The translations under genes were made by a program, and so were the position numbers. The notes beneath the pieces are model-generated. The model was not told the origin of the DNA and searched no databases. It saw nothing but the letters and a program-made list of their open reading frames with translations. Below, piece by piece: positions 1 through 64,000 of a stretch of DNA of 64,000 nt. This DNA is from Bacteroidota bacterium (GTDB taxonomy: Bacteria; Bacteroidota; Bacteroidia; Chitinophagales; LD1). Where the stretch lies: the NCBI GenBank assembly GCA_018267365.1, contig JAFDYQ010000008.1, positions 1 through 64,000 of the forward strand, in the 5' to 3' direction. Position 1 is the stretch's first letter, and each line of letters opens with the position of its first letter.

Positions 1-70
1 TATATTAAGTATTCCAATCAAAATATTCATTATTTTTGAATGTCGCGATTTTTCAACCTAATCCCTTCCC

Positions 71-2038
71 ATGAAAAGAATTTATACCACCCTATTTACG
101 ATCTTAATATTATTTTCTGCAAATGGTCAGGCACCACATCAGATGAACTATCAGGCTGTGGTTAGAAATGCATCAGGCCAGACCGTTCCAAATGCTACTC
201 CAGTCTCAATGCGTTTTACAATACATGATGGCTCCGCTACGGGTACAACTGTATTCAGAGAAACGCAAAATACTACTACCAATCAATTTGGTTTAGTGAA
301 TGTTCAGATAGGGAGCGTCAATACCACACTTGGATCAGTAGTGTGGAGCAGCGGAGCAAAATATTTGGAAGTAGAGGTGGACGTAAATAATACTGGTGCA
401 TTTTTAAGTATGGGCAACACACAGTTGATCAGTGTACCTTACGCACTGTATGCCGCAAACAGCACACCTGGCCCTACGGGGCCAACTGGAGCTGTTGGTT
501 CAACAGGTCCCACGGGACTAAATGGCATAACTGGACCGACAGGTATAAGCGGCGCTAATGGACTTAATGGTGCAACTGGTCCTACCGGCACTGATGGTCC
601 GACTGGCGCAACAGGTGCTGCTGGACAACAGGGACCCACTGGAGCTAACGGGACGGCGGTATCAATCAAGGGAAGTGTTGCCACTTCTTCTGCATTGCCT
701 TCAACGGGCAATACAACCGGAGATGGATACTTGACGCAAGATACTGGTCACCTATGGGTATGGGACGGTGTTCAATGGATAGATGCGGGGTTAATACAGG
801 GACCGCAAGGCAATGTGGGAGCAACGGGACCACAAGGAGTTACAGGAGCAAATGGACAAACTGGGCCAGCCGGGCCTACTGGTCCGACAGGGGTGGATGG
901 TTCAACAGGACCAGTAGGCGCCACAGGTCCTGGAGGTGGTGCAACTGGCCCAACAGGTGCAACTGGCGCAGATGGAGTTAATGGCCAGACAGGAATAACC
1001 GGATCAACCGGGGCTACTGGCCCAACAGGTCCAACAGGCGCGTATGGAGTAACAGGTCCTACTGGATTACAAGGTCCTACTGGTCCAGGTACTCTAAGTG
1101 GAGGTATAAATTATGTGGTTAAGTTTACCCCAAATGGTCAAAGTGGAGGTAACTCGCAGATATATGATGATAGCCTTAATGTTGGAATAGGAAATGCCAC
1201 ACCATCCCATAAATTACATGTCTTGACCAACGACACAAACTCTGCAATTTACGGTGTTTATGATGGTAACTCTAATGGTGTAGCCGGTATAGAAGGTTAT
1301 AACAATAGCAGCACTAATAATAACGCCAACATTGGTGTTTTGGGTTCTTATAATTCTAATTTTGTTTATGGTGTTGGAGTAGTTGGTTATGGATACGGTT
1401 GGAATGTAGTTCCTAATTTTAATATGGATGCAGGGGTTTACGGATCATCATCGGGACGTGGGGTATGGGCAAATACAAGTGGAGGAACTGCTCTTTATGC
1501 CGAAGATGTTTCATTAACAGGATATGCCGCTCAATTAATAGGTAAAGTTAAAATTGCAGACAGTACTCAAGGTAATGGAAGAGTACTCACCTCGGATATT
1601 GACGGAAATGCTTCATGGCAAGATGTTGCAAATCCTAATATTGGATTTGAAGCGCAACATAACCTTAGTGTTCCAGCAGATAATACTCCAATTGTTTTTG
1701 ACACAGAGATATACGATGATGGTAATGGGTACGACCCCACAACCGGTATTTACACTGTTCCTCAATCAGGCACTTACCACTTTGATGTAAATATATTATT
1801 TAATGCAGCAGCTGTTAATGGGGAAATGGATTTATACCTCGCTGTTAACTCAACTATAGTTAATGCAACAATAGTTTCCGTTTCTACAGTAAATAATTAT
1901 AATGGACATATTAGTGTTGACATCAAAGTGATAGCAGGTGATTCAATAGCAATAAGAGCGTATGATCCTTTTGGATCAAATAACTTACTTGGGGGCCCTC
2001 AAGTTTTTAGTCATTTTACAGGACATAAGTTGTATTGA
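71..2038 (+). CDS. Collagen-like surface protein with C-terminal C1q/TNF-like domain
   Basis: Secreted or surface-exposed structural protein of 655 aa, probably trimeric. Residues 1-19 form a signal peptide. Residues 20-130 match the conserved N-terminal module of Bacteroidota tail-fibre-like surface proteins ([12 protein letters not shown] at the start, [13 protein letters not shown] at the end). Two collagen-like stretches of G-P-T and G-A-T triplets follow at about 133-193 and 244-344, separated by a non-collagen insert with [14 protein letters not shown] stalk segment leads to a jelly-roll domain at about 521-655 ([16 protein letters not shown]) typical of C1q folds. No T9SS tail is seen, so export beyond Sec is open. 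The stop codon lies inside a perfect hairpin. The gene is AT-richer than most of the window. Adhesion or matrix function is inference. Confidence 0.85.
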
Positions 2039-2060
2039 TTAAAAATCAATACAACTTATG
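2024..2060. terminator. Bidirectional hairpin between convergent genes
   Basis: A perfect 17-bp stem (2024-2040 with 2044-2060) encloses a 3-base loop. It overlaps the stop codon of the collagen-like gene and precedes the end of the convergent GH25 gene by 26 bases. It probably ends transcripts from both sides; there is no long T run. Confidence 0.7.
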
Positions 2061-2086
2061 TAGACTTTACAAATAGTTTATGGTAC

Positions 2087-5000
2087 TTAATTCTTAAGTA
2101 TTTTAAATATTCCATTTTTACCATTTAGTCCATTAATAGCCAAGGTATAAATTCCAGGGGCTTCTCTATTAAGATCAATGCCTAACTTATTATTACCAAG
2201 GCTGCTTGATTTAGTATATGTTTTTACCAATCTTCCCGTCATATCGTATATAACTAAATCAAGTTGTTCACCATTAGTTTTGGATTCAAACTCTATTGTG
2301 AATTGTGAGTTTGATGGATTAGGATATATTTTAATTTCGTTTTGTAAATCAGCGACATTTTCGATACTAGCTTCTATGGCATCTGTTTTGCATCCAGAAG
2401 TAATTGTTACTGTCGCACTACCTTCCGGTCCCCATCCGCAGGTATTATTTGCCCTGAAATAATATGTACCTGAAGAAGTCACTAAATGACTTGTACTCGG
2501 TGCACTGGTCGATGTGCCCCCTGATCGTGCACCTTGCCAATATATTGTTCCGCCCGTACCGTTTGCAACAAGAGTTGGCGGCGTACTCGCACAGTACGTA
2601 CCTCCTCCATTAACAGATACAGCAGATGGCAACGCACAAGAATTTACAGTCAAGGGTACTGATGCAAAATTATTACATTCATCAGTTTCGCTAATCAATC
2701 CACCACCACAATTGCAATTCGGAGAGACATTGGAAATAGCGCCATCTGCCCAGAAAAACAGAGTATAATTGCCAGCAGCAATCGTAGATGGTATTTGAAT
2801 ATTAGTGTTATAGACAAGACTGTTAGAATTCGCAGAAACGCTAGGAACGCTAATTTTTCCCAAATAGATATCTGTACTTGTATTCAATGTGCTGCTTCTA
2901 GAGAGCCATAATGTAATGAAATTGGCTCCAGCATATCTATTTCCGGTATTGTCTTCCGAAGCATAAGCCGTTAAAATCGTACCCGGTGTTGTAGTGGAAG
3001 AGGATATATGTTGAGTACCTGATGTTATTGTTAAATCGCGAGCCCAAGATGAAGGATGGGTTAAATTATACAAGGCCGTAGTACTTCCATTAAATTGATC
3101 GAAGTCAAGACTAAAACCAGCTATTAACCCAGGATGTGGGTCTCCAACATATTGGTTAAAGGTCCAATTACCATTCCAAACACCTGTTAATGTAGGCGGA
3201 CTAGCATTTGATGATTGTTGAATAACCCATAAGTAATTGCTATTTAAGGAAGCATCAACATGGCTGGCGTTAGCCAAACCTCCATTAATATAAATTGCCG
3301 GAGTAATACCTGTTTGATTATAAATAGTATTTACCCAATCCTGCACCCACGGAGTTAAGGTGCTCGCAGGAAGGGAAACAATCCTGTCATATTCCAAATC
3401 AAGTGCGGGCGGAAGAAAGCCAGCACCTATATATGGAGAGGCTACACTTAAAAAGTGGTTAGCTTCCGAGGCTCCAGTATTACTCAAATTTGCGAGGTCA
3501 TATGCTCCCATTATAAGTCCAGCTGCGCATCCATTTCTCATGTTTCTAACAAAACATGTATCATCATTTCTAAGCAGTACCCCTTCTGTAGCTTTTGCAT
3601 AAGCAAAAAGCTTTCCAGCAGCGTAAAAGCTTTGCCAGTCGCTTACCGCGATTGAACCCTGCCAATGGCTGACGTCTATACCTTTCACAGATGTGTTTGA
3701 TGATCCCAATGTCAATGTTGCGCTAGTCGTTGTTACAGAACTCGCCCCACTACAATTCGTAACATTACATCTATATTGATATCCATTCAATCCATTTGTA
3801 TTACCAATAGTGAGTACTGAAGAGTTTGAACCTGTTGTCCATGTAGTATTCCCACTATTATTTAAAGTACTCCAAGCACTTCCATTGTACTGCTGCCACT
3901 TATAGGAAAAAGGCGACGTACCGGAAACACCTACGCTAAATGTTGCTTGATTAGGAGATGTTACATTCTGATTTGTTGGATTTGAAGAAATGGTCACAGG
4001 AGTACAAATTGTAGATACAGTCAATACCGCAGCATTACTTATTACAGAATTAGCTCCTCCGCAATTTGTTACGTTGCATCTGTATTGATATCCATTCATT
4101 CCATTGGAATTAGCAATCGTAAGAGTGGAAGAATTAGTTCCAGTTGTCCAAGTAGTGTTTCCGCTATTTGTAAGATTAGTCCACGTGGTAGTAATGGGCG
4201 ACTTTTGCTGCCATTGATACGAAAAAGGAGCCGATCCTGAAACGTTTACGGAAAACGCCCCTGAGGATGGACTAGTTACACTTTGACCACTTGGATTTGA
4301 CAATACAGAGACTGCCGAACAAGACGATGTTGTAGTTAAAGTAGCTGCACTGCTTGTAGCAGAGTTCACCCCATTACAATTAGTAGCATTACATCTGTAT
4401 TGATATCCATTTAATCCACTGGAATTAGAAATTGTAAGTGTCGAAGAACTTGTGCCGGTTGTCCAAGTTGTGTTGCCGGTGTTGCTTAAATTTGTCCATG
4501 TACTACCATTATATTGCTGCCATGTATATGAAAAAGGCGAGGTACCTGAAACTCCAACACTAAAGGATGTTTGATTGGGAGAGGTCACACTCTGATTTGC
4601 CGGATTTGAAGAAACGGAAACTGGGGTACAACCAGTAGCAGTAGTAGCTGTAAAAGCTGTTGTCCACGCATATTGATCGGTAATAATGTAATTATTATTT
4701 ACGTAAGAGTAAACAAAGGCATAGCAATTATAAGTACCTGAATTTGCAGGAGAGACTGTAAAAGGGAAATTATATGTGCTATTAGAATTAATTGATTGAG
4801 CAGATGCGGAATTGATGTAATCCCACGAACTTGCTTCATCCCTATCAACCCATATTGAGACATAGGAATTCTCTGAATATCCAAGAGCATTTGTAACAGT
4901 AAAACTCCCGGATGACGATTGGCCTATATTTATTGATGTGGGAGAAAAGGAAGTGTTTGCAGAAATATAAGGTTGGACACGCGTAAATGATTGTGATACG

Positions 5001-5782
5001 GAACTTCCGGCGATAGAAAAGGAGCTACTACCCCAAAATTCTGTATTAGAAGTTATTGGAGGGTTATTTCCTGAAGGAGTATAATAGACTTCATAATAAT
5101 ATGTTCCATTGGCAAGGCTTGGAAATATTACCTGACCTGAAGCATCGGTATAAAGTGTTTGTAGTGATACCCAATTTGAGTTATATAGAATTACTTTAGC
5201 GTTACTTTTCACAGCACCTCCAACATTATGGACGGTTAGTGTGAAATTATTGGACTGAGTATAGGTCATGCTAACCTCATCCACTCTTATTGTAGTTGCA
5301 TTAGTAGTACTCTCAGCTCTAAATCCAAGTTGCAATGAATGACCAATGCAAGATGATGGAACCGGAAATGAATACCGTGAATAGCCTACACTGCTGGTGA
5401 AATATACCGATGTAATAACATTTGTTTGCGAAAGCGTATAATCATATATATATACAAATAGTCTTTCAGTTCCTACAGAAGTTCCACTTAAAGTAGCACC
5501 AGTATAAAATGATAAAGTTGCTGACGTAGCACTAGAGGGAATGCTGACAGGTTGAGTTAAATAGTCGTATAAATTAGTCGCAGGCTGACCGGATCCGTTA
5601 TCAGCATGGGCGTATCCCGGACAAACCTGACAATTTGTATAAGTCGAGTTGTAGACGAAATGTGTTCCCGCTGTCCAGCCTGAATTTGCTTGAGAAAAGC
5701 TTCCATTTGTGAGCAATTCTATTTGTGCGTTTGAACAAATAGAAATACACAATACAACAATTAGGAACAATACTTTTCTCAT
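2087..5782 (-). CDS. T9SS-exported GH25 muramidase with Ig-like repeats
   Basis: Predicted secreted peptidoglycan hydrolase of 1,231 aa. Residues 1-19 are a signal peptide, followed by a carbohydrate-binding-like module, a prealbumin-like module and a CARDB/PKD-like region up to about 380. Three Ig-like repeats of about 100 residues (about 384-693) follow, each with the NGYQYRC motif. The GH25 domain spans about 697-910: GIDVSHWQG holds the N-terminal Asp, PALDLEYD the DxE catalytic pair, and LDFDQFNG the C-terminal strand, so the catalytic residues are intact. A further adhesion-like region ends in a T9SS type A sorting domain (IYPNPSNSQF to ILKN). Cleavage of peptidoglycan of other bacteria or of the host cell wall is inference from the family. 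The gene is AT-rich like its neighbours. Confidence 0.88.
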   Translation of the reverse strand: MRKVLFLIVVLCISICSNAQIELLTNGSFSQANSGWTAGTHFVYNSTYTNCQVCPGYAHADNGSGQPATNLYDYLTQPVSIPSSATSATLSFYTGATLSGTSVGTERLFVYIYDYTLSQTNVITSVYFTSSVGYSRYSFPVPSSCIGHSLQLGFRAESTTNATTIRVDEVSMTYTQSNNFTLTVHNVGGAVKSNAKVILYNSNWVSLQTLYTDASGQVIFPSLANGTYYYEVYYTPSGNNPPITSNTEFWGSSSFSIAGSSVSQSFTRVQPYISANTSFSPTSINIGQSSSGSFTVTNALGYSENSYVSIWVDRDEASSWDYINSASAQSINSNSTYNFPFTVSPANSGTYNCYAFVYSYVNNNYIITDQYAWTTAFTATTATGCTPVSVSSNPANQSVTSPNQTSFSVGVSGTSPFSYTWQQYNGSTWTNLSNTGNTTWTTGTSSSTLTISNSSGLNGYQYRCNATNCNGVNSATSSAATLTTTSSCSAVSVLSNPSGQSVTSPSSGAFSVNVSGSAPFSYQWQQKSPITTTWTNLTNSGNTTWTTGTNSSTLTIANSNGMNGYQYRCNVTNCGGANSVISNAAVLTVSTICTPVTISSNPTNQNVTSPNQATFSVGVSGTSPFSYKWQQYNGSAWSTLNNSGNTTWTTGSNSSVLTIGNTNGLNGYQYRCNVTNCSGASSVTTTSATLTLGSSNTSVKGIDVSHWQGSIAVSDWQSFYAAGKLFAYAKATEGVLLRNDDTCFVRNMRNGCAAGLIMGAYDLANLSNTGASEANHFLSVASPYIGAGFLPPALDLEYDRIVSLPASTLTPWVQDWVNTIYNQTGITPAIYINGGLANASHVDASLNSNYLWVIQQSSNASPPTLTGVWNGNWTFNQYVGDPHPGLIAGFSLDFDQFNGSTTALYNLTHPSSWARDLTITSGTQHISSSTTTPGTILTAYASEDNTGNRYAGANFITLWLSRSSTLNTSTDIYLGKISVPSVSANSNSLVYNTNIQIPSTIAAGNYTLFFWADGAISNVSPNCNCGGGLISETDECNNFASVPLTVNSCALPSAVSVNGGGTYCASTPPTLVANGTGGTIYWQGARSGGTSTSAPSTSHLVTSSGTYYFRANNTCGWGPEGSATVTITSGCKTDAIEASIENVADLQNEIKIYPNPSNSQFTIEFESKTNGEQLDLVIYDMTGRLVKTYTKSSSLGNNKLGIDLNREAPGIYTLAINGLNGKNGIFKILKN

Positions 5783-5833
5783 AAGATTATAATTTTATTA
5801 AATTGTAATTTGGCTACTTCCTATTCTTCCCCA

Positions 5834-6448
5834 CTAATTAAATTTGAATGTATTTAATAGCTGTTCAAATTTTGCACCTTCTATTTTACTGTTGGGTTGT
5901 GGTGTCACTAGCTGCATTTCAATTTCTCCTACCTGTTTCTTATCCAAAACGTCAACAACTGTTAAAGACAACGGTGGATTGAGCTTTATACCGCTTGCTC
6001 CTATGTCAATTGTAGTAATTGCTTCTAGCGCATTATTTCCTGCAATTTGTAGTTGTCTACGATCATGTGCATACCAATCCCTTCCTGAGTCATAACGAGC
6101 AGTTACAGACTTGTAATATTCAATGCCCCATGGAGATAAGTGATAAGAGACTTCCAGTTTGGTATTTGAAACAGTATCAACAAAAGTGCTTTGTATCACA
6201 ATTATTCTTCCCTGAAGGTCTACGGACTCAGCATCCACTCCACTATAGGCCCAGCTATCTGGGTATTCAAAGCTGTACCCATACTTACTATTTACATATG
6301 TTTTCCAACCTGATGGAACATTTAGTTTACCATTCGTTTCTTTTATAAAAGTCTGTGGAAGTTTTGATTTTGCAGCTCCAAGCAAAACAAAATATCCTCC
6401 CACCCCAAGCAGGACGATTAATGTTGCTATTAGATAGTTCTTTTTCAT
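5834..6448 (-). CDS. Membrane-anchored PsbP/DUF1795-like protein
   Basis: A 204-aa protein with one N-terminal hydrophobic segment (about residues 5-25) and no cysteine lipobox, so it is either secreted or anchored in the membrane. The motif YGYSFEYPDSW at about residue 54 is the usual opening of small PsbP-like or DUF1795-like extracytoplasmic domains found after signal sequences in many bacteria. The rest is beta-rich and ends in LNTFKFN, also typical of that fold. No catalytic residues are evident. It is encoded just upstream of the GH25 gene on the same strand, 51 bp apart, and could be co-transcribed with it. Function unknown. Confidence 0.65.
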   Translation of the reverse strand: MKKNYLIATLIVLLGVGGYFVLLGAAKSKLPQTFIKETNGKLNVPSGWKTYVNSKYGYSFEYPDSWAYSGVDAESVDLQGRIIVIQSTFVDTVSNTKLEVSYHLSPWGIEYYKSVTARYDSGRDWYAHDRRQLQIAGNNALEAITTIDIGASGIKLNPPLSLTVVDVLDKKQVGEIEMQLVTPQPNSKIEGAKFEQLLNTFKFN

Positions 6449-6699
6449 TTTACTTCAATAAAATGCTATTAGTGGCAACCTTTAGCAAGGGTTAAATAAA
6501 TTAGATTCAATTACTTCAGTGAGAATATCAGAATTCAAAAATGTGTCAAGTTGTCTAAGTGGATTAGTACTTCTGTTATCAAATATATAAAAGAAATTAC
6601 TCAAAAAACCTATTTCTATGGAAATAAAAATTTCCTAAAATGTAATAGTTAAAATGAACTTCAATTCTCACATTTTCATAGGGCTCAATCCAAGACAAA

Positions 6700-6733
6700 T
6701 AACAGAGGAAACCGATTGTGATTTCCTCTGTTA
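6700..6733 (+). terminator. Orphan terminator-like hairpin
   Basis: Twelve perfect base pairs (6700-6711 with 6722-6733), a 10-base loop, then a short T/G-rich stretch. No gene ends here on either strand, so it may terminate an unrecognised small transcript or be a relic. Confidence 0.4.
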
Positions 6734-6950
6734 GTTTGGTGTTTGTATGGAATGATGTGTCATTTCCCGTCTACCTGATACATTGACTTTTTCCCACCTT
6801 GTACGTTTCTGTCTGTCTCACAGTAGTACCCAAGAGAATATTGTATATGAGACTACAGCACCATCATTGATATATTCATTTGATTATCATTTCGTTGTGT
6901 CTCCTTTTAGACGGTTTGGGAGCTATACCTTCCCATCGGGAAAAAGGCAA

Positions 6951-6980
6951 CATCTCTTTTAGGAGAGGGCAGGGTGAGGT
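6951..6980. repeat. Intergenic repeat resembling a Bacteroidota REP-like element
   Basis: The sequence reads through a short TCTC/GAGA inverted pair into GGGCAGGGTGAGGT, a form I recognise as a frequent intergenic repeat in this phylum. There is only one copy of this type in the window, so the assignment rests on recall of other genomes. Confidence 0.35.
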
Positions 6981-7165
6981 AAGGCGGCGCTAAAGATTCG
7001 ATCCACTCTCTCAGCACTCCGCGCCGTCGCTTATCTCCTGACCTGCGACCAACGTGACTGAAGCACACAAATCTTTCCACCTATACTATCAAACTTTTCG
7101 CCGCCATCACACATACTTATCTCGCCTCCCTTCCGTTTTATACCTGATCTGCCTATCTTACCTCC

Positions 7166-9472
7166 ATGCGCCGCCGCCTTGTTTCCTTTGCAAAGTATAC
7201 TGCCATCACCGGCGTCTGCACCTTCCTGCTTTTCGTCCTGCTCAATGTCATCTTCCCGCTGCATGATACAATACAGTACTCTACCGTAGTCACTGACCGC
7301 AAGGGCAATGTCCTCCACGCCTTCCTCACTCCAGACCAGAAGTGGCGTATGAAGACCGAGCTGCGGGAGATATCACCCACACTCAAAAAGACACTCATCT
7401 ACAAGGAGGACAAATTCTTCTACTATCATCCCGGTGTCAATCCTATAGCCATAGCCCGTGCAGCAGTCATGAACCTCTTTCACCTGAAGCGCACCTCAGG
7501 TGCCTCTACCATCACGATGCAGGTGGCGCGTATGATGGAGCCGCGGCACCGCACCTATGTGAGCAAGGTGATCGAGATGTTCCGCGCCTTTCAGCTGGAG
7601 TGGAAGTACAGCAAAGACGAAATACTCCAATTATACTTCAACCTTGTTCCCTATGGCGGCAATATAGAAGGCGTGAAATCCGCCTCTGAGCTTTTCTTTC
7701 AGAAGCCACCGCAGAAGCTCAGCCTGGCAGAAGTCACAGCACTGAGCATCGTGCCCAATCGTCCCTCCTCGCTCCGTATGGGCGGGCACAATGATGTGAT
7801 AGTATTGGAGCGCAATAAGTGGCTTAAGCGGTTTGAAGACGACGGACTCTTCCCGCACAAGGACGTAGCGGATGCCATGGACGAGCCACTGACTGTCTCC
7901 CGTCACAGTGCTCCTTCTTTTGCACCCCACCTCTCCCTTCGCATGAAGCGCGAGTACAAAGACAACGTGCAGACCGCCCTCGACCTTAATATGCAGATGA
8001 AGGTCGAAAAGCTTGTCTCTGACTACTCTCTCACACAGCAGATCAAGGGCATCAAAAATGCCGCTGTGATCGTGATAGACAATCGCACGCATGAGGTGGT
8101 GACATACGTCGGATCTGCCGACTGGCACAACACTGCAGATGGCGGCCAGGTAGACGGTATCCGAGCCATACGCCAGCCCGGCAGCACGCTGAAGCCGCTG
8201 CTCTACGGCCTCTGCATAGACCGTGGCCTGCTCACGCCCAAGACCGTGATGTACGATGTACCCATCAATATCAACGGCTATACACCGGAGAACTTTGACC
8301 AGAAGTTTAACGGCTATGTCACGATGGAGTATGCGCTGGCCAACTCGCTGAACATACCAGCGGTCAAATGCCTCAACGAGCTAGGCAAAGAGCGCCTGAT
8401 AGGCAAACTGGTAGAAACCGATTTCAGGCAGATCAAAAAAGACCAGAATAAACTCGGCCTCTCTGTGATACTCGGCGGCTGCGGCGTCACGCTGGAGGAA
8501 ATGGCTGCGTTGTATTCCTCATTCGGATGTGGAGGCATCTACTACAAGCCGATCTACATCAAAGGCGATACCGTGAGCAAGCGACTACAGCTACTCTCCC
8601 CATCAGCCAACTTTATGATCAATGAGATCCTGTCCAATCCTGCGCGCCCGGAGCTGCCCTTCAGCTGGGAGAGCAGTGAGCATACGCCGCGCATAGCCTG
8701 GAAGACTGGTACCAGCTATGGCCGCAAAGACGCCTGGAGCATTGGATTCAATCACGACTACACCGTAGCCGTCTGGCTCGGCAACTTTTCTGGTCAGGGT
8801 GTATCAGATCTGAGCGGAGCCAATACCGCTACTCCCCTCCTCTTCAAGATATTCAACAGCATAGACTACAACTCTACTCAGGACTGGTATCGCATGCCCA
8901 AGGCCTGCGGCATACGCCTGGTATGCACAGAGACGGGTATGCTACCCGGCGAGAAATGTACCAATACACAGATGGACTTTTTCATACCCGGCATCTCGCC
9001 CAATAAAGTCTGCGACAACTATCAGGAGATAGCTGTAGACCCCCGAGAGCAGATATCCTACTGCCGCTATTGCATGCCGGAGGCCGGCTACAAAAAGAAG
9101 TACTACCGCATCGTACCGCCTGAGATGCAGCGCTTCTTTGAGGATCAGCGTATAGACTATGAGCACGTGCCCCCACACAATCCTGACTGCGACCGTGTCT
9201 TCCGTGCTGATGCACCTAAGATCACCTATCCTGTCAACGGCATAGAGTATTTCATAGACAAAAACAATCCCGAGCCACTCCAGCTGATCTGCCAGGTGAC
9301 CAATGATGTGAAAGATGTCTACTGGTATGTCAATAATAAATTCTACCGCAAAGCGCCCGCACGCGAGAAGATATTTGTAGTACCTGCTGAGGGTAGTGTG
9401 AAGCTGTCCTGCACGGATGACAAAGGCCGCAACAGTAACATCCGCATCAAGGTCAGGTACGTAAAGATCTAG
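7166..9472 (+). CDS. pbpC: Penicillin-binding protein 1C
   Basis: Bifunctional class A peptidoglycan synthase of 768 aa in the inner membrane with its body in the periplasm. One transmembrane helix lies at about 9-29. The GT51 glycosyltransferase domain starts near residue 60, with the catalytic Glu in KEDKFFYYHPG (about 82) and the second motif in SGASTITMQVARM. The transpeptidase domain has S-x-x-K in GSTLKP (about 338), S-x-N in SLNIPAVK (about 393) and K-T-G in WKTGTSYG (about 512). The C-terminal BiPBP_C domain (about 680-766) is the hallmark of the PBP1C subgroup. Unlike in many proteobacteria, no alpha-2-macroglobulin (yfhM) gene is adjacent. All catalytic motifs are present. Confidence 0.93.
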   Translation: MRRRLVSFAKYTAITGVCTFLLFVLLNVIFPLHDTIQYSTVVTDRKGNVLHAFLTPDQKWRMKTELREISPTLKKTLIYKEDKFFYYHPGVNPIAIARAAVMNLFHLKRTSGASTITMQVARMMEPRHRTYVSKVIEMFRAFQLEWKYSKDEILQLYFNLVPYGGNIEGVKSASELFFQKPPQKLSLAEVTALSIVPNRPSSLRMGGHNDVIVLERNKWLKRFEDDGLFPHKDVADAMDEPLTVSRHSAPSFAPHLSLRMKREYKDNVQTALDLNMQMKVEKLVSDYSLTQQIKGIKNAAVIVIDNRTHEVVTYVGSADWHNTADGGQVDGIRAIRQPGSTLKPLLYGLCIDRGLLTPKTVMYDVPININGYTPENFDQKFNGYVTMEYALANSLNIPAVKCLNELGKERLIGKLVETDFRQIKKDQNKLGLSVILGGCGVTLEEMAALYSSFGCGGIYYKPIYIKGDTVSKRLQLLSPSANFMINEILSNPARPELPFSWESSEHTPRIAWKTGTSYGRKDAWSIGFNHDYTVAVWLGNFSGQGVSDLSGANTATPLLFKIFNSIDYNSTQDWYRMPKACGIRLVCTETGMLPGEKCTNTQMDFFIPGISPNKVCDNYQEIAVDPREQISYCRYCMPEAGYKKKYYRIVPPEMQRFFEDQRIDYEHVPPHNPDCDRVFRADAPKITYPVNGIEYFIDKNNPEPLQLICQVTNDVKDVYWYVNNKFYRKAPAREKIFVVPAEGSVKLSCTDDKGRNSNIRIKVRYVKI

Positions 9473-9483
9473 GCACCTCGTAG

Positions 9484-9503
9484 AGCCGCATTACTATGCG
9501 GCT
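9484..9503. terminator. Hairpin after pbpC
   Basis: An 8-bp perfect stem (9484-9491 with 9496-9503) with a TACT loop sits 11 bases after the pbpC stop. An inverted, slightly diverged copy of the same sequence lies at 9609-9637, so the element may be a mobile repeat used as a terminator. Confidence 0.5.
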
Positions 9504-9608
9504 TCCCACGCGCTACCTTCGCCGATCACTTTCCAGATCATAGGGGTTATTCTTTCTTTTAAGGAGATAGCAAGAAGTGGCACCTCCTGATAACATACTT
9601 CTTATTTG

Positions 9609-9637
9609 TGAAGCCGCGTAGTAATGCGACTCTACCA
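9609..9637. repeat. Inverted second copy of the post-pbpC hairpin element
   Basis: The reverse complement of 9609-9637 matches the region around 9479-9505 with only a few changes. The two copies face each other across about 100 bp, as in bacterial interspersed mosaic elements. Confidence 0.55.
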
Positions 9638-9650
9638 TAGGCAAAAAGCA

Positions 9651-9680
9651 AGTAGGGACAGGTCGCGACCTGTCCCTACT
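9651..9680. repeat. Perfect 30-bp palindrome
   Basis: Positions 9651-9665 are the exact reverse complement of 9666-9680, with no loop and TCGCGA at the centre. It lies between the convergent pbpC and TonB-receptor genes and may act as a two-way terminator. The sequence resembles repeats seen between genes in many bacteria. Confidence 0.75.
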
Positions 9681-9722
9681 CTCCCACAAGGCTCCGTCCC
9701 TTGCTATTATAATGCTCATCTC

Positions 9723-12302
9723 TTACGACCCTTCCGTCGGTTCTTCTTCTGTTGCCTTTTTCTTAGGCCATATCTTGCCCCACTGGTAGGTGAGCTGCAC
9801 GGTCAGGCTGGCCGGTGCCTCTACAAAGCCGGGGCGCAATACGTAGGCACGGTCTGTGATATTCTTGGCTATCACCGTAGCAGTGAAACGGTCCTTCCAG
9901 TTATATCCTACACGGGCATCTACTATGAAGTTACCTTTAGGATTGGCGGCAGCATACCAGTCTGCTATCTTAGGCAGAGAGGCTATCTGGTCCAGTTGCA
10001 GCACCTTGCCCAGGTAGACGCAGGTGGCACCTACTATAAATCCTTTGTAGGTAGTCTGCACGTCAGCCTTGGCTGAGTGGCGCATGCGGTAATACAGATA
10101 CTGCTGCGAGCCGGCTACATTAGGATTATAGTCCAGATTGCGCGGTACCATATAGTTGTAGCCCAGCAGGAAGTTCAGCGGCACGCCAAAGATCTTGCCG
10201 GTGCCGATAGCAGATACCTCTATACCCCATATCTGTGCGCGCGTTATATTTTTGGCCTGCTCAAATAGGAAGTCCTTCGGATACTGCTGCTTGATATAGT
10301 CCGGTGCCTGACTTCTGTTGATATTGATAAACTCGATGAGGTTATTGTACCGGCTCAGGTATGCTGCCATATCTGCGTAAAATACCCACCGGCTAAACTT
10401 CATCCCCTGCTTGATGCCCACTTCGGCATTCCATCCGTTCTCAGGCTTCAGGTATGGATTGGGTATAGCCACCACTCCTGCGCGGCGGATATTGACAAAC
10501 TGCTCTGCAATATCCGGAAAGCGGTACCCCTGCCCGAATGAAGCGCGGAGAAACGTGCCCTCTGTGACCTGATAGTTGATACCCACATTCACGATAGGCT
10601 TTACTGCAGAGTACTTTTTGCTGGCAGAGTCCCTGCCCGCCAGTGTATTGAGGAATGTTAATTCATTGCGCGCAGCCACAGTATCCAGCTTATTATATTC
10701 CAGAGAGAGCCCTACCTTTACTGTAAACTTGCCTCCAAAGCGCTTTTCACCCTGTGCATATACAGCGCCGTAGTGCGCATATTTCTCACCAAAAGTATGG
10801 CTGTTTATCTTCTTATAGCTGTAGCGCACACCTGCAGATATATCCGCATCCTGCTTTTTAAATCGCTTGGTATACACATACTCCGTGTAGACCTTGTGCG
10901 ATTTGCTGCTATCGCCATTGGTACCGTAGCTTTGCACGTAGTAGTAGGACATACGCAGGGTATGCTTGCCATCAGCCTTGTCGTGATAGGCCAGGTAGGG
11001 ATTTACATTCACGGCATTCACGCGCACATAGGCTGACTGATAGGGTACGAGTACGAGGCTATCCTTTGTAGGGTTGCGTGGATCACCATTGATAGATGTC
11101 AGGGTGTCGTTATAGTTGGTATACAGGAAGAAATCGTTATACCGGTTAAAGTAATAGTTCACATTGCCCCCTACAGACAGGTTCTGCAGATTGTGCGGGA
11201 TATAGCGCAGCTTCAGAAAGGTACGCACCAGCAGGTTTTTATTCAGTATAGTATATCCGGCGTTAGAGTTCAGCGCTCCGTCAAAGAGTACATCCACATC
11301 GCCATACTTGCGGGCGTGCACATAGGCCAGATTGGCAAAGGCATTAGGCACTGAGGTGCGTCCTGTGCCAAAGTTATTTTTAAAGTCCGTCCAGCGCTGT
11401 CTGTCAAACCACTTCCAGCTCTTGTCCAGATACGGCATATAGCCACCGGAGTTGACGTAGATCTTATTGAACGGCTCATCCTTGTGCGCATTGATCGTAC
11501 GTACGTTTACCATGGCATTGAGCGCCTGAGCACCATAGGATACCGTAGCAGGTCCTTTCACTATCTCCATCTGCTCTATCGCCTCGGTAGGCAGGCTCTC
11601 CCAGCGCACGCTGCCATTCTCAGGGCTCACCAGCGGCACATCGTCCAGCATGACCAGTGTGCGGTTGCTCGTCTCTGCGGCGAAGCCGCTACCCCCACGC
11701 ACACTGATGGTCTTGCCCAGCATATTCACGCCCGGCACTTTATTCATAGCCTCGGTGATGCCCTGCGCACTATTGGTTATGTTCTGTCCTTTGAGTACCT
11801 CTATAGACTGGGTCTGCTCGCCCAGCTTCTTTTCCACCTTATTGCCCGATACGACCACTATATCCAGCTCTCGTGATTTGTCGGTCATTTTGATGTTTAC
11901 CACTTTCGGGGCATCCCTCACGCCTATGATATCTGCCTGCCGCTCCTGATAGCCTACATAGGTGTAGAGCAGCGTGGTGATCACGCCCGGCGTCACCTCT
12001 ATACTATAGTTGCCATCCACATCGGTGCGGGTACCATTGGTCGTACCTTTGACTACGATATTGACCCCTATCATCGGTACGTCACCCTTTTCATCGGTCA
12101 CTATACCTTTTATGATGGCTTTATTGGCGGTCGGTGCGGCTACTGGTGGCGCGGCAGCAGGGGCAGCCGCAGGCACGATCGTATCTACGGCAGGTACCGT
12201 GCTGGCAGGGCTATCTACCGGAGCGGTGCTGATACTATCCTGCTGCGCAGAAACACGCAGAAAAACAGCAGAAAACAGAATAGCGTAAACAAACTTCTTC
12301 AT
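9723..12302 (-). CDS. TonB-dependent receptor
   Basis: Outer-membrane active transporter of 859 aa. A signal peptide (1-19) is followed by an unusual Pro/Ala-rich linker (about 26-60) and a carboxypeptidase-regulatory-like domain (about 62-150, IIKGIVTDEKGD). The plug domain starts near 165 with QSIEVLKGQNITN and continues through GVNMLGKTISVRGGSGF and IEIVKGPATVSYG-type motifs. The rest is a 22-strand barrel ending with a normal aromatic strand (LTVQLTYQWGKIW) and, oddly, a short charged tail KKKATEEEPTEGS beyond it. The substrate cannot be told from the sequence; no SusD-like partner is adjacent. It converges with pbpC. Confidence 0.9.
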   Translation of the reverse strand: MKKFVYAILFSAVFLRVSAQQDSISTAPVDSPASTVPAVDTIVPAAAPAAAPPVAAPTANKAIIKGIVTDEKGDVPMIGVNIVVKGTTNGTRTDVDGNYSIEVTPGVITTLLYTYVGYQERQADIIGVRDAPKVVNIKMTDKSRELDIVVVSGNKVEKKLGEQTQSIEVLKGQNITNSAQGITEAMNKVPGVNMLGKTISVRGGSGFAAETSNRTLVMLDDVPLVSPENGSVRWESLPTEAIEQMEIVKGPATVSYGAQALNAMVNVRTINAHKDEPFNKIYVNSGGYMPYLDKSWKWFDRQRWTDFKNNFGTGRTSVPNAFANLAYVHARKYGDVDVLFDGALNSNAGYTILNKNLLVRTFLKLRYIPHNLQNLSVGGNVNYYFNRYNDFFLYTNYNDTLTSINGDPRNPTKDSLVLVPYQSAYVRVNAVNVNPYLAYHDKADGKHTLRMSYYYVQSYGTNGDSSKSHKVYTEYVYTKRFKKQDADISAGVRYSYKKINSHTFGEKYAHYGAVYAQGEKRFGGKFTVKVGLSLEYNKLDTVAARNELTFLNTLAGRDSASKKYSAVKPIVNVGINYQVTEGTFLRASFGQGYRFPDIAEQFVNIRRAGVVAIPNPYLKPENGWNAEVGIKQGMKFSRWVFYADMAAYLSRYNNLIEFININRSQAPDYIKQQYPKDFLFEQAKNITRAQIWGIEVSAIGTGKIFGVPLNFLLGYNYMVPRNLDYNPNVAGSQQYLYYRMRHSAKADVQTTYKGFIVGATCVYLGKVLQLDQIASLPKIADWYAAANPKGNFIVDARVGYNWKDRFTATVIAKNITDRAYVLRPGFVEAPASLTVQLTYQWGKIWPKKKATEEEPTEGS

Positions 12303-12625
12303 TTATCAAGCTTAAGCGAACTAATCTTTTTTTTAAACAAACAGAGTAAAGTTAGTTTTTTCCCCAAGGTTAGAAAGAAGTTAATGCCCCATCTTATTAA
12401 CATGCTTACCCTCAAATGTGGCATATCCGCCGATACATTTTCTACCAACTCTTTGATTGTCATAATCTAGCGCACATTCTCGATTACATTGGGTAAATGA
12501 AGACCCCTCAAAAATCTCCTGCCTGGCTTAGATGCACGCAGGCAGTTTTATCCATACATGCCACATGCTGACCACAGATCATGAAGCTACTGCCTTCTTT
12601 CTCAAAAAACCGTTAGCTTAGTCTT
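12303..12625. other. Divergent intergenic region with an internal hairpin
   Basis: No gene seen. It should hold the promoters of the TonB receptor and the 148-aa gene. It includes a 7-bp GC-rich stem (12519-12525 with 12539-12545) followed by TTTTA. No match to a cobalamin or other known riboswitch core was found by eye. Confidence 0.5.
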
Positions 12626-13072
12626 ATGAAGACGATGCTTGCGTTTTTTCTTTTCGCCGGTATAAACTTTGTCGCCAGCGCACAGGCTGTCAGCAGCAGC
12701 AGGTGGCAGACAGATTTTACGATTTCAAAGCCCTCTCATCGCTCCGTCCTGTTCGCCTCACAGACGTATGAGAGGAGATCCGTACAGCTATACCAGAACA
12801 CAAAAGAACCCCATTCACCGGCCAGGATCAAAAAGCTCCGCACTGCATCCATAGTACTGGCCGCTATAGGCGGAGGATTACACATTCTGGGGTTCACTAT
12901 GAATGCCGCAGGCACCATGACCTATAACTTTTATCAGCGCAATACTATGTATGGCATAGGTGGTGTTTCTAATGTGGTAGGTCTTGGTAACGGTATAGCT
13001 GATATGGGTACATGGATAGCCTATGCAGTCCAGATGAAAAAGTATAAGCGCCGGCAGCAGACAGTCAGATAG
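12626..13072 (+). CDS. Secreted or membrane protein of unknown function
   Basis: A 148-aa protein not recognised. A signal peptide covers residues 1-19 (cleavage after ASA). A basic segment (RIKKLRT, about 68-74) precedes a hydrophobic, Gly-rich stretch (about 76-98), and another Gly-rich hydrophobic stretch lies at about 112-135, before a strongly basic end (KKYKRRQQ). This layout fits a small inner-membrane protein with one hairpin, or an outer-membrane lipoprotein-like protein without lipobox. It is flanked by a TonB receptor (divergent) and a photolyase-like gene (convergent) and shows no operon partner. Confidence 0.6.
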   Translation: MKTMLAFFLFAGINFVASAQAVSSSRWQTDFTISKPSHRSVLFASQTYERRSVQLYQNTKEPHSPARIKKLRTASIVLAAIGGGLHILGFTMNAAGTMTYNFYQRNTMYGIGGVSNVVGLGNGIADMGTWIAYAVQMKKYKRRQQTVR

Positions 13073-13093
13073 TGCCTCTTTTGCAATGCTCCA

Positions 13094-14563
13094 TTACAGC
13101 TGCCTTAGATATTTCTCCGCCACCTCTATGTGCTTTGTCAGAGTAGCTTTATCCATACGGGATACCAGAGCAGCCATCATACTCATGCGCGGATTCTTTG
13201 CAAACTCATCGTGATGCTTGTTTATAAAGCGCCAGTAAAGCCCATCCCATATCTCGCACCAGGCACCTTTTGGGTAGTTGCTCATCTTCAGGATATAGTT
13301 ACTACCGGATATATACGGCTTTGTACTCATCAGGCCACCGTCGGCGTATTGGCTCATACCGTACACATTGGGCACCATGACCCAGTCGTAGCTATCTATA
13401 TACAGCTCCATAAACCACCGGTAGACGTCATCCGTCCGGATACCGCACAGCAGCATAAAATTGCCCAGTATCATCAGGCGCTCTATATGGTGCGTATAGC
13501 CTGTCTCTATCAGGCGCGCTATGGCCATATCTATGGGTGGCAGTCCGGTAGTACCTTGGTACAGAGCCTCCGGCATAGGCCGTGTATGCTCCCAGAAATC
13601 ACGCGTGCGCTCATACACACCGCGCTCTGAGTACATGGCCCGCACGTATTCGCGCCAGCCCAGCACCTGCCGTACGAATCCCTCCAGAGAGTTGATAGGT
13701 ATGGCGTATGCAGAGGCGTATGCCATAGCCCGCTCTATGATGTCAGAGGGTTGCAGCAGGCCCACGTTCAGCATGGGCGTCAGTATGCCATGAAAGAGCC
13801 ACCGCTCCGCCCCCACTATCGCATCCTGATAGATACCAAAGCAGGCAAACCGCTCTCTGAGAAAAGTATCCAACCACTGCTCGGCATCTGCATGCGTCAC
13901 CGGATACCAGATGCGGTCTATGCTACCGGGATTAGCACCGAAATATCTCTGCACATACGCCGTGGCCTCACTGATATAGCTACTCTCTGTCACCACAGGC
14001 AGCGTAGGGACCACAGTCCCTTTTGGTAGCTTCTTTCTATTCTCACTGTCGTATGTCCACTTACCACCTATTGGCTTCTCCCCCTTTTCCAGCAGGATAT
14101 TATACTTCTTGCGCAGGTGTATATAGTATTCTGTGAGGAAATATTTATGATCCTCAAAGTAGGCATGATTGTCTGCTTTGCTTTGGATGAAGGCGGGACT
14201 TTCAGACACCACCAGCTTTATACCATGTCTGCCGGCAAAGCGGTGCAGCCTCCGCTCCAGCAGGTAGTCTGTAGTATCAGCATAGTGGCATGCATGCACT
14301 CCGGCTACAGCTATCTTCAGAAAGAAATGATCGAGGTCCGCATCTGCACCAGGGCTGTCTATATAGTTTACTTTATGCCCCATCTGCCGCAGATAGTCTG
14401 CATAGTATTTCATACTGGCTCGGTGCAGCAGCAGTTTTTGCTTGTGAAAGGCGTATTGACGAAAGTAGAGGCAGTCTTCTATCAGGTACACCTCTCTGCC
14501 ACAGGCCAGGGAGGGATGATGCCTATACAACTGATGCGGAAAGACCAGCGTGACAGATGACAT
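13094..14563 (-). CDS. Photolyase-related protein lacking [4Fe-4S] ligands
   Basis: A 489-aa flavoprotein of the deoxyribodipyrimidine-photolyase-related (FeS-BCP, PhrB-like) family, members of which repair (6-4) photoproducts in light. The N-terminal Rossmann-like domain begins TLVFPHQLY; the FAD-binding helical domain contains GMSQYADGG, KPYISGSNYI and the final LYWRFI motif. In characterised members a Cys-x2-Cys pair and a third Cys near the YW motif bind an iron-sulfur cluster. Here the pair is replaced by NYPKGAW, the loop is about ten residues shorter, and only one Cys (WCEIWDGLYW) remains. The start is the Met before SSVTLVFPH; 28 upstream in-frame residues look non-coding. Activity may be photolyase or photoreceptor; the family is sure, the role is not. 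Confidence 0.85.
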   Translation of the reverse strand: MSSVTLVFPHQLYRHHPSLACGREVYLIEDCLYFRQYAFHKQKLLLHRASMKYYADYLRQMGHKVNYIDSPGADADLDHFFLKIAVAGVHACHYADTTDYLLERRLHRFAGRHGIKLVVSESPAFIQSKADNHAYFEDHKYFLTEYYIHLRKKYNILLEKGEKPIGGKWTYDSENRKKLPKGTVVPTLPVVTESSYISEATAYVQRYFGANPGSIDRIWYPVTHADAEQWLDTFLRERFACFGIYQDAIVGAERWLFHGILTPMLNVGLLQPSDIIERAMAYASAYAIPINSLEGFVRQVLGWREYVRAMYSERGVYERTRDFWEHTRPMPEALYQGTTGLPPIDMAIARLIETGYTHHIERLMILGNFMLLCGIRTDDVYRWFMELYIDSYDWVMVPNVYGMSQYADGGLMSTKPYISGSNYILKMSNYPKGAWCEIWDGLYWRFINKHHDEFAKNPRMSMMAALVSRMDKATLTKHIEVAEKYLRQL

Positions 14564-14611
14564 GGTAGGATAACCGGTGAACGACATAAAAGGTTTGGCA
14601 GATGATTTGCT

Positions 14612-14619
14612 TATCTTTG
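14612..14619 (+). promoter_or_regulatory. Bacteroidota -7 promoter element
   Basis: TATCTTTG is an exact match to TAnnTTTG and lies six bases before the ATG of the next gene, which would give a very short leader. No well-spaced -33 TTG box was found, so only the -7 part is supported. Confidence 0.4.
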
Positions 14620-14624
14620 AGACC

Positions 14625-15266
14625 ATGCGGCTCATCAGGTATATCAAAGCAGCTATCTGCGGCGCACTGGCCGTAGGGCTGATGGCATTCAGTAGTGGTA
14701 CTCCGCACAGGTCGCTGGTGGTGAGGGAGTGGATGTCAGATGCTTACTACCAGATACGGCCCACCTTTTATACCTATGATGAGCAGGGCCGCGTCATACG
14801 CACGGAGTCTCAAAATCCGGATACCTTTATCGTGACCAATACCTATACGCCCACGAGCATCATCTCCGTCACGCAGATCAGTAGTTCCCCCAGGCTGGAT
14901 ACCATTATCTACCAGCTCAATAGTGCCGGCCTGATAGTAGCAGACGATCGTGACAACCACTATACCTATAATAGTGACGGCCACCTGATCAAAGGCGCGC
15001 TGGAAGATACCTACACATGGGATGGCAATGATATGACTACACATACCTACACCAATGGCAACGGTACACACGTCATAGCCTATGTCTATAGCAATATACC
15101 TGATACGCGAAACTATGGCGACGCCGCCTGGGGTTTCCGCTCAGAGCATCTCGTCCTGTCAGAATCCGATCCGCCCAATACTATCACGCACAAGTACCTT
15201 TTTGATGAGCAGGGCCGCGTGATCACAGATAGTGCAGGTGCCAATATCTACCATTATTACTATTGA
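14625..15266 (+). CDS. Secreted RHS/YD-repeat-like protein
   Basis: A 213-aa exported protein. From the chosen Met (RLIRYIKAAICGA) the first 25 residues form a signal peptide; the in-frame GTG further upstream would add residues that spoil it. The body contains repeated short beta motifs of the YD/RHS type: YDEQGRVIR, NSAGLIVADD, YNSDGHLIKG, YTWDGNDMT and FDEQGRVITD. Small YD-repeat proteins of this kind are common in Bacteroidota and resemble DUF4595-like envelope proteins. It is far too short for an RHS toxin and has no toxin tip. It is divergent from the photolyase-related gene, 61 bp apart. Function unknown. Confidence 0.7.
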   Translation: MRLIRYIKAAICGALAVGLMAFSSGTPHRSLVVREWMSDAYYQIRPTFYTYDEQGRVIRTESQNPDTFIVTNTYTPTSIISVTQISSSPRLDTIIYQLNSAGLIVADDRDNHYTYNSDGHLIKGALEDTYTWDGNDMTTHTYTNGNGTHVIAYVYSNIPDTRNYGDAAWGFRSEHLVLSESDPPNTITHKYLFDEQGRVITDSAGANIYHYYY

Positions 15267-15330
15267 GCAGTCCCTGGCGGGAAGTGCTATGCAACGCATT
15301 AGCGCAAAATACCATCTGACCTATATATTA

Positions 15331-15338
15331 TAATTTTG
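15331..15338 (+). promoter_or_regulatory. Bacteroidota -7 promoter element
   Basis: TAATTTTG matches TAnnTTTG exactly, 56 bases before the start of the T9SS protein gene at 15395. The upstream -33 region shows no clear TTG at the usual distance. Confidence 0.4.
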
Positions 15339-15394
15339 TTTTATCATAAAGCAAGATTATCTTACTACCAATTTCAATCACCTAAACCCCTCTC

Positions 15395-16597
15395 ATGAAA
15401 AAAGTACTTACCCCGCTGCTTTTGCTATTTATGGCTGCAGTATCGCTGCATGCACAGGACCGCTCGCTGTGTGTAGATGACTCGCTGCGCCTCACCACCG
15501 GCTATGACCGCTATGCCCATACCCTTATAGCCAATGGTCAGCCCGACCCAAACTGGACAGTGCTCTCCGGCCCCGGTGCCTCACAGCTTAGCTTTCCTTC
15601 GCCTGCTTTTGTAGTGCCGCAGTACTCAGGCTGGCACTACACCCTGCCCAATTCTATGTGGCTCTCCCCCTTCGGCTATGCTAATTATGGTCAGAATAAC
15701 TTTGACACACCTTATGTTTTCCGGTATTCATTCTGCCTGGCCCAGCAGACCGTCATCAGCCTCTTTATGGAGGCGCTGGACGATGACCTCATCGCGGTAT
15801 ATCTCGATGGCCAGTATATTGACAGTACAAACGCTGGTTACAACTTCTACTCCGGCCAGCAGGATACCTTCACTGTCAATCAGACGCTATATGCAGGCAC
15901 GCATAATCTGGACGTGCGCCTCTACAATGTGGGCGGTATAGCCATGGGCCTGAACGTGCAGGGATACATCACCAGCCTCTATGGACTTCAGACGGACACT
16001 TGCTGCTTTACCAATGGCAGCTGCAACGGCTCCGTCTATCGGGATCATAATGGTGATGGCAACCGCGACCAGGGTACGGGCGGCACACCTGTAGATGAGG
16101 GCCTGCCGGGCTGGAATGTAGACCTGACTGATGGCACCAACTCCTTTCACCGAAACACCGATATACACGGAGACTACAGCTTCATGAATATCGCCCCGGG
16201 CAGCTACAACCTGCAAGTGAGCAATCCGTCAGGCACATACTATAGCTCTACACCTGTCACTATAGGCAAGCATACAGTATCGCTCAAAAACCTCCCTGTG
16301 AGCAACTCCTTTGCCACTGCGGTAAATGATGTCACTGCTGAAAGCAACTACCTGAAGGTATATCCGAATCCATCTACCACACTCGTGAGTATGGACTACT
16401 ACCTCTCTGAGGCAGCCCCTGTCACGCTGCACATAGACAATATAGCCGGCCAGACTGTGATGCAGGTGCTGGATGGTGTGAACAGAAATGCAGGCACCTA
16501 CCACCAGTCTATAGATATCTCTCAGCTGCCTGCCGGAGTATATATCTACGAGCTGAATGCAGACCGCACATACAGAGGCCGCTTTATCAAAAAATAA
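15395..16597 (+). CDS. T9SS-exported protein with PA14-like and SdrD-B-like domains
   Basis: A 400-aa secreted protein. Signal peptide 1-20 (ending LHAQ). Residues about 25-195 form a beta-rich domain reminiscent of a carbohydrate-binding/PA14-type module, with LDDDLIAVYLDGQYID. After two adjacent Cys residues (about 203-204) comes an SdrD-B/Cna-B-like domain (about 208-300) with the metal-binding-like loop DHNGDGNRDQG and GDYSFMNIAPGSY. The end is a T9SS type A sorting domain starting VYPNPSTT and finishing RGRFIKK. Ligand and role are unknown; the architecture points to a cell-surface or matrix protein. A terminator-like hairpin follows. Confidence 0.82.
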   Translation: MKKVLTPLLLLFMAAVSLHAQDRSLCVDDSLRLTTGYDRYAHTLIANGQPDPNWTVLSGPGASQLSFPSPAFVVPQYSGWHYTLPNSMWLSPFGYANYGQNNFDTPYVFRYSFCLAQQTVISLFMEALDDDLIAVYLDGQYIDSTNAGYNFYSGQQDTFTVNQTLYAGTHNLDVRLYNVGGIAMGLNVQGYITSLYGLQTDTCCFTNGSCNGSVYRDHNGDGNRDQGTGGTPVDEGLPGWNVDLTDGTNSFHRNTDIHGDYSFMNIAPGSYNLQVSNPSGTYYSSTPVTIGKHTVSLKNLPVSNSFATAVNDVTAESNYLKVYPNPSTTLVSMDYYLSEAAPVTLHIDNIAGQTVMQVLDGVNRNAGTYHQSIDISQLPAGVYIYELNADRTYRGRFIKK

Positions 16598-16627
16598 TAA
16601 CAGCAGATCCGACCTGCGCTCCGCGAG

Positions 16628-16664
16628 CGGCACACCCACTGTCACAGGTGAGTGTGCCGTTTCC
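16628..16664 (+). terminator. Terminator after the T9SS protein gene
   Basis: CGGCACAC (16628-16635) pairs with GTGTGCCG (16652-16659) and is followed by a T-rich stretch. It lies 30 bases after the stop codon. Confidence 0.65.
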
Positions 16665-16759
16665 ATTTTCTAAAATTTAACAAGAGACCTCAAACGTCCT
16701 GATAGCAAGGCTTTCAGCGCACCATTCACAGACGACGAAAAAATATTTTTGATCAAAAG

Positions 16760-16791
16760 TTGGAAAATAAAATCCCGCGCCTATACTTTTG
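16760..16791 (+). promoter_or_regulatory. Promoter of the methionine locus
   Basis: TTG at 16760-16762 and TACTTTTG (TAnnTTTG) at 16784-16791 are separated by 21 bases, a good fit to the primary sigma consensus of Bacteroidota. It sits just upstream of the SAM riboswitch, which starts about 20 bases later. Confidence 0.75.
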
Positions 16792-16809
16792 CATCGTGTT
16801 CTTTAAATA

Positions 16810-16927
16810 ACGCTTATTCAGAAAGACCGAGGGACTGGCCCGATGACGTCTTGACAACCTCTCCCTGCCACAAGCAGGGAAAAGGTGCCAACTCCATTCC
16901 GACTTTATGTCGGGAGCAGATAAGTGT
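16810..16927 (+). ncRNA. SAM-I riboswitch (S box)
   Basis: Class I S-adenosylmethionine-sensing aptamer in the leader of the transsulfuration gene. P1 pairs 16810-16817 with 16920-16927. The conserved GGGACTGGCCCGATGA segment, the GACAACC loop and the late GGTGCCAACTCC motif (16884-16895) are all present and in order. A strong terminator follows at 16963-16999, so the likely mechanism is termination when SAM is plentiful, reducing methionine-pathway expression. Bound SAM and the antiterminator pairing are inferred from the family. Confidence 0.95.
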
Positions 16928-16962
16928 AGATAGTTTGACATTAATATTTTACGATATTAAAG

Positions 16963-16999
16963 AAGCCTTCTACGATCTGTGTGGAAGGCTTTTTTATTT
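16963..16999 (+). terminator. Riboswitch-controlled intrinsic terminator
   Basis: An 8-bp stem (16963-16970 with 16984-16991) is followed by a run of T. It lies between the SAM aptamer and the first structural gene, as expected for the expression platform. Confidence 0.88.
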
Positions 17000-17114
17000 T
17001 ATACCAATAGCAAATGCATGTGCTGCTGGTGTGAGGTACGAAGCAGTCCCCGCAGTCTTTCCGATAAGCCGCGTTTAGAAACTCATTTTTCTAACCAACT
17101 AAATCAGAAAGACA

Positions 17115-18308
17115 ATGTCAACACAAACACAGATCATCCACAGCATACCCGTAGACCCACTGACCGGCTCCATCAGTGTGCCGATATACCAGACCTCCAC
17201 TTTCGTACAGGAAGCACCCGGCATACACCGGGGCTACGACTACGCCCGCAGCAATAACCCTACCCGCAAAGCACTCGAAGATGTGATAGCCCAGCTGGAA
17301 GAGGGCACCAATGGATATGCCTTTGCCAGCGGTCTCGCGGCCATAGATGCGGTAGTGAAGCTCCTCTCCGCCGGAGATGAGATCATAGCCGTAGATGACA
17401 TCTACGGCGGCGCCTTCCGCCTCTTCACGCACATCTACCAGAAGTTTGGCATCACGATCAAATACGTAGACGCTACCGACCATCGCAATGTGGCAAACGC
17501 GATCACACCTGCTACGAAACTCATCTGGATAGAAAGCCCCACTAATCCCACCCTCAAGATAGCCGACATAGCAGCGATAGCCGCCATAGCCAAAGCCAAC
17601 AAAGTCCTCCTCTGCGTAGATAATACCTTCGCCTCTCCTGCCTCGCAGAAACCTATCTCACTCGGCGCAGACATCGTAGTACACAGCGGCACTAAGTACC
17701 TCGGCGGCCACAGCGATCTGATAGCCGGCCTTGTGGTCACCGCTACGCAGGAACTGGGAGACAAGATAAAGTTCATACAAAACGCCTCCGGCGCTATCCT
17801 CGCACCCTTTGATAGCTGGCTGGTCATACGCGGAATTGAGACCCTCGACCTCCGCGTAGCGCGTCACTCACAGAGCGCACAGGCCATAGCAGAATACCTG
17901 CAAAGCGAAGACCTCGTAGGCAATATTTACTACCCCGGTCTCCCCACTCACCCTAACTACGCTGTAGCTACTAAACAGCAGAAATACACCGGCGGCATCA
18001 TCTCCTTTGATCTGAAAGTAGACGACAAAGCACTCGCCTCAAAGATCGTGAGCAGCACCAAATATTTCAAACTAGCCGAAAGCCTGGGCGGTGTGAAGAG
18101 TCTTGTCTGTTTACCATGTGAGATGACCCACAAATCCATCCCACAAGAGAAGCGCTACGAAGCCGGCGTAAAGGACAGCCTCATCCGCCTCTCCGTAGGC
18201 CTCGAGGATGCCGCCGACCTCATCGAAGACCTGAAACAAGCCTTTGCCACTGCTAAAAATTCAGCCCCTAAATCCCCAAAGGGGACTTTAACAGCCGAAA
18301 TCGCGTAA
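17115..18308 (+). CDS. Transsulfuration enzyme (cystathionine gamma-synthase/lyase family)
   Basis: A 397-aa PLP enzyme of the Cys/Met metabolism family, probably making cystathionine or homocysteine from an activated homoserine. The PLP lysine is Lys194 in HSGTKYLGGHSD. The family landmarks YARSNNPTRKALE, GLAAIDAV, DDIYGGAFR and ESPTNPTLK are all present. The SAM-I riboswitch upstream and homoserine dehydrogenase downstream place it in methionine synthesis, favouring synthase over lyase; whether the acyl group is acetyl or succinyl cannot be told. The last 16 residues (NSAPKSPKG...) are encoded by an intergenic-type repeat that appears to have replaced the original end. Confidence 0.9.
   Translation: MSTQTQIIHSIPVDPLTGSISVPIYQTSTFVQEAPGIHRGYDYARSNNPTRKALEDVIAQLEEGTNGYAFASGLAAIDAVVKLLSAGDEIIAVDDIYGGAFRLFTHIYQKFGITIKYVDATDHRNVANAITPATKLIWIESPTNPTLKIADIAAIAAIAKANKVLLCVDNTFASPASQKPISLGADIVVHSGTKYLGGHSDLIAGLVVTATQELGDKIKFIQNASGAILAPFDSWLVIRGIETLDLRVARHSQSAQAIAEYLQSEDLVGNIYYPGLPTHPNYAVATKQQKYTGGIISFDLKVDDKALASKIVSSTKYFKLAESLGGVKSLVCLPCEMTHKSIPQEKRYEAGVKDSLIRLSVGLEDAADLIEDLKQAFATAKNSAPKSPKGTLTAEIA
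18263..18291 (+). repeat. REP-like repeat within the 3' end of the transsulfuration gene
   Basis: AGCCCCTAAATCCCC followed by AAAGGGGACTTTAA is a widespread Bacteroidota intergenic repeat type. It is read in frame and supplies most of the last residues of the protein. A facing copy lies at 18337-18370 and a related pair at 53699-53782. Confidence 0.7.
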
Positions 18309-18336
18309 ACTAATTCATCACCCACAGCCTTGTATT

Positions 18337-18370
18337 CCTCCTCCCCTTTGGGGAGGCCGGGAGAGGCTTA
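18337..18370 (-). repeat. Facing REP-like repeat before homoserine dehydrogenase
   Basis: CTCCCCTTTGGGGAGGCCGG with flanks, in reverse orientation to 18263-18291. It can fold into a CCCC/GGGG hairpin and lies just 12 bases before the start of the next gene. Confidence 0.7.
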
Positions 18371-18381
18371 ATCTATCAATC

Positions 18382-19626
18382 ATGCAAAGGAAAAAACTCA
18401 ATATAGGACTCTTCGGCTTCGGCTGTGTAGGCTACGGCCTCTATCAGGTACTCGAGCGCACACCCACACTCAATGCCACCATCAAAACCATTTGCGTCAA
18501 AGACCGTCACAAACAGCGACCTATCCCCTCTGACCGCTTCACTTTTGACAGGGAAGATATACTCGGCGACAGTGACATCAATGTAATAGTAGAGCTGATC
18601 GACAATGCCGACGAAGCATTTGAGATAGTCTCCACCGCTCTCCGCTCTGGTCGCGCCGTAGTCACTGCCAATAAGAAAATGATAGCAGAGCATCTGGCCG
18701 AGCTGATCGATCTCCAGCGCATCCACGGCGTGCCGCTGCTCTATGAGGCCAGCTGCTGCGCCAGCATCCCCATTCTCCGCAATCTGGAGGAATACTATGA
18801 CAATGACCTGCTGGAAAGTGTGGAGGGCATCGTGAATGGCTCTACCAATTATATCCTCACCAAAATGAGCAGCGAAGGACTAAGCTATGACACCGCATTG
18901 AAGCAAGCTCAGGAGAAAGGCTATGCAGAAAGCAATCCGCTCCTCGACACAGGCGGCTTTGATGCCAAATACAAACTACTTATTCTGGCAGCCCACGCCT
19001 TTGGCGGGATATTAAAACCGTCAGATATATTCAACGCAGGCATAGATCGCATTTCTCCACTGGACCAACAGTATGCACGGGAGAAAGGGCTCAAGGTAAA
19101 ACTACTGGCTCGTGCTTTCAAGAAAGAAGATGGAACTGTATCTGCATTTGTCTCGCCGCACTATGTCGCGCCTACAGATCGCCTCTACCAGGTAGATGAC
19201 GTGTACAATGGCGTCACGCTTAAGACAGTCTTCTCCGAGGACCAGTTCTTCTCCGGCAAGGGTGCCGGCGCCTATCCTACAGCCTCTGCCGTGATCAGCG
19301 ACCTATCGGCGCTGACCTACGATTACAAGTATGAATACAAAAAGATAAATCACTACGAACATACCACTTACAGTTACGACACACTACTCAAAGTCTATGC
19401 CAGTAGCCAGAGTGACTATCAGGCTGATGTAGCTGATTACTTTGAGGAGGTATGGGAACAATTTTCCAATGGCCGACAGTGCTATAGCATCGGCACCATC
19501 AGCCTGAGAAACTATGCCCGCCTCTACGCAGAGAAGCCAGTATCCCTGATCGTCATAGACCGGCATATATCCGAGGTAGAAACACTGACCGGCGTAGATA
19601 TCGAGACGCTCGTAGCCACGCCTTGA
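18382..19626 (+). CDS. hom: Homoserine dehydrogenase
   Basis: NAD(P)-dependent reduction of aspartate semialdehyde to homoserine, the branch point to methionine and threonine. 414 aa. The nucleotide-binding site GFGCVGYG is at about 12-19; the catalytic domain carries TANKKMIAEH, EASCCASIPI and NGSTNYIL (the latter is the family signature), with the acidic and Lys residues of KLLILAAHAFGG. The C-terminal part (about 330-414) is longer than the short form but lacks an obvious complete ACT domain. It is a monofunctional enzyme without an aspartokinase part. It follows the transsulfuration gene by 73 bp across a repeat pair, so SAM control probably reaches it. Confidence 0.92.
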   Translation: MQRKKLNIGLFGFGCVGYGLYQVLERTPTLNATIKTICVKDRHKQRPIPSDRFTFDREDILGDSDINVIVELIDNADEAFEIVSTALRSGRAVVTANKKMIAEHLAELIDLQRIHGVPLLYEASCCASIPILRNLEEYYDNDLLESVEGIVNGSTNYILTKMSSEGLSYDTALKQAQEKGYAESNPLLDTGGFDAKYKLLILAAHAFGGILKPSDIFNAGIDRISPLDQQYAREKGLKVKLLARAFKKEDGTVSAFVSPHYVAPTDRLYQVDDVYNGVTLKTVFSEDQFFSGKGAGAYPTASAVISDLSALTYDYKYEYKKINHYEHTTYSYDTLLKVYASSQSDYQADVADYFEEVWEQFSNGRQCYSIGTISLRNYARLYAEKPVSLIVIDRHISEVETLTGVDIETLVATP

Positions 19627-19643
19627 TTTTGTATCTTGCAGCT

Positions 19644-20387
19644 ATGAGCAGATTCACAGGACGCGTAGCCGTCATCACCGGCGGTGCCGCAGGCATAGGC
19701 CGCGCAGCAGTAGAGAAATTTGCCCGCGAGGGCGCGGCTGTAGCCATATGGGATGTCAATGAAGTGCAAGGCAAAGAGCTGGAGTTAATACTATTACATG
19801 AAGGCTTTGCAGCCAAATTCATCAAGGTCAATACTGCAAAGTACGAGGAAGTAGAAGCAGCTACGAAAGCGGTGATAGCGCAGTTTGGCCGGATAGACAT
19901 ACTGGTCAATAACGCCGGCATCACACGCGACGCCAGCCTGCAAAAGATGACCGCCGAAAACTGGCAGCAAGTGCTGGATGTAAACCTGACGGGCGTCTTC
20001 AACTGTACCAAAGCTGTGATACCCGACATGATCTCCCGCGGTAGCGGCGCGATCATCAACACCTCCTCTATAGTAGGCCTCTATGGCAACTATGGCCAGT
20101 CTAACTACGCGGCTACCAAGAGCGGCGTGATAGGCCTGACCAAAACCTGGGCGCGCGAGCTGGGCAAGCACAACATCCGCGTGAACGCCGTAGCCCCCGG
20201 CTTTATAGCCACAGATATGATCAATACCATACCGGAGAAGGTCATCACCTCCATGCAGGAGAAAGTACCACTAAAGCGCCTCGGCACGCCCGAAGATGTA
20301 GCGAATCTCTACGCCTTCCTGGCTAGTGAGGAGGCAGCATTTATATCGGGGGCAGTGATCAGTGTAGATGGGGGATTAACTATCTAA
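19644..20387 (+). CDS. FabG-like short-chain dehydrogenase
   Basis: A 247-aa SDR reductase. TGGAAGIG (about 12-19) binds the dinucleotide, NNAG (about 89-92) is the structural motif, and the catalytic set is Asn (NLTGVF), Ser (NTSSIVG), Tyr and Lys (SNYAATKSG). The end AAFISGAVISVDGGLTI is the normal tetramer-forming tail. Sequence and length fit 3-oxoacyl-ACP reductase or a close acetoacetyl-CoA-type relative. The chosen ATG lies 17 bases after the hom stop and begins SRFTGRVAVITGG; an in-frame TTG seven codons upstream is less likely. Its link with methionine genes may be only positional. Confidence 0.88.
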   Translation: MSRFTGRVAVITGGAAGIGRAAVEKFAREGAAVAIWDVNEVQGKELELILLHEGFAAKFIKVNTAKYEEVEAATKAVIAQFGRIDILVNNAGITRDASLQKMTAENWQQVLDVNLTGVFNCTKAVIPDMISRGSGAIINTSSIVGLYGNYGQSNYAATKSGVIGLTKTWARELGKHNIRVNAVAPGFIATDMINTIPEKVITSMQEKVPLKRLGTPEDVANLYAFLASEEAAFISGAVISVDGGLTI

Positions 20388-20395
20388 ATACGCTC

Positions 20396-20683
20396 CTATT
20401 CTAAAAGAGCACCATGCACTACTGCATATATCCGTATTTCGTCAGAGGCTAGTTTAAATGCGACAACCCATTTACCATGGTAAACAATACAACTATACCC
20501 TCTGAGTGAAAAAGATGAATGCCGACATAATGAATAACTGACATTAGGTTTTGCGTAACCCTACATGTGCTCTATGAATCTACTTATCCAGCGTTCTCCA
20601 GCCCCACCGATGTTAAGATCATCAATTATATCTGCTAAATCATAGAGTTGGATTCTTGCTCGCTTCTCCAGAACAATATTCAT
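20396..20683 (-). pseudogene. RelE/ParE-type toxin broken by an amber codon
   Basis: From the ATG at 20683 the frame reads 40 residues (NIVLEKRARIQLYDLADI...), meets a TAG at 20561-20563, and then continues open for 54 residues to a TAG at 20396-20398. The second part (LRGYSCIVYHGKWVVAFKL and IYAVVHGALLE) has the end strands of a ParE-like toxin. There is no frameshift; a single nonsense change explains the break. The ATG overlaps the antitoxin stop as ATGA, the usual coupling of such operons. Confidence 0.7.
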
Positions 20684-20916
20684 GAAGCCTTCTTGTTCTG
20701 ATTCTTTTTACGGAGATATTCTGTTATCTCTTCTTTAAACTGATCTATAGGTATAAATTCCTCCTCGCGCGGAGTGTCAAGATATTCATCAAGTTCTTCC
20801 TTGGTAGCAGGACGCCCTATACCCAAGACAACATCACGTGGCGTAAGTTTTTTATGAGGCTCTTTAATGATATTTATATCGTAAACTAAAGATAACTACA
20901 AATCGACAGTTATCAT
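20680..20916 (-). pseudogene. Cognate antitoxin with an amber codon near its start
   Basis: From an ATG at 20916 the frame reads MITVDL, a TAG at 20896-20898, then 71 residues to the TGA at 20680-20682. The body has LTPRDVVLGIGRPATKEE and an acidic-to-basic end (EEEFIPIDQFKEE... KKNQNKKAS), fitting a small antitoxin. No other ATG is available in the frame. It begins eight bases after the prfB stop, so it could be co-transcribed with prfB. The start could also be fortuitous if the original start was lost. Confidence 0.6.
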
Positions 20917-20924
20917 AACTGACC

Positions 20925-22016
20925 CTACCCCACCTTCTTGGTAGCGTGCAGCAGATAAGCCTTGATAAAGTCATCCAACTCGCCATCCAGCACCGGCTGT
21001 ACATTGCCCGTCTCATAGCCCGAGCGGGTATCCTTGATTAGTTTGTAGGGGTGCAGCACATAGTTGCGTATCTGTGAGCCCCACTCTATTTTGAGCTTGG
21101 TGCCTTCTATCTTGTCGCGCTCTTCGTTGCGTTTCTCCAGCTCCATCTCATAGAGTTTGGACTTCAGCATTTGGAGGGCGCGGTCACGGTTATCGTGCTG
21201 TGAGCGTGTCACCTGGCAGGTCACTACGATGCCTGTCGGGAGGTGCTTTACACGTACCGCCGTTTCCACCTTGTTTACGTTCTGGCCACCTGCACCGCTG
21301 GAGCGGAAGGTATCCCACTCGAGCTCTGAGGCAGGCACATTGATCTCTATCGTATCATCCACTATAGGGCTGACGAATACGGAAGCAAACGACGTCTGCC
21401 GCTTGCCCTGTGCATTGAATGGCGAGATACGCACCAGACGGTGTACACCATTCTCGCCCTTCAGGTATCCATAGGCAAATTCGCCCTCTATCTCCAGTGA
21501 TACGGAGCGGATACCCGCCACATCATCATCAGTGCGCTCTACCTCCGTGATCTTAAAGCCATGCTTCTCTGCCCACATCACATACATACGCAGCAGGATA
21601 GATGCCCAGTCGCAGCTCTCGGTACCACCGGCACCGGCATTGATCTCTAGGATAGCCCCCATTGAGTCCTCGGGGCGGTCCAGCGTAGATTTAAACTCCA
21701 GGCTGTCTACTGCATCGAGCGCCTTTTGATACTGCGCTTTCAGATCAGCCTCCACAGGTTCGCCCGCCTCGTAGAATTCACGCAGCACTTTGGCGTCCTC
21801 ATATTCGCGCAGCGTAGCCTCATAGTCTGTCAGCCAGAACTTATTAAGCTTTATCTCTTTCATGATGGCCTCGGCCTTCTTGGGGTCAGACCAGAAGTCA
21901 GGGTGCAGCGTCGTATTCTCATCCTGCTGGATCTTGATACGGCGCTCGTCTATATTTAGGAAGCGCGCCAGGTTGTCCAGGCGGCTTTTGATATCTGCTA
22001 TATTCTCGTTAGTCAC
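20925..22016 (-). CDS. prfB: Peptide chain release factor 2
   Basis: Class I release factor that recognises UGA and UAA on the ribosome. 363 aa. The helical N-terminal domain precedes the stop-codon-recognition SPF tripeptide ([10 protein letters not shown], about 195) and the catalytic GGQ loop ([14 protein letters not shown], about 244). Unlike many bacterial prfB genes it is one continuous frame: the usual early UGA with the CTTTGAC slip site is absent at [12 protein letters not shown]. The gene itself ends in TAG. It lies directly upstream of the dead toxin-antitoxin pair on the same strand. Confidence 0.95.
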
Positions 22017-22074
22017 TTGTCGTCAGTTGGGCAGCGAAGATAGAAATTTTGACCATGTGCCTCCTTTTACCGCA

Positions 22075-23187
22075 TCACAGCAGGCTGGCGGCTACACACT
22101 TCTCCAGATTGTCCAGCCCGGTCTTTAGCTCCTCATAGTGTGGATAGCCATAGCCTATGCGCATATAGGTCCTCTCCTGCTCAAACCAATGTCCCGGTCC
22201 TACTACGGTGCCGTACTCATTGTATAGCTTATCGTAAAGTGCTTCTGCATCTACTTTATACTCTGCCTTCACACGTGGGAAGCACACCACACCAGCCTGC
22301 GGCTCTACCCACTCCAGATATGGCTGCGCGGCCATCCAGTCCTTCAGATAGGCAAAGTTCCTGCGGATATGTTCATGATGAGCAGACACTAGTTTTTGCT
22401 TATGCGTGAGCAGGTGCAGGGCTATAGTCTCATCTACTACAGAATTGCACAGTGTGATCTGCTCTCGGGCAGCCAGCAGGTCGTGCAGCAGCTTCTGATC
22501 ACGGGTGATCACCCAGCCGGTACGTATGCCCGGCGCACCGTAGCTCTTTGACACAGACGATACCGATATCACCTTATCAGAAAGCTCGGCTGCATACGGT
22601 TTCAGTTCCGTCTGAAAGTTCAGGTCCCTGTATGTCTCATCTACTAGCAGGTGGCAGCCATGCTGCTCTGCCAGAGCGACCAGCGCACGTATCGTCTCAT
22701 CGCTATATAGCCTTCCGGTGGGATTGTGCGGATTGGTGATGCTGATCAGGCGCGTGTTGGGCTGTATGGCAGCAGCTACGGCAGCCACATCTATCTCATA
22801 GTTATGCTCAAAGCTCAGATCTACGATAGAGATCGTACACTCTATAGCCCGTGGCGTCTCTATATTAGTGCCATAGTTGGGTCTTATCACTACGAGATGA
22901 TCTTTAGAAGAAAGCAGCGTAGTAGAGGTAATAAAGAGCGCCATGGCCGCTCCCGCCGTCACGATCACATCCTCCGGGCTCAGCACCTTGCTATCCTCTA
23001 TGATAGCCTGTCGCAGCTTATACATCCCTTTGTGCTCGCCATAGAAAAGCAATATACCTGACAGGTCTACATGCAGGCTATCCAGTGTGATATCCCTCAC
23101 AGAGCTTTCAGCCAGGTTGTATTGTATGGTCCCGTACCCCTTCTCCTCCGGCGACTCTATCTCTATTGGCATTCGCGTATAGCGCAT
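22075..23187 (-). CDS. Class I/II aminotransferase (fold type I)
   Basis: PLP-dependent aminotransferase of 370 aa. The PLP lysine lies in SVSKSYGAPGIRTGW (about 213); upstream, the NPHNPTGRLY motif holds the Asn that stacks with the cofactor, and DETYRDL the Asp that binds the pyridine nitrogen. The N-terminal part is shorter than in aspartate aminotransferases and starts MRYTRMPIEIESPEE. The carboxylate-binding Arg is probably in MRIGYGYP near the end. Substrate unknown; close relatives are often annotated only as aminotransferase class I/II. It precedes prfB on the same strand, with 58 bp between. Confidence 0.87.
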   Translation of the reverse strand: MRYTRMPIEIESPEEKGYGTIQYNLAESSVRDITLDSLHVDLSGILLFYGEHKGMYKLRQAIIEDSKVLSPEDVIVTAGAAMALFITSTTLLSSKDHLVVIRPNYGTNIETPRAIECTISIVDLSFEHNYEIDVAAVAAAIQPNTRLISITNPHNPTGRLYSDETIRALVALAEQHGCHLLVDETYRDLNFQTELKPYAAELSDKVISVSSVSKSYGAPGIRTGWVITRDQKLLHDLLAAREQITLCNSVVDETIALHLLTHKQKLVSAHHEHIRRNFAYLKDWMAAQPYLEWVEPQAGVVCFPRVKAEYKVDAEALYDKLYNEYGTVVGPGHWFEQERTYMRIGYGYPHYEELKTGLDNLEKCVAASLL

Positions 23188-23227
23188 CGGTATTTAGTAT
23201 TTTCGGTTTATGGTTGGCTGCGGGCTA

Positions 23228-23305
23228 TCTCCTCGATTCCCGCCTCTTGATTCTTCTTCTTGTTTCTTGATTCTGATTCTTGTCTCTTGGTTCTTGACTC
23301 TTGAC
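23228..23305. repeat. Degenerate heptamer tract
   Basis: About ten loosely repeated units of the type CTTGATT or CTTGACT run between two minus-strand genes. The period is mostly seven bases with a few slips. No protein or RNA role is evident. Confidence 0.55.
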
Positions 23306-23313
23306 TCTCACAC

Positions 23314-24315
23314 TCACTTCTTCCCCGCATCCACATCTCTCAGAAATCCTATCACACCCTCCATATACCGCTGCTGGTCATCCCACAGGCTCATGTGGCT
23401 GCCGCTACACATCAGCACTTTAGCACCCGGTATCACGCGGCCCATGCGATTGATCTCTGCAGTATCCATCTCATCATATACCGCTCCTACCACCAGGGTA
23501 GGGCATTTGATATGCGGTATCTTGTCCCAGGCATCCCAGTTTTTAAACCTCCCCGACACCACAAACTCATTATTGCCCTGCATAGTATTATATACCTGGC
23601 TATTGATATGACCGAAAGAGCGCGTGAGCGGCTCCGGCCACTCGGGTTTGATGCGGCAGATATATTTATCATAGAGTACTTTCACCAGCTGCTGGTATTC
23701 TGGGTTGTCGCTTTGATTGGCAGCTTCATACTTTTTCATCTTAGCCACAGCCTCGGCGGGCTCCTGGTCACGCAGCTTATTGATATAGGTCACATAGTCC
23801 GGTATGCTGGCGGTCATGTTTGAAATGATAGCACCTTTGAGGTGATCAGGGTATTTCACCGCATACTCCATAGTGAGCATGCCGCCCCAGCTATGGCCCA
23901 GCAGGTAGAAGGTATCCAGCCCTAGCCCCTTCCTTACGTCCTCTACCTCATCGGTGAACTGCTCCACACTCCACAGGGCCGTATCCGTAGGTCTGTCAGA
24001 GTAGTGCGAGCCCAGCTGATCATAGTAGTAAAACTCTATCCCCGACTGAGGAAAGTAGCTCTCCATACACTCAAAGTACTCATGTGTCAATCCCGGACCG
24101 CCATGCAGCAGCAGCACCTTGATATGGCCGTCACCTACTTTCTTGGTCCATACGCGGTACTTGCCGCCACGTACCGGTATCATCCTCACGCCACCGCTCT
24201 GCACCTCAGAGTAGACGGGTATCGCGGCAGGTACGCCTTTTACTTTCACTGGGTTTTCATGGCATGATGCCAGGCATAGCAGCGCCAGCACGGCCAGTAT
24301 AGAGAGGGGTCTCAT
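23314..24315 (-). CDS. Proline iminopeptidase-like alpha/beta hydrolase lipoprotein
   Basis: A 333-aa serine hydrolase of peptidase family S33. The signal sequence ends in the lipobox LASC with Cys18, so the enzyme is anchored to a membrane facing the periplasm or surface. HGGPG (about 92-96) forms the oxyanion hole, GHSWGG holds the nucleophile Ser (about 143), and the Asp and His are in GAVYDEMD and GSHMSLWD. The cap domain is between about 165 and 265. Family members cleave N-terminal prolines, but other ester or amide substrates are possible, especially for a lipoprotein. An oligo-heptamer repeat lies just downstream. Confidence 0.88.
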   Translation of the reverse strand: MRPLSILAVLALLCLASCHENPVKVKGVPAAIPVYSEVQSGGVRMIPVRGGKYRVWTKKVGDGHIKVLLLHGGPGLTHEYFECMESYFPQSGIEFYYYDQLGSHYSDRPTDTALWSVEQFTDEVEDVRKGLGLDTFYLLGHSWGGMLTMEYAVKYPDHLKGAIISNMTASIPDYVTYINKLRDQEPAEAVAKMKKYEAANQSDNPEYQQLVKVLYDKYICRIKPEWPEPLTRSFGHINSQVYNTMQGNNEFVVSGRFKNWDAWDKIPHIKCPTLVVGAVYDEMDTAEINRMGRVIPGAKVLMCSGSHMSLWDDQQRYMEGVIGFLRDVDAGKK

Positions 24316-24396
24316 GGATGATCTTTTGCTACTAATCTAATGACTATGCCGCAAAACATGTAGAGATCGCTGCCATGAGGATAAAAAATCAGCCTA

Positions 24397-25137
24397 TCAC
24401 CCATTGCGGCGCGTATAGACTGCAAAGGCGTAGATCAGCGCGCACACCAGTATGAGCAGGCCAAACATCTTTAGCACAGATCCGGCATGACTACGCATGA
24501 ATGGCGTAGGGGCCGGTGCTGCCATATGCACGGCACTCGTATCAGTAGCGCTCGCCGTTGCCACGGCAGTTTGGCCGCTGTCCTTAGGAGCCTGGTCAGA
24601 TGCAGGGTACGACTCCGGCATGCTATCCTTATCGAGTGTTATAGATGCAAAGAATTTGTCTCTCGTAGCCGTCATTTTACCATACAGCTCTGTAGGCGCG
24701 GTGAAAGATATGATCACGATCTGGCCATTTACCTTTAGCGCGCGAGAGCAGACTGTAGCAGGCAGCGAGCGGTTGTCTCCTTTCACATACTCTATCTCCA
24801 GAGCTTTGAGGCCGTCTATGGTGATGCTGTTTCGCCGCGTTTCCGCTCCTTTGGCAGCGCGCAATATGCCTTTGGCCATGCCATTATAAAAAGAGGCGAG
24901 AGTCGCGCTGTCATGCACTTGCCCGCTATCTATATACGGCTTGGCCTGAGCCAGCCAGGCACAGGTATCTGTCTGTACGAGATAGTTCTGCTGATCTGCT
25001 ACGCGCGTAGCCCTGGGCACAGTAGGAAAGGTCACTGATACTACACCCGTCACACGTTGCGGCACAGCCTGGGCCCCATGCCCGGTACAGATGCCGGTAG
25101 CGGAGAGCAGTAAGGAGAGTAATGCTATTCTGATCAT
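24397..25137 (-). CDS. Exported protein with C-terminal membrane helix
   Basis: A 246-aa protein not recognised. From the chosen Met (IRIALLSLLLSATG) residues 1-24 form a signal peptide; 21 residues upstream in frame would spoil it. The central domain (about 25-170) is alpha/beta with the motif TRRNSITIDGLKALEIEYVKG and SRALKVNGQIVIISF, reminiscent of PsbP-like or DUF-type secreted domains. A Ser/Thr/Ala/Pro-rich linker (about 180-215) leads to one transmembrane helix (about 222-242) and a basic end (TRRNG). It would thus sit in the inner membrane with its domain in the periplasm. Confidence 0.6.
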   Translation of the reverse strand: MIRIALLSLLLSATGICTGHGAQAVPQRVTGVVSVTFPTVPRATRVADQQNYLVQTDTCAWLAQAKPYIDSGQVHDSATLASFYNGMAKGILRAAKGAETRRNSITIDGLKALEIEYVKGDNRSLPATVCSRALKVNGQIVIISFTAPTELYGKMTATRDKFFASITLDKDSMPESYPASDQAPKDSGQTAVATASATDTSAVHMAAPAPTPFMRSHAGSVLKMFGLLILVCALIYAFAVYTRRNG

Positions 25138-25218
25138 ATGGCTGAGACTAAGATAAGGCAAAGACACCTCGCATCCAACATCCACTGTGCAAAATGACAA
25201 TACCGGGAATTCGTGGGG

Positions 25219-26025
25219 TTAGCTTACAGGTTTGCTACCGGACTTGCTGATAGCTGCTCTTATCTCGCGCAGCTTCTGCTTGGTATGCTCGGGAAAGTCC
25301 CCGTTCAGCATCCAGTTGTAGTAGCTCGGCTCGTCGCGCAGTACATCATCTACAGACCGTCCCTTGTGCTTGCCAAAGTTGAAAGCCGGCTTTCCGTTTT
25401 GATAGATAAATCTGCGGCCGCTATCCAGAAACCGCTCCTCATTGCTGAAATCATGAAGGAAACGCACGTCATTCTTCAGCGTCTCATAGCGCTGCAGCTG
25501 TGCCAGCAGCACCTCCAGTGTGGCCTCGGTATCGGCCGCCGCGCTGTGCGCATTTTGTATTTCTTTATTGCAGTAGTATTTGTAGGCAGCCGTCAGGTCG
25601 CGCTTCTCCATGAGGGTATAGATGCGGTGCACATCTACCAGGCTGCGGCTCTCTATATCCATCCACATACCCGCCCGGATAAATTCCTCCAGCAGCAGGG
25701 GGATATCAAACCTATTACTATTAAAGCCCGCCAGGTCACAGGGGTCCAGCAGGTCAAAGAGTTCCTTGGCCACATCTTTGAAAGTCGGGCTCATCGCCAC
25801 GTCTTCATCATAGATGCCGTGTACCTGAGAGGATTCGATAGGTATAGGTATAGTGGGATTGATACGCATCGTCACCTGCCTGCGGCTCTGGTCCGGATCT
25901 ATGCGTATCACGCTGATCTCTACGATACGGTCTTTGATAAAGTCTACTCCCGTAGTCTCCAGGTCAAATACGGCGAGCGGGCGCTTGAGATTGAGGCTGA
26001 ATGCCTCTCCGGCAAATAAATCCAC
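25219..26025 (-). CDS. DEDDh 3'-5' exonuclease (DnaQ-like)
   Basis: A 268-aa nuclease of the DNA polymerase III epsilon type. The metal ligands are FDLETTG (Exo I), the Asp in FNSNRFDIPLL (Exo II), and His and Asp in HSAAADTEAT (Exo III). After the exonuclease core, a C-terminal segment with FNFGKHKGRSVDDVL and YYNWML resembles the DUF3820-like module often fused to such enzymes. The start is taken as the GTG before DLFAGEAFSLNLKRP, because relatives begin close to that segment; an upstream ATG at 26112 would overlap the protease gene by ten bases and add 29 unrelated residues. A repair or proofreading role is inferred. Confidence 0.85.
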   Translation of the reverse strand: MDLFAGEAFSLNLKRPLAVFDLETTGVDFIKDRIVEISVIRIDPDQSRRQVTMRINPTIPIPIESSQVHGIYDEDVAMSPTFKDVAKELFDLLDPCDLAGFNSNRFDIPLLLEEFIRAGMWMDIESRSLVDVHRIYTLMEKRDLTAAYKYYCNKEIQNAHSAAADTEATLEVLLAQLQRYETLKNDVRFLHDFSNEERFLDSGRRFIYQNGKPAFNFGKHKGRSVDDVLRDEPSYYNWMLNGDFPEHTKQKLREIRAAISKSGSKPVS

Positions 26026-26102
26026 TGTCAGGGTTTTGATGTAATGATAAGGCAAAACAGTGATATGCCCAAAGCTGCTTATACACTGTCTGATCGGAGG
26101 GC

Positions 26103-27791
26103 CTACCTCCATGCATCCAGCACCACTTTGCGGGTCTGCATCCCCCTCAGTGAGCCAAACCGGAAGAAATATACCCCGCCGGCATAGCCGCGCATATCTA
26201 CATGCAGCGTAGTCTGGCCTGTGATATCCAGCACTTGCACTACTCCTCCCAGGGCATCAGTCACGGTGAGGGAGGTCATACCGGCGTTATTCTTTACAGT
26301 GAAAAGGCCCGTAGAAGGATTTGGATACACAGCAGTATTGACCATCGCGTCTACATCTGCTATGCCTGCGATCATACCGCACGGATCATAGGCTCCGTCT
26401 ACAGTAGTGGCATTCGTACCGAGCGGATCCAGCCAGGGCTGTAGCTGCTTATCATTCGTTAGCCCATTGCTGGCCCAGTGATACCGCATCTCGCCATAAA
26501 AGTCACTCTGCGTCGGCGAGGAGCACGATGACCCTCCTCCGGTCAGCGTACCTATCAGGCGGTGGTTGCTATCAAACAATGCTGACCCCGATGACCCCGG
26601 CTCTGTCACCCCATGTCCGTCTGTGGTCGCGGCCCAGGAGAGTTTCCAGTGGGTATTGAGGGTCAGCGTGCCCCAGTGCGAGGAGATGGGCTGTGTAGTG
26701 TAGGTCGATATCTTCTTGATATCGCCATTGGGCTGGTGTATGCCTACCCCGGTCGTGGTAGCTACTCCCCGGCTCCAGCCTGCATAGTATGGGTTGTACG
26801 CAGCAGGTGGTGCGATGTTTGTACGCACCAGTACGAAGTCACTTCCATTATCGCCTCCGTTATCCTGGCTCGCGGCTCTCAGTGTACACCCTGTCAGCAG
26901 GTGCGTGCCCAGCGTGCCCTCAGATGCAGGGTCAGCACAGGTAGGCGACTCATAGTTAAAGTAAAACACCCACTGATTGAGGTCTGCCGCTGTGGCAGAT
27001 GTGTAGTTGTGCGTTTCGTCCTGATAGCAGTGGTCGGCAGAGAGTATATAGGGCTCACAGTCGCTGTTGGTATTGTTTACCAGTGTACCTGTACACCATC
27101 CGTACCCGGTGCTTAGTTTTACGAGCATACGTACCACAGCATTTTTCTCATTGTACCAGCCGCTTCCCTCCGGGCAGACCACGTTTACCTCGCAGGCCGC
27201 AGATTGGCCAAAATCCCTGTTGGCCTTATACCCTGGCACCATCCGGTAGGCATAGCCTACTTCATACAGGTGCAGTTTGCCCTGACCGGCTGCTGCAGTG
27301 GGCTCAAAGTACTCCAATATACATTCATCACCGTGTATCAGACCGGTATTGTAGTGGCCATCTGGAGACTTATTGCTACTCGTGAAAGCCCCTATTATCT
27401 CTGACCGGTCAGGCGTATACACATGCAGCGTAGCGCCCTCGGGCAGATACCATGCATCAAAACAAGGTATCAATGCGAGCGCCCCCGCAGACTGCACATG
27501 GCAGCGCCATACACGGCCATCACCTACATCATACCAGCTCCCTGCGTTGGTCAGCCCTATATCTGCCTGCACAGATCTGGCAAAACGCGGCATATGGCCT
27601 AGCTTGTCATCTGAGCGGTCCAGCGCAGCAGCGGCTGACCCGCTGAGTACGGGCAGCGCCACCACGCCGTCATAAAACATAGAAGCCGGCAGGCTATAGC
27701 TGTGCGGCACTATATCTTCAGATATCTGGGCAGATAGATCGGATAGAAATAGAGAACATAGGATAAGGATGGCGATGCGATTGAAACTCAT
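26103..27791 (-). CDS. T9SS-exported trypsin-like serine endopeptidase
   Basis: A 562-aa secreted protease resembling lysyl endopeptidase-type S1 enzymes. Signal peptide 1-21 (DLSAQ). A propeptide-like region (about 22-200) precedes the protease domain, with catalytic His in LSADHCYQD (about 259), Asp in GSDFVLVRT (about 318) and Ser in EPGSSGSALFD (about 399). Several Cys residues (for example VNVVCPEG, GWCTGTL, DCEPY, PTCADP, SSCSSP) could form the disulfides known in lysyl endopeptidases. The final part is a T9SS sorting domain from VYPNPSTGLF to KVVLDAWR. It precedes the exonuclease gene on the same strand. Confidence 0.9.
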   Translation of the reverse strand: MSFNRIAILILCSLFLSDLSAQISEDIVPHSYSLPASMFYDGVVALPVLSGSAAAALDRSDDKLGHMPRFARSVQADIGLTNAGSWYDVGDGRVWRCHVQSAGALALIPCFDAWYLPEGATLHVYTPDRSEIIGAFTSSNKSPDGHYNTGLIHGDECILEYFEPTAAAGQGKLHLYEVGYAYRMVPGYKANRDFGQSAACEVNVVCPEGSGWYNEKNAVVRMLVKLSTGYGWCTGTLVNNTNSDCEPYILSADHCYQDETHNYTSATAADLNQWVFYFNYESPTCADPASEGTLGTHLLTGCTLRAASQDNGGDNGSDFVLVRTNIAPPAAYNPYYAGWSRGVATTTGVGIHQPNGDIKKISTYTTQPISSHWGTLTLNTHWKLSWAATTDGHGVTEPGSSGSALFDSNHRLIGTLTGGGSSCSSPTQSDFYGEMRYHWASNGLTNDKQLQPWLDPLGTNATTVDGAYDPCGMIAGIADVDAMVNTAVYPNPSTGLFTVKNNAGMTSLTVTDALGGVVQVLDITGQTTLHVDMRGYAGGVYFFRFGSLRGMQTRKVVLDAWR

Positions 27792-27941
27792 TGATGTACG
27801 ACTACATTTAGATTATTAAATTAAGGTTAATTTCCTACCCGCTGCAAAAAATCAGGTCTTGACTAGTAATGTATCGGTCAAAACTGTCATATTTATCCTG
27901 ATGATAGCAGGTTATTTTGAAACTATGTGTTCAGCTTTATG

Positions 27942-29624
27942 ATGGCAAAAAAAACTTCTGCTACTGACCTTTTACAAACTGCTCAGAAACACTTTGCAGC
28001 CCAGCAGTATGACGGGGCCATGCACCTGCTCAGGCAGGTAGAGCAGCTGCCGGCAGATCGCGTAGACCTGCGCATACGCATGAAGGTATTCAATCTGATG
28101 GGCCTCATACACTCCGAGTGGGGCGACCACAAAACTGCCGAGCAAAAGCTGCTGCAGTCTCTGGAGCTGGCACAGCAGACGGGAGATCTCAGCCTCGTAC
28201 ACATACGCTACGAAAACCTCGCTGCCATCTATATGCGTCTCAAACAGTACGGCAAGGCTATACAGGCTATGCAGCAGTGTATAGACATCAAAGAAAAAAA
28301 TGGCGATCTGGCAGATATACCGCGCACATTGCTCCAGCTCTCTACGCTCCAGTTTACTATAGATAATAACGAAGCAGCCGCAAAGGCACTGCAGCAGGCA
28401 GCGCGGATGCTCCGCAGCGCCGGCGTGCATGATATGGACCACATCATACACTTCAATACCGGCATGCAGCTAAAGCGGCAGGGCAAATACGAGGCAGCTA
28501 TCAAAGCATACGGCAGGTGCAGCAGCGTAGCATTGGCACGCGATGACTACGGCACAGCCGCCAAGGCCAGCAACAATCAAGGCGACATCTGCATGACTCT
28601 AGGCCGGCTGCTGCAGGCCCGCAGGCACTTTGAGCGGTCTACAGTATATGCAGATAAGGCTACCTCACACTATATCTCGACCATCTCCCGCCTGCAGCTG
28701 GCGGTCATAGCCCTCAGGCAAAACAAGCTCGCGCTCAGCCGCCGCATCTATACTGAGCTCACCCCGCGCATAGCAGAGATGGACGACGCCGTACTACTGC
28801 GCGACCATGCTGAGCTGGATATGATGCTCTGCCAGGCAGAGGGCGACTATCAGGGCGCTCTGGCCGCCTCGCAGACTTACATCCGGTATTACAAGATGTA
28901 CTATGATAATGAGCTGAGCCGTACTGTGCTGGACATGCAGGGCAAATACGAAGCCGAAAAAACAGAACGTGAACTGCAAAAGGCCCGCCTCAAGCAGGCC
29001 GAGAGCGAGCTGAAGGCGCTCCGTGCGCAGATGGACCCGCATTTTATATTCAATGCGCTCAGCAGCATGCGCCGCGAGATGCTGGAGGGCAATATAGAAA
29101 GCGCAGACCGGTATCTCGTGCGCTTTAGCCGGCTGCTCCGCATGATACTCGATACCACGCGCCAGCCTATGGTACGCCTCAGTGACAATATAGAGCTGCT
29201 CCACCTTTATATACAGATAGAAAATAACAGACAGGGCAATCGCTTTGACTACAGCATCACCACGCGGGGCATAGACCCCGCCACCGTGTCCCTGCCGGGC
29301 CTCATACTACAGCCGCTGGCCGAGAATGCGATCGTACATGGCCTGCATCCCAAAAAGAATGGCCGCGGTCAGCTGGACATAGCATTCTCTCGCAGCGGGT
29401 CTGCGCTCAGGATACGCGTGACGGACAATGGAGTGGGCAGGCAGGCTGGCAAAGACAAAAAGGCAGACCACACATCCCATGCCATGAATATCATCCGGGA
29501 GACACTGGACCTCATGTGGCAGGGCAAAAGCCGCAAGGACTACATGACCATCAAAGACATTAAAACCAATAACAACATAGGCCGGGGTACAGAGGTCACC
29601 GTGTTGGTACCTCTGTCCGCCTGA
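27942..29624 (+). CDS. Soluble TPR histidine kinase (LytS/YpdA type)
   Basis: A 560-aa cytoplasmic sensor kinase with no signal peptide or membrane helix. Residues about 5-310 hold TPR-like helical repeats (for example FNLMGLIHSEWGDHKTAEQ, YENLAAIYMRLKQYGKAIQ), then a coiled coil (about 325-360, EAEKTERELQKARLKQAE). The His_kinase (PF06580) motif QMDPHFIFNALSSM carries the phosphoryl-accepting His (about 366), and the ATPase part has PLAENAIVHGLHP and VTDNGVGRQ. The ATG before AKKTSATDLL is chosen over an in-frame GTG five codons upstream. It is coupled to the LytTR response regulator 17 bp downstream. Confidence 0.92.
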   Translation: MAKKTSATDLLQTAQKHFAAQQYDGAMHLLRQVEQLPADRVDLRIRMKVFNLMGLIHSEWGDHKTAEQKLLQSLELAQQTGDLSLVHIRYENLAAIYMRLKQYGKAIQAMQQCIDIKEKNGDLADIPRTLLQLSTLQFTIDNNEAAAKALQQAARMLRSAGVHDMDHIIHFNTGMQLKRQGKYEAAIKAYGRCSSVALARDDYGTAAKASNNQGDICMTLGRLLQARRHFERSTVYADKATSHYISTISRLQLAVIALRQNKLALSRRIYTELTPRIAEMDDAVLLRDHAELDMMLCQAEGDYQGALAASQTYIRYYKMYYDNELSRTVLDMQGKYEAEKTERELQKARLKQAESELKALRAQMDPHFIFNALSSMRREMLEGNIESADRYLVRFSRLLRMILDTTRQPMVRLSDNIELLHLYIQIENNRQGNRFDYSITTRGIDPATVSLPGLILQPLAENAIVHGLHPKKNGRGQLDIAFSRSGSALRIRVTDNGVGRQAGKDKKADHTSHAMNIIRETLDLMWQGKSRKDYMTIKDIKTNNNIGRGTEVTVLVPLSA

Positions 29625-29641
29625 CGCCGATAGTGATAGAT

Positions 29642-30385
29642 ATGATAAGCACCATACTGGTAGACGACGAGCCTGACAATATCAAAACCCTGCAGCTCCT
29701 GCTGCAGCGGTACTGCCCTGATGTGGAGGTGACTGCCACCTATACCGATCCCAGGGCTGCACTCAAGGCATTGCCAAAGGCCTCATATGATCTGCTGCTC
29801 CTGGATGTAGAGATGCCGGGCATGACCGGCTTTGACCTGCTGAAGAAACTAGCCACGCCGCCACCTGCCATCGTCTTTGTCACCGCGCACAGCCACTATG
29901 CCGTACGGGCATTCAAGTTTGATGCGATAGACTACCTGCTCAAGCCGGTAGACATAGATGACCTGCAGGCAGCACTGACCAGATACAAGCGTACCAAAGC
30001 TGATCTCACCACTGACAAGGTAAAACAACTGCTGGCCAATATAGACCACCTGTCACGCCCGGCGGTGAGCCGCATAGCCCTGCCCACACAAGACGGTGTA
30101 GAGATGATAGCCCTCGATGAGGTCATCTACCTCCGCGCTGATCGCAACTATACCTTGATCAGGCGCGATGGCAAAAAAGACCTGATAGTAGCGCGTACGC
30201 TCGGCTCCTTTGAGGAACTGCTCACGCCGCCCCGCTTTATGCGCATCAATAAGCAGTATCTCATCAGCCTGGACAAAATGACGCGCTATATCCGCACTAC
30301 CAGCCTCGCACTGATGCAGGACGGTACAGAGATACAGGTCAGCCGCACGCGCAAGGAGGAGTTTCAAAAACTGATACAGGTCTGA
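29642..30385 (+). CDS. LytTR-family response regulator
   Basis: A 247-aa two-component regulator paired with the TPR kinase. The receiver domain (about 1-115) has the acidic pocket VDDEPD and phosphorylation site LLLLDVEMPG (about Asp55), with the switch Thr in VFVTAHSHYA and the Lys in LLKPVDID. The LytTR DNA-binding domain (about 145-245) has ALDEVIYLRADRNYT and FMRINKQYLISLDKM. Such domains bind pairs of 9-bp sites about 21 bp apart on the same helix face. Three identical 12-mers at 21-bp spacing lie just downstream. The ATG before ISTILVDDEP is preferred over an upstream in-frame GTG. Confidence 0.93.
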   Translation: MISTILVDDEPDNIKTLQLLLQRYCPDVEVTATYTDPRAALKALPKASYDLLLLDVEMPGMTGFDLLKKLATPPPAIVFVTAHSHYAVRAFKFDAIDYLLKPVDIDDLQAALTRYKRTKADLTTDKVKQLLANIDHLSRPAVSRIALPTQDGVEMIALDEVIYLRADRNYTLIRRDGKKDLIVARTLGSFEELLTPPRFMRINKQYLISLDKMTRYIRTTSLALMQDGTEIQVSRTRKEEFQKLIQV

Positions 30386-30434
30386 AGCAGCCCATCTACA
30401 CCTTTCTGGGTATAGCCGCTCAGGCAATGATCCG

Positions 30435-30488
30435 ACGCAGGATAAATAAAATCCGACGCAGGATAAATGCACCGCTACGCAGGATAAA
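30435..30488. promoter_or_regulatory. Triple 21-bp-spaced direct repeat, candidate LytTR operator
   Basis: ACGCAGGATAAA occurs three times exactly, at 30435-30446, 30456-30467 and 30477-30488. The period of 21 bp is two helical turns, the known spacing of LytTR direct repeats. The first two copies are identical over 18 bases. The site is 50 bases after the LytTR gene and about 250 before the next gene. Confidence 0.55.
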
Positions 30489-30734
30489 CGCACCACCCTG
30501 TACCATTGACAGCCTTTACCTTTGATAGCAGCAAGAGAGCAAAACAGCTCACTGCTACGGGAGAGGCCAATATCCGGAAACAGATACCTCCCCCTTAGAT
30601 CAGACAACCGCTTTTGAACTTTCTCATGGACAGCGAAAGCTGCGATGACGCATTGGGGGCGGCGTTACTTGGGGTGCGCCGCCTGCCTTTGCTCTTTCAG
30701 CGGAGAGAGCCATACACCAGAAGATCACATAGCA

Positions 30735-31244
30735 ATGGTAACTATCATCTATAACGGAAAGATCAGGAAAGTACACGAGGCAGTAGACCGGGCCAATGCG
30801 CTGCTGGCAGATGATATGTTTTACCATGCCATCAGCGCCCGTGGCACCTTTGATATGGCAGATATACCGGCTGTGCAGGTAGCCGAGCTGATCCGCACTA
30901 CGGATCTCAGTATGCGCCTCATCACCTATATAGGCTCCCCCCGAGTACACGGCTATGATGACCGTGACAATCCTGACCTGATACATCTCAATCTGTTTCG
31001 CGCAGACTGGACCCTCAGCGGTATAGTCAATACCATGATGCACCAGATGGTACATGCAGTCAATGACGTACACCGCCAGTATAATTTCAGCCACGGAGAC
31101 CGTACTATAGAAGGCAAGGAAAACACGGCGCCTTTCTGGATAGGAAATCATGCAGAGGAGCGTATAGATGCAGGCACCGGCCTGTCACAAGGTATGGTGC
31201 ATGATGCACATCCCGAGTCTCTGGCTATAGACACGCTCGATTGA
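30735..31244 (+). CDS. HQxxH metallopeptidase-like protein
   Basis: A 169-aa protein of uncertain function. The centre holds MHQMVHAVNDVHRQYN, then HGDRTIEGKENTAPFWIG and NHAEERI, arranged as in small zinc metallopeptidases with H-E-x-x-H and a distal acidic residue. Here the catalytic Glu of H-E-x-x-H is Gln, while both His remain, so zinc might still be bound but hydrolysis would be doubtful. The chosen start gives MVTIIYNGKIRK; thirty more in-frame residues upstream look unrelated. No signal peptide. It follows the candidate LytTR repeat, suggesting but not proving control by that regulator. Confidence 0.5.
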   Translation: MVTIIYNGKIRKVHEAVDRANALLADDMFYHAISARGTFDMADIPAVQVAELIRTTDLSMRLITYIGSPRVHGYDDRDNPDLIHLNLFRADWTLSGIVNTMMHQMVHAVNDVHRQYNFSHGDRTIEGKENTAPFWIGNHAEERIDAGTGLSQGMVHDAHPESLAIDTLD

Positions 31245-31328
31245 CAAAAACCACATTGTAAAATACTGCCAACTATATCATTCGCATCACGTTTAGAAAA
31301 TAAGATCAACTACTATAAAAACGATACC

Positions 31329-31535
31329 ATGGAGATCACAAATCACTACAATATAGCGCTACTGGACGGAGACCTGCTCATCATCGCTCCCACCCTGCCG
31401 GATAGCAGCCATGGAGCAGTACCGGTCATACCACGGCCACATACTACGGCTCCTGCGGTCGGCAGGTGGATATCAGACCGCATACACAGCCGTGAGACAG
31501 AGATGCCTCACCTATTCACGATCTGGAGTGACTGA
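31329..31535 (+). CDS. Small hypothetical protein
   Basis: A possible 68-aa protein, not recognised. It opens MEITNHYNIALLDGDLLIIA and has a Pro/His-rich middle (PVIPRPHTTAP). Codon use resembles the neighbours. It follows the metallopeptidase-like gene by 84 bp on the same strand, and no ribosome-binding site stands out. Its reality is uncertain. Confidence 0.4.
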   Translation: MEITNHYNIALLDGDLLIIAPTLPDSSHGAVPVIPRPHTTAPAVGRWISDRIHSRETEMPHLFTIWSD

Positions 31536-31602
31536 TAGCGGCATCATACGGCCGCAGATTTGCGCATAAATACCTAGCTTCGCTGCGTCAAATCTCTCAT
31601 AC

Positions 31603-32214
31603 ATGAAGTGTATCTGCGTAGGGCGCAACTACGGCGCCCATGCCAAAGAACTCAACAATGCCATTCCCGAGGAGCCCATGCTCTTCCTCAAACCTCAGAC
31701 AGCGCTGCTGAAAGACAATAAGCCCTTCTACATGCCGGAGTGGACCCACGACCTGCACTACGAGCTGGAGGTCGTACTCCGCGTATGCAAGCAGGGCAAG
31801 TATATCGATGAGAAGTTTGCGCATAAGTACTATGACGAGGTCACTGTGGGCATTGACTTTACCGCGCGGGACCTACAGGCGCAGCAGAAGGCCAAAGGCA
31901 TGCCCTGGGAGATAGCCAAGGCTTTTGACAACTCTGCCGTGGTAGGCACCATGCGCAAAACCTCAGACCTCGGCAAGAACACGGGTTTTGACTTTCACCT
32001 GCTGCTGAATGGTAAGGAAGTGCAGCACGGCCTTACTGATGATATGATATTTCCCATCTCAAAGGTGATCTCCTATGCCTCACAGTTTTTCACGCTGCAG
32101 GCCGGAGATCTGATCTACACGGGTACCCCCGCCGGCGTAGGCGCTGTGCAGATAGGTGACCGTCTGGAGGGATTTCTGGAGGGCGAGAAACTCTTTGACT
32201 GCGAGATCAAATAA
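31603..32214 (+). CDS. Fumarylacetoacetate hydrolase family protein
   Basis: A 203-aa enzyme of the FAH superfamily, which acts on 1,3-diketones, acylpyruvates or oxaloacetate. The core motifs are VGRNYGAHAKEL at the start, EEPMLFLKP, the metal ligands in LHYELEVVLRV (Glu) and VGIDFTARDLQ (Asp), and the end TGTPAGVG. The length fits the short acylpyruvase/oxaloacetate-decarboxylase group. The substrate cannot be fixed from sequence. It starts a short same-strand run with an EamA-like gene 12 bp downstream. Confidence 0.9.
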   Translation: MKCICVGRNYGAHAKELNNAIPEEPMLFLKPQTALLKDNKPFYMPEWTHDLHYELEVVLRVCKQGKYIDEKFAHKYYDEVTVGIDFTARDLQAQQKAKGMPWEIAKAFDNSAVVGTMRKTSDLGKNTGFDFHLLLNGKEVQHGLTDDMIFPISKVISYASQFFTLQAGDLIYTGTPAGVGAVQIGDRLEGFLEGEKLFDCEIK

Positions 32215-32226
32215 ACTGACATAGCC

Positions 32227-32640
32227 ATGTGGTGGATATATGCACTCCTGTCTGCGCTCTTTGCGGCACTCACAGCCATCTTTGCCAAGATAGGCATCAA
32301 GGATGTCAATACAGACCTTGCCACGGCTATCCGCACGGTGGTCATACTCATCCTCGCCTGGGGTATCGCCTATTTTAGAGGAGGCATCGCGGGCATCCAT
32401 AGCCTCACCCGGCACAATCTGGTATTCCTCATCCTCTCTGGTGTAGCCACCGGCCTTTCCTGGATATTTTACTTCAAGGCGCTCCAGCTGGGCCGGGTAT
32501 CTCAGGTAGCACCGGTAGACAAGCTCAGCGTAGCCATTGCCATAATTCTTTCCGTTATCTTCCTGGGTGAGGTGCTTACGGCCAAGGCCGCCATCGGCGC
32601 CGCACTCATCATTGCCGGTACTTTGGTATTGATCCTCTGA
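32227..32640 (+). CDS. Half-size EamA/DMT transporter
   Basis: A 137-aa inner-membrane protein with about five hydrophobic helices, equal to one EamA domain of drug/metabolite transporters. The N-terminal WWIYALLSALFAALTAIFAK and the C-terminal SVIFLGEVLTAKAAIGA motifs are typical of the single-domain form, which works as a dimer. Substrate unknown. It follows the FAH-family gene closely and is followed by a 10-bp hairpin (32703-32727). Confidence 0.85.
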   Translation: MWWIYALLSALFAALTAIFAKIGIKDVNTDLATAIRTVVILILAWGIAYFRGGIAGIHSLTRHNLVFLILSGVATGLSWIFYFKALQLGRVSQVAPVDKLSVAIAIILSVIFLGEVLTAKAAIGAALIIAGTLVLIL

Positions 32641-32702
32641 GCCTTTATCGGTTCCAAAACGATTTTCCGCAGTCCTTATTTACATCGTCTCGATTTATTT
32701 TC

Positions 32703-32727
32703 CACTGCGCAAATCCCTTGCGCAGTG
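32703..32727 (+). terminator. Hairpin after the EamA-like gene
   Basis: A 10-bp perfect stem (CACTGCGCAA with its complement) around a 5-base loop. No long T run follows, so it may act as a weak or Rho-assisted terminator or protect the 3' end. Confidence 0.5.
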
Positions 32728-32771
32728 ACCATCTATATTGCATCCATTATTTCATCATAAAATAAATACCT

Positions 32772-33329
32772 ATGGCTGGCACTATCGGCAATATCAATGC
32801 AGCAAAATGGACCCGGGATCTCACATGGTCATATCTGGATCGTATAGAGGACCTCGCATGGGACGAGTCCATTACCACCTTATCCCAGGCACTCCTCCGG
32901 GTCAGATGTTACAAGCAGCTCTGGTCTTATTGGAAGAAAAAATGGGAACAAGATGGCGATATCATGGATCGCATCTACTACATCGAGGAGATCTTTACCA
33001 ATAAGCTGGAGGAGGCGGCCCTCTATCGTCGCCTGCATCCTTCGGCCTGCTACTTCATACTGCGCTACAGCTACGGCTACAATACCAGAGGCGAGCGCGA
33101 GCTACCTGCCCATCTGCGCGCTGAGTTTGAGGAGCCGGCATCCTCACCCGCTGAAACAAAAACTCAGCCTGACAGACCATCAAAGCAGCCGGCCGCTGAT
33201 AAGATTTCTATCACAGAGGGAGACATGGTTATGGATCAGGAATTGAGAGATACGGATAGATCCGACCTGATCAGAAGCGCTGCCTTGCAGCGTCACGGCC
33301 ATCGTGGTGTAGTGGTCCTGCAGGAGTAG
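32772..33329 (+). CDS. Terminase-small-subunit-like orphan protein
   Basis: A 185-aa soluble protein. Its N-terminal two thirds are helical, and the stretch IYYIEEIFTNKLEEAAL with SACYFILRYSYGYN resembles the end of phage terminase small subunits, where a helix (e.g. KLxEAAL) is followed by aIFxLKNxxGY. The final third is a polar, Pro/Ser/Lys-rich linker and a charged tail. No capsid, portal, large-subunit or integrase gene is nearby, so it is either a domesticated relic or a host DNA-binding protein of the same fold. The role is open. Confidence 0.45.
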   Translation: MAGTIGNINAAKWTRDLTWSYLDRIEDLAWDESITTLSQALLRVRCYKQLWSYWKKKWEQDGDIMDRIYYIEEIFTNKLEEAALYRRLHPSACYFILRYSYGYNTRGERELPAHLRAEFEEPASSPAETKTQPDRPSKQPAADKISITEGDMVMDQELRDTDRSDLIRSAALQRHGHRGVVVLQE

Positions 33330-33410
33330 CGCAGCATCGTGCTGCATTTGCCGCCCGGTATCGGAGCTATTTTACTACTTTAGCCATAGACTATTTTACA
33401 TGATACCACT

Positions 33411-33896
33411 ATGGCACTACTCACTACAGATCTCAGCGACAAATACACAGACAAGGTACGCGTAGCCGACCCCATCGGCTTTCGCGATTACGGCGGCCGG
33501 AAGCTTTTCCACGGGCAGATATATACTGTGAAATGCCACGAGGACAATAGCTACGTGCGCAAAGCACTGGAGGCAGACGGCGCCGGCAGGGTGCTGGTGG
33601 TAGATGGTGGCGGCTCCATGCGCTGTGCATTGCTCGGAGATATGCTGGGCGAGCTCGGCGTGAAAAACAAATGGAATGGCGTGATAGTCTATGGCTGCAT
33701 ACGAGACTCCGCAGCTATGGCACAGCTAGCTATAGGGGTCAAGGCCCTGGCTACGCATCCGCTGAAAAGCAATAAACAAAATGTAGGACAGGAAAATATC
33801 AGTGTACATTTTGCGGGGGTAGACTTCACTCCGGGAGAGTGGGTATACTGCGATGAAGATGGCATACTGGTATCAGCCACCGAATTATCTCTCTGA
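33411..33896 (+). CDS. RraA-family protein (RNase E regulator / HMG aldolase family)
   Basis: A 161-aa protein of the RraA superfamily, which includes ribonuclease E activity regulators and 4-hydroxy-4-methyl-2-oxoglutarate aldolases. Key stretches are RVLVVDGGGSMRCALLG, NGVIVYGCIRDS (with the substrate-binding Arg and Asp of the aldolases) and DFTPGEWVYCDEDGILV. The GxxxRD arrangement of the aldolases is kept, so catalytic activity is possible. Which of the two roles applies is unknown. It overlaps nothing and is followed after two bases by a methyltransferase. Confidence 0.88.
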   Translation: MALLTTDLSDKYTDKVRVADPIGFRDYGGRKLFHGQIYTVKCHEDNSYVRKALEADGAGRVLVVDGGGSMRCALLGDMLGELGVKNKWNGVIVYGCIRDSAAMAQLAIGVKALATHPLKSNKQNVGQENISVHFAGVDFTPGEWVYCDEDGILVSATELSL

Positions 33897-33898
33897 TC

Positions 33899-34654
33899 AT
33901 GGCAGACAATACCAATAGATTTAGCGACCGGGTCGACCACTATATACGCTACCGCCCCGGCTACCCGCCCGAGGTACTGCTATATCTGGAGCAGCAGACC
34001 GGTCTGGATGCCGGCTGGACCATAGCAGATATCGGCTCCGGCACCGGTATCTCTGCAGAGATGTTTTTGAAAAATAACAACAAGGTATACGCCGTAGAGC
34101 CAAATAAGGAAATGCGTGAGGCCGCTGACCGGCTGCTGGGTCATCATGCCGGGTATGTCAGTGTAGACGGCACGGCAGAGAACACAACGCTACCGGTGCA
34201 GAGTGTAGACCTCATCACCGCAGCGCAGGCCTTTCATTGGTTTGACCGTGCCGCATTCCGCAGAGAGGCCCGGCGTATAGCTCGTGACGGTGCCTGGTAT
34301 GCCCTCATCTGGAATGAGCGCAAAGTAGCATCGCCATTTGAGGTAGCCTATGAGGATCTTCTTATCCGGTATGCTACAGACTATACTACAGTAGACCACC
34401 GCAATATCAGCCTGGAAGACCTGAAAGTTTTCTTCGCCCCTTCGGAGATGACGACCCGCACTTTTTACAATGAACAGCTCTTTGACTATGAGGGCGTGAA
34501 AGGCCGCCTGCTCTCCTCCTCCTATGCCCCAAATGAGGGCCACGAGCGCTACGAGCCCATGCTGGCCTACCTGCGCCAGATATTTGATACGCATCAGGCC
34601 GGCGGCCGCGTAGGCTTCTCCTATGACTGCCATCTGTACCTGGCTCGGGTGTAG
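33899..34654 (+). CDS. Class I SAM-dependent methyltransferase
   Basis: A 251-aa methyltransferase of the Methyltransf_11 type. Motif I is TIADIGSGTGISAEMF, the acidic end of strand 2 is in VYAVEPNKEM, and motif IV-like residues are in VDLITAAQAFHWFD. The FHWFD signature is typical of a subgroup of unknown-substrate enzymes related to ubiquinone/trans-aconitate methyltransferases. It begins two bases after the RraA-family stop and is surely co-transcribed with it. Substrate unknown. Confidence 0.88.
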   Translation: MADNTNRFSDRVDHYIRYRPGYPPEVLLYLEQQTGLDAGWTIADIGSGTGISAEMFLKNNNKVYAVEPNKEMREAADRLLGHHAGYVSVDGTAENTTLPVQSVDLITAAQAFHWFDRAAFRREARRIARDGAWYALIWNERKVASPFEVAYEDLLIRYATDYTTVDHRNISLEDLKVFFAPSEMTTRTFYNEQLFDYEGVKGRLLSSSYAPNEGHERYEPMLAYLRQIFDTHQAGGRVGFSYDCHLYLARV

Positions 34655-34748
34655 GAGCCAGTCCAGACACTGAAAATATACCCACCAGCACGGATATGCC
34701 GCACGACCGGCATGGGCGAACTTTGTATCAAATCAAAACTCTAACGCC

Positions 34749-35963
34749 ATGCGAAAATTTACACTACTCATCGCTCTGATGGTGGCTGCCGTAGCTACCT
34801 ATGCCCAGCAGTGGGACTCACTGCCACGCCTCATCACCGGTACCGACACTGCCGAGTATATCTACCATATACGCGGTATAGGTAGCAAGGTATACTACTG
34901 CTCTGACAAGGGCCTCTTCGCCAGTGCAGACAATGGCGATACCTGGAGCAATGTGACCTTTGCTGCGACCAATACCGCCGGCAAGGCTATCCGCTCCGTA
35001 TACTACGATAGTACAGGCAGCAAGCTCTATGCCGGCGGTGACTCTACCCTCTACGTCAGCGCTGACCTCGGCAGCACATGGTCTGTAGCCTATCAGGTCG
35101 GTGATCGCGTGAATGATATCATCCGTAGCGGCAACCGGCTGCTAGTAGCCTACGGTGCCTTTGGCAGAGGCGGCGCGCTCTGGTCTGATGATGCTTTCAC
35201 CACAGCCCATACTACGACTGATACCATGCCCAAAGACGTATTCTACATCGACGGTACCAATACTTTCCTCGGCGGAGTCAACGGTGTCTATAAAAGCACC
35301 GACAACGGCAGCACCTGGACACTCGCCGGTACGGGCTTCCCTGCCAGCTGCCGCTTCTTCAGCATGGTATCGCTTGGCGGCACCTACTTCGCCGGCGATG
35401 TGTATGGCAATGGCCTCTACATCAGCTCTGACAATGGTGCTACCTGGTCCAATCGGGACTCTGTGGTATTCCACGACTTCTGCCAGGTATTTAGCATGGT
35501 GGAGACCGGAGGGCGCATCGTGCTGAGTATAGACGGCGCCTGCAATAACAGCGACCCGATCAAGACCAGCACAGACGGCACCGCCTGGAGCAGCTATCTG
35601 GGCAACCTCACTCCTGCCTACTACTCCATGCTCGGCCTCAATTCGTCCGGCAGCTGCATCTTTACCTTCTATCGCAATAGGAGGATGCCATTCCGCTACT
35701 GCACCTCTACCGGCATAGCAGACCTCGCTACGGCAGATGCCACCCTCAGCCCCAACCCTGCTCACAGCAGCCTGACCATACGCACAGGCGCGGCCGACCC
35801 GGCAGCTATACGCGTGACCAGCACAGCAGGCCAGGTGCTCAGTGAGCTGGGCACGAGTACCGGCACCGCGCAGATAGACATTTCAGCCTACGCTGCGGGA
35901 GTATACATAGTGCAGATAGTGATGAATGATCAGGTCAGGACAGCCCGGTTCGTCAAGGAATAA
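34749..35963 (+). CDS. BNR/Asp-box repeat protein with T9SS tail
   Basis: A 404-aa secreted beta-propeller-like protein. Signal peptide 1-19 (TYAQQ). Asp-box repeats of the S-x-D-x-G-x-T-W type occur in SADNGDTWS, SADLGSTWS, STDNGSTWT and SSDNGATWS, as in sialidases and VPS10/sortilin-type domains, but the catalytic residues of sialidases are not seen. The C-terminal T9SS sorting domain starts SPNPAHSS and ends TARFVKE. The repeats suggest binding or display on the surface rather than a proven enzyme. A short gap with TTTG-type promoter hints precedes it. Confidence 0.85.
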   Translation: MRKFTLLIALMVAAVATYAQQWDSLPRLITGTDTAEYIYHIRGIGSKVYYCSDKGLFASADNGDTWSNVTFAATNTAGKAIRSVYYDSTGSKLYAGGDSTLYVSADLGSTWSVAYQVGDRVNDIIRSGNRLLVAYGAFGRGGALWSDDAFTTAHTTTDTMPKDVFYIDGTNTFLGGVNGVYKSTDNGSTWTLAGTGFPASCRFFSMVSLGGTYFAGDVYGNGLYISSDNGATWSNRDSVVFHDFCQVFSMVETGGRIVLSIDGACNNSDPIKTSTDGTAWSSYLGNLTPAYYSMLGLNSSGSCIFTFYRNRRMPFRYCTSTGIADLATADATLSPNPAHSSLTIRTGAADPAAIRVTSTAGQVLSELGTSTGTAQIDISAYAAGVYIVQIVMNDQVRTARFVKE

Positions 35964-36059
35964 GGCGTCAGGTTTCCGATCTTAGGTAGATATTGTACTT
36001 TGCCACGTAGCTTAACCTTATAGTTTTGCTGTTTCATTCACCCTAAAAACAAATACACG

Positions 36060-36464
36060 ATGCGCAAAGTATTTTTATCCCTGATCATAGCCGGCCTGGC
36101 CACAGCCGTCCATGCACAGACCATAGAGAGTGGTAGCCACTCTACTACAGGCTACATCAAAAGTGACGGCACTATAGAGAATAGCAGCCACTCTACCTCA
36201 GGCTATATCAAGAGTGACGGCACGATAGAGAATCACAGCCACTCTACCATAGGCTACATACGTAGCGATGGTACGATAGAGAATGGTAGCCATAGCACTG
36301 TGGGCTATGTGAAAAGCGACGGCACGATAGAAAACTCGAGCCACTCTACTATCGGCTATATCCGCAATGGCACAGTGGAAAACAGCAGCCATAGCACGAT
36401 AGGCTACGCCAATGGAGTGAAGAAGGAATGGGCCGCTGTAGTGTATTTCTTCTTTAAGTTCTAA
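36060..36464 (+). CDS. Short secreted protein of 17-residue repeats (5-fold beta-flower type)
   Basis: A 134-aa exported protein. The signal peptide (1-20) is followed by six tandem repeats at about 25-126 with the pattern S/G-S-H-S-T-x-G-Y-I-K/R-S-D-G-T-I-E-N; the fifth is one residue short and the sixth degenerates to GVKKEW. It ends in a hydrophobic-aromatic tail (AAVVYFFFKF). This fits the small Bacteroidota family NCBI calls 5-fold beta-flower protein. The repeats also exist as near-identical 51-bp DNA units (36132-36437), so copy number may vary. No T9SS tail is present. Function unknown. Confidence 0.75.
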   Translation: MRKVFLSLIIAGLATAVHAQTIESGSHSTTGYIKSDGTIENSSHSTSGYIKSDGTIENHSHSTIGYIRSDGTIENGSHSTVGYVKSDGTIENSSHSTIGYIRNGTVENSSHSTIGYANGVKKEWAAVVYFFFKF

Positions 36465-36481
36465 GGCCGGTGATAGCAGCA

Positions 36482-36515
36482 AAGGCCGGATAGCGCGCAG
36501 CATATCCGGCCTTTA
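36482..36515. terminator. Bidirectional terminator between the repeat protein and DoxX
   Basis: A 12-bp perfect stem (36482-36493 with 36504-36515) around a 10-base loop, between two convergent genes. T-rich ends occur on both sides. Confidence 0.75.
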
Positions 36516-36536
36516 CACTGCTTACAGACGGGTCGG

Positions 36537-36899
36537 CTAGGACATAAATCTGCCTACGGCTACAAAAAGTGACAGCGCCAGTAGCACAGCGTTGATACCT
36601 ATGCCGGGATATTCACCTTTGCCCAGGTGGTACACGGCAGCAAAGACCATGGTAAGCGCCAGGCCCAGGGCAGCCAGTACGGTGAGAAAAGGTGCTATAC
36701 CCAGAGCCCATGGCAGTATGAGGCCGATGCCTCCCAGCAGCTCCGCTATACCTATGAGCCTGACCTGCGTGGCAGAGTAATCATTGACCCACGGCATTTT
36801 TGCCGCTAGTTTTTCTTTGGGTTGTGTTGCTTTCGTCAGGCCGGCCATGGTAAACATAGCTCCCAGCAGTCCCTGCACGATCCATAATGCGATATTCAT
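36537..36899 (-). CDS. DoxX-like membrane protein
   Basis: A 120-aa inner-membrane protein with four hydrophobic helices. It opens MNIALWIVQGLLGAMFTMAG, has the Pro-rich loop KMPWVNDYSATQ and the motif IGIAELLGGIGLILPW, typical of the DoxX family (terminal-quinol-oxidase/thiosulfate relatives), here without an oxidase gene nearby. Third gene of a minus-strand run with a DsbA-like protein and a second DoxX. Confidence 0.85.
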   Translation of the reverse strand: MNIALWIVQGLLGAMFTMAGLTKATQPKEKLAAKMPWVNDYSATQVRLIGIAELLGGIGLILPWALGIAPFLTVLAALGLALTMVFAAVYHLGKGEYPGIGINAVLLALSLFVAVGRFMS

Positions 36900-36932
36900 G
36901 TTGTTTGAGTTTTAGTTGTTCTTTGATATAGT

Positions 36933-37646
36933 TTACACTGCACAGCCGTCAGGGTCGCAGCTGTTCTCATCTGTACCCACTCTGGTCAGTGGGCCACGGG
37001 CCTCCCATGCCGCCTGTAGCGCGCCTGCAAAGGTCTTGCCCTCCTGCGCACCTGACACCGCGTACCTATTGTCCAGCACAAAGAATGGCCCCCCCTGCAC
37101 ACCTATCTGCTGCGCGCGCTCCATATCGTGCTGCACGGCATCCGCATAGGCATCTGAGTCCAGCATCGCGAGCGTCTCATCGCGGCTGATACCGACTTGC
37201 TCGCCGATAGCCGCCAGCACTTCATGGTCCGCTGTATTTTTACCTTCGGTAAAGTAGGCGTGAAACAGTGCTTCCTCCGCACGGTCTTGCACCCCATGCT
37301 GCGCCGCCAGATGTGAGAAGCGATGCGCATCCCATGAGTTGGCCACCACGGCTTTATGCAGGTGATAGTCGAGGCCTGCCTCGCGGGCCATGCCTGTCAC
37401 GTGGTCATTCATCATAGCGGCCTGCTCTACAGACCAGCCCTTCTTGGCGGCCAGCATCTGATTTACGCTCATGCCCGGATCAGTCTTGAGATCCGGATCC
37501 AGCTGGAAACTGCGCCAGACGACATTGACCTGGTCCCGCTGCGCAAAGGCCGCCAGCCCTTCCTCAAAGCGCCGCTTGCCTATATAGCAGAACGGGCACA
37601 TAATATCGCTCCAGATCTCGACGGTCATTTTATTGTCTGTGTTCAT
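36933..37646 (-). CDS. FrnE-like DsbA family oxidoreductase
   Basis: A 237-aa cytoplasmic thiol-disulfide protein; no signal peptide is seen. The active site MCPFCYIGKRRFEE has the CPFC motif at about residues 17-20. The rest follows the FrnE layout, with SWDAHRFSHLA and GVQGGPFFVLDNRYAVSGAQ, and a cysteine-containing tail NSCDPDGCAV. Related proteins act in disulfide stress and in polyketide metabolism. It stands between two DoxX genes, with 11 and 33 bp gaps, and next to a redox-type HxlR regulator. Confidence 0.9.
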   Translation of the reverse strand: MNTDNKMTVEIWSDIMCPFCYIGKRRFEEGLAAFAQRDQVNVVWRSFQLDPDLKTDPGMSVNQMLAAKKGWSVEQAAMMNDHVTGMAREAGLDYHLHKAVVANSWDAHRFSHLAAQHGVQDRAEEALFHAYFTEGKNTADHEVLAAIGEQVGISRDETLAMLDSDAYADAVQHDMERAQQIGVQGGPFFVLDNRYAVSGAQEGKTFAGALQAAWEARGPLTRVGTDENSCDPDGCAV

Positions 37647-37657
37647 TGTATGGTGAT

Positions 37658-38038
37658 TTAGATAGCGGCACGCAGGGCAGGTGCATCATATACCTTATGG
37701 TAAAACAAATACGATACCAGCAGCAGTACCATAAATACTATTGGGCCCGCGGCTGTCTGTATGCCGTCTACAGATGTATGGGCTACCACTGCGGATATGA
37801 AGGTGATAGCGAAGCCGGCGTAGGTCCACTCCTTCATCCGGGCAGGTACCGGCGCGAGCAGCAGGACCGCACCTATGATCTTGGCTATAGCCAGCTCCTG
37901 ACGGAAGTAGGTGGGAAAGCCGAGGTGCACAAACCCCTCCCGCACAGTATCGGCCGTGAGGTACATATAGGCCGACATCACCATCATGCCTGATATGATG
38001 ACCGTGACTGCCCAGTAGATGATTTTATCTCTTTTCAT
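37658..38038 (-). CDS. DoxX-like membrane protein
   Basis: A 126-aa inner-membrane protein with about four helices, related in type to the other DoxX-like gene of the run. The start is the Met of KRDKIIYWAVTVIISGMM; 14 further in-frame residues upstream are rejected. It has FPTYFRQELAIAKIIGAV, and MKEWTYAGFAITFISA as conserved-looking loops. First gene of the operon that continues into the DsbA-like gene after 11 bp; divergent from the HxlR regulator. Confidence 0.85.
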   Translation of the reverse strand: MKRDKIIYWAVTVIISGMMVMSAYMYLTADTVREGFVHLGFPTYFRQELAIAKIIGAVLLLAPVPARMKEWTYAGFAITFISAVVAHTSVDGIQTAAGPIVFMVLLLVSYLFYHKVYDAPALRAAI

Positions 38039-38126
38039 TGTAGTGTGTTTAATTGTTTGATGAAATAGTTGTTTAACCACACAAAAATAATTACCTTTGA
38101 TATACTTTAGTAACTACTATACGATT

Positions 38127-38140
38127 GTATACTAGTATAC
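38127..38140. promoter_or_regulatory. 14-bp palindrome between DoxX and HxlR genes
   Basis: GTATACTAGTATAC is a perfect palindrome in the 126-bp divergent intergenic region. AGTAAC is also found as a direct repeat on both sides. It is a candidate binding site for the adjacent HxlR-family protein. Confidence 0.6.
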
Positions 38141-38164
38141 TCCGAGTAACCAACTACTAAAAGC

Positions 38165-38539
38165 ATGGCACCCACCACTAAAAACGAGATAGATAAACAC
38201 GACGCAAAAGCCTGCGGCGAATTCATAGTACCCATACGTGACACGCTCGATGTGCTCAGCGGCAAATGGAAATTGCCTATACTCGGCGCACTGCGCTTTG
38301 GCAAGAAGCGCTTCAAAGAGATAGAGCGTGAGATACCTCACATCACAGCGCGTATGCTCTCCAAGGAGCTGAAGGAGCTGGAGATGAACGAGCTCATCAC
38401 CCGTACTGTTTATGCCACTATACCGGTCACTGTAGAGTATGAGGTCACGCCCTATGGCAAGACGCTCGACAGCGTGCTGAATGCCATGAAGGAATGGGGC
38501 GTACAGCACCGCCGCCGCATCATGGGCAAAAAGAAGTAA
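38165..38539 (+). CDS. HxlR-family transcriptional regulator
   Basis: A 124-aa winged-helix regulator. It has the family signature of an N-terminal Cys (ACGEFIVPI, Cys17) before LDVLSGKWKLPILGAL, then RFKEIEREIPHITARMLSKELKELE as the recognition part and YEVTPYGKTLD at the wing. Related proteins such as YodB, HypR and QorR sense electrophiles and thiol stress through that Cys. Its divergent partner is a DoxX/DsbA/DoxX operon, which makes autoregulation and redox control a reasonable guess. A thioredoxin-like gene follows after nine bases. Confidence 0.92.
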   Translation: MAPTTKNEIDKHDAKACGEFIVPIRDTLDVLSGKWKLPILGALRFGKKRFKEIEREIPHITARMLSKELKELEMNELITRTVYATIPVTVEYEVTPYGKTLDSVLNAMKEWGVQHRRRIMGKKK

Positions 38540-38548
38540 CTTCGGGCC

Positions 38549-39061
38549 GTGAGACAGTCATCCTATATCATCATTGCATCACTGCTCGCACTAGTCTCTT
38601 GCACACCCCGACACTCGCTCATGGTCACAAAGGACAAAGATGGCAGCAAGATGCTGATAGGCACCACACAGCGCACTGCGCTACATGATCCTGCCTTTGC
38701 CTGGTTTGATAGAGGCTATACAGCATACAAACCCACTGCTGCTCCATTGTCTGTCATCAAAGGACAGGCAGCTTCGCTGCATATAGAGATATTTGGCGGC
38801 ACCTGGTGTGATGATACGCATGACCTGCTACCCCGTTTCTACAAGGTAGCCGATGCCACAGGTATCACTGACGCGCACATCACGCTGCATCTGGTGGGCC
38901 GCGACAAGACTACCAAAGACGGCAGTGCGGCCAGGTTTAAGATCACTAACGTGCCCACATTCATAGTCTTGAAAGGGGATAAAGAAATAGGCCGCATCAC
39001 AGAGGCTACCCGCCACAGTATAGAGGCCGACCTGGCTGAGATCCTGACGGACAAAGACTAA
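38549..39061 (+). CDS. Thioredoxin-fold lipoprotein with CxxT site
   Basis: A 170-aa exported protein starting with GTG. The lipobox LVSC (Cys18) marks it as a lipoprotein. The thioredoxin-like part (about 76-165) has GGTWCDDTHDLLPRF and the cis-Pro motif NVPTFIVLKGDKEIG. The second Cys of the usual CxxC is Thr, so it may work as a monothiol or isomerase-type protein. It follows the HxlR gene after nine bases, probably co-transcribed, and its stop overlaps by four bases the end of the convergent membrane-protein gene. Confidence 0.82.
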   Translation: MRQSSYIIIASLLALVSCTPRHSLMVTKDKDGSKMLIGTTQRTALHDPAFAWFDRGYTAYKPTAAPLSVIKGQAASLHIEIFGGTWCDDTHDLLPRFYKVADATGITDAHITLHLVGRDKTTKDGSAARFKITNVPTFIVLKGDKEIGRITEATRHSIEADLAEILTDKD

Positions 39062-40548
39062 CGCCTGCCCTTCGCTTTATATAGAATATTGCCATCGCTC
39101 TGCCACACTACGGAGTCCTGATCATAGAGGGCATAGCCTGCTGCTGCATTCCTATCCAGCTGGTCTATGTCCAGCACATAGTCGGGATGCACCCTGCTCA
39201 GTTCATGCGAGACAAAGGCAGCCGTTGCGTCCTTAGGTATCAGGCAGGTATGCCGACCTGTGTAGAGCGCTACAGCACGCGGTTTGGTAGTGGCTATGAG
39301 CGCATCAGGAGCGGTAGCCGTGCGGATATACGCCAGCATGCGGCGGCTGCCCTCCGTCTGAGGCCCGGGTACTATGGTCATACCCTGCTCGTGGCAGATA
39401 GCCCTTATATCGCGTATATTGACGGCCAGCATGAAGATCAGGAACAGCATGCCCGCAGTATAGCGGTGCATGCCCGCAGGCAGGCGGATACTACGCGCGC
39501 CCAGGGCGGCACAGATCATCAGTATAGGGAGTACAGGCAGCATATAGCGGAAGCCCTGACTGGAGTAAGGAAAGAAGAGTACGATCACCGCATAGGTCGC
39601 CAGCACGATCCACTCCCACGTCATGCGCCATACCAGCTGCAGGAGGCCCAGCACTGTGAGGACCAGCATAAATGATGTGGAGTAGTAGAGCATAAAACTA
39701 TACCGGCCCGCCTCATGATGAAAAAGGGATTGATACAGGCGTGTGTAGCGGTCCAGATTCGAGAGAAAGGTCAGACTCATATCCGGGGATTCGTACAGCC
39801 CGAGGAAATGTGCTATATGACTGCCCGGTGCCGGGAAGAGCAGCACATTAGCCACAAGCACTCCGGCTATGGTGGCTATCAGGATGGTACCATCCCTGCG
39901 CAGCGATAGTCGCCAAGCCTCTGTCGATATCCCATGCAGCGATACACGTATCGTCTGCAGGCACATAGCTGCAGCCAGCAGCACCGGCAGGATATATGCA
40001 GCCTCCCTTATACCTATGGTGAATGCTATGACCAAACCCGTGAGCACCAGGACCCATCGTGACAGTTCCTGTCGCTTCAGGAATAGCATAAGGCTGAGTG
40101 TAAAGAAAAACGAGAACGGTATATCTGATATGATCTCCGTCTTGAATTTGAGGAACCAGGGATTGATAAAAACGATGAGGATAAAGGCTACAGAGGTAAA
40201 GAAGGAGAAGCGCCATCTGAGCAGCCCAAAGATCAGCAGGCCCCACGCTACCAGCCAGAGCGACACATAGGTATCGAGCGCCCTAAAGTCAATACCCCAT
40301 ACCTTGACCACGGGTGCCAGCAGCAGCGGGAATCCATAGGAGTAGTACTCCGGCGCGTAGCTGGGCATATAGTCCTGAGGCACCATGTGTGTCTCATAGT
40401 AGTGATAGCCCGTCGCTATATTTTGCGCTTCTATCAGGTATCCGGCGAAGTCATCTCCCCACTCGTGCGAGCTGCGTATATTGATGAAAAGCAAAGGAGA
40501 CAGCAGCAGCAATACTGCCAGATATTCCGGTACCTTTCTCCTGATCAT
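39058..40548 (-). CDS. GT39-like polytopic membrane glycosyltransferase
   Basis: A 496-aa inner-membrane protein with about ten helices, resembling ArnT/PMT-type enzymes that use lipid-linked sugars. The first periplasmic loop has SSHEWGDDFAGYLIEAQNIATG, in which the DD pair matches the catalytic acidic pair of the family. A second protein of the same type lies at 47635-49101 (WGDDWACYYAEARNIS). The substrates are unknown and the sequence diverges from characterised members. It converges with the thioredoxin-like gene with a four-base overlap. Confidence 0.78.
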   Translation of the reverse strand: MIRRKVPEYLAVLLLLSPLLFINIRSSHEWGDDFAGYLIEAQNIATGYHYYETHMVPQDYMPSYAPEYYSYGFPLLLAPVVKVWGIDFRALDTYVSLWLVAWGLLIFGLLRWRFSFFTSVAFILIVFINPWFLKFKTEIISDIPFSFFFTLSLMLFLKRQELSRWVLVLTGLVIAFTIGIREAAYILPVLLAAAMCLQTIRVSLHGISTEAWRLSLRRDGTILIATIAGVLVANVLLFPAPGSHIAHFLGLYESPDMSLTFLSNLDRYTRLYQSLFHHEAGRYSFMLYYSTSFMLVLTVLGLLQLVWRMTWEWIVLATYAVIVLFFPYSSQGFRYMLPVLPILMICAALGARSIRLPAGMHRYTAGMLFLIFMLAVNIRDIRAICHEQGMTIVPGPQTEGSRRMLAYIRTATAPDALIATTKPRAVALYTGRHTCLIPKDATAAFVSHELSRVHPDYVLDIDQLDRNAAAGYALYDQDSVVWQSDGNILYKAKGRR

Positions 40549-40612
40549 GTGTCTAAGATATGAAAACAGGCCATACTAATCCGGCCCCACTATAGCTTAC
40601 TTATAAAAGATA

Positions 40613-40640
40613 AGAGGACTCTGTAGCTACAGAGTCCTCT
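40613..40640. terminator. Perfect 28-bp palindromic terminator
   Basis: AGAGGACTCTGTAG (40613-40626) is exactly complementary to 40627-40640. It lies 27 bases after the end of the T9SS-protein gene on the minus strand. Confidence 0.75.
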
Positions 40641-40666
40641 CACCATTATATACTTTTCGCTTAAGC

Positions 40667-41721
40667 CTAATGTGCTACAACCATCTTGAGAGTAGAGGCA
40701 TGCTCTCCGGAGCGCAGTGTCACGATATAGATGCCGGTACTCATACCCGCCACAGGCACGGGGATATGATTCTCGCCACGGACGAGTGTCTGCGTCAGGT
40801 GCTGTACCTCACGTCCGCTCAGATCAGAGACTGACACTGATACTTCGCTCGCGCTCTCATTTTGCAGTGAGATAGTGGCATGATCACTCGCTGGCTGCGG
40901 CTGGATAGCCAGGCCGGCTATACCTGCCAGAGAGAGATCGTCTATACCTGCAGGAGACACTTTAGAGTAGTTGCCTGCATCGCTGGTTTGCGTGATGCCG
41001 TATTGTGTTTGCTCCAGGTGGCTCACAGATGCCAGGCCTGTACCGGGATACGCCGGTGACATCCAGTTATACGTCTTGTAGTAGTAGGTGATCACCAGCG
41101 TCTGGCCTGATACTACCTCTGTATCTACTATGTGCTGTGACACATAGAGGCGCAGTACATTGGAGAAGGTACCCGCCTTGGTGGTCAGTGTGCCGTAGCC
41201 GTCGGCTATGGTAGAGTCTACCACATGCCTTACTATAGTACCCGAGTAGCTGCCCGATACAAATGAGCCTGTGGCGGTAGCAGTCGAAACGAAGGATGAG
41301 TTGTATGTAGTGGGAAAGTGCAGGATATCCTGCACAGGACTATAGTTCAATACATAGCTGGCAAAGGGCTGGCTCACACCTACCAGTTGGTACACGTTGC
41401 CATTGAGCCGGCTGAAGTTGTAAGAATCATGACCATTGGTAGACAGGCCATGGGCGCAGTCTGTAGCGGTAGAGAAGCTTGAGCCAGTAGGGGCAGACGA
41501 CGGTGTGATGTACTGTACATCCTGAGAACCCAGTGTGTCATATCCCGAGAGGTCCCAGGTCACATTGGCACCGGCAGCGCCCTCACTCAGGCCACCCGAA
41601 CCGTCCAAGGCGGTAAGATGTACCTGGGTACCCACAGCCGGGATGTACGATGAGGTCAGAGTAGGCTGAGCAAAGGAGGAGATTGCAGCGCAAGCTGCGA
41701 AGAGCGTAAATAGTTTTTCAT
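40667..41721 (-). CDS. T9SS-exported protein; start codon out of frame with body
   Basis: A protein of about 351 aa if read with one extra base. The body begins KLFTLFAACAAISSFAQ, a clear signal peptide, and continues as a beta-rich secreted protein to a T9SS tail (IQPQPASDHATI to LKMVVAH). The only well-placed ATG (41719-41721) is followed by five A and is out of frame; six A would give MKKLFTLF. The in-frame ATG at 41761 lies inside the preceding terminator hairpin and would destroy the signal peptide, so it is rejected. The gene follows a lipoprotein and a TonB receptor on the same strand and may act with them in uptake. Ligand unknown. Confidence 0.75.
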
Positions 41722-41751
41722 AGTAGATTGATTTTCCGGCAAATAAACAAA

Positions 41752-41783
41752 AATCCCGCATTTACTTTCTAAATGCGGGATTC
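41752..41783 (-). terminator. Terminator after the lipoprotein gene
   Basis: AATCCCGCATTT and its complement form a 12-bp stem with a 7-base loop, followed on the minus strand by TTTTGTTTATTTG. It lies 22 bases after the lipoprotein stop and may reduce read-through into the T9SS gene. Confidence 0.8.
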
Positions 41784-41804
41784 TTTTCTCAAAATAAATC
41801 CTGG

Positions 41805-42338
41805 TTAGTAGTTTATCTGCGTGATATCAGCGTCCAGGGTACTGCTATCAGAGGCGGTGGTTGAGCTCTTTAGTATCAAACCGGTCACTTGCACCTTGGT
41901 CACGGTACTATCATCATTTACAGTTACATTGACTATCGCGTTACTATTGGGCACTGAGTAGTAGATGCGCTTTGGAGAGGTGTCAGTCAGCGCTACGTAC
42001 ACGTAGCCACTGTCAGGTGGATTATGGTCGCTCACGCGGTATGAGCCATTGTGCGGTATAGTGCCCCATGGATAGACCCAAGCGTGACCCGGACCGTTCT
42101 GTAGCGTAGGCCTGGTCAGGGTACTCAGGCTATCGCAGAATGTGAAAGCAAGTGATCCCGTCGGAAAATTGTCCTGGGTATAGCCGGTCAGAGAGCCCAA
42201 TACATAATTGACAAAAGTAGGCTTGTATGTCACACCTTTGAATGTCCAGCTGCCTCCGTCTTTGCCTTTCGTCTTGGAGCAGGCAGCAGCAGCCAACGCT
42301 ATGATAAGAACTGCGATTAGTATTTTTTTCATATTCAT
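41805..42338 (-). CDS. Lipoprotein next to a TonB receptor
   Basis: A 177-aa exported lipoprotein: the signal sequence KKILIAVLIIALAAAACSK ends in the lipobox AAAC (Cys20). The mature part is beta-rich and begins SKTKGKDGGSWTFKGVTYKP, with no enzyme motif. The position, 24 bp behind a TonB receptor, suggests a ligand-capturing surface lipoprotein, comparable in layout to hemophore-receptor pairs, but no heme-binding residues are identified. Start at the first or third Met is equally possible (MNMKK). Confidence 0.75.
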   Translation of the reverse strand: MNMKKILIAVLIIALAAAACSKTKGKDGGSWTFKGVTYKPTFVNYVLGSLTGYTQDNFPTGSLAFTFCDSLSTLTRPTLQNGPGHAWVYPWGTIPHNGSYRVSDHNPPDSGYVYVALTDTSPKRIYYSVPNSNAIVNVTVNDDSTVTKVQVTGLILKSSTTASDSSTLDADITQINY

Positions 42339-42362
42339 GATATTCTGATCGGATGGAATGAT

Positions 42363-44789
42363 TTAGAAGTTATATCTTATCTGTACAGTATAATTGCGTA
42401 TAGGTTCAGGTTTGCCCGGACGCAACTCGTAGAACCTGTTGCCGAGATTCTTGACTATAAAGCCACACTCCACATGGCGGTTGATCTTGTAGCCCATACG
42501 GATATCTCCTATGAAGTCGCCCCTCCTATGCGCCGTGAAGAGTGGCGTATAAGCATCGACTGACCCGGATATAGCAGATATGGCAGTCTTGATGGTTTCC
42601 GGGATTTTCTCCGGGAAACTAGCATAGCTGAAGGTGCCGCCAAAGTAGCAGCGCCAAAACTTGATCTCACCGTCTATGCGCACCAGATGACGCACACGGT
42701 AGTCCAGCAGGTGCTTGTAGGCGTCTGTCTTGGGATCATCCAGTCGTTTCACATTATATTTGAATGCATCCTTGAAGAACTGTGCTTCTGTATAATGATC
42801 GGAAGTATCACCATTTACAGGCAGTTTGCTTCCATAGCTATAGTTATATCCGGCACTTAGCTGTATACCCACTTTGCCTATCTGGCCACGGGCACCGAAT
42901 GTGAATTCATAACCAAACACCTGTGCGTTCTCTATATTGTGTGCCTGCACGCCAAAGAGGTGTTGCTGATTGATAGGCACATTGGACTGAGAGCGTATGA
43001 CTCCCAACGGATCCATATAAACATGGTTCAGCAGAGAAGTATCTGTGGTTATCACCTTACCACTGCCAGCAAAACGGTTGTTATAATAGTTGAAATCATA
43101 CTGTGTAAAATCATAGAATCTGTTGTAATAGACCGCCATATCTACGAAGCCTACGAACTTGGGCCCGATCTTGTACACCTGATTGATACCGATCTCTGCG
43201 CTCCAGCCATGCTCAGCGTGCAGTGTATCGTTAGGCACTACTATCACACCGGGATAGAAATTCTGCAGGATATCCCGCTCACCGATAGATGGTATACGGT
43301 ATGCCTGGCCCCATGAGGCGCGGATGTGTGTAGACTTGGTCGCCTCAAAGTTCATACCCATGCGAAATACTGGCTGACTTTTCTCAAGGTCCTGATCTAC
43401 CTTTTGTATCTCATAGCGCAGCCCGCCCTGTATGGAGAACCATTTGATATTATACTCCAGTTGTGCATATACTGCTGCGCTGAGCGTAGGGTGAATATTA
43501 TCATAAAGGTTACTCCGCGACAGCCCCGCAGTGAATGGAGCCCCCGCTGTCAGTACCAGTGAGTGCTTCAGCCTGTATTGGTATTGGTTATTGATCATGA
43601 TCTGATGCGACACAGCATTGGGATCCGTGCCATTGCCTATCCGGTCTATATTCATATAGCGCATGAGCAGGGTGTACATATGCCCCTTGGCTGTAGCATA
43701 CGTCAGGTGCGGGTCTATATTCATACGGAAGTAACGGCTACTCGATCCCGCTCCTACCTTGTATGCATTTGTATCAGCATCCTTGGCTATAAAGAATTCA
43801 TCTATCGTCTCATACATCAGCGATCCGTCAACACCCCAGGTCAGGCCGGCTACCTTCTCACTGATCTTGCGCGTCTTAAAGTAGCCCTGCGCCCTCCAGT
43901 CACCATTGCCCTGTATATAGCTCTGGTCTCCTACCATACTACCCCCGGCCACTATCTGCAGGGTACCCACTTTGCGTCTGTGGTTTACCATCAGGCTCCC
44001 CTTGAATGGCAGCTGATTATTCCACCACTGCTGGTACTTCTTCGGAGTATTGCCATAGACGCCCATATTGATATCTATGGCAGTAGTAGGGGTATCTTCT
44101 ATCGGCCAGTCTGTCACCAGATTTACCACACCATTGAGAGCGGAGGAGCCATAGATCACAGATGAGGCACCTTTCACTACCTCTACCTGCTTGGCATTGT
44201 TGAGCAGTACCATCGTATTCTGCCCCTGGCCCAGGTCAGCGCTCATCATAGAGAGGCCGTCCTGCATGATAGCCGTACGGCTACCTACACCATAGGAGTA
44301 GCTGCTACCACCACGTATCGTGATCTGTCCATCCTGTATCAGTACGCCCGATTGCTTATTGAGCGCCTCACCCAGATCGGTAGAGTTCGTGTGCTTGATC
44401 TGCTCTGAGGTCACTACACCTATCGACACGTTCTCCTTGGCAGCGTTCTTCTTATACTGGCTCACAGTACTCACCTCGCTAAACTCATAAGCGTCTGTAG
44501 GCATTTCCACATTTATGGTCTGGGCTTTGCCTGCCACTACCTTGATGGCTACACGCTGCCTCTTATATCCTATATTGGTGATGGTCAGATCATAGTCTCC
44601 CTCTGGTACGTTTAGCTTGTAGTGGCCGGCGGCATCAGTGATGACGCCCTTACTCTTATCAAATTTCACAGAGGCACCGGCTAGCGGTTCCTTAGAAGAC
44701 TCGCTCGTCACAGTGCCCGTTATCTCGGCTGTCTGTGCTATCGCCACATAGGTTATCAAAAAAGTAATGAGCGTAAAAAGATGTTTCAT
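42363..44789 (-). CDS. TonB-dependent receptor
   Basis: An 808-aa outer-membrane transporter. Signal peptide 1-19 (AIAQT), carboxypeptidase-regulatory-like domain (about 22-110, ITGTVTSESSKEP), plug with SIGVVTSEQIKHTNSTDLGEALNKQSGV-type start, VLIQDGQITIRGGSSYSYG and VEVVKGASSVIYGSSALNG (about 120-230), and a barrel ending NYTVQIRYNF. The lipoprotein and T9SS protein behind it make up a likely substrate-specific uptake unit. The transported compound cannot be told. A TATATTTG promoter element lies upstream. Confidence 0.9.
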   Translation of the reverse strand: MKHLFTLITFLITYVAIAQTAEITGTVTSESSKEPLAGASVKFDKSKGVITDAAGHYKLNVPEGDYDLTITNIGYKRQRVAIKVVAGKAQTINVEMPTDAYEFSEVSTVSQYKKNAAKENVSIGVVTSEQIKHTNSTDLGEALNKQSGVLIQDGQITIRGGSSYSYGVGSRTAIMQDGLSMMSADLGQGQNTMVLLNNAKQVEVVKGASSVIYGSSALNGVVNLVTDWPIEDTPTTAIDINMGVYGNTPKKYQQWWNNQLPFKGSLMVNHRRKVGTLQIVAGGSMVGDQSYIQGNGDWRAQGYFKTRKISEKVAGLTWGVDGSLMYETIDEFFIAKDADTNAYKVGAGSSSRYFRMNIDPHLTYATAKGHMYTLLMRYMNIDRIGNGTDPNAVSHQIMINNQYQYRLKHSLVLTAGAPFTAGLSRSNLYDNIHPTLSAAVYAQLEYNIKWFSIQGGLRYEIQKVDQDLEKSQPVFRMGMNFEATKSTHIRASWGQAYRIPSIGERDILQNFYPGVIVVPNDTLHAEHGWSAEIGINQVYKIGPKFVGFVDMAVYYNRFYDFTQYDFNYYNNRFAGSGKVITTDTSLLNHVYMDPLGVIRSQSNVPINQQHLFGVQAHNIENAQVFGYEFTFGARGQIGKVGIQLSAGYNYSYGSKLPVNGDTSDHYTEAQFFKDAFKYNVKRLDDPKTDAYKHLLDYRVRHLVRIDGEIKFWRCYFGGTFSYASFPEKIPETIKTAISAISGSVDAYTPLFTAHRRGDFIGDIRMGYKINRHVECGFIVKNLGNRFYELRPGKPEPIRNYTVQIRYNF

Positions 44790-45066
44790 CAGAATTGCTT
44801 GGTTTGGGTCAAATATATTTTTTAGTACATACTTGGTACTTGACGGGTTATTAACAAATCGTTAAATAAGTAAACAAACTCCTTTACCCTGCGAATAGCA
44901 AAAAAGTGCCCTTCTTATTCTTTTCATTTGTCCTGCCCTTAAATTGTTTTGTGCTATAAACTTAAAATTGTTTTTCAGCATTCAAATAGTTCGGAAAAGG
45001 TGTACGAAAAATTTATTTTCCATACATTCAAAAAATATTCATTTATAAAAATATACCCATTCTGAT
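44790..45066. other. AT-rich divergent intergenic region
   Basis: No gene seen. It contains the -7 element of the TonB receptor at 44810-44817 and an AT-rich stretch before the phosphatase-like gene. No riboswitch core was recognised. Confidence 0.5.
44810..44817 (-). promoter_or_regulatory. Bacteroidota -7 promoter element of the TonB receptor
   Basis: Read on the minus strand, TATATTTG matches TAnnTTTG exactly and lies 20 bases before the receptor start codon. A well-spaced -33 box is not evident. Confidence 0.45.
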
Positions 45067-46152
45067 ATGAAGCTTTCTACCTCCTTTTTTATAATGCTGG
45101 CATGCCTTAGCAGCGTAGCTCAGAAAGCCCCAAAGACTGAAAACGTGATCCTGGTCACGCTGGATGGATACCGCTGGCAGGAACTTTTTGGCGGGCCACA
45201 AAAGAAAATATACAAGACCAAAAAGTATACAAAAGACCTAAAGGCTATTAAAGGCCAATACTACGACACCGATCCGGTCAAGAGCCGCGCTAAGCTAATG
45301 CCCTTTATGTGGGGCACGATAGGCGGGCAGGGTCAGGTATATGGCAATAAAAAACTACATAATAAAGTGACACTGACCAATGGATACAAGTTTTCATATC
45401 CGGGCTACAACGAGATATTGACAGGCTGGGGGGACCGCCGTGTCAATAGCAACGACTACCCTGATGATCCCAATACCAATATCTTTGACTTCCTCAAGGC
45501 AAAAGGTTTTGATGGCAAGATGTTCTGTGCTGCCACCTGGGATGCTTTCCCGCGTATCATCAATACAAAACGCAACGGGGTGCCGGTCTTCGTAGAAATG
45601 AAGGCAGACAGCTCCGGAGGTTTTCACAGGAATGGCATCGACATAGATAAATGGCAGACCACCATACCACCACATAATCCATATGCCAAGACAGATACCT
45701 TTACTTATAAATTTGCTAAAGAGTATATCCATCGCTATCATCCGCGCTTTGCCTTTATCGGCTTTGACGAGACGGACGACTTTGCTCATGGTGGTGAGTA
45801 CGACGCCTACCTGGGCACCGCCCATACACTGGATAGCTATCTACAGGACCTCTGGGACTACCTGCAGAGTGATCCGCAGTACAAGGGTAAGACGACACTC
45901 ATCGTGACCTGTGACCACGGTCGTGGAGATATACCCAAGCTGGAGTGGCGCCACCATGGCCGAGTGATGGGCGCGGAGTATATATGGATAGCCGCTATGG
46001 GACCCGGTATAGACGCACTAGGCGAGATCAGGACCAGAGAGCACCTGCATCAAAACCAGATAGCGGCTACGATCGCCGCACTGCTCGGATATGACTACAA
46101 GCCTGATCACTATGCTGGTGAGCCTATCAGATCTCTCGCTCCTCAGAAATAG
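45067..46152 (+). CDS. Alkaline phosphatase superfamily (sulfatase-like) protein
   Basis: A 361-aa exported hydrolase. Signal peptide 1-18 (SSVAQ). Metal-binding landmarks of the alkaline phosphatase superfamily are present: LVTLDGYRW near the start, GFDETDDFAHGG (Asp and His), TCDHGRGD (Asp-His), and a late His in the REHLHQNQ region. The nucleophile position reads KFSYPGYNEILTG; the usual Thr or Ser is not obvious, so the assignment of the nucleophile is unsure. Phosphodiesterase, phosphatase or sulfatase activity cannot be told apart. It ends two bases from the convergent helical-repeat gene. Confidence 0.82.
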   Translation: MKLSTSFFIMLACLSSVAQKAPKTENVILVTLDGYRWQELFGGPQKKIYKTKKYTKDLKAIKGQYYDTDPVKSRAKLMPFMWGTIGGQGQVYGNKKLHNKVTLTNGYKFSYPGYNEILTGWGDRRVNSNDYPDDPNTNIFDFLKAKGFDGKMFCAATWDAFPRIINTKRNGVPVFVEMKADSSGGFHRNGIDIDKWQTTIPPHNPYAKTDTFTYKFAKEYIHRYHPRFAFIGFDETDDFAHGGEYDAYLGTAHTLDSYLQDLWDYLQSDPQYKGKTTLIVTCDHGRGDIPKLEWRHHGRVMGAEYIWIAAMGPGIDALGEIRTREHLHQNQIAATIAALLGYDYKPDHYAGEPIRSLAPQK

Positions 46153-46154
46153 GG

Positions 46155-47480
46155 CTATGACCGCAGCGCCTCGTAGATGTAGTGCGTGAGGCGAAAGGTC
46201 GCGCCGGATGGCGGCTTTACCCCCTTGCCCTGGATACAGCAGCGTATCATATCCCAGTTTTTCTTTTCTATCTCTACGCGATGGGAGGTGAAGTTTCTGC
46301 GCACAAATTTCATGGCTGCCTCCAGCTTGCTGCCGGCTAGTGCATAGTCATGCTCTCCGAGCAGTATGAGCAGCTCCAGGTAGCGGAGCATCAGGTCGTG
46401 ATCATTGTACTCGCGGCTGGTATCATAGCTATAAAACTCATTCAGGTGCTGGCTAAATGCTCTCGTATCTCCATGCATATAGGCACGCAGGCACAGCAGG
46501 TAGGCCAGCTTGTAGTACAGCGCGCGCTCCGTCGGTATCTTGTCAAACTGCCTGAGCCTTTTACCGAATCCCACGTTATCGCCCATCAGAAAGTGCCAGG
46601 TACTGATCGCGATGAGGGCCTCTGTATCATAGAGCAGGCCATGTTTTCCTATAGCATCATCTACCTTCTTTATATAGTTCTGCGGATTGTCTTTGGTATC
46701 ATACTCCACATGAAAGCTGAGTAGATTGAGCCACGCAGCATTGATCGTATAGGGGATCATCATATCACCATGGCGCGTGATCAGATCCAGCATCTCTGAG
46801 AGTATATCGCTGGCCCGGCGCAGATCTGTCTTGTATCTGGTGTACAGTACAAACAAGGAATGCAGGGCATTGAAGACTGGTATAGGGTGGCCGGTGCGGC
46901 GCGCCTGTTTCAGCAGTGCAGTCATCTTCTGCGCATAGCTGTCAAAGTCTCTTTCCTTCAGATCGCCCTTCTCTATTATCGCCATTTGTACGATCACCTC
47001 TCTGTCCACTTTGACATAGGCCAGATGACGCTCAGCATTGAGCAGCGTTTTTTCCTTGAGGGCCTGCAGGCGCGGTATGTCGCACCTGGCATATGCTACC
47101 AGCATATCCAGACTGTGCAGCTCGTTTAGCACATTCCACCAGCCCAGGCGGTCATACTCAGCCTCCAGTTTTAGGCGCAGCTTGCTGGCGTGTACATCCA
47201 GTCCGCGCCTATAGAGCACATTGGTCAGCAGCAGATCGTCATAGGCATTGACCATATGCTGCTTTATCACTGCATAGATCTCATCCTTGGCCAGAGATAT
47301 GTTTTTGAAGTAGGTATTCTCGTTGATGCCAAAACGCTTTTGCAACTGCTCTTTGCCGATGGCCGGATCATCTATTATGGCCTTTATAAACCTGAATAGA
47401 CTGGTATCGCTCCCACTCACCTTTTGATCGAGAGTAGCCCTCTCCTGGGGTGATAGTGCCTGGATGAGTTCGTGTATCAT
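46155..47480 (-). CDS. Helical-repeat protein of unknown function
   Basis: A 441-aa soluble, almost all-helical protein. From the Met before IHELIQALSPQERATLDQ the N-terminal part (about 1-75) looks like a DNA-binding or interaction domain, with FGINENTYFKNISLAKDEIY reminiscent of a helix-turn-helix. The rest reads as TPR/SEL-like helical repeats. About 48 residues upstream in frame look non-coding. Proteins with this layout occur widely in Bacteroidota and have no established role. It converges with the phosphatase-like gene and is divergent from a GT39-like gene. Confidence 0.65.
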   Translation of the reverse strand: MIHELIQALSPQERATLDQKVSGSDTSLFRFIKAIIDDPAIGKEQLQKRFGINENTYFKNISLAKDEIYAVIKQHMVNAYDDLLLTNVLYRRGLDVHASKLRLKLEAEYDRLGWWNVLNELHSLDMLVAYARCDIPRLQALKEKTLLNAERHLAYVKVDREVIVQMAIIEKGDLKERDFDSYAQKMTALLKQARRTGHPIPVFNALHSLFVLYTRYKTDLRRASDILSEMLDLITRHGDMMIPYTINAAWLNLLSFHVEYDTKDNPQNYIKKVDDAIGKHGLLYDTEALIAISTWHFLMGDNVGFGKRLRQFDKIPTERALYYKLAYLLCLRAYMHGDTRAFSQHLNEFYSYDTSREYNDHDLMLRYLELLILLGEHDYALAGSKLEAAMKFVRRNFTSHRVEIEKKNWDMIRCCIQGKGVKPPSGATFRLTHYIYEALRS

Positions 47481-47634
47481 TGGACTATAAAGAGGTAAGT
47501 AAAAAAATCTGGCCACTACATCGCAGCAGATCTGACTGTCACCTAAGCTATATAGATATAAAGGACAGCTATTTTTTATAAAGTCTATTGCCATCATTAA
47601 TAAAAGAGGTCCAACTAATAGCATTTTAACAAAA

Positions 47635-49101
47635 ATGAGCGCTCAGGATTTTACTACTTTACACATCACTATGCGCCTGACCTTTGGATTTTTACTCTGG
47701 TTTGCTGTCCTGCTGCCCGTCTGTCTGATCTACACAGACAATACTGCTGACTGGGGAGATGACTGGGCATGCTACTATGCCGAGGCTCGAAATATAAGCG
47801 CACATCTCCCAGTAGGCCAGACCCACTTCCGCCCCGTGGACTACAATGGTCACTATGCCCCACCGTGCTATCCTGCCGGCTACCCTCTGCTGCTGGCTGC
47901 AGCAGTCAGACCGGGTATACCGGATATGGAGCACCTGGGCCTCTACATGAGTATATGGTGCGCTGTCTGGATGGCTCTGGTAGCCGGCATCATCAGCCAC
48001 AGGTGGGGAGTATTGTCTGCCTGCTGTCTGGTCATCATCTTTTTATTGTCGCCATATGTACTTCAGACCAAAGGGCGCATCTGGTCCGATATCCCATTCA
48101 GCATTGCTTTCCTGGCAGGACTGTGGCTCTATACCAGGCGCGACGGGCCTGTAGGTACTTTCCTGGCGGGTCTGTGTCTGGGTGCAGCTATTTCTATGCG
48201 GAGCATAGGATGGGTCGCCGTGCTCGCTATATATACAGACGCCGCCATAGATCTGATACGCGCAGGCACCTTTGCACGCGCATATCTGAGGCCACTCCTC
48301 TGGATGACAGCAGGCGCTCTGATAGTGCCCGGCTTCATACACATAGCATACCCGCTCCCCACAGATACCTATTATCTCAAACAATTCAGCTATAGCACGA
48401 TCACTCATACGTTTCAAAACCTGCAAACCTACTTTCAGACTTTCAGATTTTTTCTGACCACGGGTACAGATTCAGGAGTATTTTCAGTCTTGCTCACAGT
48501 TCTCATACTGGTAGTGATGGTCATCGGGCTGATAGCTGCTCGCCGCGACGGTATCCTGGCATATGCACTCCTACTCACGCTTGGGATGATCTTTATCTTT
48601 CCCGATACACAGGATATGAGGTACCTGCTGCCGGTGTTGCCATTGGCCATGTACTACCTGGCGGCGGGAGCGCAGCGGCTCAGCCGTCCTTACTACCATG
48701 CAGGATATATAGTGCTAGTAGCCCTGACTATCTGCATCACCTGGCAGCGCGTACCAGCATATACTACTATGTGGCAGCGCAAAGCCCGAGAGCATACGTA
48801 CGGCCCCTTTACCAGAGATAGCCGCCTGGGCATGGCCGCCATCGCCGACCTGACACGCGGGCACGGCCGCATTGTATGCGTGGCACCGCGGGTAGTGGCC
48901 CTGCTCACATCTCATGACTGCAGCGTGATACCTGAGGGTGATCTGCCACATCAGCTGGCTGTACTACTTATGGCAGAGCCGGCATATATACTCTCTATAG
49001 ACCAGCGGGATGCAGACGCTACAGATAGGCTGGCCATCGGCCATGGCGATAGTCTGATCTATGCAGACCACGGCTTTCGCCTGTACCGGTGTAGGCCATG
49101 A
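47635..49101 (+). CDS. GT39-like polytopic membrane glycosyltransferase (second copy)
   Basis: A 488-aa membrane protein with about ten helices, related in type to 39058-40548. Its first loop has TADWGDDWACYYAEARNIS, with the acidic pair in the same place; both also share GYPLLLA-type motifs and a late periplasmic domain that reads like DFxRxxAV. Start is ATG at 47635 or ATG twelve codons later (RLTFGFLLWF). The neighbouring genes do not reveal the sugar or acceptor. Confidence 0.75.
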   Translation: MSAQDFTTLHITMRLTFGFLLWFAVLLPVCLIYTDNTADWGDDWACYYAEARNISAHLPVGQTHFRPVDYNGHYAPPCYPAGYPLLLAAAVRPGIPDMEHLGLYMSIWCAVWMALVAGIISHRWGVLSACCLVIIFLLSPYVLQTKGRIWSDIPFSIAFLAGLWLYTRRDGPVGTFLAGLCLGAAISMRSIGWVAVLAIYTDAAIDLIRAGTFARAYLRPLLWMTAGALIVPGFIHIAYPLPTDTYYLKQFSYSTITHTFQNLQTYFQTFRFFLTTGTDSGVFSVLLTVLILVVMVIGLIAARRDGILAYALLLTLGMIFIFPDTQDMRYLLPVLPLAMYYLAAGAQRLSRPYYHAGYIVLVALTICITWQRVPAYTTMWQRKAREHTYGPFTRDSRLGMAAIADLTRGHGRIVCVAPRVVALLTSHDCSVIPEGDLPHQLAVLLMAEPAYILSIDQRDADATDRLAIGHGDSLIYADHGFRLYRCRP

Positions 49102-49112
49102 GCCCAAAGAGG

Positions 49113-51311
49113 TCAATCTGTTTTACTGACACTTTTCTTTTTGAAAAATTCGGCCAGCTTGACCTTGAATCCTACATTCAATACACGGCCCTCGAGTGGC
49201 GCATATACCTCATTGAAGCGGGGCGTATGGAACGTGGGATCTGCAAAGACTACCGGGCCATAAGAAGTCTGCCTGATATTGAGTATGTTTTCAAAATTGA
49301 CGAAGACATTGAACCACCGGAATATGACCTGCGCATTCATACCCATCTCCCATATAGGGTGCGTAGCTGTGCCATCGCTGAGGTACTGAGAGCTGTAATA
49401 GTAGGCGTCCAGGCCCAGCATAAAGCGGTTTCGCCAGGTATAGCTGGCCAGTATGGAGACGATATGCTTTGACGTGAGTGGCGAGATACTCCGCACATCA
49501 TTTATCTTTTGATTCTGGTCTTGTAGTGTATAGGTAAAGAAAAGACTGGCACCCCGGTAGCCTAGCTTGAATGAAGTCTCCATACCCGCAGCCTGTATGT
49601 ATCCGTTTCCATTATGAAAGGACAGGTGTACGCCGGTAGTGTCTGCCACCAGCGGATGCAGAATACGTGTAAAGAAGAATAACTCATTAAACTCAAAGCT
49701 CCATCCGTTTTTTAGTGCAGGCTTCACTGCCAGGTCAAAGGTACCGCCGGCCGATATCTCCGCGCGCACAGAGTCGCCAATAGGTAAGACATGCCGGTAG
49801 TTGGCCTCCTCTGATTCATCCTGAAACACAGTAGGCAGCTTATAGCCCATCCCAAAGTTGAACCGCGTGCGGAAGATCTCATTCCACTGCTGCTTCCAGG
49901 CAAAGTGCGGAAGCACCAGCGGGCCCCGTTTCTGATTATAGTCCAGGCGCAGGCCACCTTCGAGGGTAGTAGTCTTCGTCACTTTAAACTCCTCCTGTAC
50001 GAATAGACCTCCCGTCATGTAGTAGTAGTCACGCCGCACAGTAGCAGTGTCATTCTCATGAAAGCCGTCCGTCTTGAAGTCCATGCCTACCACTACATCA
50101 TGCTTGCCTATGTGCCGGTGGTAGTGAGCCTCGCTGACGGTGGAGAACTGCCTGCCTCCGAAGCCATAATCAAAGATGGTGAGCTGCCTGTCAAAGTAGT
50201 TGATACTATTGCGCACCACTATATTGCCCTTGTCACCCAGGTCGTACTGAAAGCGGACATTGGAGCCATAGCGGTAGGACAGGTTATTTTCCAGATAGTC
50301 GTACGTACTATCCTGCTGGCCTGCTATGGCCTGCATGGCTCCTCCCCTCCTTTTCTCCCAGGCATAGTTGAAACCTATTTGTAGTTTGGCCTTCCGCGTC
50401 AGGTCAAAGTACAACTGCGGCGATATGGACCAGCGGCGCAGCTGCGGCACATCGGAGAAATGATCATGGTCCCAGTCAAATGCGCGCTGATCGCGAAACT
50501 GTGTGATGAGGCTATAGCCAAACCACTTGATCTTCTGACTGGCATATGCAGCCGCATCCTGTGATCTGGTATTCTCTACATTGTAGAGCACATTAAACTC
50601 GGGAGTCTCTGACGGCTCTTTGGCTATCAGGTTGATCACCCCGGCTATCGCATCGCCGCCGTACAGTGTAGAGGCTGGCCCCTTTATGATCTCTATCTGC
50701 TTCAGGTCCATAGGTGGTATCTGCGCGATACTCAGGTTTTGCGAGAGCCCGCCAAAGAGCGGGAAGCCATCCTTGAGTATCTGCACGTATTTGCCACGCA
50801 GGCCCTGCAGGCGGATATTAAAGGTACCGGAGCTGGCTGACGTACGCTGTATCTGTACACCCGGCTGTTCTTTCACCGCATGTGAAATGTCAGAAGGTTT
50901 GTCTGTAGATCGCTCCTCCACCTCGTCCTGGCCTATCACCTCCACACGGGTGGGCAGATCGTCCACGTTCTGCTTGGTACGTGTAGAGACTACCACCACC
51001 TCCTCCATCTGCTCCTGGGAGGCAGACAGGCCTATGGTAGCTGTATCTCCGCTCTTTTGCGGAGCCGTGACAGATTGCTTCCGTTTGAAATAGCCGACCA
51101 TAGATACATGCACGTCGTGGGAGCCCGGTGACACTAGTGGAAACCGGATCAATCCCGCAGAGTCTGTCATACCCGTCAGGCTATCCAGTGTGACAGCGGC
51201 CCCCTCCAGCGGTTCGTGTGAGTCTATATCACGTACACGCACTATGATGGGCGACTGGGCGAAGCCAGCCAGCCAGCCGAGGCAAAGTAGTGTAAGGAGG
51301 ATATATCTCAT
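49113..51311 (-). CDS. TonB-dependent receptor
   Basis: A 732-aa outer-membrane transporter. From the Met before RYILLTLLCLGWLAGFAQ the first 18 residues are a signal peptide; 30 upstream in-frame residues are rejected. A regulatory-like domain (about 22-105) precedes a plug with VEVIGQDEVEERS, QPGVQIQRTS and IEIIKGPASTLYGGDAIAG. The barrel ends LNVGFKVKLAEFFKKKSVSKTD, with a basic tail. It sits behind PepSY-like and acidic small genes on the same strand, a layout often found in metal-uptake loci; the substrate is not known. Confidence 0.9.
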   Translation of the reverse strand: MRYILLTLLCLGWLAGFAQSPIIVRVRDIDSHEPLEGAAVTLDSLTGMTDSAGLIRFPLVSPGSHDVHVSMVGYFKRKQSVTAPQKSGDTATIGLSASQEQMEEVVVVSTRTKQNVDDLPTRVEVIGQDEVEERSTDKPSDISHAVKEQPGVQIQRTSASSGTFNIRLQGLRGKYVQILKDGFPLFGGLSQNLSIAQIPPMDLKQIEIIKGPASTLYGGDAIAGVINLIAKEPSETPEFNVLYNVENTRSQDAAAYASQKIKWFGYSLITQFRDQRAFDWDHDHFSDVPQLRRWSISPQLYFDLTRKAKLQIGFNYAWEKRRGGAMQAIAGQQDSTYDYLENNLSYRYGSNVRFQYDLGDKGNIVVRNSINYFDRQLTIFDYGFGGRQFSTVSEAHYHRHIGKHDVVVGMDFKTDGFHENDTATVRRDYYYMTGGLFVQEEFKVTKTTTLEGGLRLDYNQKRGPLVLPHFAWKQQWNEIFRTRFNFGMGYKLPTVFQDESEEANYRHVLPIGDSVRAEISAGGTFDLAVKPALKNGWSFEFNELFFFTRILHPLVADTTGVHLSFHNGNGYIQAAGMETSFKLGYRGASLFFTYTLQDQNQKINDVRSISPLTSKHIVSILASYTWRNRFMLGLDAYYYSSQYLSDGTATHPIWEMGMNAQVIFRWFNVFVNFENILNIRQTSYGPVVFADPTFHTPRFNEVYAPLEGRVLNVGFKVKLAEFFKKKSVSKTD

Positions 51312-51399
51312 AGAGCGTCTTAGCTCTAAATTGCAATACATATTCTTGACTTTAGAATGATAAAAAGAAAAAGAGTGCACAGGCCCAAGGTCTGCGTCC

Positions 51400-51428
51400 A
51401 AAAAGGGCCGGAGGCACCGTAGCCCCCG
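51400..51428 (-). terminator. Terminator between the PepSY-like gene and the TonB receptor
   Basis: A 7-bp stem with one G-U pair (51422-51428 with 51409-51415) is followed on the minus strand by TTTTT (51400-51404). Confidence 0.65.
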
Positions 51429-51447
51429 ACCTGGATATATCTGCGGA

Positions 51448-51888
51448 TCAGTCGCCCTGATGCGTACTGACTACCCGGCCATCTTCCGAGAGGCGGACTT
51501 CAGTCACCTTGCCGCCTTTAGACAGCTCTGCCTCGTAGAGCTTGCCATCCGGGCTCTCCACGATCTCGGCCTCTTTTACCTTGTAGTCTTTGTATTGCAG
51601 GCGGATGGTTTGCTGCACTGCTGCGGGTAGAGCAGTGACGCCTACCTCAGTCTCAGTCTCCAGCCACCGGCCTGTCTGGTCGTATTTAGCTGACATCTCA
51701 GTGCCGCCTTTATGAAAGTTGCACTCGTATTCCGTCGAGCTTTCCTTCTCCCATTTTGGTTTTATCGCATTGGGAAATTTAGTGTGAAATGCAGCCACTA
51801 CGGCCTGAGGCACTGATACCGCAGCCTGCGCTGCTATCCGGACTGTGCAGCACATAGCCACAGCCCAGACCATTATGATCTTTGTCAT
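51448..51888 (-). CDS. PepSY-like periplasmic protein
   Basis: A 146-aa exported protein with signal peptide 1-20 (VRIAAQA). Two similar PepSY-like (BLIP-type) units follow: VPQAVVAAFHTKFPNAIKPKWEKE and LPAAVQQTIRLQYKDYKVKEAEIV, with the beta ends YECNFHKGG and YEAELSKGG. Such proteins are widespread in Bacteroidota and have no fixed role; some regulate or inhibit other envelope proteins. It stands between a TonB receptor and an acidic small protein, separated from the receptor by a terminator. Confidence 0.82.
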   Translation of the reverse strand: MTKIIMVWAVAMCCTVRIAAQAAVSVPQAVVAAFHTKFPNAIKPKWEKESSTEYECNFHKGGTEMSAKYDQTGRWLETETEVGVTALPAAVQQTIRLQYKDYKVKEAEIVESPDGKLYEAELSKGGKVTEVRLSEDGRVVSTHQGD

Positions 51889-51966
51889 TATTAGTTAGTT
51901 TGAATTAAATAAACTTTGCCGCGCGCCGGTCAGTGACCGGCGCGTATGGTACTTTGCTTATGACAT

Positions 51967-52368
51967 TCAAACAATGGGCGGGCGGAAGATTGAGACTGTA
52001 TAGGTAGAGATATACACCTGCTCGGTGGCCGGCGCAAAAACCTTTGGTATGGAGATGATCGGCTTGTCCAGTTTTGCCGCAAAGCGCTGTACAGTATAGC
52101 TGATCTGCACCTGCGAGTGGTAGGCCATGGGCACGTGAGGTTTGTCATCTTCCTCCTCATCGTCATGATCCATACCCTCTATGAGCTGCCCTATGGCAGA
52201 GACATGCTCGGTGAGAAACTCAAATACGTTCAGGTCAGGATCCTCCGTATCGCGGCAGTGGCGAAACATCTCAGGCAGGTCGCGCATGCAGGAGAAGTCT
52301 CCCAAGGGAAATAGCATCACCCCGGAGAGGTAAAAAGTGAAGAGGAATATGGTCGCGGCCTTTCTCAC
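51967..52368 (-). CDS. Small exported acidic protein
   Basis: A 133-aa protein with an N-terminal hydrophobic segment (about 5-22) without lipobox. A central acidic/His segment, IEGMDHDDEEEDDKPH (about 63-78), could bind metal ions. Proteins with this layout are often found next to TonB receptors for metals in Bacteroidota. Function unknown. It lies 78 bp upstream of the PepSY-like gene on the same strand. Confidence 0.6.
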   Translation of the reverse strand: MRKAATIFLFTFYLSGVMLFPLGDFSCMRDLPEMFRHCRDTEDPDLNVFEFLTEHVSAIGQLIEGMDHDDEEEDDKPHVPMAYHSQVQISYTVQRFAAKLDKPIISIPKVFAPATEQVYISTYTVSIFRPPIV

Positions 52369-52498
52369 TGATACGAATAAACCAAAATAGTCATTAAAAG
52401 TAACGGCTTTTTAGGTTAGATAACATTTTGGTACGGTTTCCACATTTTTGATCTAATTTTACACCCGCAAAAAAGGCACTGTGACAGGTGCCATCAGT

Positions 52499-52900
52499 AT
52501 GAAAAAGACACACATCGTATTACTAGTGCTCATGGCTATAGCGGTAGGCGTGATCATAGCCATGTCGGCAGATTTTACCACCTACGCAGACTTCACACAG
52601 GCGCTGGCCAAGCCTGACAAAGTAGTCAAGGTAGTGGGCTACCTGGCCAAAGACAAAGAGATAGTCTACGATCCCCAGAAAGATGCCAACTATTTTGCCT
52701 TTACCATGACAGACAAGGCAGGCAATGCGCAGCAGGTGTGGTACAAAGGATCAAAGCCGCAGGACTTTGAGCGGTCAGAGCAGGTAGTGATCACCGGCCA
52801 CATGGAGGGCCAGATGTTTCACGCATCAGAGATACTGCTGAAGTGCCCATCTAAGTACGTGAATGACCAGATCGTACTAAAGGAAAAGCCTAGTGCCTAG
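52499..52900 (+). CDS. ccmE: Cytochrome c maturation protein CcmE-like
   Basis: A 133-aa membrane-anchored periplasmic heme chaperone of the CcmE fold. One N-terminal helix (KKTHIVLLVLMAIAVGVIIA) is followed by the OB-fold domain with VVGYLAKDKEIVYDPQK, and a heme-handling end with MFHASEILLKCPSKY. The H/Y pair fits the Bacteroidota form, but the C-terminal motif differs from the classic HxxxY, so covalent heme attachment is not proven. No other ccm genes are in the window. The ATG is preferred over an in-frame GTG 18 bases upstream. It is divergent from the acidic small gene. Confidence 0.85.
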   Translation: MKKTHIVLLVLMAIAVGVIIAMSADFTTYADFTQALAKPDKVVKVVGYLAKDKEIVYDPQKDANYFAFTMTDKAGNAQQVWYKGSKPQDFERSEQVVITGHMEGQMFHASEILLKCPSKYVNDQIVLKEKPSA

Positions 52901-52953
52901 TTTTTGAGTTAGTAGAGTTGCTATTGCCTCTCTTATCCGTCTTACACCTCGCC

Positions 52954-53694
52954 TTATTTATACAGTTCACTCTTCATCACGCCCCATTTGCAGAACATGT
53001 GGGTGAGAGATACTTTGAGGCAGCCGATACCGTAGGTCATACTGCGGGAGAAATTGATAGAGGATGCTTCATCAAAGTATTTAGTCGGGCAGGTCACTTC
53101 TCCTATTTCATATCCCTTGTAGAATATTTGAGAGACCATCTGATTGTCAAAGACAAAGTCATCAGAGTTAGCCTCGAGGTTCAGGTCGCGTATTACCTTT
53201 GCGGAGAAGGCCCGATAGCCTGTGTGGTACTCTGAGAGTTTCTGACCTATGAGGATATTCTGAGTCAGCGTCAGCATCCGGTTAAATACATACTTATAAT
53301 AGGGCATGCCGCCTTTTAGCGCACCCTTGCCCAGGATACGTGAGCCAAACACAACTGGGTAAACATCATTGCCTATGATGGAGATCATGGCCGTGAGTAG
53401 CAGCGGAGTATACTGGTAATCGGGGTGTAGCATGATGACGATATCTGCCCCCAGCTCCAGCGCTTTTTTGTAGCAGGTCTTCTGGTTGCCGCCGTATCCC
53501 TTGTTATTATCATGCTTGATCACGTGCCTGATACCTATGCGCCGTGCCAGCTCTGAGGTGTTGTCCTTGCTCGCATCGTCTACCAGCACCACCTCGTCTA
53601 CCAGATCAAAGGGTATCTCGGCGTAGGTCTGCTCCAGGGTACGCTCGGCATTATATGCCGGCATGACCACGACTACTTTGTTGTTTTTGTACAT
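52954..53694 (-). CDS. Family 2 glycosyltransferase
   Basis: A 246-aa cytoplasmic glycosyltransferase of the GT-A fold. It starts YKNNKVVVVMPAYNAERTLE and has VLVDDASKDNT, GADIVIMLHPDYQY (the DxD-type site) and GYRAFS with FDNQM. The layout resembles dolichyl-phosphate-sugar synthases, using a nucleotide sugar to make a polyprenyl-linked sugar. Eight residues upstream in frame fall in a repeat element and are rejected. It is divergent from the GT4 gene; the pair probably belongs to one envelope-glycan locus. Confidence 0.88.
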   Translation of the reverse strand: MYKNNKVVVVMPAYNAERTLEQTYAEIPFDLVDEVVLVDDASKDNTSELARRIGIRHVIKHDNNKGYGGNQKTCYKKALELGADIVIMLHPDYQYTPLLLTAMISIIGNDVYPVVFGSRILGKGALKGGMPYYKYVFNRMLTLTQNILIGQKLSEYHTGYRAFSAKVIRDLNLEANSDDFVFDNQMVSQIFYKGYEIGEVTCPTKYFDEASSINFSRSMTYGIGCLKVSLTHMFCKWGVMKSELYK

Positions 53695-53698
53695 AAGA

Positions 53699-53782
53699 TT
53701 TAAGCCCCAGGTCCCCAAAGAGGACTTTAATACAACCTCAGCGGCTGCTTTAGCCCCTTGGGGGGTTTAGGGGCTTTCTTAA
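53699..53782. repeat. Inverted pair of REP-like repeats
   Basis: Left arm 53699-53730 (AAGCCCC...GTCCCC...GGACTTTAA) faces right arm 53747-53782 (TAGCCCC...GGGGGG...TTAGGGGCTTT). They are related to the pair at 18263-18370 and lie between divergent glycosyltransferase genes, close to the start of both. Confidence 0.75.
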
Positions 53783-53804
53783 CTTAGCGCCAAAATTAAA
53801 AATA

Positions 53805-55001
53805 TTGAGGATACTCGTCCTGCTGAACCGGATCCCCTGGCCGCTCAATGATGGAGGCGCTATCGGTGCCTACCACTTTGTGAAGGGCTATGCTGATGCC
53901 GGCTGTGATGTGACCTGCCTGGCTATGAATACGGCCAGGCATCACGTAGACCTGAAGGATACGGGTGCTGCCTTCCGCGGAGTGGGCGAGTTTGTGCCGG
54001 TAGCCGTGGACAACCGCATCAAACCTATCGATGCGGCATTGAATCTGCTGACCGGCCAGTCTTACATCATGGCGCGCTTTGATAGTAAAGCGTACAGGGC
54101 AGCCCTTGTGGATCTTTTGCAGCGGAAGGAGTTTGATGTGATACATATAGATGGCCTGCCACCCTGCCTGTATATAGACACCTGCCGCCAATACAGTAAA
54201 GCAAAGCTGGTACAGCGGGCCCACAATGTGGAATACAAGATATGGGAGCGCGGGGCTGTGGCAGATAGCAATCCACTGAAACGCTGGTATCTCGGTATAC
54301 AGGCCGCCAGACTGAAAGACTTTGAGCGCGCGGCGCTGGGGCGCGTAGATACCGTACTAGCTATCAGCAAGGAGGATGAGGGCTTCATCAAGGAGCTACA
54401 ACCCGCCGCCAAAACGATCATCGTACCCGCCGGTATGGATATAGACGAGAATGTGCCTGCTATACAGCCTCCGGGAGTGAGCCTTTTCTTCATCGGTGCG
54501 CTGGACTGGCTGCCAAATCTGCAGGGGCTGGAGTGGTTTCTAAAAGAAGTCTGGCCGCAGGTGCATGGAGCGTATCCTAAACTGAAGTTCCATATAGCCG
54601 GCAAAAAGATGCCCGAGCAATTTTATAATTTCGCTGCCATGAACGTAGAAGCGCATGGCGAGGTACCATCTTCTGTAGCTTTTATCAATGGCCACTCTGT
54701 ACTGCTCTCGCCACTGGTATCCGGCAGCGGGGTGCGCATCAAGATCATAGAGGCCATGGCTATGGGCAAGGTAGTACTCTCCACTACTGTGTCTGCTGAG
54801 GGCAGTGGCGCTACAGACGGCCAACAACTGCTGATAGCCAATGACGCTAAAGAGTATATCAGCCAGATAGGCCGTCTGCTCACCGAGCCGGATCTGATGG
54901 CGCGCCTGTCCCGCAGTGCTCGTGAGTTTGCGCTGGACCGCTTCCAGAATAAAAAGATAATATCCCGTTTGCTGGATTATTACAAAACGCTATGCTTGTA
55001 G
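53805..55001 (+). CDS. Family 4 glycosyltransferase
   Basis: A 398-aa GT-B glycosyltransferase with a TTG start: the next in-frame start is far downstream, and relatives begin RILVLLNRIPWPLNDGGA. The N-terminal half has the ligand-facing GAIGAYHFVKGYADAG, the C-terminal half has GALDWLPNLQGLEWFLKEVW, FHIAGKKMP and the nucleotide-binding-type SGVRIKIIEAMAMGK. The final ten bases overlap the next GT2 gene, showing tight coupling. Sugar and acceptor unknown; extracellular polysaccharide is likely. Confidence 0.9.
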   Translation: MRILVLLNRIPWPLNDGGAIGAYHFVKGYADAGCDVTCLAMNTARHHVDLKDTGAAFRGVGEFVPVAVDNRIKPIDAALNLLTGQSYIMARFDSKAYRAALVDLLQRKEFDVIHIDGLPPCLYIDTCRQYSKAKLVQRAHNVEYKIWERGAVADSNPLKRWYLGIQAARLKDFERAALGRVDTVLAISKEDEGFIKELQPAAKTIIVPAGMDIDENVPAIQPPGVSLFFIGALDWLPNLQGLEWFLKEVWPQVHGAYPKLKFHIAGKKMPEQFYNFAAMNVEAHGEVPSSVAFINGHSVLLSPLVSGSGVRIKIIEAMAMGKVVLSTTVSAEGSGATDGQQLLIANDAKEYISQIGRLLTEPDLMARLSRSAREFALDRFQNKKIISRLLDYYKTLCL

Positions 55002-56182
55002 CCCTACAGATCATATACTGGGGCTGCATCCTGCTGCTGCTGCACTCCTATGTGCTGTATCCTATACTCGTGCGCATATTTGCCGCAGGCAAGAAAGATA
55101 ATAGCATAGTATATCACAATGATGATGACCTGCCTCGTGTGTTTATACTCATGTCTGCCTACAATGAGGAGAAGGTGATCCGCGAAAAGCTGGACTCTGT
55201 ACTAGATACGTCCTACCCGCTGGATAAACTCATATTCTGCATAGGCTCTGACAATAGCAGTGACAGGACCACTGAGATCATCGGCGAGTATACAGCGCGC
55301 CATCCGCAGATCAGGTTTACCCCGTACCATGAGCGCAATGGCAAGAGCGGTGTACTGAACAAGCTGTACACCCAGCTCAAGGCACAAGGTCTCCGGGAGA
55401 GTGACATATTTATCCTCACAGATGCCAATGTCTTCTTCACCCGTGAGTGTATCTATGAGATGGTAAAACACTTTAAAAACCCGGCCATCGGGCAAGTAGG
55501 TGGCAATGTGCTGAACAATGGCCAGCGACAGGATGGTATATCTGTGCAGGAGGCCAGCTATATCCAGCGGGAGAATATGATCAAGTACCGTGAAGGACTG
55601 GCCTGGGGTGCCATGATGGGGGCCTTTGGGGCCTGTTATGCTATGCGGGCAGACTGCTTCTCTCCTATCCCGCCCAATTTTCTGATGGAGGATTTCTACA
55701 TCAGTATGAGCATACTGCAGCAGGGCAAGCAGGCTATATCTGAGTTTAAGGCCGTGTGCTACGAAGATGTATCTAATGAAGTGGCAGAGGAATTTAAAAG
55801 AAAGACACGGATCTCTACCGGCAACTGGCAGAATCTGGGCGTCTACTGGCGGATGCTATTCCGCTTTGACGCTGTAGCCTTTGCACTATTGTCGCACAAG
55901 GTGCTGCGTTGGAAGGGGCCTTTCATCATACTGCTGATGCTGATTACCAGCGGCATCCTGATGTGGAGCATGTCGTTCTATGGAGTCCTGTTTGGCGGGC
56001 TGGTACTATTCTGCCTATCGCCTATCGCAGAGGTGTCATTACGCCGGTTGGGTATGCATCCGCCCCTGCTACGCTTTGTGGCCTATTTTAACCTGATGAA
56101 CCTCGCTCTCCTGTATGGCTTCTACAAGTATGTGACAGGAGTACAGACCAGCGCCTGGAGCCCGACTAAAAGAAATATCTAA
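54992..56182 (+). CDS. Membrane-bound family 2 glycosyltransferase
   Basis: A 396-aa GT2 enzyme with one N-terminal helix (about 5-30) and two or three C-terminal helices (about 300-380), the layout of processive or polyprenyl-linked transferases. Motifs are RVFILMSAYNEEKVI, ILTDANVFF (DxD type) and ARLxxx-like MEDFYISMSILQ; the end of the domain reads KRKTRISTGNW in place of the QxxRW signature. It overlaps the GT4 gene by ten bases. It probably adds sugars in the same envelope-glycan pathway. Confidence 0.88.
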   Translation: MLVALQIIYWGCILLLLHSYVLYPILVRIFAAGKKDNSIVYHNDDDLPRVFILMSAYNEEKVIREKLDSVLDTSYPLDKLIFCIGSDNSSDRTTEIIGEYTARHPQIRFTPYHERNGKSGVLNKLYTQLKAQGLRESDIFILTDANVFFTRECIYEMVKHFKNPAIGQVGGNVLNNGQRQDGISVQEASYIQRENMIKYREGLAWGAMMGAFGACYAMRADCFSPIPPNFLMEDFYISMSILQQGKQAISEFKAVCYEDVSNEVAEEFKRKTRISTGNWQNLGVYWRMLFRFDAVAFALLSHKVLRWKGPFIILLMLITSGILMWSMSFYGVLFGGLVLFCLSPIAEVSLRRLGMHPPLLRFVAYFNLMNLALLYGFYKYVTGVQTSAWSPTKRNI

Positions 56183-56184
56183 AA

Positions 56185-56475
56185 CTATGGGAATTTAGTT
56201 TCGGGATCGCGGCTAGTGTGGAATACAGAATAAACAGTTATTACTTTATCTGTCACCTCATATACTATTATAAATGGAAATCGACGGAGCAGAGTCTGAC
56301 GAAATTTGTCTATTGTGACCTGAAAATGCAGTGGATACTTAAGAACGTAATTAAGCTTATCTTCTACTTCCTCTACGAATCTATCTCCTAATCCGGAGCT
56401 TTGTTCTTCATAATATCTATAAGCTTCCTCGATTTCATCAGAAGCTGTATCCTTGACTATCAGCCGATAACTCAT
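56185..56475 (-). CDS. RelE/ParE-family toxin
   Basis: A 96-aa putative toxin: YRLIVKDTASDEIEEAYRYYEEQ and LGDRFVEEVEDKLNYVLKYPLHF, with the final beta strand FIIVYEVTDKVITVYSVFHTSR, are all hallmarks of the ParE/RelE fold. It overlaps its antitoxin by four bases. RelE-type members cut mRNA, ParE-type block gyrase; the sequence does not decide which. Confidence 0.88.
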   Translation of the reverse strand: MSYRLIVKDTASDEIEEAYRYYEEQSSGLGDRFVEEVEDKLNYVLKYPLHFQVTIDKFRQTLLRRFPFIIVYEVTDKVITVYSVFHTSRDPETKFP

Positions 56476-56699
56476 TTGCGCTTCGCCTTAAGCCTCTTCT
56501 TAACCTCTTCCCACGTGTAAGATTCCGTAAGACCTGCTTCATGCCCTTTTTTTCGCTTGCGTAATTCTTTAATTTGCTCTTCTGATAGTTGGTATTGCTC
56601 TATGGAAGGCTTGACCAACGTTTTGATTGCTTCTAATACTTTATCATCAGCTTGCTCCACATAGCCATGCACTTCATTTCTCAGATCTGATGTTTTCAT
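56472..56699 (-). CDS. Antitoxin of the RelE/ParE module
   Basis: A 75-aa small helical protein (MKTSDLRNEVHGYVEQADD... EEVKKRLKAKRK), acidic in the first part and strongly basic at the end. The gene order antitoxin-toxin with a four-base overlap is standard. It probably neutralises the toxin and represses the operon. The region is AT-richer than its neighbours, as is common for acquired modules. Confidence 0.8.
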   Translation of the reverse strand: MKTSDLRNEVHGYVEQADDKVLEAIKTLVKPSIEQYQLSEEQIKELRKRKKGHEAGLTESYTWEEVKKRLKAKRK

Positions 56700-56957
56700 T
56701 TTTTTTCTTTATACTAAGATAGGGAAAACAGTACTGTATTCAAAAAGGCAACTTTTGTCAAGGTTATCACCCTAGACAGCACACATGAATTAATATATAA
56801 ATTTTAAATAAAATAAAAACTGAGCAATGGCGCGGGTTTCGGCTATTGCCAAACGACGGTAGACATCTATAAAAATAAGTGCTTGCTATTTCACAAATTT
56901 GCGCCGCAATATTTCAATATCCGCTTTGCGGCTACCCGCAGGCGCAAAATATATAAT

Positions 56958-58316
56958 ATGAAATCACAACTGAATACGATAGAAGAAGCTATCGCTGATA
57001 TCAAGAAAGGCAAACTGATCATAGTAGTGGATGATGAGGATCGTGAGAATGAAGGTGACTTTGTGACCGCTGCGCGCAATGTGACCCCTGAGATCATCAA
57101 CTATATGTCTAAAGTAGGGCGTGGGCTGATCTGCGCTCCTATCTCAAAAGGTATAGCCGACCGCCTCAATCTGAGCCTCATGGTAGGCAGCAATAACTCT
57201 GCCCATGAAACAGCTTTTACCATCTCTATAGACCTGCGCGGCCACGGCTGCACCACGGGCATCTCTGCGCATGACCGGTCCAAGACCATCCATGCCATGA
57301 TAGACCCTAAGTACCGCCCTGAGGAGCTGGCGAGGCCGGGTCACATCTTCCCGCTCATAGCCAAGGAAGGCGGTGTACTGCGTCGTACAGGCCATACAGA
57401 GGCTACGGTAGACCTGGCGCGGCTGGCGGGATTTGAAGAGGCCGGGGTGCTGGTAGAGATCATGAATGAAGACGGTACAATGGCGCGTCTACCCGACCTG
57501 CTGAAGATGGCTAAAAAGGAAAAACTGAAGATCATCTCTATCAAAGACCTCGTGGCCTACCGCATGAAGCATGAGCGCCTGATCACGAAGGAGGAGACGG
57601 TGCATATGCCGACTAAGTATGGAGACTTCAAGCTCATAGCATACTCTCAGATGAATAGCGGCGATGTACATATGGCGCTGGTCAAGGGCACGTGGAAAAA
57701 AGACGAACCCGTGCTGGTGCGTGTGCATAGCTCCTGCGCTACAGGAGATATACTGGGCTCTATGCGTTGTGACTGTGGGGATCAACTACATGCCGCTATG
57801 CAGCAGATAGAGAAAGCCGGAAAGGGTGTGGTACTATACATCCAGCAGGAGGGCCGTGGCATCGGTCTGATCAATAAGCTGCACGCCTATCGCCTGCAGG
57901 AAAAGGGGAAAGATACCGTAGAGGCTAATCTCGCTCTGGGCTTTAATATGGATAATCGCGACTACGGCGTAGGTGCGCAGATACTCAATGACCTGGGCAT
58001 ACAGAAGATGCGCCTCATGACCAATAACCCCAAGAAGCGCGTAGGCCTGATAGGCTATGGCCTGGAGATAGTAGAGAATGTGGCGCTGGAGGTCCACCCT
58101 AACCCGCACAACCTCCGCTACCTGGAGACCAAGCGGGACAAGATGGGCCACGAGATACTGAAACCTGTGGCCACAGTGAAGCTGAAAGGTAAAGCAAAAG
58201 AGAAAGTAGCTGAGGTGGCAAAAGCAAAGGCCAGGAAGTCTGATAAAGTGAAAGCTAAAGCAGAGAAGCCCAAAGTGAAGAAAGCAGATAAGGGTAAGAA
58301 GAAAAAGGTCAAGTAG
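56958..58316 (+). CDS. ribBA: RibBA with lysine-rich C-terminal tail
   Basis: Bifunctional riboflavin enzyme of 452 aa. The N-terminal DHBP synthase (RibB, about 1-205) has [11 protein letters not shown] and [14 protein letters not shown]; the C-terminal GTP cyclohydrolase II (RibA, about 206-400) has the zinc site [15 protein letters not shown] and [11 protein letters not shown]. Both activities seem intact. After [12 protein letters not shown] a tail of about 45 residues rich in Lys and Ala ([18 protein letters not shown] to KGKKKKVK) is attached, not found in typical RibBA. The start is the Met before [11 protein letters not shown]; 25 upstream residues in frame are rejected. The queA gene follows after four bases. 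Confidence 0.95.
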
Positions 58317-58320
58317 CCCT

Positions 58321-59559
58321 GTGAATACCCGCGATATACGCATAGCTGACTATACCTACGTGCTGCCTGATGACAGGATAGCCAAGTATCCGCTGCCGGA
58401 TCGTGATCTTTCCAAATTGCTATTGTATCAAAACGGGGCGATCGCTGAGGATATCTATCGGAATATCTCCGTATACATACCCAGTGATTCGCTGGTCATC
58501 TTCAATGATACAAAAGTGGTGCATGCACGATTATTGTTTCCAAAAGAGACAGGATCTACGATAGAGGTCTTTTGCCTGGAGCCGAATGAGAGATATGCTG
58601 ATATCACCACCGGCATGATGCAGACGCAGGAGGTTTATTGGAAGTGCCTCGTGGGCAAAGCAGATAAGTGGAAAGAGAAAGAACTGTATCTACGCTATCC
58701 GGAACATGGTATCACCCTCACGGCATCTATCGTAGAGAAGCTGAGCGATTGCTATGTGATACATCTGCGGTGGGATACGGACGCCACCTTTGCCGAGATA
58801 CTGTATCTGGCAGGCGCCGTGCCGCTGCCTCCGTATATCAAGCGGAAAGCCGACAAAGCTGACAGCGACACCTACCAGACCATCTACAGCCGTGCGGAGG
58901 GATCTGTGGCGGCGCCGACGGCCGGGCTACATTTCACTGAGCGGATATTTAATGACTTTCGCGCTAAGAAGATCCACTGGGACTTTGTGACGCTGCATGT
59001 AGGAGCCGGGACCTTCAAACCTGTAAAGGCAGAAGTGATAGCCGACCATCAGATGCACGCGGAGTGGCTGGACGTACCGGTCACACTAGTAGAAAAGCTA
59101 CGCGACGCTATCACAGCCGGTCGCAATATCGTAGCAGTGGGTACTACTGCTACGCGTACGCTGGAGAGCCTGTACTGGATCGGATCTAAGGTTCATCGCA
59201 AACCAGATACGCAGCCATCGCAAGTGGCTATTCAGCAATGGGATGCATATGAGTCTGAGGGTACATTATCTACAACGGAGGCACTGGATGCACTCCTGTC
59301 CTATCTTCACGTACATGATCTGGATAGGATCATCACGCGTACACAGTTGCTTATCGCCCCGGGCTACCAATGGCGGTTAGTCAAGGAATTGGTTACCAAC
59401 TTTCACCAACCGGATAGCACGCTGCTACTGCTCGTGGCAGCACTAGTGGGCGATGACTGGCGCAAGCTATATGACTATGCATTAGCACACGACTTCAGAT
59501 TCCTCAGCTATGGGGATGGATGCTACCTGAGAAATACCGATTTATCAGGTAAATACTAG
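58321..59559 (+). CDS. queA: tRNA preQ1 S-adenosylmethionine ribosyltransferase-isomerase
   Basis: Transfers and rearranges the ribosyl group of SAM to preQ1 at tRNA position 34 to form epoxyqueuosine. 412 aa, GTG start four bases after ribBA. Landmarks are DYTYVLPDDRIAKYPL and DSLVIFNDTKVVHARL at the start, EGSVAAPTAGLHFTERIF as the core motif, and TLHVGAGTFKPVK. The C-terminal part ends in TNFHQPDSTLLLLVAAL. It shares a likely operon with ribBA. Dependence on SAM links it loosely to the methionine locus. Confidence 0.93.
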   Translation: MNTRDIRIADYTYVLPDDRIAKYPLPDRDLSKLLLYQNGAIAEDIYRNISVYIPSDSLVIFNDTKVVHARLLFPKETGSTIEVFCLEPNERYADITTGMMQTQEVYWKCLVGKADKWKEKELYLRYPEHGITLTASIVEKLSDCYVIHLRWDTDATFAEILYLAGAVPLPPYIKRKADKADSDTYQTIYSRAEGSVAAPTAGLHFTERIFNDFRAKKIHWDFVTLHVGAGTFKPVKAEVIADHQMHAEWLDVPVTLVEKLRDAITAGRNIVAVGTTATRTLESLYWIGSKVHRKPDTQPSQVAIQQWDAYESEGTLSTTEALDALLSYLHVHDLDRIITRTQLLIAPGYQWRLVKELVTNFHQPDSTLLLLVAALVGDDWRKLYDYALAHDFRFLSYGDGCYLRNTDLSGKY

Positions 59560-59990
59560 AGAATCTTTCCCAATCGTGATTTCAGAATATTGAGTTCGGG
59601 ATTAGCGTATTGCGACCTACGCTCCAGCAGAAAATCAGGAACGCCTGATCGGCATTGCCTAAAACCGAACGGCTCATAAAATGGATTTAGCTGACGTTTG
59701 CAGATCAAGTAGCAGTCAAGATTTTCGAGCTCTATAACAGCTCTTCGCAGCATGAGAGTGCCTATACCAAGGCGCTGATACTCTGCCAATATATTAAAAC
59801 CTCTCAACACTGTACTGCCTTGCTCTGTACATATGCGCAGTATACCGACCTTTTCCGCTCCTATCTCAGCTATCACTATCTGATCGGAGTAGGCTATGGA
59901 ATCGGCATTGCGATAAGTTGTTTTCTCGTAGAAAGCCTTTACCTCCGTGATATCAGCGTGAGCATAATACATGATTATTGCATGCTGCAT
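59556..59990 (-). CDS. GNAT-family N-acetyltransferase
   Basis: A 144-aa acetyltransferase. From the Met before QHAIIMYYAHADITEV the first helix-strand part is followed by the acetyl-CoA-binding loop LAEYQRLGIGTLML (R/QxxGxG/A) and a typical end NPFYEPFGFRQ. A long open frame on this strand would extend 158 residues upstream, but that part is the shadow of the next gene, so the shorter form is used. Substrate unknown; small GNATs of this type often act on amines or peptides. It converges with queA, overlapping by four bases. Confidence 0.85.
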   Translation of the reverse strand: MQHAIIMYYAHADITEVKAFYEKTTYRNADSIAYSDQIVIAEIGAEKVGILRICTEQGSTVLRGFNILAEYQRLGIGTLMLRRAVIELENLDCYLICKRQLNPFYEPFGFRQCRSGVPDFLLERRSQYANPELNILKSRLGKIL

Positions 59991-60015
59991 ACCTGCAAAG
60001 ATATAGGTCTGGCTG

Positions 60016-63000
60016 TTAAAATATCGCGCGTATCTCAGCCCTGCCGGTATGGACAGATTTATCTGAGCCGGTCTGGCGGCCATCGTAGCTGAGCAAGAGC
60101 TGTATGGAGGTAGCGAGGCGCTGCTCAAAGCTGACATTCCATACGAAGTTATTGCCGTTTTTGAGGCCATCCAGCATGGCATACTGCGCCTGTTCATTGG
60201 TATAGGCACTGCTGGAATATTTGATCGCTGAGTAGGATGCCTTTGCGCCGACGGTGGTTTTATTATGCCTTGTAAATTTGAAATCCAGACCCACCTGATT
60301 GATCTGCGCAGTTTGCCCACCATAAGTGGCCACATCATTTCGCTTGAAACCGTAGTAATATGTCGCCGCCAGGCGTATAGAACTCTTGAAAAGGTAGCTG
60401 AGTTCATTATTGGTCTCATTGTATTTGATACTGTACTGCTGATCGGCATAAAAGTCTGACTCATTAGCCTTGATACCGTTGGTGTAGCTGGATTGCAGAT
60501 TGAGCTGCTTTACGATGTTCCATTTGACCGTAGCGCCCTGCGTCTGCGTCAGGTGATTTTCGACACCTGCGGTAAGCAGCGTACGGCTCCGGGCATAGTT
60601 GAAATCTATCTGCCCGCTTATCTTGGCGCTGAGCCTGTTTATATAGAGACTATTGCGGCTATTCATAGTGAGCGATACGATATTGGTATCCATCTTCATG
60701 GTAGGAAACGGATTGAAATAATTCTCCGTGGCTACGCCTTTGCCGGCATATATTTTTTTGGTCAGCTGTACGCTGGTAAAGAGCGAGAAGAGAGATACTG
60801 CCTTGCCGAAACCATGCGCATTTCGCAGCAGGGCGGCAGGGTTTATATTCAAAGCCTCATTGAAGGTAGTCGTATTGACCGCATAAAAGTCGGGCGTAGT
60901 AGAGAAAGACCGGATGTAAGACGTATCTGAGCGATATGTGGCAGGCACAAAGTCAGCGAGCTGTTTCGGTTTTGATGGATCCTTGCCTATCCAGATATAG
61001 TCGCCCGTATTGGTAGGCGATACGAGATACACCAGCTGTATCTTCTGCTCACTGCCGGCCCCTAGCTCATAGAGTGTGGAGGATCGGATCAATCCTTTGG
61101 CAGCCGCCACGGTATAGTTGATCCGGCCCAGGTAGTAGTTTTTCAGATCCTGCGCCTGCAGGGCAGAGTCGCGGAGATCCAGCCGTCGGTATGTGAGCGT
61201 CCAGTCTATAGTCTGGTTTCGGATGGAGACTATGCTACCTGATACGTTGATCGTATGCGCTATCTTGACCACAGGTCTCAGCCCCGTGGCACTGGCGGGC
61301 TGCTCGGTACGAAGGAGATATTCTATCTTAAACTGATTTTTGGTCGTATCTGACGATCCAAAATAGTAACGGTAGTTTTGCCAGATGTGTGTGAGGGCAG
61401 TATTGAAGGTATCTGTATAGTGATCCTTATACAGGTTCATCTCATGATCAAAAGTGATACCCGTTTTGATCCCACCCAGCGCTTTAAACCTATATGACAG
61501 CTCCCCCCTGGGGCGGAGGAAATCCGACTTGCCCTCCAGGGCATCAGAATGAAGGTAACTCGTATAGAAAGTAAAGGCAAATCCTTTTTTGGCCAGCTGC
61601 GCGCTGACCACATTCTCATAGCCCCTGTAGGCAGTATCACGAATGAAAGTACGAAAGCGATAATTGATAAATCCCATTTGGACCCAGGTATAGGTGATGC
61701 CAGCTATGCCCGTATGCTCGTTGTATGTCTGAGTAGCGCTGGTATTGAGGTTAAAGTCACGGGCAAACTCCACATTACGGAAGCGCTGAATAGGATTGAA
61801 ATGATTTTGTACAAGCTCATAGCTGGCCTCTATGTCTACTTTTTCTTTGACTATACCTGAGTCAGACCTGGTGATGATCTGCCCTTTATAGGCTACTGTA
61901 CCGGCACCACCTATATCATTCTTCTTGTCTTTGGTAGAAAAGAGGTTTACGTTGTTATTGCTCATGGCCACCTCTCCGGTGATGACGTTATTCTTGTTGA
62001 TAGCATAGCTGCCGGCCAGTGTAAACATCTGGTGCATCTGCGGGGCTATGAGCTTGATAATGGGCATGTACTGCCCGGTAGGTATTTTGGTGACACCGGT
62101 AGCACCCGTACTCAGCACAGGAGGCGAGTAGGTGAACACCCGTCCATTGGCTGTATTTTGAGCAGATACGTAAGTACCATTGCCGATACCGACATCGGTA
62201 AACACAATAGCGTAGTGCGCTCTAGCTGAGTCTGTACTATAAACATAGAATGTATCAGGCACATTCACAGTAGTGCCCAGCGCCGGCACGTAGACGGAGT
62301 ACATGGTATCGTGGCGCTCATACAGCACACGGTTTACATCATAAGATGCGGTATCTACACCGGTATAGAAAGCCCGGTCTACACTATCTCCCAGCGAGGC
62401 CAGAAACGCTTTCTTATTGTCATCGAGTGTCTGCTGCTGACTCTGGTTTTTGCTATCCTGCTCGGTATACATGTCAAAGACAATGTTGCCTTTCTTATTC
62501 TTTGAGGTCCAGTCAAATCTGGCATCAGCCATGGTCCGCTGATAGCTGCGCTCCGAGTATTGAAACTCGACTATAATACGCAGATCTGCAGTAATAATAC
62601 GGCGCGGAGTGAAGGTAACTGTGCCAAGATTGTAATCTATGACATAGTCTTGATTGGCACCGCGGGTCAGTTTCTGGCCGTTGATAAAGACCTGCTCAGA
62701 GTTGGCCAGGATGATGATATAACTTTCTCCATCTGCGCCGAATAGCTTGTATGGTCCTTGATTGCCCTCAGTGATGGTGAGGGTATTGCGCGAAAACTTG
62801 CCCTTGGATATACCCGCTGCTACATGTGTTTTCAGCATACCGTATTTCTTCAGGTCATAGAGTCCGTTGTAGCCGCCGCCTTGTGCCTTTTTGGTATATG
62901 ACAGGAAATGATCCGGAGGCGAATACATATCAAAGTCGCCTACAATCACGGTATGGTTGCCCTTGCGCAGCTGGATGAAGATCTTGTCAAACTGTTGTAC

Positions 63001-63585
63001 CTGCTGTGTATTGCCTTCGGGCTGTATGGGAATATTATTGTCTGTGATAGCTGCTGTGACCTCCAGATCGCGGGCCAGCATACCCTGCATCTGAAGGTTG
63101 AAGGCAGAGTTGAGCACCACACTCTGATTGCTGCCAAACGATAGCCCGCGCGAAAAGTTTCCATTGTAGTCGAGTGACCCGAAATCAATAAGCTTGTCAG
63201 GAGATACTTCTGCCGGCACATAGGTAAATGGGGTCATGGTCCGATTGATATTCGCCTTGAGATATGCCCTGTAGTCTTTGTCAAAATATCTATTGGCAAA
63301 GGCGTAAGGGTAGGTGCGAAAGGACGCTCTGACTGAGTCGCCTGCCGGCTTCTTTTTCCAGATCAGCAGGGAGGCAAAGGGTAATAAATCGTAGGCGGAG
63401 GTATCGAGCACCTGCCCGTCCGGGCTGTGTAGCACGAGTGTGTGAGGTATGAGGCTGAGGCTGTCCAGCCGGACAGTATCTACATTCAGAGGGATGCTGC
63501 GGGTCCTGATATTGGAGGCATACTGCCCCCTGACCGTACCCAGCGCCATGCACATCAGGACCAATATGTAAATACGCCTCACCAA
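60016..63585 (-). CDS. Large outer-membrane beta-barrel protein of unknown function
   Basis: An 1,189-aa exported protein of a family common in Bacteroidota. Signal peptide 1-20 (TVRGQ). The conserved N-terminal half has DYNGNFSRGLSFGSNQSVVLN, AAITDNNIPIQPEGNTQQ, a central VFINGQKLTRGANQDYVIDY and FTPRRIITADLRIIVEFQYSER; the second half is a barrel-like series of amphipathic strands ending RAEIRAIF. There is no T9SS tail. It could be a porin, receptor or assembly factor; the family has no proven role. It is followed closely by a GNAT gene. Confidence 0.75.
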   Translation of the reverse strand: MVRRIYILVLMCMALGTVRGQYASNIRTRSIPLNVDTVRLDSLSLIPHTLVLHSPDGQVLDTSAYDLLPFASLLIWKKKPAGDSVRASFRTYPYAFANRYFDKDYRAYLKANINRTMTPFTYVPAEVSPDKLIDFGSLDYNGNFSRGLSFGSNQSVVLNSAFNLQMQGMLARDLEVTAAITDNNIPIQPEGNTQQVQQFDKIFIQLRKGNHTVIVGDFDMYSPPDHFLSYTKKAQGGGYNGLYDLKKYGMLKTHVAAGISKGKFSRNTLTITEGNQGPYKLFGADGESYIIILANSEQVFINGQKLTRGANQDYVIDYNLGTVTFTPRRIITADLRIIVEFQYSERSYQRTMADARFDWTSKNKKGNIVFDMYTEQDSKNQSQQQTLDDNKKAFLASLGDSVDRAFYTGVDTASYDVNRVLYERHDTMYSVYVPALGTTVNVPDTFYVYSTDSARAHYAIVFTDVGIGNGTYVSAQNTANGRVFTYSPPVLSTGATGVTKIPTGQYMPIIKLIAPQMHQMFTLAGSYAINKNNVITGEVAMSNNNVNLFSTKDKKNDIGGAGTVAYKGQIITRSDSGIVKEKVDIEASYELVQNHFNPIQRFRNVEFARDFNLNTSATQTYNEHTGIAGITYTWVQMGFINYRFRTFIRDTAYRGYENVVSAQLAKKGFAFTFYTSYLHSDALEGKSDFLRPRGELSYRFKALGGIKTGITFDHEMNLYKDHYTDTFNTALTHIWQNYRYYFGSSDTTKNQFKIEYLLRTEQPASATGLRPVVKIAHTINVSGSIVSIRNQTIDWTLTYRRLDLRDSALQAQDLKNYYLGRINYTVAAAKGLIRSSTLYELGAGSEQKIQLVYLVSPTNTGDYIWIGKDPSKPKQLADFVPATYRSDTSYIRSFSTTPDFYAVNTTTFNEALNINPAALLRNAHGFGKAVSLFSLFTSVQLTKKIYAGKGVATENYFNPFPTMKMDTNIVSLTMNSRNSLYINRLSAKISGQIDFNYARSRTLLTAGVENHLTQTQGATVKWNIVKQLNLQSSYTNGIKANESDFYADQQYSIKYNETNNELSYLFKSSIRLAATYYYGFKRNDVATYGGQTAQINQVGLDFKFTRHNKTTVGAKASYSAIKYSSSAYTNEQAQYAMLDGLKNGNNFVWNVSFEQRLATSIQLLLSYDGRQTGSDKSVHTGRAEIRAIF

Positions 63586-63711
63586 AATGAATCTCTAAAA
63601 CGCGCTTTAGGGCTACAAATTACTAAACCAGAGGTAATAAAATGAAGTGATAATGAGGCTGTAATACACTATAGAATGTGAAGGCACCTGAAATCCAAAC
63701 AGCACTGACGG

Positions 63712-64000
63712 CTATATATGTGCCAGCATATCTGCTGTCATGCGCGGGAGGTCATATGCAGGCTGCCAGCCCCAGTCCTCACGCGCATAGCTATCATCTA
63801 TGCTTTGGGGCCACGACTCGGCTATCTGCTGGCGAAAATCGGGCTGATAAGTGATCTGAAAATCAGGGATATGCTTAGTGATCTCTGCAGCTACATCTTT
63901 GGGTGCAAAACTCATCCCGGCAAAGTTATATGATGACCGGATACGGATCTTGGCTGCGGGAGCCTCCATGAGCGCTATGGTACCCCGGATAGCGTCAGGC
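63712..64000 (-). CDS. NAD-dependent epimerase/L-threonine 3-dehydrogenase-like, partial
   Basis: C-terminal 95 residues of a protein that runs off the right end of the window. The segment PDAIRGTIALMEAPAAKI and SSYNFAGMSFAPKDVAAEI matches SDR-type L-threonine 3-dehydrogenases and related epimerases, with the end YAREDWGWQPAYDLPRMTADM. The true start lies beyond base 64,000. Threonine breakdown is likely but other epimerases of the group cannot be excluded. Confidence 0.82.
   Translation of the reverse strand, partial: PDAIRGTIALMEAPAAKIRIRSSYNFAGMSFAPKDVAAEITKHIPDFQITYQPDFRQQIAESWPQSIDDSYAREDWGWQPAYDLPRMTADMLAHI

Follow-up and report, generated by a model that had tools for sequence, protein, structure and literature searches.

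A probable PhrB-type (6-4) photolyase lacking iron-sulfur cluster ligands in a Bacteroidota bacterium

The gene, its product and its setting

The window (the whole stretch of DNA analysed, 64,000 nucleotides) carries on its reverse strand, from 14563 to 13094, a single open frame with no internal stop. The frame translates from MSSVTLVFPH to KYLRQL* and contains the motifs GMSQYADGG, KPYISGSNYI and LYWRFI, all three of which an earlier note on this DNA had correctly listed as signs of an intact family body. The gene and its product are referred to below as the window gene and the window protein.

13094..14563, reverse strand: coding sequence of a probable cluster-free PhrB-type (6-4) photolyase, 489 amino acids plus stop (Pfam, phmmer)

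A Pfam search of the window protein found the DPRP domain (PF04244) at residues 6-219 (1.6e-50) and the FAD_binding_7 domain (PF03441; 8.6e-8), both above their curated cut-offs. The best solved relatives found by phmmer are PhrB (4dja, 6.8e-79) and other bacterial (6-4) photolyases. An AlphaFold2 model of the protein (pLDDT 91.5) aligns with PhrB 4dja at Z 50.0 and 1.9 Å over 483 residues (VIA-align); bacterial (6-4) photolyases or CryB take the first ten places among the structural entries (Z 43-50), well ahead of the next family at Z 30. Against its two nearest relatives, which are congeners, the window gene has a dN/dS of about 0.11-0.12, a rough value since dS exceeds 1, and this speaks for a working protein.

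The window gene is convergent with an ORF at 12626-13072 and divergent from the next ORF. The ORF list shows no obvious regulator adjoining it, and no repair gene adjoins it within the window. The source genome (4.6 Mb) has no second copy of the gene on any of its 76 contigs. Two other genes have a photolyase FAD domain. The one on contig C10 is closest to deoxyribodipyrimidine photo-lyase models among the NCBIfam families, with scores under the curated cut-offs of these models; the other is a short gene on contig C4, a different contig from that of the window gene. The short gene (locus L002, 976-2079, minus strand) encodes P0002, a protein of 368 aa in which the photolyase FAD domain is N-terminal and the C-terminal part matches no assigned family.

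Cluster site, active site and antenna pocket

The ligands of the [4Fe-4S] cluster of PhrB are C350, C438, C441 and C454. At these four columns, 275 aligned rows divide into 122 with four Cys and 153 with none, with nothing between. The two types were split by identity to the window protein (four-Cys rows below 38%) and the split was verified against the four ligand columns. Of the 153 cluster-free rows, which include the window protein and some fragments (for example L023, apparently frameshifted near its end), 151 differ in sequence from one another.

When PhrB is added to the 275 rows, none of its four ligand positions is kept in the window protein (0/4). C350 is replaced by Pro343, C438 and C441 face gaps in a 10-residue deletion, and C454 is replaced by Glu437. 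The PhrB segment with the CxxC pair, YcdtcrydPKerlGDNACPFNALYW, aligns with NYPKGAWCEIWDGLYW, which is 10 residues shorter, and the family alignment agrees. The C-terminal Cys-x2-Cys pair is therefore gone and the loop shortened by about ten residues, as the earlier note had described. Its statement that one cluster Cys position remains was mistaken, because Cys436 of the window protein sits in the column of PhrB Ala453, one position off C454, and the C350 position, on which the note is silent, is lost as well. Position 436 is not conserved among the 153 cluster-free rows (Cys in 38, Gln in 75).

13535..13537, reverse strand: Pro343, at the position of PhrB ligand Cys350 (alignment)
13229..13282, reverse strand: segment SNYPKGAWCEIWDGLYWR, in place of the Cys438-x2-Cys441 ... 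Cys454 loop and 10 residues shorter than in PhrB (alignment)
13244..13261, reverse strand: W435-C-E-I-W439-D440, with the clade signature W-x3-W (alignment)

The C350 column holds Pro in 150/153 cluster-free rows and Cys in 122/122 four-Cys rows. W435 and W439 are each found in 150 of the 153 cluster-free rows, and the pattern GxWxxxW[DN] occurs in 135 of them and in 0/122 four-Cys rows. Cluster cysteines elsewhere in the protein, a possibility raised in the earlier note, were not found: the last 110 residues hold a C-x2-C...C set in 0/153 cluster-free rows, and in 100 of these rows they hold no Cys at all. In a 44-row alignment of cluster-free proteins (A2), C373 is the only Cys among the positions that are invariant or conserved at the 90% level. 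This Cys373 (NFMLLC) is kept in at least 90% of the 44 rows; PhrB has NFALLA there, with no Cys.

As none of the four Cys is present in any of the 153 rows, and as dN/dS is low, the cluster-free state is neither a sequencing error nor decay. Mutants of PhrB in the cluster Cys are reported as insoluble or not expressed (PMC4619345), so that a cluster-free version would need compensating packing. Trp435, Trp439 and Pro343 may provide it by packing into the place of the cluster as a hydrophobic plug.

The alignment also places the following residues of the repair and electron-transfer sites.

13487..13489, reverse strand: His359, equivalent to catalytic His366 of PhrB (alignment; role from PMC4619345)
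13295..13315, reverse strand: Tyr417 to Tyr423, equivalent to lesion-binding Tyr424 and repair Tyr430 of PhrB (alignment; role from PMC4619345)
13412..13417, reverse strand: Trp383-Phe384, equivalent to electron-transfer Trp390 and proximal Tyr391 of PhrB (alignment)
13559..13561, reverse strand: Tyr335, at the position of distal electron-transfer Trp342 (alignment)
14048..14050, reverse strand: Asp172, equivalent to Asp179 of PhrB, Mg2+ site (alignment; Caulobacter counterpart D178, PMC12082625)
13823..13825, reverse strand: Asp247, equivalent to Asp254 of PhrB, Mg2+ site (alignment; Caulobacter counterpart D253, PMC12082625)

PhrB requires His366 and Tyr424 for repair, and Trp342 and Trp390 pass electrons (PMC4619345). 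The window counterparts of the residues that bind or protonate the (6-4) lesion are His359, Leu363, Met403, Tyr417 and Tyr423. Across the cluster-free rows, PhrB His366, Leu370, Met410, Tyr424, Tyr430, Asp179, Asp254 and Trp390 are kept in 150-153 of 153, with Trp390 at 150 and the other repair and Mg residues at 151-153. The His366 column holds His in 152/153 cluster-free and 122/122 four-Cys rows, the Tyr424 and Tyr430 columns hold Tyr in 153/153 and 152/153 cluster-free rows, and both Mg2+-site Asp are present in every row of either type (153/153 and 122/122). In the Trp342 column, Tyr is found in 93 and Trp in 57 cluster-free rows (Tyr or Trp in 150/153).

14534..14539, reverse strand: Pro9-His10, at the antenna-pocket residues Gly9-Asp10 of PhrB (alignment)

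An antenna role is described for Gly9/Asp10 (PMC9178010). The corresponding columns of the cluster-free rows hold Pro in 150/153 and His in 131/153 (Asn in 17/153). The Asp10 column is firm in the four-Cys rows (Asp in 119/122), whereas the Gly9 column is unreliable there (Gly in 76/122, the rest mostly misaligned). Two further antenna residues of PhrB, Lys47 and Met55, are kept in the window protein as Lys43 and Met51. The earlier note had raised the idea of changed photochemistry. It is not borne out by the electron-transfer positions, which are kept (Trp383; Tyr or Trp at the distal site), but the exchange of Gly-Asp for Pro-His gives a fair basis for expecting an altered or absent antenna and so offers a hint, at the level of sequence, in its favour.

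Phylogeny, genome distribution and neighbourhoods

Within the Bacteroidota sample, four-Cys proteins are 29.9-35.9% and cluster-free proteins 42-100% identical to the window protein. The tree comprises 50 cluster-free and 36 four-Cys proteins, 86 in all and not including PromaPL; one branch divides the types with an SH-aLRT of 100, and one branch still divides them when the ligand columns are removed. A cluster-free clade of its own, as the earlier note had suggested, is thus present, and its active-site residues are conserved. Such a group is already in print: of seven subgroups of prokaryotic 6-4 photolyases, subgroup M, with 20 sequences of various lineages including PromaPL, is described as the only one without the four Cys (PMC9178010). 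The cluster-free side of the tree contains Bacteroidota, Planctomycetota, Verrucomicrobiota and cyanobacteria, with one record each from Spirochaetota, Balneolota and Ignavibacteriota; many of its members are metagenome bins, whose taxon labels may be wrong. Four cyanobacterial genomes of 1.6-1.7 Mb encode a cluster-free protein that is 41-42% identical to the window protein and falls in the same clade.

When a tree of the FAD domain is rooted with other photolyases, the cluster-free rows are nested inside the four-Cys rows, and the four-Cys rows form one group in 0% of 200 bootstrap trees. The alternative, in which the four-Cys rows make up a single clade, survives the AU test (p-AU 0.393), and the outgroup sits on a very long branch. 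For these two reasons we do not claim the loss of the ligands, as put forward in the earlier note, to be demonstrated; a loss of the cluster in the cluster-free branch is likely.

The four-Cys form occurs in 92 and the cluster-free form in 40 of 395 Bacteroidota genomes; no genome has both, where 9.3 genomes with both would be expected if the two were independent (Fisher p 1.7e-5, from counts that ignore shared ancestry). Two of 49 further genomes with a cluster-free gene, both Mucilaginibacter, hold a second DPRP gene, and in each both copies are cluster-free. These genomes, G691 (L067/L284) and G706 (L083/L282), each carry two different cluster-free copies. Ten more genomes included that of Polaribacter irgensii 23-P (G493), whose loci L283 and L101 hold between them one cluster-free and one four-Cys DPRP photolyase. 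Strict mutual exclusion of the two types was accordingly rejected, and the types are not strictly interchangeable; P. irgensii 23-P is a good strain for telling their roles apart.

Gene neighbourhoods were tallied in an even sample of 37 cluster-free and 62 four-Cys loci with context, drawn from the Bacteroidota sample. A short FAD-domain relative of the photolyases (such proteins also go by the name NewPHL) was matched near 17/37 cluster-free but only 3/62 four-Cys loci, and a class-I-like photolyase near 18/37 and 4/62, respectively; the two tallies overlap, as photolyase families cross-match. The short relative is present in 15/40 cluster-free and 4/92 four-Cys genomes. Strong matches to it (E <1e-38) occur in 19 of the 395 Bacteroidota genomes. 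Each of the 19 also has a DPRP photolyase gene, and the short relative is at most 5 kb away from it in 11 of them (10 cluster-free, 1 four-Cys). This company of other photolyases, together with the genome-by-genome replacement of one form by the other, speaks for a role in DNA repair.

A small protein of the TIGR03643/DUF2805 type was also seen near cluster-free genes, at 32/114 cluster-free loci (L134:4465-4743 and 31 others) and 1/67 four-Cys loci; in the even sample the figures are 10/37 and 1/62. A flavin reductase was considered as a dedicated partner on the strength of first counts of 18/114 and 3/67, yet the even sample gave 4/37 and 4/62, and the candidate was rejected.

Mobile elements were searched for relatives of the window protein. 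None of 50,697 phage records matched. Matches were found in 87 plasmid records, all below 60% identity; two Persicobacter plasmid records stand at 45-46% identity, and the one examined is cluster-free. A scan of IMG/VR viral contigs confirmed one relative, on IMGVR_UViG_3300016474_001053 (L280:3827-5410), which is 37% identical, lacks the C-x2-C...C set and has an altered loop, DDDWVELWN. Nothing in the phage, plasmid or viral searches supports an origin of the window gene from a mobile element.

Interpretation and comparison with known systems

The product of the window gene is most probably a (6-4) photolyase that has the PhrB fold but no [4Fe-4S] cluster and belongs to the cluster-free group of PromaPL, a reading to which we give a probability of about 0.85. 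The sequence, the clade, the conserved residues, the predicted fold and the genome distribution are direct findings, whereas repair activity, the type of lesion, the Trp packing and an iron-free state of the actual protein are inferred. Blue light would reduce FAD to FADH- through a relay of Trp383 and Tyr335, and the excited reduced flavin would then give an electron to the (6-4) photoproduct, which Tyr417 and Tyr423 would hold together with the two Mg2+-binding Asp, while His359 would protonate the lesion. The C-terminal subdomain, which in PhrB is stapled by the cluster, would be held here by packing of the shortened segment through Trp435, Trp439 and Pro343.

Loss of the cluster might have gone with a shift of specificity to cyclobutane dimers, as CPD specificity has been suggested for the cluster-free Phr2 of picocyanobacteria (PMC9426592). 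Such a CPD photolyase is improbable here, however, because all but one of the cluster-free rows retain the (6-4)-specific His366, Tyr424 and Tyr430 are conserved with it, and the exchange H366N abolishes (6-4) repair in PhrB (PMC4619345). The source genome, moreover, already has another photolyase on C10 and the short FAD-domain relative on C4, and PromaPL, itself without the iron-sulfur cluster, is termed a prokaryotic 6-4 photolyase (PMC9178010). Still less probable is the persistence of an iron-sulfur cluster bound through other ligands, which we consider next to negligible: Cys436 does lie near the C454 position and C373 is conserved at the 90% level in the 44-row alignment, but there are not four, nor even two, conserved Cys to hold a cluster, and about two thirds of the cluster-free rows (100/153) have no Cys in the last 110 residues.

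The signalling role proposed in the earlier note would make the protein a cryptochrome-like blue-light receptor that uses FAD photochemistry without repair. RsCryB has been reported to regulate gene expression (PMC9178010), and the loss of a cofactor could go with a new role. The window protein, at 489 aa, nevertheless has no C-terminal signalling extension, the last helix of the model reaching residue 488 of 489. Its repair residues are conserved, the cluster-free form replaces the four-Cys enzyme across genomes, the genes of its relatives often adjoin other photolyase-type genes, and no obvious regulator lies beside the window gene. The proposal is therefore not supported, and we regard a receptor as very unlikely.

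The reading as a cluster-free (6-4) photolyase fits a group that has been described; the feature is genuine but, with subgroup M in print, mostly ordinary and not new in kind. According to a 2025 paper, it is unknown what the [4Fe-4S] cluster does in prokaryotic (6-4) photolyases (PMC12082625). A well-populated cluster-free branch with an otherwise unchanged active site permits stability, DNA binding and electron transfer to be compared between natural enzymes with and without the cluster, and the replacement seen at genome level suggests that the enzyme can do its work without it. It is possible, if rather doubtful, that throughout the cluster-free branch the cluster, its replacement by P343 and W435-x3-W439, and the antenna residues (Gly-Asp to Pro-His) changed together, giving enzymes with a different antenna or none and with a tryptophan plug of purely structural role where PhrB has a redox cofactor. 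Some of this has been hinted at in print, where subgroup M is said to show a complex pattern at the antenna site and to have possibly diverse antennas (PMC9178010); neither the tryptophan plug nor its coupling to the Pro-His change appears in the literature passages on the group that were consulted. If the coupled change were true, the cluster-free enzymes would be a natural control showing the purpose of the PhrB cluster. Of all the points raised here, the accompanying change in the antenna pocket most deserves study at the bench.

The short FAD-domain relatives, of which P0002 is found in the same genome, belong to the same photolyase superfamily as the window protein. Unlike it, they lack a DPRP domain and carry the FAD domain towards the N-terminus, and they are companions in the genome only. 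Relatives of this kind have been described as the SPL type (PMC9649867) and as Phr7 with inverted domains (PMC9426592).

The FeS-BCP proteins (PhrB 4dja, RsCryB and those of Vibrio, Caulobacter and Synechococcus elongatus) share the whole fold with the window protein (Z 43-50, 1.9-2.3 Å) at 28-31% identity in the structural alignments, and also the catalytic His, the lesion Tyr, the Mg Asp and the electron-transfer Trp390. The window protein differs from them in having no cluster ligands, a loop 10 residues shorter than that of PhrB, the W-x3-W segment and Pro-His for Gly-Asp in the antenna pocket.

Several orthologues have been noted to miss cluster cysteines (PMC12082625), and most picocyanobacterial Phr2 are described as lacking them (PMC9426592). 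The closest likeness is to subgroup M (Prochlorococcus PromaPL and picocyanobacterial Phr2), which shares with the window protein the absence of the four-Cys set, the PhrB-type body and an occurrence in several lineages. The window protein groups with cluster-free cyanobacterial proteins and not with the four-Cys members, PromaPL itself being compared by its published description only, and unlike PromaPL it represents the group in Bacteroidota.
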